29,091 bases of DNA from a virus, in IMG/VR virus record IMGVR_UViG_3300010354_000432, positions 1 to 29,091 of that record. One strand, given 5' to 3'. Position 1 is the stretch's first letter; every line of letters starts with the position of its first letter. The translations under genes and the position numbers were made by a program. A model generated the notes under the pieces. That model saw only the letters and a list, made by a program, of their open reading frames with translations, made no database searches and was not told the DNA's origin. Below are positions 1 to 29,091 of the stretch, in pieces.

Positions 1-244
1 TCATATCGTGTTTATATTCTATATAAGAATAGAGTTCTGAAGCTTAAAAAGGAACACAAATATGTTTATTTTGTAGAAATTTCTTTTCTACTATCTATGA
101 CCCACTCAAGCCTTCATTCCACGAAATATTTTTTAAAAAAACTTTATACTATACTAACATGGCCAAAATGGCGACATTTGAGAAAAAATCTGGAAAAATA
201 AACAAATTTGTTGCTCTATAGTTAATTAGCTATGTTTATACATT
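1..244. other. Non-coding leader upstream of the tail operon
   Basis: No convincing gene is seen here on either strand. The stretch is very AT-rich. It holds a perfect 7-bp inverted repeat (GTAGAAA, loop TTTCT, TTTCTAC) at 73-91. Tandem TATACT hexamers at 145-150 and 150-155 could serve as a -10 box, but no good -35 lies at the right distance. No exact NATAAATA late-promoter box was found; TATAAGAA at about 21-28 is only a partial match. A 20-codon ATG frame at 159-221 has no ribosome binding site and is probably not a gene. The position before a 27-kb co-directional gene block makes this the natural place for the operon promoter, but which element is used cannot be decided. Confidence 0.5.
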
Positions 245-805
245 ATGATTAAGGAAAACTTATTAAATCAACTTAATAAACAGATTAAGTCTACAAAGTA
301 TGTTGAGTTTAGTAGCAACCAGATACTGGGTAAATTCCTTAAGATTCTAAGGATGGCTATTAAGATAGTCTTTAAAACTAACTCAGCTAAAGAGCAAGGT
401 ATAGACGAGCCAGAACCTACCCTAACTGTCCAGAGAGTTAAAGTAGTAAGCAAAACTTCTGTACCTCCGGGTAAAATATTAATTTTTAATTACACAGACG
501 AAGATGGTAGAGTTTCCATAAGAAAGGTTCTTACCGTTAACTGTGCCAGATCTTTAGGTGGTACTCACTTCGTTAGTACTAAGGATAATGATCTATTATC
601 TGCTTATGACCTAAATAATGTTACGGCTGAATTATTAGTTGAAATTTTGGAAAAACTATTAGATAACACTGAAGCGTGTACTTATCAAAGGAATCCTACA
701 GATCTTATCCAGATAGTTCCAACATTAGAACCAAATGAATTTAGAACGTTTAACATAGATGAGATGACAGGGACTCATTATTTGAAGATAACAAAGCAGA
801 AGTAA
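245..805 (+). CDS. Hypothetical virion-module protein, 186 aa
   Basis: I do not recognise this protein with confidence. It has a basic, helical N-terminus (about residues 1-50). A beta-rich middle follows (about 72-120), with PPGKILIFNYTDEDG, then IRKVLTV, then LLSAYDLN. The C-terminal part contains EFRTFNIDEMTG. The pattern of a Y-x-D-x-DG-x-x-x-x-R strand pair followed later by an R-x-F-x-x-x-x-M element loosely recalls WYL-type SH3-like folds; this is only an impression. There is no signal peptide, membrane segment or catalytic motif. The start has no clear Shine-Dalgarno sequence. It is the first gene of the long tail operon and stops 1 nt before the tape-measure candidate, so a tail assembly or minor virion role is likely. 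Confidence 0.5.
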   Translation: MIKENLLNQLNKQIKSTKYVEFSSNQILGKFLKILRMAIKIVFKTNSAKEQGIDEPEPTLTVQRVKVVSKTSVPPGKILIFNYTDEDGRVSIRKVLTVNCARSLGGTHFVSTKDNDLLSAYDLNNVTAELLVEILEKLLDNTEACTYQRNPTDLIQIVPTLEPNEFRTFNIDEMTGTHYLKITKQK

Positions 806-806
806 A

Positions 807-2459
807 ATGGCATTACCAGCAATATTAGGAGCATTGACTAGAGCAGTTACCTCTTTAGGAGGATTTGCTAAAACTGTGGGAAAATCAGTAGGAGCAAGTC
901 AACTAGTAAATGATTTAAAATATGGGTTTACTCAAAATATAGGTATTAGGTTATCTTCCCAGATAGGTGGTATGATTTCTGGTTTAGATGAAGTAGAAAA
1001 AGTACTATTGATGAATGGTACTAATTTATCTAAATTTAATAAAGATTTAGCAACAGATTTTAAAAATTTAAATGGATCTACTTTATTAAATTTAAGAAAT
1101 GCAGCAAATTTATACTCAATAGGATTTAGAGAGAATAATAAAAATCTTTTAAAAGTAGCTAACATATTTGATATGACTGGACAAGATACTCAAGGACTAC
1201 TGAGTGTTCTTCCTAATTTAGCATTTAATTTAAAGTTGACTAGTCAAGGTGTAAATGATTTAGCCATAACAACTTTGGCAACAGGAGAAAAATACGGGGT
1301 AGCAACAGATAAATTAATAAATACAATAACAAAACTTCCTATATTTGAAACTGCTGCTCAAGCAAGTTTAAAACAATTTGGAACTAATTTAGTTGATGTA
1401 GTCGCCAGAATGGGTGCCTTAGGGCCTCAGGTAGGAAACATTGTTAATGCTTTACTGACTACAGAGGAGGGTTTGAGATTATCCGTTATTGCGGGTGCCG
1501 GGGACTTAAGAAAACAATTAGAAAAAGCAGCTAACCCTAAAGAATTTTTTAGAATTTTAATGGAAATATTTAGAAAGGTTGATGCTTTTGCTGGTCCGGT
1601 AAAAGATCAAATGAAAGCGTTAGGAGAATCTCAAATTGGCGCAATAATGGGAACCAAACTTCTAGAGAAAACCTATGGACCTTTAATACTTAAAATGTTA
1701 GGAATGGGGGATTCTTTAGATTCTTTTACCTTGTCAATAAGTGAGAATGCAGGAAAGGTTGACTATACTACAACATTGTTTACAGCAGTTGCTGAGTTAG
1801 GTTCTGAGTTGTTTCCTTTGTATGAAATCGCAATAGTAGGATTAACAGAATTTACTAAATATTTGACAGCTACCGTTCAAGTTTTGGAAGAAGGCATTGT
1901 CCCTGCAATCAAAATAATTGGCGATATATTTCAACTTTACATAAAACCTTTTGTTTCTTTATTTGAAGGTATTGTTAATCTTACTAAATCTTTGTATCAA
2001 AAAATTATTGACTTAGTTAATGAAATTGGATCTTATTTAGGGCTTGAAAAAATTGGAGGGGATTTGGCAAATGCTTTTGAAAAAGGAGTAGAAACTACCT
2101 TTAAGGTTATGATGCCAATTGTTCCATTAATGTCTTCTTTAGCCGAGAAGATAGCAGATAAAAAACAACAAACTGATATTAGAAAAATAGCTGATGCCAC
2201 TGAACGTCAAAGAGACTTAGCAGAATCAGAAGCTAGAAGAGCTTCCACAAGTCCTACCATAGATAGATCTACCCTATCTCCAATGCAAATGATTAACAGA
2301 GAACTAATGTATGCCGTAACTGCTATGAGAATAGATGAGCGTACTTCTCAACAAAGTGCTAATGAGCAGATAAACTTACTCAAAATATTAGTTAGAAACC
2401 AAGCAAGAGCTTTGGCTGGGGATACATCAGTTCCTACAAAAACTAGAGGTGGATTATGA
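807..2459 (+). CDS. Candidate tail tape-measure protein (gp29-like)
   Basis: This 550-aa protein is almost entirely predicted helix, rich in Ala, Leu and Lys and with no Cys. It has Gly/Ala-rich N-terminal segments, long amphipathic stretches and a hydrophobic zone around residues 345-405 (for example IVPAIKIIGDIFQLYIKPF). A charged helical stretch (about 450-480) and a Thr/Gly-rich end follow. This composition, its length near T4 gp29 (590 aa) and its place just before the tube cap/initiator gene all fit a tape measure, which fixes tube length and is carried inside the tube. No direct family motif was recognised, so the call rests on context and composition. Its stop overlaps the next start (ATGA), which implies translational coupling. 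A different internal tail protein remains possible. Confidence 0.55.
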   Translation: MALPAILGALTRAVTSLGGFAKTVGKSVGASQLVNDLKYGFTQNIGIRLSSQIGGMISGLDEVEKVLLMNGTNLSKFNKDLATDFKNLNGSTLLNLRNAANLYSIGFRENNKNLLKVANIFDMTGQDTQGLLSVLPNLAFNLKLTSQGVNDLAITTLATGEKYGVATDKLINTITKLPIFETAAQASLKQFGTNLVDVVARMGALGPQVGNIVNALLTTEEGLRLSVIAGAGDLRKQLEKAANPKEFFRILMEIFRKVDAFAGPVKDQMKALGESQIGAIMGTKLLEKTYGPLILKMLGMGDSLDSFTLSISENAGKVDYTTTLFTAVAELGSELFPLYEIAIVGLTEFTKYLTATVQVLEEGIVPAIKIIGDIFQLYIKPFVSLFEGIVNLTKSLYQKIIDLVNEIGSYLGLEKIGGDLANAFEKGVETTFKVMMPIVPLMSSLAEKIADKKQQTDIRKIADATERQRDLAESEARRASTSPTIDRSTLSPMQMINRELMYAVTAMRIDERTSQQSANEQINLLKILVRNQARALAGDTSVPTKTRGGL

Positions 2460-3496
2460 CATTATTTGCAGGAATAGGAAATTTATTTAGCGCAGGAGCT
2501 TCTGAAGAGTTTGCAAGACAAAACTCCTATTTAGCAGCAACTATAGACCTTCCAGTAAAAAGATTTCTTCAAGAAAGATCCTTCTTAGTTTTTGAATTTC
2601 CAAAACCGGGAAGTGGAGGGGATAGGGAGTTTTGTATATTACCCTTCTTTGAAAACATAAGTATAGTCGAGGATCAAAAAGCAAACTTTGCAGTCTACGA
2701 TCTAATTGGTAGAGCAGGTAATTTGTACGGTTACATGGGGGCAAAGTCCAGAACTTTTAAATTAAACTTTAGAATGAATGTTAAACACATTCAACATATA
2801 TTTCATAGAGAAGGTGTAACTATTCAAGACTTTTCTTTTAAAACTGTAAGTTCAGATAACAAAGAAGAATTGAGAAAGTTGTTTATAAACCCACCTTCTT
2901 TATTAGGACAAGTTTCTTCTAAGTTAGGGAATACATTATCAGAAAAAGCTGCTTTTGATTATATGTCTTTATTGCTAAGAGATCCAGACTACTCTAAAAA
3001 TATAAAAGCTAACAATCAAGATAGTGAATCAACATTTAATCAAAGAATTAGTGATGTTTCTGCGGATGAGAGAAGCATAAAAAAAGCAGAGAGGGAAAGA
3101 TCTAAATTTCTTGATGGTGTTGCAAAAACAAATCCTTTTGGATATACAATAAATTTTGTTATTTGGTGGGTTAATTTAATAAGAACTAGCACTATTAATA
3201 ATTCACAAAATTCAGTTTACGGACCACCTATAATAAGAATTAATCACGGATTACTTTATAACAACGTTCCCTGTATTTGCACCAACTACTCATTTAGAGA
3301 AGCAGTTAATACAACTTACGACGTACCTAATTTATTTCCCGACATAATAGAAGTTAGTATGTCATTAGAAGAAATTAGAAATAGTGGTGAACCTTATGAA
3401 AAAGGTAAAGAAAATGGAGATTCTGTGGCAGGTTGGAATGATTTCTTAAGAAATAAAACTATGGATCCTTATAATGGTATATGGGGGGAACGATAA
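2456..3496 (+). CDS. Tail tube cap/initiator-like baseplate protein (gp48/gp54-like)
   Basis: At 346 aa this is close in length to T4 gp48 and gp54, which seat the tail tube on the baseplate. Residues about 62-114 carry the pattern seen in this group: a short beta segment LPFFENISIVEDQ, then YDLIGRAGNLYGYMGAKSR and FKLNFRMNVKHI. The C-terminal third has PPIIRINHGLLYNNVPC and later PDIIEVSMSLEEIRN, which reads like the tail-tube fold shared by tube, cap and initiator proteins. The middle (about 120-220) is charged and probably loop or helical. A good Shine-Dalgarno (GAGGTGG) precedes the ATG, which overlaps the upstream stop by 4 nt. Whether it is the cap or the initiator cannot be told; no second copy is present, so one protein may do both jobs. 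Confidence 0.6.
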   Translation: MTLFAGIGNLFSAGASEEFARQNSYLAATIDLPVKRFLQERSFLVFEFPKPGSGGDREFCILPFFENISIVEDQKANFAVYDLIGRAGNLYGYMGAKSRTFKLNFRMNVKHIQHIFHREGVTIQDFSFKTVSSDNKEELRKLFINPPSLLGQVSSKLGNTLSEKAAFDYMSLLLRDPDYSKNIKANNQDSESTFNQRISDVSADERSIKKAERERSKFLDGVAKTNPFGYTINFVIWWVNLIRTSTINNSQNSVYGPPIIRINHGLLYNNVPCICTNYSFREAVNTTYDVPNLFPDIIEVSMSLEEIRNSGEPYEKGKENGDSVAGWNDFLRNKTMDPYNGIWGER

Positions 3497-3787
3497 ATGA
3501 AATACATTAATCATTTGTCCAAAGGTTTTGAAGTAATAAGACATAAAGACAAAGATGTTACAGTGTCAGTAACATCAAATGAATTTTTAGATTTTGTTAC
3601 AAGTCTTAAGTTAAAATCATTTCAAATAGGTTATATTCCTGCCGGATATGAACATAGAGCAGACTTAATATCTGATTTATTTTATGATACTCCAACTTAT
3701 GATTGGTTGATATGTTATTTTAATAATATATCTGATCCTTTTAATCAATTAAACTTAGGAGATAGAATTCTAATTCCATCTTTGTAA
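3497..3787 (+). CDS. 53: gp53-like baseplate wedge protein with LysM-type end
   Basis: This small protein (96 aa) has the features of the gp53/LysM-like baseplate family. About residues 42-82 read IGYIPAGYEHRADLIS, then DTPTYDWLICYFNNISDPF, and the protein ends in GDRILIPSL. The block of a disfavoured start, Y-D-W-L-I, a Asn-Asn pair, D-P-F and a final G-D-x-I-x-I-P is typical of small baseplate adaptors that clamp hub, tube and wedge in contractile tails. It starts directly after the stop of the cap gene, with a GGGGGAA ribosome site, and is followed 1 nt later by the hub gene. T4 gp53 is longer (about 196 aa), so this is a short version. Confidence 0.65.
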   Translation: MKYINHLSKGFEVIRHKDKDVTVSVTSNEFLDFVTSLKLKSFQIGYIPAGYEHRADLISDLFYDTPTYDWLICYFNNISDPFNQLNLGDRILIPSL

Positions 3788-3788
3788 T

Positions 3789-6494
3789 ATGCTTACTACA
3801 TATCAACCAAATTTATTAATAACTTCAGACTATCAAATAGCAAAACAATTTCTTTTAAATGAAGATCAACAAGTAACTAAAAAAACTTTTAGTGAAATAT
3901 TAGAAACTATTGATCATAGTGATCCAAGAATATTAATATCACCAAAGAAAAATAATCAATATTTTGAATCTTTTGATTATAACGTAGGGTATGATCAAAA
4001 TGAAATATTTTCTATTAACGTAAATTTTGTTGATGTTAATTATGACTTTGAGAGTTTATTTTTAAAGTTTATTTTTTCAGAAGAAGATTTTAGGAATAAA
4101 GTAAAAGAATATGTAGACAAAAGATCAACCGCTGATCTTAAAAGTATAGTTAATTTTGGAGAAACCACTATTGGAAATCTTACAAATGAATATTTACAAA
4201 GCATTAATGATAAATTTTCATTTAATAGAACTTTTTATTTTGTATTTGGTATAAACAATACTTACAATTCAGTAATTGCTTCTAATTACATATACTCAGA
4301 AGTAAGTCAGTCTTCAGAAGGTTTTAAAAAATTAAAAGTAAATTTTCAAAATACAGGTAATCCTTTAGTTTTATCTAATTTAAACAAATTACAAATTAAT
4401 AAAAGTAGTTTGACTTCAATTTTATCAGACTCTTCTTATAAAGTATATTCTCTTTATAATTATGAAGATCGGGTCGATTTAATAAAAATAGTAAAAGAAA
4501 AAAAATTAGATAAATTTTTAAAAAGAATTATTAAGAAAATTTTTAGTAAAATTACAAGAAGAGAGATAATAATTTTATTGCCAGATTTTGATAGACTATA
4601 TCAAAATTTTAAAGACAGTAATTCAAAGTCTTCTAGAACAAGAGCACTAATAACACCATCTTTACAGGTCAACCCAGACGCAAAATTATTAGAAACTTTT
4701 AGTAATGCTAAAGAATATTTTACAATTGTTGAATTTTTAAATAGACTGGGAATGACTATTGAAACTGATTTATATAAAAGTTTACAAAATTTTGAGTCAA
4801 CGGTTCCACAAGAAATTCTAAAAAAATTAGAAGATTTTAAAAATAATGAAACAATCAAAGACCTTATAAAAAGAAATACATTAGGAGTTTCTTCATTGGG
4901 TGAGACAGAAACAATTAGGCAAGAATTTCTTAAAAATTTAATTGGTTATTATGTTTATAGAACTCCTAAATATAAAGATTTTTTAGATCCTGACGGCACC
5001 ATATTAAACCCTAATACTAATGCAGAAAAAAGATTAGAAGAAATAATAGAATTACTTAAAAAAAGAGAGAATATAAATACTGTAGATGGATTAGTTGAAA
5101 AAATTATTAGTATTGAACTTAATGATCTGTTTTCTAACATAGGATTAACTCCTGCCAAAAAAAGTGAAGAACTTGATTTGTCTGAAAAATTTCAAGAAAA
5201 GTTTACTAATACAAAAATTAGTTTTGTAATTATAAATAAAACTGATGGAACTTCTTACGATACTGAAAATGTTGCCCCCCAGATAAAAGGTTTTATAAAT
5301 TTTGAATCTTTTATAAGTCAATTTTCAAATAAATTGTCTTATCTTTGGGGAGGATTTCCTTTTAAAATAGGATTTTTTGAAGAAAATGATTTAAAAAGAT
5401 TAGAAATTTTACACGAAACTGCCAAAGACACTTATGAAGATTTATACGTTACTTTACCTTTAGTTAGGGATGTAACTAATGGAGCGATTGTCATTGCAGA
5501 TGATTTCTTATTAAGAAATTTATATCTTCCAGTTACAAAAGTTGAAGATAAAATTATTATTAGAAATTTTCCCGTATCAAATGATGATATGTATAATTTT
5601 GGAGAAGATTCAGCTTATCAAGAAATACTTAGAAAAAGAAAAAAAGACTTAAAAAAATATATAAATTCTTCTTTTAATGAAAGTTTAAATACAGATATTC
5701 TTGATTATGCGATGTCTCAGGATACTGATAATTCTAATAATTTTGTATTTCCTGTTTTTGTAGCTAATGATTCTAGGTCTAATGTTTTAAGTTACTCATT
5801 AGAAATTGATAAATTAACTCATACTACATCATATTCTCAATTTATTGAACTTATAAAAAAACAAATTATTACTGAATTTGTTTCTAATAAAGCTGTAAGT
5901 ATATATGGAAGATTTTTAAATTACGAAGAAATTAAAAAAGATTTACAAGGATTTATAAATTCTAAAACAAATAAAGATTTGAATGAAGAATTTTCTAAAA
6001 TTATTTCAAATATTGAAAATGGGTTTGAGCCTTACTATACTTTTGGATCTATAGAACCAGAACTTGCAACAGAACAAATTGATGAATCTTCTAAAATTGC
6101 TGAAGAATTAGTTAATCATTTATATCTACAAATACTAACAGAATTATCACAACAATCTGATAAAAATAATGCTACTTATAAAGTTGTTACGGATATAAAG
6201 TTTAATCCACTGTTAAAAAAGAAACAACTTTTAAGAGAACTATACCAAAAAATGTTTAGAGTATCAATTAAGACATTACCTTTTTTTAATTTTAATAGCA
6301 TAGAAAAATTATATTCTGGAGCTTTTTTAATTATAAAAAATATTACTAACCCTTCTTTTGGTGTAGGAGACACCTATAATTTTTTAACAGGAATTTATCT
6401 TATTCAGTCATTTAGACATGTTATGAATCCAACATCTTGTTATTCTGAATTTATTTTAGTAAAGGATGTGGATATAGGGGGAGTAGAAGGATGA
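3789..6494 (+). CDS. Large baseplate central hub protein (gp27-position)
   Basis: This is a 901-aa protein encoded by one of the most AT-rich stretches of the window, with many Lys, Asn, Ile and Phe codons. Most of it is not recognisable. The C-terminal end reads FGVGDTYNFLTGIYLIQSF, then RHVMNPTSCYSEFILVKD. This matches the usual last strands of contractile-tail hub proteins (gp27/gpD type), where a G-x-Y-x-I-x-x-x-x-H strand is followed by a Y-x-x-x-x-x-L strand. The gene lies between the LysM-type adaptor and the spike and overlaps the spike start by 4 nt, the position expected for the hub. T4 gp27 has 391 aa, so this protein is more than twice as long. No clear Shine-Dalgarno lies before the start. 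Confidence 0.55.
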   Translation: MLTTYQPNLLITSDYQIAKQFLLNEDQQVTKKTFSEILETIDHSDPRILISPKKNNQYFESFDYNVGYDQNEIFSINVNFVDVNYDFESLFLKFIFSEEDFRNKVKEYVDKRSTADLKSIVNFGETTIGNLTNEYLQSINDKFSFNRTFYFVFGINNTYNSVIASNYIYSEVSQSSEGFKKLKVNFQNTGNPLVLSNLNKLQINKSSLTSILSDSSYKVYSLYNYEDRVDLIKIVKEKKLDKFLKRIIKKIFSKITRREIIILLPDFDRLYQNFKDSNSKSSRTRALITPSLQVNPDAKLLETFSNAKEYFTIVEFLNRLGMTIETDLYKSLQNFESTVPQEILKKLEDFKNNETIKDLIKRNTLGVSSLGETETIRQEFLKNLIGYYVYRTPKYKDFLDPDGTILNPNTNAEKRLEEIIELLKKRENINTVDGLVEKIISIELNDLFSNIGLTPAKKSEELDLSEKFQEKFTNTKISFVIINKTDGTSYDTENVAPQIKGFINFESFISQFSNKLSYLWGGFPFKIGFFEENDLKRLEILHETAKDTYEDLYVTLPLVRDVTNGAIVIADDFLLRNLYLPVTKVEDKIIIRNFPVSNDDMYNFGEDSAYQEILRKRKKDLKKYINSSFNESLNTDILDYAMSQDTDNSNNFVFPVFVANDSRSNVLSYSLEIDKLTHTTSYSQFIELIKKQIITEFVSNKAVSIYGRFLNYEEIKKDLQGFINSKTNKDLNEEFSKIISNIENGFEPYYTFGSIEPELATEQIDESSKIAEELVNHLYLQILTELSQQSDKNNATYKVVTDIKFNPLLKKKQLLRELYQKMFRVSIKTLPFFNFNSIEKLYSGAFLIIKNITNPSFGVGDTYNFLTGIYLIQSFRHVMNPTSCYSEFILVKDVDIGGVEG

Positions 6495-7687
6495 ACATTT
6501 ACTTAGCACAGGTTACTTCAAATTTAGATATTAGTAGAACTGGAATAGTCCAAATAGATTGCCCAGAGGAGCCAAGAATTAAAGAAGCAATCTATACGTC
6601 TCCTTACTTTGCTGCTTATACAAAAGGAGGATTTTTCGCAATACCTGAAGAAAACTCTAACATATTAATTGCTTACAATGTTAAGACTAATAAAGCTTAT
6701 TACATATCAACTGTTCTTGATGATGGTGGAGATTTTTATGATGAAAAGTTTCCTGATTCAGAGGACGCATTAGCAAAGTTTGGACTTAGGAGCAATCCTA
6801 TAATCCCAGAACCTTATAGGTTTTATAAAGATTTCAGTCCAGCCGTAATGGCTTTTAAAAATAACGAAGATAATGGACTCGAAATTAGAAAATTTAAAGA
6901 AGAAATAAGATATGTCAATGAAACAAAATTAGTTAATGAAAGAAAGCATCTTACATTAGCTAGCTCTCCAGAAATTGACTCTGTCATTCTTGATAATGGT
7001 CATGGAGATTATTTAAGAATAAAAGGAGAACCTAAATCCGCAACTGGTCTCCCTCTAGAAGGCAGTAGAAGCGTAGAAATGAAAAGTGAATTAGGTCACA
7101 GATATATCACTAATAGAGGTGGTATAGATATAAAAGTTATTGAAGGTAAAGATATAACCATTGAGAATGGTTCCATCGGATTGACAACATTAAATGGAAT
7201 TCTTGGACCTAAGTCAGGTAACATTAATCTTTTTAGTAAATATGCTAATATTAGATTAGCTGCAAAAGGTATCCTAGGAACTCAAGGCTCTGTTATTATT
7301 GAAACCAAAACGAGTGATGTAATAGTTACTAATGCTGCAATAACCATACGAACTGATGCTGGAGCAGAGATAGAGATTAATGGTACTACCGGGGCCATAA
7401 CTTTAAATAGTATATCTAATATATCAATGGAGGCTGCTAATATAAGTCTTGACGCTACCGGAAGCATTCAAATGAGGGCACCTGTAATAAGTATTGGTGG
7501 CACTAATACAACTGCGGTCAATGTTAATTCTACTGCCATAGTTAACATAGACGGGCCTACAGGTCTTTATCTTAATTCTGCACAGTCAATACCAGCCGAA
7601 CCTATCCCAATAGTACCTTCAGCTAATGAAGCAAAAATTACTTATCTAAAGACAGAATACCCTACTGGTGGTAAATATCCTATATAA
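6491..7687 (+). CDS. 5: Baseplate central spike (gp5-like), no lysozyme domain
   Basis: This 398-aa protein has spike architecture. Residues about 1-80 form an OB-fold-like head: MNIYLAQVTSNLD, RTGIVQIDCPEEP, a YTSPYF segment, GGFFAIPEENSNILIAYN and AYYISTVLDDGG, the same strand order as the gp5/VgrG/gpV head that binds the hub. A beta linker follows. Residues about 205-380 are short alternating hydrophobic strands rich in Gly, Asn, Thr and Ser (for example SISNISMEAANISLDATG), the trimeric beta-helical needle. The last 30 residues are Pro-rich and could contact a tip protein. T4 gp5 has a lysozyme domain between head and needle; none is visible here. A strong ribosome site (GAAGG) precedes the ATG, which overlaps the hub stop. 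Confidence 0.8.
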   Translation: MNIYLAQVTSNLDISRTGIVQIDCPEEPRIKEAIYTSPYFAAYTKGGFFAIPEENSNILIAYNVKTNKAYYISTVLDDGGDFYDEKFPDSEDALAKFGLRSNPIIPEPYRFYKDFSPAVMAFKNNEDNGLEIRKFKEEIRYVNETKLVNERKHLTLASSPEIDSVILDNGHGDYLRIKGEPKSATGLPLEGSRSVEMKSELGHRYITNRGGIDIKVIEGKDITIENGSIGLTTLNGILGPKSGNINLFSKYANIRLAAKGILGTQGSVIIETKTSDVIVTNAAITIRTDAGAEIEINGTTGAITLNSISNISMEAANISLDATGSIQMRAPVISIGGTNTTAVNVNSTAIVNIDGPTGLYLNSAQSIPAEPIPIVPSANEAKITYLKTEYPTGGKYPI

Positions 7688-7697
7688 TTAAAGTGTC

Positions 7698-10385
7698 ATG
7701 GCTCAATTTAATACTAAAGAATTTTTAACTAACACACAAGGAACCCCCGAAGCCTTAGGCAATGCTTTTGGGTTACCCTCATGCATGTTGAACCTCGCTG
7801 CAAACGCTCTAGCTTTGCTCCCTATGGACATTCTACAGGCCATGAGAATGGATGCCATCATGGCAAGAATGGCTGCAGAAGAGGACATTGCAGCCTTTGT
7901 AGCATGGATTAGAGACAACACAGGACTGAACTACATATTTGATGAGAATGGAAGATTAAAATTCTTATCAATTTTTAGCCGTAACGGCATAGATCTTTTT
8001 GGTTTTATAACAAAAATACTAGCTTACATTAGTGCAATTAGAGACTTTGCTGCTGACATGTACGCAACCATTCAGGATATTGAGGGTCAGATACAAGATA
8101 TAAAAAGATGTTTTGATCAGTATGAATCAAGTTTAAAAAGTAAAACATCTGGGTATGACAACGATACAGTTGATAATGCAGTGTCTGAGTTACAGTTTCT
8201 ACAAAAGTCTGTAGATTTCATAACAGATGTAAATAGTTTATTAGCTAGAATTGATACAGAAATAGCAGCAAGAGTAGAGGATCCTACACGCGAACCTAGG
8301 TTTACTACTAATAATGGTGTTGATTTAAATACTCTGCTTTCTTTTACTACAGAAGCACAGATTGTTGACATAGCTCCTCCACAAGAAGAGATATTTAGAC
8401 TTACCTATGGACCTCCTAAGTCTAGGTTTGGTAGATTCTTGCTCTCTAACGATGGAATTTATTTTGACTCACAAACAGACGCAGCTAGTGGCTTAACTTT
8501 AGCGTTTACAGAAATAGCTAGAAAACGTCAAGAATATAATACTATAAGTTCCCTCTTTTGGAAGTTTGAGCAAGATCCAAATCTTGGAGGAAGAGGAAAG
8601 GGATTATCTCTTACTCAGGTCAAAGAATATGTTGATAACATATTAGACATTTATAGGATAGATGAAGCAGAGGACTTACTTCCATATTATGATGCGGATA
8701 ATTACCTTGAACAACTAACTGCTCACAAAAATAAAAGATTGTATGATTTATCAGCAATCATTTCAGAACTGGAAGCCGATCCATTAGCTAGCCAAGCTGA
8801 AATAGTTAATACTCGTCAATCTTTGTTGTCCGAGCTTGCAGCCTTCCAAAACAAAGTAAACAAGAGAAAGAAGCAAATAGAGTTAGCTATAAGACTTGGT
8901 AATGGTCGTTATACTATAGGTAATGTTCCAATCAATGATTTCTCATACCTTGAAGGAACTAACTTATTCTTTGATATACAAAAACAAAGAGAGTTAGTAC
9001 TAGATCAAGATGATGTAAATGGAATAATCCTTCCTATACAAGCAACTTATGTTGTTCCTCCTAAGGATCAAACTGCTCAAACAATAGATCATTTATTGCT
9101 GTCAATAATAGGAGAAGCAAACATTCTAAACAGTGCTAGCTCATATGAGAGTGATACTCCAACAGTTCTTAGAGGTAACACTGAAATAGTTAAGGATCAG
9201 TTGTTAGCAGTTTATAACTTCTTAGAGACTAATATAGAGTCTGCTAGTTCAACTAGTTATTTATTAGATAATTGTATAACTAATAACAATAATCTAAACG
9301 CTAGGTTAATTGCTAGCTCTTTAGCTAATGTGTTTCCAAAAGGTTTAGGAATACCTTACTTAAATGGAGTTGTAAAGTTTGACAGCGCAGGTACTGTACT
9401 AGGGTTTAACAATCACGTAATGCTACCCTCAGTTAGACAGTTCGATGATTTGTTTTACAATACTAAAGGAACTACGATAGATTTCTGGATACACACTTCA
9501 TCCTTGATTCCACAAAATCAAGGATCGGTCCAGCAGATGTATAAGATAATACTGTCTAATGAGAATACCGGGGCTCTAAAAAATCCAACAGAAACTAATG
9601 TTAATTACATAACTCCAGATAATTCAAACAATACAGTAAAAGGTTTGCTAATAGGATTCACTAGAGATCGTAGAATAACTAAAGGTTTGGAAGCATCTCC
9701 ATTAGATGCTAGTAACATAGGAAGTGATACTTGCTTCTTCATTGCCCCAACTCAATCATTAGATGGTTCTACTATTACTTTTGTTAACAGGTCAACAGTT
9801 GTAGAAGATACTGAAGATAATTGTATTAATACCTTAGAACCTTTATGTTTTAGGAAAGGTATATTCGAAACTGGAGAAGATGGTGTTTGCCTATCCTCTA
9901 TCCAAGACTCTTTCTGCCATATGGCACTATCCTTTGACCCTAAAAACGACAATATATCAGTTTACTTTAATGGTAAACTTTTAAGTTCATCATCACTAAG
10001 TACATCCCTTTGTATATCTAAAACTAAAACTTTAAATGTTCCTACGTTTGTAGTTAATAAAGACACTAATTTATTGTTTAATAGCTTTAGTTACACGACT
10101 AGTTCCCTGTCCCCAACATCCAAAATAAATTATGGATTCTTTTTTAATAATGAGTACAGGTCTGTAAATAATCATTATAAGTTTACCCCATGGGTTCTTG
10201 GTGGAGGATTTACCGATGGATTACCTTACGGAAATTTCATGGGATCCATCTATTCAGGACAAAGATCTGCATTGGACGGGTACCTAGGAAGTGTTAAATT
10301 TTACAATAAAGCACTAACTAAGGAAGAGATAGTAAATAACTATACAGCACAAGCTCAATTCTTCTCTAACATAGACCTAAGTTAA
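7698..10385 (+). CDS. Large baseplate structural protein with C-terminal LamG-like domain
   Basis: This is an 895-aa protein. Its N-terminal 140 residues are helical with hydrophobic segments (GLPSCMLNLAANALALLPMD, FGFITKILAYISAI). Large cyanophage baseplate proteins with a similar N-terminus exist as I recall; this was not checked. Residues about 300-400 are charged helix, likely coiled coil. Residues about 565-885 show the concanavalin/LamG layout: GTTIDFWIHTSSL early, ISVYFNGKLLSS in the middle and GYLGSVKFYNKALTKEEIV at the end, the last being the classic final strands plus helix of a LamG-type lectin. The lectin part suggests glycan binding at the outer baseplate. The gene sits between the spike and gp25 genes. 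The ribosome site is weak. The 5' end looks less AT-rich than the rest. Confidence 0.7.
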   Translation: MAQFNTKEFLTNTQGTPEALGNAFGLPSCMLNLAANALALLPMDILQAMRMDAIMARMAAEEDIAAFVAWIRDNTGLNYIFDENGRLKFLSIFSRNGIDLFGFITKILAYISAIRDFAADMYATIQDIEGQIQDIKRCFDQYESSLKSKTSGYDNDTVDNAVSELQFLQKSVDFITDVNSLLARIDTEIAARVEDPTREPRFTTNNGVDLNTLLSFTTEAQIVDIAPPQEEIFRLTYGPPKSRFGRFLLSNDGIYFDSQTDAASGLTLAFTEIARKRQEYNTISSLFWKFEQDPNLGGRGKGLSLTQVKEYVDNILDIYRIDEAEDLLPYYDADNYLEQLTAHKNKRLYDLSAIISELEADPLASQAEIVNTRQSLLSELAAFQNKVNKRKKQIELAIRLGNGRYTIGNVPINDFSYLEGTNLFFDIQKQRELVLDQDDVNGIILPIQATYVVPPKDQTAQTIDHLLLSIIGEANILNSASSYESDTPTVLRGNTEIVKDQLLAVYNFLETNIESASSTSYLLDNCITNNNNLNARLIASSLANVFPKGLGIPYLNGVVKFDSAGTVLGFNNHVMLPSVRQFDDLFYNTKGTTIDFWIHTSSLIPQNQGSVQQMYKIILSNENTGALKNPTETNVNYITPDNSNNTVKGLLIGFTRDRRITKGLEASPLDASNIGSDTCFFIAPTQSLDGSTITFVNRSTVVEDTEDNCINTLEPLCFRKGIFETGEDGVCLSSIQDSFCHMALSFDPKNDNISVYFNGKLLSSSSLSTSLCISKTKTLNVPTFVVNKDTNLLFNSFSYTTSSLSPTSKINYGFFFNNEYRSVNNHYKFTPWVLGGGFTDGLPYGNFMGSIYSGQRSALDGYLGSVKFYNKALTKEEIVNNYTAQAQFFSNIDLS
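9500..9525 (+). repeat. Perfect 10-bp inverted repeat with 6-nt loop inside the LamG-protein gene
   Basis: The left arm ATCCTTGATT (9500-9509) is the exact reverse complement of the right arm AATCAAGGAT (9516-9525). The loop is CCACAA. It lies in codons just after the DFWIHT strand of the LamG-like domain. No T-run follows, so it does not look like an intrinsic terminator. It could be an mRNA hairpin, or chance. Confidence 0.6.
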
Positions 10386-10387
10386 CC

Positions 10388-10846
10388 ATGGTATTAAACT
10401 CTGAAACTAAAGTTTTTGGTGTACCCTCTACTAACGAGGCCGCATTACGTTCTGGATCAAAAATTCAGAAGTACTATGGTTTAACATTTCCTATAGGAGC
10501 TAACGTAAATTCTGGTTATTTTTCAAAAATAAGCGGTCCAGAACTATTAAAAAGAAATTTAATTCAATTATTGAGAACCTCTAGGGGGGAAAGATTTATG
10601 TTACCTTTATTTGGTACAAATCTTAAAAAGTATTTATTTGAACCCCTAGATGAGTTTTTATTTTTAAAGATTAAAAAAGAGTTAACGGATACAGTAACAC
10701 GTTATGCTCCTTATGTTACAATAGTAAAAATAAATGTTATTCCAACAGACCAGAATCAATTTAGATCAGGTTTGTTTATTAAAATGTATTGTAGTTTAAA
10801 GGAAGAAGCAGATGTTGTGTTTGAAGTTAACCTAGGATTATTATAA
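10388..10846 (+). CDS. 25: Baseplate wedge protein gp25 (GPW/gp25 family)
   Basis: This 152-aa protein shows the family core clearly. FPIGANVNSGYF leads in, then a helix (ELLKRNLIQLLRTS), then RGERFMLPLFGTNLKKYLFE with Pro at residue 86. The R-G-E-R, P-x-F-G-T and E-P elements at about residues 66-86 are the hallmark of gp25, the sheath-initiator and wedge protein conserved in all contractile injection systems; the E-P-R-type fold pairs with the sheath. The length is near T4 gp25 (132 aa). There is no Shine-Dalgarno at the start, which lies 2 nt after the LamG-protein stop. Its stop overlaps the gp6 start (TAATG), coupling the two as in many contractile phages. Confidence 0.93.
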   Translation: MVLNSETKVFGVPSTNEAALRSGSKIQKYYGLTFPIGANVNSGYFSKISGPELLKRNLIQLLRTSRGERFMLPLFGTNLKKYLFEPLDEFLFLKIKKELTDTVTRYAPYVTIVKINVIPTDQNQFRSGLFIKMYCSLKEEADVVFEVNLGLL

Positions 10847-12429
10847 TGGCATTCAATGGATTATTAAATTCGGACTTTTTAAAACAATCTAGGTTAGATG
10901 ATTCTGTAAAAGAATCATTAATAGACTTCACATCCTCAGACTTCTTAACCTTTAGATCTAATTTAATAAAGTATATTCAAGCTGCATATCCGTTAGATTA
11001 CAATTACTTTATTGAATCAGATCTTGGGATGGTTTTAATAGAGCTAGTTGCTGCTATGGGACATGTTATGTCTTATAAAGCAGATTTTTTAGCCAACGAA
11101 AACTACTTGGCAACTGCACAAAAACGAAGCAGTGTAAAGAAACTTTTAGACCTCATAGGAGTTAGAATGAGGGGTCCTTCAAGTGCTGTTGCTAACGGAA
11201 AATTAACTTTAGAATCACCTAGAACATCGGGAACTGTAAGTATTCCTTTAGAATCTAGAGCTTTCACAGTTACGTCCCCAGAAGATAACTCTCAATTAAC
11301 TTATACTTTGTATAAGTATAACCCTAATGGATTTGTTGAATTAGATAACGTAAATGGAGACCTTCAATTTCCTTACACTACTGCAGCAAGCGCAGTAATA
11401 GATTCCATAGTCTTATTAGAAGGTAATCTGGTTCAGCAAACTGGAGTATTTACAGACACTGATGCAGTAAAATCAATAACTTTAAATCAATCTCCAATTA
11501 TTGAGGGAAGCGTTCAAGTTCAAGTTATAAGTCCTATAACTTCTGTTGATGGAAATTACAGACAAATAGATAACATTTTTTTTGCATCAGGAGCAACTGA
11601 TAAAGTTTTTCAATTAGTTACTGATGATAGCTTTGCTGGTACAGTAATTTTTGGAGACAATCAACAAGGGATAGCTCCCGCTGCTGGAGATTCCTTTGTT
11701 GTATACTATCGAATAGGTGGAGGAACTAGAGGTAATATAGCTAAAGGGGTTATCAATGCTCCTGTTATTTATACCTTAGAGGGAGGAGCAACCCAGCAGG
11801 GAATCGTAGAAAATACATCTCTTGGTTCTGGTGGTGTCAATGCTCAAACAATAGAAAACGCCAAGAGGTACGCCCCACAGTACTTTAGATCTCAAGATAG
11901 GCTAGTAACATTAAGCGATTACAAATCATTTGTAAATATGTTTAGGTCTAGTTATGGATCTGTAGGAAAAGCGACCGTAGTCACCAGAAGAGCCTTCTCT
12001 TCAGCAAATATTATTGATCTTTACATTTTGGAGAAAGCAAACGATCTTCAGTTCAAGAGAGCTACACCTCAATTCAAAAAACAACTTTTAGAGGCCATAG
12101 AGCCAAAGAAAATGATAACCGATGAGGTTGTAGTTGTAGATGGGTTAATTAGAACAATTGATCCAATTATAACTGTCAAGTGTGATGCAAAATATAAACA
12201 AAGAGAAGCTGAGATAAAACTAAAAGTACGAAATAAAGTAATTCAATATTTTAATATAGACAATGCCGAATTTGGAAAAACTTTTACTTCTCAAGATTTA
12301 AATACTAAAATTTTTGAAATATCTGAAGTTAGATACTCAACCCTTGATAACCTACCTTCCGTAATAAATATCCAATTCAATGAAGTGCTCCAGTTAAATA
12401 ACTTAAATATTTTAATGGTATTTGAATAA
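10846..12429 (+). CDS. 6: Baseplate wedge protein gp6 (baseplate J-like)
   Basis: This 527-aa protein follows gp25 directly. Residues about 30-110 hold the characteristic N-terminal block: SDFLTFRSNLIKYIQAAYP, then a stretch with ESDLGMVLIELVAAMGHVMS, YKADFLANENYLATAQ and the helix RSSVKKLLDLIGVRMRG. The middle is beta-rich, with FGDNQQGIAPAAGDSFVVYY and YRIGGGTRGNIA, the usual J-like core signature. The end has DRLVTLSDYKSFVNMF and later strands. gp6/gpJ proteins form the ring that ties wedges around the hub and triggers sheath contraction. T4 gp6 has 660 aa, so this one is somewhat shorter. It is coupled on both sides by 1-nt stop/start overlaps. Confidence 0.85.
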   Translation: MAFNGLLNSDFLKQSRLDDSVKESLIDFTSSDFLTFRSNLIKYIQAAYPLDYNYFIESDLGMVLIELVAAMGHVMSYKADFLANENYLATAQKRSSVKKLLDLIGVRMRGPSSAVANGKLTLESPRTSGTVSIPLESRAFTVTSPEDNSQLTYTLYKYNPNGFVELDNVNGDLQFPYTTAASAVIDSIVLLEGNLVQQTGVFTDTDAVKSITLNQSPIIEGSVQVQVISPITSVDGNYRQIDNIFFASGATDKVFQLVTDDSFAGTVIFGDNQQGIAPAAGDSFVVYYRIGGGTRGNIAKGVINAPVIYTLEGGATQQGIVENTSLGSGGVNAQTIENAKRYAPQYFRSQDRLVTLSDYKSFVNMFRSSYGSVGKATVVTRRAFSSANIIDLYILEKANDLQFKRATPQFKKQLLEAIEPKKMITDEVVVVDGLIRTIDPIITVKCDAKYKQREAEIKLKVRNKVIQYFNIDNAEFGKTFTSQDLNTKIFEISEVRYSTLDNLPSVINIQFNEVLQLNNLNILMVFE

Positions 12430-15400
12430 TGAGATACCCCAAGCAAGTATATTTTGAAGGTGCAAAAAACTTTTACAAAAGAAATTATGTAAAAGCCACT
12501 GAAATAATTACGCCTAAATTTTATATTGAGACAGATAATGAACTTGGTGGTCAAGATATTGATATACTTGATGAAGTAATCAACACTCACTTAAATATAG
12601 CATCCCGATATTCAGATGTAATTATAAGCTCAATTGGTGGAATTACCACCGTGCCTGATTCTGGATTTAGCTCTATAAACACGATCACAGGATTATCTCA
12701 GTTTTTTGTTAAACAAAATAATTTAACTGACATTGATGCTAATGACTTTGAAAGAAAAATATTACTTCCTTTAGGGCAGACATTAAAAAACTTTCAAACT
12801 AGTTCTGAATTTAGAAGTTACTTAGTAAACACTTTACTACCAAGTATTGCATTAAATGTAATTTCTGATCCTACAGAGTTTCCTGTATTTAACAGCATTG
12901 ACGGGGAACCATTAAATGATGGAACTTATGATACAGAATCATTTAATAAACATTCTTACCTTATAACAAATTTATCTTGGCTGTACTTTTTAAATGTAAG
13001 TGGTCCAGTCTACGACGGATCTACCATAGTAGCAGATGCAATTATAGATACTATTTGGTCCGGTAAAAACTTCATGCTGAATGATGCAATGAAGTGTCTC
13101 ACTGAATATATCTTTAGAAATTACTCGGCCAAACCAGATTGGGCGCAGTACAATTTTTTACCGAGATACTATAGACCTAATTTACAACTAGATGACACTA
13201 CTTACACTAGCGGACTACAACAATTAGATAAATTAAAAACATTAATTGATGTTATTTATTCTCCTCTATATGCAGATAGAGGAGATGTAAAAGTTAAAGA
13301 AGCCTTTGATCAATATATTGAAAATAAAATTTTACTTAATGATTTGGAAATTCAAGGACCTTTTTATAAGTTTTTGAAATCCATATCTTATGCATTTGCT
13401 GATTACAACAATTCAGTAGAATTGTTAGAAATTTTAAACGATGTAAGCAGATGTCCTGATTCTTACCTTCCTTATATTTCAGACTTATTAGGTTGGACTC
13501 TACTAGGATCAGAACCAAAGAAATGGAGAGTTCAGTTAATTAATGCTGTTTCAATCTATAAGATGGTTGGAACTAAGAAGGGAATGCAAGCAGTAATTGA
13601 CTCAACATTCTCTCAAGATTTATTCAATACCTCTGCACAGATAGAAGATCTCTGGGAATCTTATATACCTAATCTAATTTACTATAGTTTGGCTACAGAG
13701 TCAACTTTGTTAAAAGACTATTCAACTTGGACAAGGCAAGAAGCAGACAGATTAGATGTAACCTATTCCTTAACAAGTATTGATGAATGCATAAAATGCG
13801 TAGTTGATAAAATAATTTTAGATGTTGCTCAAAAGTTTTCTTTTGAATTTTGGGTCAACGGAAGAAAAGTTACTGTAAATGATTCGATTTGTAACTTTAA
13901 TTATAGAGGTAGAGATTACAAAGTTCCTCCTTTTGAGGAGTACCCATTTTATCTATATCAAAAATTAAATAAAGAAATAATAGACTTTATAGCTGATAAG
14001 CTTATTTGTTTTGGTGTGAGAGAAGAGTTTGCTGATCAAGTAGCTGATTTTATAAAACAAAATTCAATACTCAGTCAAGATGAGATTTCATTAGGATTTA
14101 GCTGGCTAATATTTACCAATGAATCAAAGTACGCTCCCAACTGGGACTCAGTCCTCCTCGACGTTTCTAATAAAAAGCCAGAGTATATGTCTTTATGGAG
14201 TGGGAAGTCATCTCACTTTAAAGTCTTTTTAAATATAAATTCTTTTAATTTTATTAGGGATTCAATATTAATAAACTCTTCAGAAGGGTTGAGAATACTT
14301 GGAGAAATTATTGATGAGTTTAGCCCTGCTCACGCAATTAAGCAAGTATACTTTAGAATTTATCATGAAGACTTTAAGCAATATAGCAATACATCTTTAC
14401 CATTAATTTTCTTTGAAGTAAATAATGATTTTGAACAAGATGGTTCTGATACTTTAGGTCTTTCAAATTATGAGACATCTGGCAATGATATTAGATCTTA
14501 CAAGAGAGGGTTAACCACTAATTACAACGTCATATCCAGAGACAAGGTTGATAGCTTAACTGATTCTTCAATTAGTGGAGTTATTAATGCTCCTAGAAAA
14601 AGTTTTAGAAGAAGAAACTATAAAAATATTCTAGACACTAAGGGTGTATATCTAAGAAACGGCTTTAACATGCCGACTACTTTTGAGATGGAAGTGGAAG
14701 AAAACTCTTACTCTTCCTTAGGCTTTTTGCCTCTAGGATTGATTCCTTCCTCTCAAACTTATGTAAAAATACCCGGGCAGAATATAGTAATTAATGAAGA
14801 GCAGCCAGACGTAGTTTATAATTCTTGGAGAACTTATCCAGATATTTATAGTATATGCCAAGGACTAAACTCTAATTCAATCTTCTCTGGTTTAATAATC
14901 AGTTCTACTTTTCCTTGTAGAGGTTTGAAGAGTGTTGATCTACTAGCAGAAGCAGGAGATTACACAGTAGATAGAGGACAGCTTAATTCATTTTTCAAGA
15001 CTCTTCATTATATTTCTGAAAGATGGAATTATGTATTAGCCTCTGCTATGGTTGATCAAGATCCTTCATTAATTGAAAATGAACAAGACTATAAAAATTA
15101 TTTAGTTTCTTTAGCAAATATTATATCGAATGGTAATTCATCTATTCTAGAACAATACTCTGACTATGAAAACTTTAAGTTAGGAAAAGATTTTCATAAA
15201 GTTCATAGAAATTACTGCACATTCTTTGATAGGCACAATCTAACTAAAAAAATATTAGAACTAGATGGTCCTAATATTTTTGCTCACATATTTGGTTCTA
15301 TTTATAGAAATTCCAAGTTTAATATTTTTGGATCAGCTTACACAACTAATAAAAATTATATAACCTCTTCTTTATTAAATGAATTTAATATAAGACCTTT

Positions 15401-16541
15401 TGAAGATTTTTATCCATCGGCTGGTGGCGGCACTTACAATTCTTTTTACTTAACAACACCACAACAATTTCCTTTAACAGTTTCTGATTTAGCTAACTCA
15501 TCTATACTAGCTGGGATAGACTTCATTCATTCAATGAATGAGCCAAATAATTATTTTACAATTTATAATCTTCTTGGATCTGAATTAAATTTAATAGATC
15601 TTAAGAGAAAACCATATGCAATAAATAATTATTTTGTAAAATTAAAAAGTGTATCTCCCCGAGCATTGCCAAGACTTAGATTTGATTTAAAAACATATGT
15701 AAATCCTTTATCAGAAGGTAATGTTTTAGAGCAAAACTTTTTAATACCTGAGCACAATTTTAAAGTAGATATTAAATCTTTTATTAGTTCTGAAGATTTT
15801 AGTAAAATTGGTGGAGGTTCCTTAGGAGTTTGGATTCATACTGATTATGAAGAAGGCGGGACTTGGGTTTATATGCCTAACGGATCTTGGCAATTTATAA
15901 GATCAGAAAACCTTTCAGCTAGGTCCGTTAAACTAAACTATGCTCATAAAATAGATATTCCTATAGATGGCAGAACTCCTTTGGCTCTTGATAAATTCTG
16001 TAGAAACAATAGCTTAAATGATATAAATTTATATGATGTTGATGAATCGTTTTATGTCAACACAACAGTAAGATTCAATACAAAAAATCAACCTATATCA
16101 GTCCCAGAATTCTACTACAAAACTTATCAACAAGTTCACAGGAAGAATCAAAATTATTACATAGAGATATTTTTATATGATTCTGAGGATAAAGTTTTAA
16201 TATTAAACAATATAAATGTTATTGATGATACTCTTAATAAGTGGAGTCAACCATTGGTATCTGCATTAGGTAACATGTTCCCTGTCGGAGACTTTAACAA
16301 AAAAGAATATAGAGTATTGTTAGATAAAGATAAAATCTATTATATATTTAAGTACTTTACAGAGATTACTGGGTCTCAGTCCCAATTTGGTTTGGCCAGC
16401 AGAATAGCCTCCATCACCTCAGATAAGTTTGAAGCTAACGGAGGTAGTAGGTTAAACTATAGATTATCTCCAGATTGGCTACCTAATACAAAAGTAGATT
16501 TCGGATTTGATTTAATTAATTATTTAGAAATAGAGAACTAA
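12429..16541 (+). CDS. Giant baseplate wedge protein with gpI-like region (gp7-position)
   Basis: This is the longest gene in the window, 1370 aa. Residues about 334-397 match the P2 gpI-type tail protein motif: a helix LEILNDVSRCPD, then LPYISDLLGWTLL, then KKWRVQLINAVSIYKMVGTK followed by a Gly and a second helix. This is the layout in which a wedge protein grips the gp6/gpJ ring. About residue 640 carries FSPAHAIKQVYFR, an element often found at the end of gpI-like domains. The remaining half is beta-rich, with aromatic residues, and is not recognised. The position after gp25 and gp6 fits T4 gp7 (1032 aa) or a fusion of gpI with peripheral domains. The gene contains two internal hairpin-forming sequences (see 13260 and 15248). 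Confidence 0.68.
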   Translation: MRYPKQVYFEGAKNFYKRNYVKATEIITPKFYIETDNELGGQDIDILDEVINTHLNIASRYSDVIISSIGGITTVPDSGFSSINTITGLSQFFVKQNNLTDIDANDFERKILLPLGQTLKNFQTSSEFRSYLVNTLLPSIALNVISDPTEFPVFNSIDGEPLNDGTYDTESFNKHSYLITNLSWLYFLNVSGPVYDGSTIVADAIIDTIWSGKNFMLNDAMKCLTEYIFRNYSAKPDWAQYNFLPRYYRPNLQLDDTTYTSGLQQLDKLKTLIDVIYSPLYADRGDVKVKEAFDQYIENKILLNDLEIQGPFYKFLKSISYAFADYNNSVELLEILNDVSRCPDSYLPYISDLLGWTLLGSEPKKWRVQLINAVSIYKMVGTKKGMQAVIDSTFSQDLFNTSAQIEDLWESYIPNLIYYSLATESTLLKDYSTWTRQEADRLDVTYSLTSIDECIKCVVDKIILDVAQKFSFEFWVNGRKVTVNDSICNFNYRGRDYKVPPFEEYPFYLYQKLNKEIIDFIADKLICFGVREEFADQVADFIKQNSILSQDEISLGFSWLIFTNESKYAPNWDSVLLDVSNKKPEYMSLWSGKSSHFKVFLNINSFNFIRDSILINSSEGLRILGEIIDEFSPAHAIKQVYFRIYHEDFKQYSNTSLPLIFFEVNNDFEQDGSDTLGLSNYETSGNDIRSYKRGLTTNYNVISRDKVDSLTDSSISGVINAPRKSFRRRNYKNILDTKGVYLRNGFNMPTTFEMEVEENSYSSLGFLPLGLIPSSQTYVKIPGQNIVINEEQPDVVYNSWRTYPDIYSICQGLNSNSIFSGLIISSTFPCRGLKSVDLLAEAGDYTVDRGQLNSFFKTLHYISERWNYVLASAMVDQDPSLIENEQDYKNYLVSLANIISNGNSSILEQYSDYENFKLGKDFHKVHRNYCTFFDRHNLTKKILELDGPNIFAHIFGSIYRNSKFNIFGSAYTTNKNYITSSLLNEFNIRPFEDFYPSAGGGTYNSFYLTTPQQFPLTVSDLANSSILAGIDFIHSMNEPNNYFTIYNLLGSELNLIDLKRKPYAINNYFVKLKSVSPRALPRLRFDLKTYVNPLSEGNVLEQNFLIPEHNFKVDIKSFISSEDFSKIGGGSLGVWIHTDYEEGGTWVYMPNGSWQFIRSENLSARSVKLNYAHKIDIPIDGRTPLALDKFCRNNSLNDINLYDVDESFYVNTTVRFNTKNQPISVPEFYYKTYQQVHRKNQNYYIEIFLYDSEDKVLILNNINVIDDTLNKWSQPLVSALGNMFPVGDFNKKEYRVLLDKDKIYYIFKYFTEITGSQSQFGLASRIASITSDKFEANGGSRLNYRLSPDWLPNTKVDFGFDLINYLEIEN
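13260..13285 (+). repeat. Perfect 10-bp inverted repeat with 6-nt loop inside the giant wedge gene
   Basis: The left arm TCTCCTCTAT (13260-13269) pairs exactly with the right arm ATAGAGGAGA (13276-13285) around the loop ATGCAG. It has the same 10-6-10 geometry as the hairpin at 9500-9525, but a different sequence. No T-run follows. It lies in coding sequence shortly before the gpI-like motif. Transcript structure or chance are both possible. Confidence 0.6.
15248..15281 (+). repeat. 11-bp AT-rich inverted repeat inside the giant wedge gene
   Basis: AAAAATATTAG (15248-15258) is the exact reverse complement of CTAATATTTTT (15271-15281), with a 12-nt loop. The 3' arm ends in five T. The stem is nearly all A-T and would be weak. 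It lies mid-gene, so a terminator role is unlikely unless it acts to lower readthrough. Confidence 0.4.
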
Positions 16542-16542
16542 A

Positions 16543-17538
16543 ATGATAGTAGACCAAGCAGGGGAGATAATTGTAGACTTCTTAACTTTGTCCCCAAGTC
16601 TATCCAAAATACCCTCTGCTTCTGCTATTCTGGACACATCTAATTTTACATTTCAAGCTATTTCGTATGGGAAAGATGCTAGTGCGTTCAATCACCATGC
16701 TCACGCATTTTATGCAGAGGGCTCTAATGCCATAGTTGTTAAATCGTATGAAGGACTAAACGTATCTTCCTATCACTCATCCGCAATCGCCTCATCTATC
16801 CCCGGGTATAAACTACTCCCAGAGTATCCTAACCCCCATGATAAACGCTTAGAGTCTAAGACCTGTAGAACAATTCAAAATGGATTTTCTGGCTTAGACT
16901 TTGGTCAATGCACTAATCATGTAGTTGATAGTGAATTTTTGACTACCTATAGGACACTAGGTTGCTTTGCTCCTTCGGGAGGGATTGATTACTATGTTGT
17001 GGATTCGTTAGATAATTATATTGATAAGGTTATATTCTCAGGAACTATTAGCAGTACTTATAATTATTTTGGTCTTATGGATAAAGCAGGGTTTTTAACT
17101 TTTGCTGCTTTAAACGGTTCTGAAGGTACGGCTGCTGCTGTTGCTGGGCAATTTACTAGTGGGGTACTTATAAATTTACCAAATAACTTTAGTTCTTTAG
17201 GTAAAGTTCCCGTGGTCTGGAGATTAGATGCTGGGGATGCCGGAGCCTTGCTATTATATGGAGGAGTATATCATTTAGGGTTGTGGTGCTTAGATATTAA
17301 AGCTATGCTGGCAGAGGGGTATACACCACCTTTTTCTTTTGATGCCCTAAATAATATAAGAAAATATCGTCTTTTTGCTAAAAAGACATTTAACAAAGAT
17401 CTTTTATATATAAATGATGGTACGGGTTTGGCTGCTGGGTATGGAGGATTTGAAGTATTGTTTAATAATGGAAATCCTCCTTATGATGCTTCTTGGGGTA
17501 AGTATATTCTATATCAATGGACAATAAGGTTTTTATAA
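16543..17538 (+). CDS. Tail structural protein, probable fibre/baseplate adaptor, 331 aa
   Basis: This 331-aa protein begins with a short beta segment and a His-rich patch (FNHHAHAFYAEG, residues about 64-75). The C-terminal part has VYHLGLWCLDIKAML, then PPFSFDALNNIRKYRLFAKK, and the protein ends in YILYQWTIRFL. I recognise this end as typical of a virion structural protein found beside the fibre genes in T4-like marine phages, with unknown detailed role. It resembles the end of the next protein (LGLF ... NIRKS ... IRWTLNF). Despite similar length to T4 gp8 (334 aa) I see no gp8 motif. The start directly follows the wedge gene, with a weak GAG-type ribosome site. A role in joining fibres to wedges is an inference from position. 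Confidence 0.58.
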   Translation: MIVDQAGEIIVDFLTLSPSLSKIPSASAILDTSNFTFQAISYGKDASAFNHHAHAFYAEGSNAIVVKSYEGLNVSSYHSSAIASSIPGYKLLPEYPNPHDKRLESKTCRTIQNGFSGLDFGQCTNHVVDSEFLTTYRTLGCFAPSGGIDYYVVDSLDNYIDKVIFSGTISSTYNYFGLMDKAGFLTFAALNGSEGTAAAVAGQFTSGVLINLPNNFSSLGKVPVVWRLDAGDAGALLLYGGVYHLGLWCLDIKAMLAEGYTPPFSFDALNNIRKYRLFAKKTFNKDLLYINDGTGLAAGYGGFEVLFNNGNPPYDASWGKYILYQWTIRFL

Positions 17539-18144
17539 ATGAACATATTCGATTATTTAAATATTAATGGTCATGTAACGGTTCACAAAGTCCTAGACAA
17601 TGGGGCAGAGGAACTTGTTTATGATGATCATAACGTTATTGTTTCAGGTATGGGAGTTGCCCTTTCTTGCTTCTTTGGTCTTTCTGGATCTACTTCTGTT
17701 CTTGATTACCAGATAGATAGATTTCAAATAGGAGTATCTGGTCAACAAGAGTTTGAGGTTAGCTCAACTTATAGATTAACTGGGCCTCTGTCTAGTGCTG
17801 AGGAATACACCGGAATCACTGGAGAGCTTGTTGCAGCCTCAGGAAATCAATTTGCTAATACATTTCAAGCTGGAACTATTTGGTATAGCTTGATACCTGC
17901 ACACAATGTTACTAGAATTAGTGACAAATCTGTTAGGTACACTTTAGTTATAGATAAAGATTCCTGTAACAATCTTAGTCGTGATGGGGACGAAGCTTAC
18001 ATAAATGAGCTTGGGTTGTTTATGAAAAATCCTTTTAATTATTCTCCCCATCTTGCTCCCATTTTGGTTGCTTATAAAGTAATATCCAATATCAGAAAGT
18101 CCAATGATTTTGGTTTAATAATTAGATGGACTTTAAATTTTTAA
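17539..18144 (+). CDS. Tail-fibre adaptor-like structural protein, 201 aa
   Basis: The N-terminal part reads GHVTVHKVLDNGAEELVY, then HNVIVSGMGVALSCFFG, a beta strand followed by an asparagine-led helix. The centre has IDRFQIGVSGQQEFEVSSTY. The C-terminal part has YINELGLFMKNPFN, LVAYKVISNIRKS and the final strand LIIRWTLNF. The E-L-G-L-F ... AY ... K ... W sequence order is the same as in the N-terminal attachment domains of many phage tail fibres, where a G-L-F turn seats the fibre on the baseplate. The gene is sandwiched between a related structural gene and the beta-helix fibre gene. A role as connector between baseplate and fibre is an inference. An AAGG ribosome site precedes the ATG, which starts directly after the previous stop. 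Confidence 0.58.
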   Translation: MNIFDYLNINGHVTVHKVLDNGAEELVYDDHNVIVSGMGVALSCFFGLSGSTSVLDYQIDRFQIGVSGQQEFEVSSTYRLTGPLSSAEEYTGITGELVAASGNQFANTFQAGTIWYSLIPAHNVTRISDKSVRYTLVIDKDSCNNLSRDGDEAYINELGLFMKNPFNYSPHLAPILVAYKVISNIRKSNDFGLIIRWTLNF

Positions 18145-18152
18145 GGTAAGCT

Positions 18153-21100
18153 ATGGTATTTTTACATAACGACTTTTACACTGCTAGCGGTTCCGTAAAA
18201 CTTTATCATTCTTGGACTGACAAAGTAACTAAGTTTGATACAAGCAGTTTTTATAATTGGGAACAAGATAACTTACCTTTATATGACTTAGATGAAAGAA
18301 CTTATTATTTATGGGAACAGTTAGGTCACCCCACTTCTAGCCTTCCCGGCGTGGCTCTTGTCGTTTCCGGTGGTGGAGACCCTTCAGAGTATGAGTACAA
18401 TAGGAACAATTTTGAAACCTTAAGTGCCGCAGTCGCAGCCCTACCTCAGGTATTAAACTACCCAGTAATAATTGAGATATGTAATAAAGGAGATTTAGGA
18501 GAATTAAACTTAAAGAATATAAAGTGTGGGCCTGCCGGATCTCTAGAAATAGTTAACAAAGTATTTGCAAAAGCAGAACCTGACTTTAATACAATTCCAT
18601 TACACACGGGAACTGCTTATGGTGGCGATCCATATAATTTAATAGGCTCTCTTTCAGGTGCAGCTTCGTCCCTAACTTACAATGTTTCTTTTACTGCAAG
18701 AAAACATTTATTAGATTCTAAATCAGAGTTTTTAAATAAAAATATATTTGACACAACTTCTTTAGCAAGTATTGAAGGCGAGTTAAATGGCTTTGTTACT
18801 GTAATTGCTGAGGAGTTGAATACAAGAGCTACTTACTTTACAAAGTCTACTTCAATAGGAACAAATGTAAATGTTTTAGATCTTCTTCCTTTTGAAAAAA
18901 CTTCTGAAGCCATTAATGATCATTTGATTGATACTTACGATATTAGTGCTTATGATAAAGAAACTGAATCATTATTCGTAACAGGGCTCACAGCCGAAGA
19001 CTCTACCTTAAATAGGATGCTGGGTCTTTTTTATGGGAATAACTGTTCTAAAGTAGTCATCACAAATTGTGATGGTCCAATTTACATTAGAAACATTTTT
19101 GTTGATGGAGACGGTTACAATTCTAGAAATAAGAACGGATTTGAAATAACTAATTCTAGAGATGTATATTTAGAAAATTGTGTAAGCGTAAAAAATACTA
19201 ATGCAGGATTTAATATATTAAATTCTAAAGTTATAATAACCAGAGGTATTGGTGCTTATAGAAATTATAATTATATAAACGATGATAGACTTATTGATGC
19301 TAGTAGCGATTCAAATCTTTACAGGGATATCAGAGACTTCGCAGCGGGCCTAATTGCAACAAACTCTGATATCCAGTTTAGCTCTACATCTAGTTTTGAG
19401 AGATTAGCTTTTGAACAAGATTCAGTATTTAGCGCAGTAAGTGCAATAGGATCCTTACAATATGGTCTTAATTATCCTATAAATTTTAGCCGAAATGCTA
19501 ATGGGATAGTGTTGATTAATTCAAATCTTTATGGTGGTGTCCCCGGAGCTTCCTCTACATCCTTGGTTTGTGAACTAAACAATCTTTGTGGTCTTAGGAC
19601 TTTAAATTCAACAATAACGTGGGATGGGAGATTAAAAGTCAGACAAAATACTGTTGGTCTACTCTCTGAAAATTCAAACTTAGTTTTAGATAAATATACT
19701 ATTAGAGAGAATACTAGAGTAGGAATGTTATTGAATAAGAGTAATCTTCTTTACAATAAGAATTTAATTAAACCCTTGTCCACAGAAAAACAATTCAATT
19801 TTAATTTTAATGGACAACATTTAAGATTAAATGGATCTACTTATTCTTATGTAAAAGCTGAATCTATACCTATAAAATACGATAGACACTCTTTCCTAAA
19901 TTGCAACGAAAAATCTATTCATTTAGATAATACATCTAAACTAAATTTAGTACATGCATACGTTAGGTCTAGACAAGACATAGCTGGGCAAGCTACCAGA
20001 TTTGGAGATCCAGTTTGTATTGAAAATAATTCTAATGCTGTTTTTAAAGGATCTAAGGATTGTGCAACTACAATTTTTGGAAGGGTGTCCGATCAAAGAT
20101 ATGGTTGTGGAGTTTATGCAAATAAAAATTCTTCTATAGAATTTCAGGGTCCTACAGCAATCGCTCAATATGGAATCGATGGACTGGCGGAAAATAATTC
20201 CGTTATAAATTTTAATCCTCACAAGGATGAAACTTCTAAAGAATTACAAGTAAAAGAATTTAACTTAAGTGATTCTGGAAATCACACAATGGTTGAATTG
20301 CATTCAACTAGAGCTTGCCTAGTTGCAAATAAAAATTCCATAATAAACATGGAAGATTTAGGTGATTATGCTGTTTGCTGGGAGAGAAGTGAAGCAGGGA
20401 CCATAGCTTTAGCAAGTGGATTGGATTATGATTCTAATAGTATAAGCGAATACGTTTCCGGTGGGTTTATACAATTTTATCCAAATCCTATGGATGATAC
20501 TGGTGTCGGTTCTTTAGCTACAACTTCTAATCAATCATTTAGTGTATCAACGGTAGGAGACCTTCCAGCTTTTTATTATATGCTTAATAGAGGGGAATCT
20601 TTTAATGTATTTAGCTCTATAACTCACGGAGGAGTTTGTGTTAGAGCACTAGCAGATAGCGTTGTGAACATAAAAAATGTCAATTTCCCAGCAGGCTTCT
20701 GGAATCCATCCGGTGTATTCTTTGATTCAAGCACCGACCCAGAGAATGGAGGGTTCTGTTCTTGGTTATTTATTTGGAATATTGCAGACACTTCTAAATT
20801 ATTTGCATCATACTGTTCAGTAAGTTCACTATTCCCTGCTTCTGTTGGTTATCATGGTCCCTACGCAGTATGGTTGTCTTCACTACAGAGTAATGGAACT
20901 TTAAGTGGAACTATAGTATCTGCTGCACAACCTACTAATTATGATCCTTACTTAGGTACTTGTTCTTTATTAGACTTTGCAGGATCGGGACCCGATACAG
21001 TGGCTTTCTTTACATCTTCCTTTGCTAATCAAGGCCCCTTTAGATTGTTCTTCTCCACAGATCCTGCAGTAAATACACTAGCACTTGTTTCTGGGTCTTA

Positions 21101-21566
21101 CTTCTCTTCATTAGGTGGTAATTACTTTGATTATGGTTGGATACCTCAAGTATTCTCTCAAGGGTATTACCCTCCCGGATATTTGTCTTCTGTATCTAGC
21201 ACAAGTTATTTACATAAAAGCTTGCTTAGATTCACTGGAAATCCAAGAGTGTACAGCACTTCTGGTATATTCAGACCTACCGATGGTTACATTGCTTATG
21301 ATTCTGGCTCTACGGATATACCAATATCGCCAAACTATGCGGGTGTCTTACAAGCTGGATTAAGTCCTAGAGTTTTCTTAGACGAATCTGCTGCTAATAT
21401 ATTTGCAAATGCTCGACATTGCGCGGCGGGTAAATCAGGTGCTCCAAAAGTAGTATCAATTTATTATCCACATTCAGAAGTATATGGTGATTCTAACTAT
21501 GATAACAAGATTGTGGGACTCGGAATAACAACCCTAAATTCATTTGATTTAAGTAGGGATAACTAA
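18153..21566 (+). CDS. Beta-helix tail fibre/spike-type structural protein, 1137 aa
   Basis: Residues about 30-63 hold a docking-type N-terminus, SSFYNWEQDNLPLYDLDERT followed by YYLWEQLGHPTSS, which I associate with T4-like marine phage virion proteins. Residues about 300-690 are many short Asn/Ser-rich turns such as NGFEITNSRDVYLENCVSV, GAYRNYNYI, NTVGLLSENSNLVLDKY and GVYANKNSSIEFQGP. This is the signature of a right-handed parallel beta-helix (pectate-lyase-like), common in tail fibres and tailspikes. The C-terminal third is a separate aromatic and Ser-rich region (YFSSLGGNYFDYGW). No catalytic residues can be assigned, so I cannot say whether it cuts a polysaccharide or only binds. An AAGG ribosome site precedes the start. 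Confidence 0.72.
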   Translation: MVFLHNDFYTASGSVKLYHSWTDKVTKFDTSSFYNWEQDNLPLYDLDERTYYLWEQLGHPTSSLPGVALVVSGGGDPSEYEYNRNNFETLSAAVAALPQVLNYPVIIEICNKGDLGELNLKNIKCGPAGSLEIVNKVFAKAEPDFNTIPLHTGTAYGGDPYNLIGSLSGAASSLTYNVSFTARKHLLDSKSEFLNKNIFDTTSLASIEGELNGFVTVIAEELNTRATYFTKSTSIGTNVNVLDLLPFEKTSEAINDHLIDTYDISAYDKETESLFVTGLTAEDSTLNRMLGLFYGNNCSKVVITNCDGPIYIRNIFVDGDGYNSRNKNGFEITNSRDVYLENCVSVKNTNAGFNILNSKVIITRGIGAYRNYNYINDDRLIDASSDSNLYRDIRDFAAGLIATNSDIQFSSTSSFERLAFEQDSVFSAVSAIGSLQYGLNYPINFSRNANGIVLINSNLYGGVPGASSTSLVCELNNLCGLRTLNSTITWDGRLKVRQNTVGLLSENSNLVLDKYTIRENTRVGMLLNKSNLLYNKNLIKPLSTEKQFNFNFNGQHLRLNGSTYSYVKAESIPIKYDRHSFLNCNEKSIHLDNTSKLNLVHAYVRSRQDIAGQATRFGDPVCIENNSNAVFKGSKDCATTIFGRVSDQRYGCGVYANKNSSIEFQGPTAIAQYGIDGLAENNSVINFNPHKDETSKELQVKEFNLSDSGNHTMVELHSTRACLVANKNSIINMEDLGDYAVCWERSEAGTIALASGLDYDSNSISEYVSGGFIQFYPNPMDDTGVGSLATTSNQSFSVSTVGDLPAFYYMLNRGESFNVFSSITHGGVCVRALADSVVNIKNVNFPAGFWNPSGVFFDSSTDPENGGFCSWLFIWNIADTSKLFASYCSVSSLFPASVGYHGPYAVWLSSLQSNGTLSGTIVSAAQPTNYDPYLGTCSLLDFAGSGPDTVAFFTSSFANQGPFRLFFSTDPAVNTLALVSGSYFSSLGGNYFDYGWIPQVFSQGYYPPGYLSSVSSTSYLHKSLLRFTGNPRVYSTSGIFRPTDGYIAYDSGSTDIPISPNYAGVLQAGLSPRVFLDESAANIFANARHCAAGKSGAPKVVSIYYPHSEVYGDSNYDNKIVGLGITTLNSFDLSRDN

Positions 21567-21567
21567 A

Positions 21568-24156
21568 ATGGCTCAATTAAATATTAATTTTACTAGTCCA
21601 GATAATCCTTTTAGATTTACGGATCCAATTAGAAAATATAAGGAGAATGATCCTTACATTGCTGATGTTGACAATATCCCTATAAAACAATTAGAGGAAA
21701 ACATTCTTTGGATTAAAAATAGTTTAGAGAATGCAACTGTTGATATAGAAGTAAATAATACTTCTACCTCTCAGGGTTTAGCAACAGTAACGAGAGACAA
21801 CTTTATAGAATTAAAACCATTCATAAAAATTGGGGATAGGTCAAATGTTGTTTTCGTTAATCCCGGAAGATTTACAGCAAGAATTAATGATGCTTATAAT
21901 CTAACTCCCTTACAAGTCATTACTAGGATAACGGCAGTTTCCGCTGGAGAACTTAATACTTGGGAAGTAGCTACTGAAACAAATCCAGAACTTTCTGCTG
22001 TTCTAAATAAATTAAAATCGTCTTTAGCCACAGACTCTATTGGCATGAATGGAATGACAGAACGTAGTTTCGTCAATCCTTATACTTATAATCCAGAATT
22101 TATATTTAATTGGACTACTTGGACTCCTAATCAAGGGAATTCTGGCTTTAATAGAAATGAATTTAATCTTCAATCAATTGAAAATTATCCAAACTTCTTT
22201 TCTTTTTTATGGGGAGATAACTCCAATACACAAGAATATCCAACTACCCGAGGGGTATACGAACCATCTGAATTAGAATTGGCTTCTTCTGAGGATCACA
22301 ACTCTCCTAATGGTACTGTTCATAAATTAATTCAATATGGCAGAGACCTATTTTTTGGGGATGCTGACTTTGTTAAACGCTGGAGAGGTGTTGCCAGAAC
22401 TGCTGTCGTAGACGTTCCAGAAGAGTTGAGTATCCCTATATCAAATTTCGAATCTGAAGACTTTAGATACTTTGCTTCAAATGGATCAGTAAATAATAAT
22501 CTGTCAAGTATAGTAAATTCAAGAGTTGATTTATTATTTATTTACTCAAAATCAATTGATCAATCAGAAACTCACATATCTCAATATGATTTAACTACAG
22601 CAAGTGGTGACTTTGGAAACTCTCCAACTAATAGTGTACCAAAAAAATTAATAAAAGCAGAGTTAGGAATAATTCAAGGTGCTGGGTTAGAAGTTTCTTA
22701 TGAAACTGGTTCCCGATGGTTCTTTGCTAACCCAGATGGATCTACTTCAAGACCTGAGATTCTGGCCCAAGCAGCAGATCAAATTAATACTAATTTAGGA
22801 TTTACTAGCTTAGGTGTTCATGGTTCATTCCCAGCACCTGATGATTTAATGAATATTTCTCCTTTGCTGGCTGAGTGGCTACCTAATCGTCATATTGCTT
22901 TAGTGGGACAAACAATATTGCCCATAGCATACATTGTTGTCAGAAAAGATTCTAAAGTTAATAATGTTCAAGTAATTAATACAGCAGATATCATTGACAT
23001 TAGACCTTTCTTTAGGACTACAGAGCTTGCTTATAATGAGAGAGCAGGTATTGCTGCGGCAATACCCTCTGTTTCTTTAATGAATCCTGTAGCCACAGAG
23101 TCTTTTGTAAAATATGAATTAAATAAATTAAAAGAATTAATACCAGAGCCTATTACAAGTACTACTTCAGAACCAAATGTACCATTACTATCAAATCAAT
23201 TTAATATAATAAACATCTCTTGTTCTACAGATAAATTAATTACTATAGGAAAAGGTGGTGCTACAAGAACGATTGATAGATATTTTGGTGGTCGAAGGTT
23301 TGGATTGTGGCCCAATCTTGGTATAGATAATAGTGTAACAGGAGTATACTCCAATGCTCAAGCTATAGACGAAGGACAATTATCTATTGCATTAACCGCT
23401 TGGAAAAATAATTCTACAGTTAATCAAATACCAGACGGAGTTTATAGTATACCAATACCTCAAGAAGGTGGGTTTGTTACTTATTTTGATAACGTAAAAC
23501 TTTTTCTTTTTACTTTAGAAAACGTCCCAGCATTATTAGGTTCTGTAAGTGGTTTAGGGACTTGGGATTTGTTAATAGATGCTGTAAAACCAAAAGCATT
23601 TAATACACCTGTACAAACTCCAAGAGATTTACGAGGTTACCCTAAAGTTTTACCACCAATTCCTAGAATAAAAAGTGGTAGTAATACTAACTATGCTGAA
23701 TTCGTAAATGGAGCAAACTTTGGTGCCTCCAGACCTAAGATAGGACCTAGTGCTCAGTTTCCTAGTCTGTACTTCTCAACTGAGTGGACTATAGGACAAA
23801 GGTCTGATGATCCTGATTATTCCAGATGGATGACTCCCGATACCAACACAGAAACAAAAGTTATTGGTGCTGTAGATAGTGGAGTTATCCGTCCGGGTTG
23901 GAAGGTTTTTAATGACTTTGATGGATATGCACTTTATAACTCAGACTTTCAAACAGTTGCTATAGTTTCTAAAACAAGAAATCAAGCCCCAACAATTTTG
24001 GACCCAGCTACAGGCATAACAGTAGAAAGATTGTATAAGCCACAAATAGAATTTTATAGAAATAATAGTGTTGATGTAAGAGTAGCTCTGCTGGTAAGTA
24101 ATAGAATTTTATTAAAAGAAATTGAACTAACTTTGCATAACATGAGAGTATCATAA
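21568..24156 (+). CDS. Large virion structural protein, 862 aa, with shared docking motif
   Basis: The N-terminus has PFRFTDPIRKYKENDPYIAD followed by VDNIPIKQLEENILWIKNSL, which lines up with DNLPLYDLDERTYYLWEQLG of the preceding fibre protein; this suggests both dock on the same ring in the same way. The middle has IINTADIIDIRPFFRT-like sequence (residues about 470-490: NTADIIDIRPFFRTTELAYN), then ERAGIAAAIPSVSLMNPVA and a helix, which I associate with T4-like marine phage structural proteins. Long beta-rich segments lie between. The C-terminus ends in ILLKEIELTLHNMRVS. No enzymatic motif is seen. Position suggests a peripheral baseplate or short-fibre protein. The ribosome site is AGGG, 1 nt gap to the previous gene. 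Confidence 0.6.
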   Translation: MAQLNINFTSPDNPFRFTDPIRKYKENDPYIADVDNIPIKQLEENILWIKNSLENATVDIEVNNTSTSQGLATVTRDNFIELKPFIKIGDRSNVVFVNPGRFTARINDAYNLTPLQVITRITAVSAGELNTWEVATETNPELSAVLNKLKSSLATDSIGMNGMTERSFVNPYTYNPEFIFNWTTWTPNQGNSGFNRNEFNLQSIENYPNFFSFLWGDNSNTQEYPTTRGVYEPSELELASSEDHNSPNGTVHKLIQYGRDLFFGDADFVKRWRGVARTAVVDVPEELSIPISNFESEDFRYFASNGSVNNNLSSIVNSRVDLLFIYSKSIDQSETHISQYDLTTASGDFGNSPTNSVPKKLIKAELGIIQGAGLEVSYETGSRWFFANPDGSTSRPEILAQAADQINTNLGFTSLGVHGSFPAPDDLMNISPLLAEWLPNRHIALVGQTILPIAYIVVRKDSKVNNVQVINTADIIDIRPFFRTTELAYNERAGIAAAIPSVSLMNPVATESFVKYELNKLKELIPEPITSTTSEPNVPLLSNQFNIINISCSTDKLITIGKGGATRTIDRYFGGRRFGLWPNLGIDNSVTGVYSNAQAIDEGQLSIALTAWKNNSTVNQIPDGVYSIPIPQEGGFVTYFDNVKLFLFTLENVPALLGSVSGLGTWDLLIDAVKPKAFNTPVQTPRDLRGYPKVLPPIPRIKSGSNTNYAEFVNGANFGASRPKIGPSAQFPSLYFSTEWTIGQRSDDPDYSRWMTPDTNTETKVIGAVDSGVIRPGWKVFNDFDGYALYNSDFQTVAIVSKTRNQAPTILDPATGITVERLYKPQIEFYRNNSVDVRVALLVSNRILLKEIELTLHNMRVS

Positions 24157-24160
24157 ATTT

Positions 24161-27100
24161 ATGCCGACTACTCCCCGGGTTTTTAACTGTGGTGAATTTA
24201 AACCATTTAGGTACTTTCCACTACCAGTCCCGGGAGGTGGAGCAGGGTCCATTGTAATATATGGCCCTACTGGACCTGTAGACCCTTGGGTACCTCAACC
24301 ATCTGAGCGGTGGGTTTGTGTTTGTAAATCCGAAATTACACCTTTAGGAGGTTGTACAGAAAGAGCTAGCAGAGAGTGTGTTAGAATAGAAAATGCTGGA
24401 TCTTACCCTAGATCTGATCAAGTATATGCGTCAAAGGCAGCATGTGAGTCAGGAGCTTTCGATGAAAGACCTTGTCAACTTTCTTTGTTCCAATGTGTAG
24501 AAAACCAACAATCATGCACTCCTCCTTTATATGGAACTATAGTTAACAGAAGGTGTGTTGAGTTACCTCCTGTCCGAGAAAGACCCACTCCTTTTCCACC
24601 AAACATATATGATACTTTAGGAAGATGCAACTTATCTTGTAACACAGTTAATAATTGTGTAAGCAAGCCCGATCCTTTTAAACCAGAAATTAGTAACCCT
24701 GCTGGAACCGAAAGACCTAGACAAGGATATAAGTGTGTAGTATATACCAGTCAGTCGTGCCCTGATAATAACAGCGTTCAAATATCTATCAGAAGATGCG
24801 TACCTTGTGTTTATGATGGGTCTGATCCAGAATGTATTTATAACACAGAGTCTACCTGCACTCAAGCATGTCAAAATGATAGTTGTAGGTATAAATGTGT
24901 AGAATATACCAGAGAATGTCCCTTACCTCCTTTACAGGTTACTGGGACTATCTGTCAACAATGTAAATATGATCCTTATGATCCTACTACTGCTAGTTGT
25001 AATAAACAACAAGGATGTAATGGAAGTTGTTTTGAGGCTAGGTGTACTGATATAACAGTAACAAGTGTAGGGAGCGTTGGAGTCTACACTCCTCCCAGAC
25101 CTGTAGATACGGGTATTGTTCTAAACGATCCTTATTTAGTAAGATATAAAGGAGTTGTTGAAAGAGGCATTCCATCCTGTAGACAATGCACTCAGACAGA
25201 GATTTATAATCTTAACGGAGCTACAACATGCCGTTATACTAGTTTGCAGCAGTGTATTGAATTGTTTTTAATGGTAAGTAACCAGCCGTTTGATCCAGTT
25301 AATCCATTAAATTTAACTGGAGTAGACGCTACAGTTGAAGTTGATTTAGGGTTAAATCAACAAAACTCTATTTCAAAAGAACTTTTTGTAGCAGATAAAA
25401 ATAAAGATACAAATATTTATAATCCTGTTTACAACTTTTTTAGTTATCAACCAAACACAAAAACTTATTACGTTGTTAATCCTTATTACTTAAGTATTTT
25501 TAATAAATATGTATCTAATGAAGTTTACACAGTTTTGTCTAGAAATGCTAAACAAGAAATTTATTGGAATGAAAAATTATTTTCTGATATAACTAACGCT
25601 AAGATTGCAATAAGTCTAAATGTAGATCTATTAAAGGCAATTAATTCACTTCACGGTGTCGATAATACTTTAATAAGTCCAGAAAACATTTTTGCTGCTA
25701 TAAAACAATTACTTTTACAGAACAGGTTAAATGAATTTGATCCAAATTTTTACATAAACTTATCTAACAAACAAAAAAATGATCCTAAGGTTGTGTATAA
25801 ATATAATTCTTCTAAGGATGTTTTAGAAAGAGCAGGGCTAGGAATTCTTTCAGAAGGATCTATTCCAGCAGATGCTAATCAACATACTGATGAAAATAAA
25901 TTTAGATTATTTAGACAAAAGAGATTAAATACAGACATCAATACAAGATTAAAAGTAACAACTGATCAGGACTATGAGATCCCCTATCATGATGCGGGGC
26001 TTGCAATATATCAAACGGATGCCTCCACATTAGAAACTTTTATCCCAATGGGAACAGGTGACGGTTACTTCCTTCCTTACTACAATGAAGAAGAAGTTAT
26101 TAAGATACCTTTGAATACAGAAATAGCTAGAGCTTTATATGTTCCTCAAAATGTTCGTTACGCTGCTTTAAAAGCATTTAGAGAAACACCTGACATTATA
26201 TTTAATGTTTCTTCATTAGAAAACCAACACGAATTTATTCCTTCTTATGAATTAACTAGTGTACTGTCTCCAATGTACTTTGCGTTAGATCTTTCTAGCA
26301 TAGAAGACCTACCAAAAAGTAATCCTCTTGTTGATAGAATTAAAGCAAAGTATAGATTACTTACAAATGAAGAAGAAATTCAATCTCACGTTTATAATTA
26401 TGGGTTTAGTGTAGTAAGATTAAACTTAGATTATCGGGATCCTTTTGCACATTATGCCAAGGAAACTGGAATATTTGATCTAACCCAAAACGATATTACA
26501 TTCAGATATTTTAATATAAACTTAAGTGGAACTCTTAATGATTCCTCAATATTGACTAGAAGTTTACCTTTTGGAATTGTTGTTATCCCGGGTTGTGGAT
26601 CTAAGCATAATCCCTATCATGGAAAGTCTAAGATAAGCAAAATAAATAATACTTTTGTAGAAAGAAGTTTTATTGGTCAGGCTTCTATAGATTTTTCTAA
26701 TTATTATTCTTATGAGTCTGATGTATTAAGTTCGATATCAACAGAATCATTAGAAATCAATTTACCTGAAGATCATTACGGTTATGCAAATAAATTTTAT
26801 TATGTATACAATCCAACCATGTATATTAATACTTATTTTAATAAAATATATCAATCAACAGAACCAACAAATTTAAATAAGTCTAAACCTGTAACTTCAT
26901 ATTTAGTTAATAATATAATAGACAATTTAATTATCGGTTACAATCCTTTAGAATTAAAATGGTTTGATGTTTATTCAAGATTAAAAGCACAGGAAGTGGC
27001 TGAACTTTTATATGAAGGAACAAAAGACTTTTACAATCTTTTAGAAGGTGGTTGGCGGAGTGTCAACATAAAACCTTTATTAAGGTCAGAAAAAGATAGA

Positions 27101-27193
27101 GTAACTTATATAGATTCTACAATAATACCAGAGGTCGAAGTTCCACAACCTATTATAAATAAGGATAATAGATTCAATGGCATTACTTCTTAG
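24161..27193 (+). CDS. Large structural protein with Cys-rich repeat head, 1010 aa
   Basis: The first 50 residues are Pro/Gly/aromatic-rich (RYFPLPVPGGGAGS, YGPTGPVDPWVPQP). Residues about 53-365 contain 33 of the protein's 34 Cys, counting Cys10. They form about five loosely repeated units of 45-55 residues: an aromatic-x-C-V start, a C-x-x-C or paired Cys, and a Tyr/Thr-rich stretch before further Cys. Units starting at YKCVVYTSQSC (190) and YKCVEYTRECP (245) are the clearest. Residues about 370-1010 are Asn/Tyr/Lys-rich with only one Cys (PGCG near 810) and look like a long beta-rich structural body. No signal peptide or enzyme motif is visible. The gene is the penultimate member of the tail operon. 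A role in host contact is inferred. It starts 4 nt after the previous stop, with no clear Shine-Dalgarno. Confidence 0.65.
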   Translation: MPTTPRVFNCGEFKPFRYFPLPVPGGGAGSIVIYGPTGPVDPWVPQPSERWVCVCKSEITPLGGCTERASRECVRIENAGSYPRSDQVYASKAACESGAFDERPCQLSLFQCVENQQSCTPPLYGTIVNRRCVELPPVRERPTPFPPNIYDTLGRCNLSCNTVNNCVSKPDPFKPEISNPAGTERPRQGYKCVVYTSQSCPDNNSVQISIRRCVPCVYDGSDPECIYNTESTCTQACQNDSCRYKCVEYTRECPLPPLQVTGTICQQCKYDPYDPTTASCNKQQGCNGSCFEARCTDITVTSVGSVGVYTPPRPVDTGIVLNDPYLVRYKGVVERGIPSCRQCTQTEIYNLNGATTCRYTSLQQCIELFLMVSNQPFDPVNPLNLTGVDATVEVDLGLNQQNSISKELFVADKNKDTNIYNPVYNFFSYQPNTKTYYVVNPYYLSIFNKYVSNEVYTVLSRNAKQEIYWNEKLFSDITNAKIAISLNVDLLKAINSLHGVDNTLISPENIFAAIKQLLLQNRLNEFDPNFYINLSNKQKNDPKVVYKYNSSKDVLERAGLGILSEGSIPADANQHTDENKFRLFRQKRLNTDINTRLKVTTDQDYEIPYHDAGLAIYQTDASTLETFIPMGTGDGYFLPYYNEEEVIKIPLNTEIARALYVPQNVRYAALKAFRETPDIIFNVSSLENQHEFIPSYELTSVLSPMYFALDLSSIEDLPKSNPLVDRIKAKYRLLTNEEEIQSHVYNYGFSVVRLNLDYRDPFAHYAKETGIFDLTQNDITFRYFNINLSGTLNDSSILTRSLPFGIVVIPGCGSKHNPYHGKSKISKINNTFVERSFIGQASIDFSNYYSYESDVLSSISTESLEINLPEDHYGYANKFYYVYNPTMYINTYFNKIYQSTEPTNLNKSKPVTSYLVNNIIDNLIIGYNPLELKWFDVYSRLKAQEVAELLYEGTKDFYNLLEGGWRSVNIKPLLRSEKDRVTYIDSTIIPEVEVPQPIINKDNRFNGITS
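24317..25255 (+). repeat. Cys-rich protein repeats, about five units
   Basis: This marks codons 53-365 of the 1010-aa protein. Cys positions visible: 53, 55, 65, 73, 95, 105, 112, 119, 132, 156, 160, 166, 192, 200, 213, 216, 225, 233, 237, 242, 246, 253, 265, 268, 280, 286, 290, 295, 340, 343, 357 and 365. The C-x-x-C pairs at 213/216, 265/268 and 340/343 fall at the same place in three units. The repeats are diverged at the DNA level. Confidence 0.7.
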
Positions 27194-27551
27194 CTTTAAT
27201 GATGCAGTTCTTAGTGATGGAGATCCCACTGCTATTACAGTAAATCCTTCTTTACTTAATGAGCTTTGTCCATTACCTACTAGAAATATATTTGTTGGAC
27301 CTTCAAAGAGCCCCGCAGTAGTTGCGGGGGATTCATTCTATTCTCACACTAGGGCTATAGTCAACGTTCACCCAGACTCAATAGCAGCTTCTAGATCTTT
27401 GTTTAATGTATTTGCGGGGCCTACAAGAGTTTTTGTGATTACTACGGGGGATAGTATAATACCATCCTATGAAAGACCCTTTACTGGTTGTACTATTCCT
27501 GTGATAGCTTTATTTGTACCTTCCTCTAATAATGTATTTGTAGGATTTTAA
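27177..27551 (+). CDS. Candidate PAAR-like spike-tip protein, 124 aa
   Basis: Residues 37-53 (NIFVGPSKSPAVVAGDS) and 77-93 (NVFAGPTRVFVITTGDS) align without gaps as N-(I/V)-F-x-G-P-x-x-x-x-x-V/I-x-x-G-D-S. A third NVFVGF ends the protein (119-124), and an extra G-D-P lies at 15-17. PAAR proteins are built in the same way: three repeats of a Val-Phe-Val strand, a turn and a strand ending G-D, folded into a cone with metal-binding Cys/His at the tip. Here the only Cys and His are C31, H57, H65 and C105, all in the loops between strands. T4 gp5.4 (97 aa) is the comparable spike tip. The start lies 17 nt inside the upstream gene, with an AGGAT ribosome site. This is an inference from pattern, not a confirmed match. 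Confidence 0.55.
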   Translation: MALLLSFNDAVLSDGDPTAITVNPSLLNELCPLPTRNIFVGPSKSPAVVAGDSFYSHTRAIVNVHPDSIAASRSLFNVFAGPTRVFVITTGDSIIPSYERPFTGCTIPVIALFVPSSNNVFVGF

Positions 27552-27633
27552 ATTTAATTTTTATTAAAATTTTAATGATAATTTTCTGCGACACTCATAA
27601 ATAGTTTATAGGACACAACTTATTTGGTGATAT
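27552..27633 (+). promoter_or_regulatory. Intergenic gap with T4-type late promoter candidate (CATAAATA) ahead of head genes
   Basis: CATAAATA at 27596-27603 matches the NATAAATA box of T4-like late promoters (T4 consensus TATAAATA). The expected transcript start, some 5-9 nt downstream, would leave a leader of about 22-26 nt before the ATG at 27634, with GGTGA at 27626-27630 as ribosome site. It sits at the tail-to-head module boundary, the only such gap after the leader. A 14-nt AT palindrome (27563-27576) and T-runs precede it and might be a weak terminator. In a sequence this AT-rich such boxes also arise by chance, but chance matches sit mostly in genes. Confidence 0.5.
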
Positions 27634-28167
27634 ATGGCAAAACGTTTAGACGATAATCAAGACTTTATTAACACTATTCTCAATGAGGCTAACTGGAGTC
27701 AAGCTAACATTAAAGTTAAGCTCAATGAGAATACCACTGAGACTGAAGCCGCCCCAGAAGCAGCACAGGAGACTGAGCAAGTAGTTGAGAGCGATGAAGA
27801 AATCTCTCTATCCTACGATGCTTGCCCACTGTGCGAATCTTCATTAGAGAGTGATGATGTTATATTTGAGAATATTGATACTCACTTCAATAATCTTCTT
27901 AACATTGTTAGCAAGGCTCAAGCCATTCAAGAGGGCGAGGACGCTGATGGTGAATTAGTAGTTGAGTCAATAACTGAAGATGGTTGCTGCCCCCTCTGTG
28001 AATCAGTCGTAGAGAATGACGAAGTTATTATGGCTAACATGAACGAGCACTTTGATGTCGTTCTTGAAATGTTAGACGAGTTAAATGAAGGCTACGGAAG
28101 CAAAAAGCCAAAGACTAAAACAGGAATGCCTGCTCCAAAAGTAGGGAATAAGCCCAAGAAGGGCTGA
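27634..28167 (+). CDS. Acidic protein with duplicated CPLC...H motif, presumed prohead component, 177 aa
   Basis: Two copies of the same motif are visible: C64-P-L-C67 with H84, and C119-P-L-C122 with H139. The His lies 17 residues after the second Cys in both, and surrounding residues agree (CPLCESSLESDDVIFEN against CPLCESVVENDEVIMAN). Each copy supplies three likely zinc ligands; a fourth is not obvious. The region before is acidic (about residues 31-60), the C-terminus is Lys-rich (SKKPKTKTGMPAPKVGNKPK). Sequences L16-N-E|A, I98-Q-E|G and L150-N-E|G fit the (L/I)-x-E cleavage consensus of gp21 protease. It is the first gene of the head module, after a late promoter candidate; in T4 this position holds gp67/gp68-type prohead core proteins. 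Head-core function is inferred from position. Confidence 0.6.
   Translation: MAKRLDDNQDFINTILNEANWSQANIKVKLNENTTETEAAPEAAQETEQVVESDEEISLSYDACPLCESSLESDDVIFENIDTHFNNLLNIVSKAQAIQEGEDADGELVVESITEDGCCPLCESVVENDEVIMANMNEHFDVVLEMLDELNEGYGSKKPKTKTGMPAPKVGNKPKKG
27823..28050 (+). repeat. Two CPLC-x16-H repeats in the 177-aa protein
   Basis: The copies span codons C64 to H84 (27823-27885) and C119 to H139 (27988-28050). Protein identity is high but DNA identity is limited, which suggests an old duplication held by selection on the motif. Confidence 0.7.
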
Positions 28168-28190
28168 TCATAAATTAACTTAGGCAAGTT

Positions 28191-28601
28191 ATGTCCAACC
28201 TACCAAAAACATCAGTAATTGATATAGCCATGGGAATCCTTGAAAACATGGATCCCAGAGGAAACTCTCTTCCAGACGTTACACCTTCCCCTAAAGGGAA
28301 TAAAATAAAAGAAGAAGTAGAGACATTTGTTCCTGACGTTTCGGATGCCGAAGTTAGCCAACAATTCATTGAAAACCTTATTGAAGGTACAATGAACATC
28401 CCTATTAAAAAAACACCTAATAAAGTTGTTGTTAAAGAACAGAAGAAGCAACCTTCCAAGAAGATTAATGAAGATAAAGTAAATGATCTTATTCAAAGAT
28501 TATCATCTTTACTAGCAGAAGCTAAAGAGATGATAACCGAAATGACTACAGTTGGAATGATTGGTGCCAATACTCTTGGTGGCAAAACAAAAAAAAAGTG
28601 A
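28191..28601 (+). CDS. Hypothetical head-module protein, 136 aa, with gp21-type cleavage sequences
   Basis: The protein starts MSNLPKTSVIDIAMGILENM, runs through a Pro-rich linker, then a helical middle (VSDAEVSQQFIENLIEG), and has a final helix (KVNDLIQRLSSLLAEAKEMI) followed by a Gly/Lys tail ending GGKTKKK. L63-I-E65|G66 and L108-A-E110|A111 fit the prohead protease consensus (L/I)-x-E followed by a small residue. I do not recognise the family. Its place, two genes before a gp21-like gene, suggests a prohead core or scaffold accessory protein. There is a modest AGG ribosome site. CATAAATT (one base off the late box) lies just upstream, in the 23-nt gap. Confidence 0.55.
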   Translation: MSNLPKTSVIDIAMGILENMDPRGNSLPDVTPSPKGNKIKEEVETFVPDVSDAEVSQQFIENLIEGTMNIPIKKTPNKVVVKEQKKQPSKKINEDKVNDLIQRLSSLLAEAKEMITEMTTVGMIGANTLGGKTKKK

Positions 28602-28607
28602 GTAAAC

Positions 28608-28991
28608 ATGGATATCTTCTCTCTTATCCTAGAAACAAAAAATGAAATGGCAAGAGGTTCTGCTGAGGGCAGAAATAAAATGCTTACTGCCCCTAAGAGA
28701 GCACACGGAAACCCAACAAAATCAAGAGTAAAAATTTATGCATCAATTATGGATGCATTGAGAAAAGGTTATGTTGGTCAAATGTTTTCAACCCCAGAAG
28801 CAGATAGAATTTATGTAATTACATTACAGAAATGGGGAGACAGTGAGGAGCAAGTTTACTCAGGAAGAATAGCTAAAGGATTTAATAACTTTGCTGATGC
28901 TAAGAAATTCGGAGCAAGAACATTAGTTCGCCACGGAAAATCTACATCATCAAATCTTAAGAAATACTTTAAATCCAAGAGAAAGGATTAA
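28608..28991 (+). CDS. Hypothetical basic head-module protein, 127 aa
   Basis: I do not recognise this protein. It is strongly basic. The N-terminus MDIFSLILETKNEMARG is followed by a Lys/Arg-rich loop (KMLTAPKRAHGNPTKSRVK), a helix (IYASIMDALRKGYVGQMF), a beta segment (RIYVITLQKWGDSEEQVYSG), another helix-turn (NFADAKKFGARTLVRH) and a Lys-rich tail ending KYFKSKRKD. The charge suggests contact with nucleic acid or with an acidic scaffold. It directly precedes the partial gp21-like gene, the position of the basic T4 core protein gp68, but similarity was not established. A weak GTGAG site lies before the start. Confidence 0.55.
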   Translation: MDIFSLILETKNEMARGSAEGRNKMLTAPKRAHGNPTKSRVKIYASIMDALRKGYVGQMFSTPEADRIYVITLQKWGDSEEQVYSGRIAKGFNNFADAKKFGARTLVRHGKSTSSNLKKYFKSKRKD

Positions 28992-28996
28992 CACAT

Positions 28997-29091
28997 ATGT
29001 TATTAACAGATGTCAGAATTTTAGATACATTACAAGTAGTTAATGAATCAGCAGGCCCCGGAAAGCCCATGAAAGTTCGTGGTGTCTTCCA
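28997..29091 (+). CDS. 21: Probable prohead core protease gp21, 5' end only
   Basis: Only the first 31 codons are in the window; the reading frame runs off the right edge. It begins MLLTDVRILDTLQVVNESAG, then PGKPMKVRGVF. The M-K-V-R-G-V-F strand resembles the first strand of phage prohead proteases (gp21 family), which usually continues into an A-D-x-x-N-x-N-x-R-x-Y motif that lies beyond this sequence. AAGGA at 28983-28987 gives a ribosome site with 9 nt spacing. The order small head genes then gp21 fits T4-like genomes (67, 68, 21, 22, 23). Without the catalytic His and Ser the call is provisional. Confidence 0.5.
   Translation, partial: MLLTDVRILDTLQVVNESAGPGKPMKVRGVF

Follow-up and report, generated by a model that had tools for sequence, protein, structure and literature searches.

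Canonical PAAR proteins hold zinc by three His and one Cys (PMC5014421, PMC10715212). Two described stand-alone phage tips, T4 gp5.4 and a Klebsiella phage tip (PDB 4ku0, 5iv5, 9f4b), are built from three repeats and carry two His in loop 1 and one Cys in loop 2. The same was found for the protein described here, which is predicted to have the same fold; it differs from them in its length (124 vs 97 aa), in the absence of the first His and in its longer loops 0 and 2. The T4 tip gene adjoins gene 6 (segC-Gp6 intergenic in the PDB record), whereas the gene under study is separated from the spike gene by about 20 kb. The PAAR protein of EAEC T6SS-1 also has a Cys2His2 set, and it stays functional when only its first His is removed (PMC10715212); its Cys residues occupy the second and fourth ligand positions, whereas they would occupy the first and fourth here. 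An altered ligand set on a PAAR-type fold was likewise described for the DUF4280/IglG PAAR-like family (PMC5014421), which has four Cys and no His; the present protein has two Cys only, and that family was not detected. PHROG 281 and Pfam PF05488 (PAAR motif) share gene slot and alignable ligands with relatives of the gene, while the protein itself falls under detection in both.

The gene and its relatives

The window analysed here was the entire virus record of 29,091 bases, from a T4-like contractile-tail phage with a gp25-like protein at 10388 and a gp6-like protein at 10846. The best named-record match of the gp6-like protein (10846-12429) was the 595-kb uncultured phage LR756511 (28% identity), followed by Streptomyces phages. 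The source may be a large phage. The features discussed below are listed in Table 1.

Table 1. Positions of the putative spike-tip gene, its repeats, candidate ligand codons and associated genes in the window
Feature	Position	Strand	Basis or remark
Central spike (gp5/VgrG-like), presumed partner	6491..7687	+	Fold matches; PHROG matches of relatives
1010-aa protein	24161..27193	+	5' marker of the PAAR slot in relatives
PAAR-like spike-tip protein, 124 aa	27177..27551	+	Slot homology, profiles, model, fold comparison
C31 codon	27267..27269	+	Possible fourth ligand, loop before repeat 1, not conserved
Repeat 1, residues 37-53	27285..27335	+	NIFVGPSKSPAVVAGDS
H57 codon	27345..27347	+	Canonical loop 1 first His; His in 20/27 slot proteins
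H65 codon	27369..27371	+	Canonical loop 1 second His; His in 27/27 slot proteins
Repeat 2, residues 77-93	27405..27455	+	NVFAGPTRVFVITTGDS
C105 codon	27489..27491	+	Canonical loop-2 Cys; Cys in 26/27 slot proteins
Third, short repeat, residues 119-124	27531..27548	+	NVFVGF
CPLCES-motif protein	27634..28167	+	3' marker of the PAAR slot
127-aa anchor gene	28608..28991	+	Directly 5' of gp21-like prohead protease; bait for relatives

The ORF encoding the 124-aa protein was genuine, with an ATG start, an AAGGA 11 bases 5' of the ATG and a 17-base overlap with the end of the upstream 1010-aa gene. Two 17-residue repeats and a short third copy had been described in the earlier note, and the comparison with shuffled sequences confirmed the two long ones: the pair starting at residues 37 and 77 was the top ungapped 17-residue self-match (BLOSUM62 score 44, 7 identities), and this score was equalled in 1 of 3000 shuffles (shuffle mean 19.4). 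A G-D-P is present at residue 15. The note was also right that the protein has exactly four Cys and His residues (C31, H57, H65 and C105), but not that all of them lie in inter-repeat loops; in the AlphaFold2 model, where the repeats are short strands, C31 is N-terminal to repeat 1. A terminator-like hairpin at 27311-27329 inside the gene was rejected, being coding sequence without a T run.

Searched alone, the 124-aa protein matched nothing in Pfam or PHROGs even at E 1, nor in the PDB and the phage collection, and no confirmed relative was obtained when viral contigs were searched with it. The upstream 1010-aa protein was also unsuccessful as a bait. Relatives were recovered through two downstream anchors, the 127-aa gene and the gp21-like protease, which gave about 100 loci, some sharing contigs. 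The slot was defined as the interval between the fibre-block protein of about 1000 aa and the CPLCES-motif protein, and many relatives hold a small gene there. Among these, the slot genes of L017, L018 and L020 matched PHROG PAAR at 1e-8, 3e-15 and 6e-18, respectively; the L020 protein cleared the Pfam PAAR cut-off and that of L018 was just under it, while the slot genes of L043-L049 have diverged to the same degree as the window gene. PHROG PAAR was matched by 21 of the 27 aligned slot proteins and Pfam PAAR by 16. The slot genes of the relatives grade into recognised PAAR proteins. Five of the seven members of the window clade had no PHROG PAAR match even at E 1, and the six clade relatives were only 24-36% identical to the window protein, with the frame intact in all seven. 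Ligand residues conserved at this level of identity point to visible selection.

In many relatives the slot PAAR domain carries a C-terminal extension of about 170 aa (L018:3315-4124, L023:3900-4760, L024:3877-4776, L028:3970-4803 and others), unlike in jumbo phages, for which a stand-alone form has been reported (PMC7824862). As for the flanking genes, 33 of the 34 Cys of the 1010-aa protein fall within its first 365 residues, which is odd for a phage structural protein, and some relatives are likewise Cys-rich in this N-terminal region. The protein on the other side is acidic, with two CPLCES-type CxxC motifs and a weak Pfam zinc-hook match, and is kept beside the slot in most relatives, even those without a PAAR gene.

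Profile and fold comparison

A profile trained without the window clade gave the window protein 21.3 bits. The highest of 14,000 shuffles scored 12.3 bits, a maximum that none of the other window ORFs reached. A stricter training set lowered the held-out score to 11.2 bits, equal to the best shuffle, so the single-sequence evidence for PAAR homology is marginal. The comparison of the clade profile with the PAAR profile by hhalign gave a probability of 95% (E 2e-8). Homology to accepted PAAR members was thus established through intermediates and not by a direct match of the window protein.

Against the PDB, the joint slot profile, in which recognised PAAR proteins were present, found the Klebsiella phage tip (4e-14), T4 gp5.4 (3e-13), E. 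coli c1882 (2e-10) and VCA0105 (7e-7), while the clade profile alone gave three matches only, all of them weak (E 0.012-0.25) and all gp5.4-type tips. The AlphaFold2 model, built from 27 sequences, was of middling confidence (pTM 0.72, mean pLDDT 74). Its top five Foldseek matches were solved PAAR-type tips (Klebsiella phage, T4 gp5.4, P1, VCA0105 and c1882; probability 0.96-1.00), the sixth having a probability of 0.07, and the E-values were weak, 0.012 at best. Because recognised PAAR proteins also sat in the model alignment, the PDB-profile, model and Foldseek results are not fully independent of the PAAR hypothesis, and the fold result agrees with it without being independent support. The three-repeat PAAR fold was present in the predicted model only. 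The reading as a PAAR-like, gp5.4-type tip was upheld by synteny with recognised PAAR genes, profiles and fold comparison alike.

Candidate metal ligands

Of the four canonical PAAR ligands, three have their columns occupied by H57, H65 and C105 in the alignment of 27 slot proteins. The canonical first His (GH motif) was lost in all seven members of the window clade, leaving a conserved His-His-Cys triad; H57 and C105 were retained by the six relatives, each of which carries a pair of His in loop 1 and one Cys in loop 2. The C31 column holds Cys in the window protein only; the loop contains a His in L043 and, in the five remaining clade members, neither of the two. Because C31 is private to the window protein, Cys2His2 is a trait of this one sequence and not a conserved site. 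It had been put forward as an unusual feature, which did not hold, as the EAEC T6SS PAAR provides an earlier example of a Cys2His2 zinc site (PMC10715212) and C31 is unconserved in the nearest relatives. The clade-wide loss of the first ligand agrees with the bench evidence of its dispensability. The window tip protein may bind metal.

Gene position and the spike

In the window the spike and PAAR genes are 19.5 kb apart; in the relatives whose contig includes both genes (n = 11) the distance was 18.8-21.9 kb. No annotated spike gene adjoins the PAAR genes of phiM7, P-HM2 and S-B68; the gene is near gp25 and gp6 in P-HM2 and beside a homing endonuclease in phiM7. The location, which had been regarded as unusual, is therefore the rule in this group. 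A G-P turn after a repeat, also taken for an oddity, was found in the relatives L043, L044 and L045 as well as in three more distant ones (L107, L109 and L102), and it marks some sub-lineages rather than the window protein alone.

The presumed spike consists of an N-terminal beta domain followed by a repetitive beta-prism. Its model was poor (pTM 0.27), with contractile-injection spikes as top fold matches, and its relatives matched a PHROG hub/lysozyme family. No His or Cys occurs beyond residue 203 of its 398 residues, and the His-rich metal apex of the P2/R2-pyocin type is absent; the spike would therefore need a separate tip. Past the last prism repeat, the spikes of the window clade have a Pro-rich tail ending in EYPxGxK(Y/F) or similar (window 7590-7684; L003, L005, L006, L125, L126). 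It was present in all four clade members in which both genes were read (window, G004, G014 and G041), which are of one ancestry, so that the pairing of tail and tip counts as one independent case. A distinct tip design, in which a three-ligand (His-His-Cys) PAAR cone is perhaps clamped by this tail, is conceivable but rather unlikely.

The slot was empty, with the same gene order, in L050, L054, L056, L072, L075, L077, L096, L112 and others. No PAAR gene was found elsewhere on the searched empty-slot contigs, which are fragments, so the gene may lie elsewhere. The spike C-termini of these relatives tend to be unlike the C-termini found in PAAR carriers. On the spike tree the empty-slot relatives form about two groups, too few for a co-variation test, and the association of the C-terminal motif with PAAR presence was not significant, with two independent changes and a motif picked post hoc.

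Discussion

The gene very probably encodes a gp5.4-type PAAR tip, which would cap the spike of the same phage. Homology and fold class, the conserved gene position, the conserved His-His-Cys and a spike without His/Cys apex carry this reading. One copy would fold into a three-sided cone closed by metal and seated on the blunt end of the spike trimer, and upon sheath contraction this tip would be the first part to touch the cell envelope and would act in puncturing it.

The same fold could instead cap another trimeric beta-prism, that of a tail fibre or of the adjacent 1010-aa protein. The gene does come last in the fibre block and overlap the 1010-aa gene, in a conserved neighbourhood; however, the known solved PAAR proteins sit on gp5, VgrG or equivalent central spikes (PMC10715212, PMC7600766), the 1010-aa protein persists where the PAAR gene is absent, and the central spike here is without a metal apex of its own, which makes such a partner improbable. 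Chance resemblance, by which a repetitive beta-protein with another function would be mistaken for a tip, could explain why the protein alone matches no family. The slot is shared with recognised PAAR genes, and the concordance of profile, profile-profile and fold evidence leaves this explanation hardly credible.

A degenerating relic, with the fold kept while metal site and function fade, would agree with the clade-wide loss of the canonical first His and with the five clade members missed by the PHROG PAAR model. Nevertheless, the frame has stayed intact in spite of the low identity, the two loop 1 His and the loop 2 Cys are kept throughout the clade, and the EAEC PAAR tolerates loss of the first His alone (PMC10715212), so that decay of this kind is quite improbable. 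Most likely, the window gene codes for a PAAR spike tip and occupies the usual place for its phage group; its product, from a marine virus of bacteria, would belong to the known PAAR tip family but has diverged strongly from it.

Our work named a gene that was missed by both Pfam and PHROGs. In this phage group the tip gene is regularly found about 20 kb away from its spike, out of reach of a search confined to the neighbours of the spike gene, and the chain of intermediates used here would let annotators detect such tips in uncultured marine phages.
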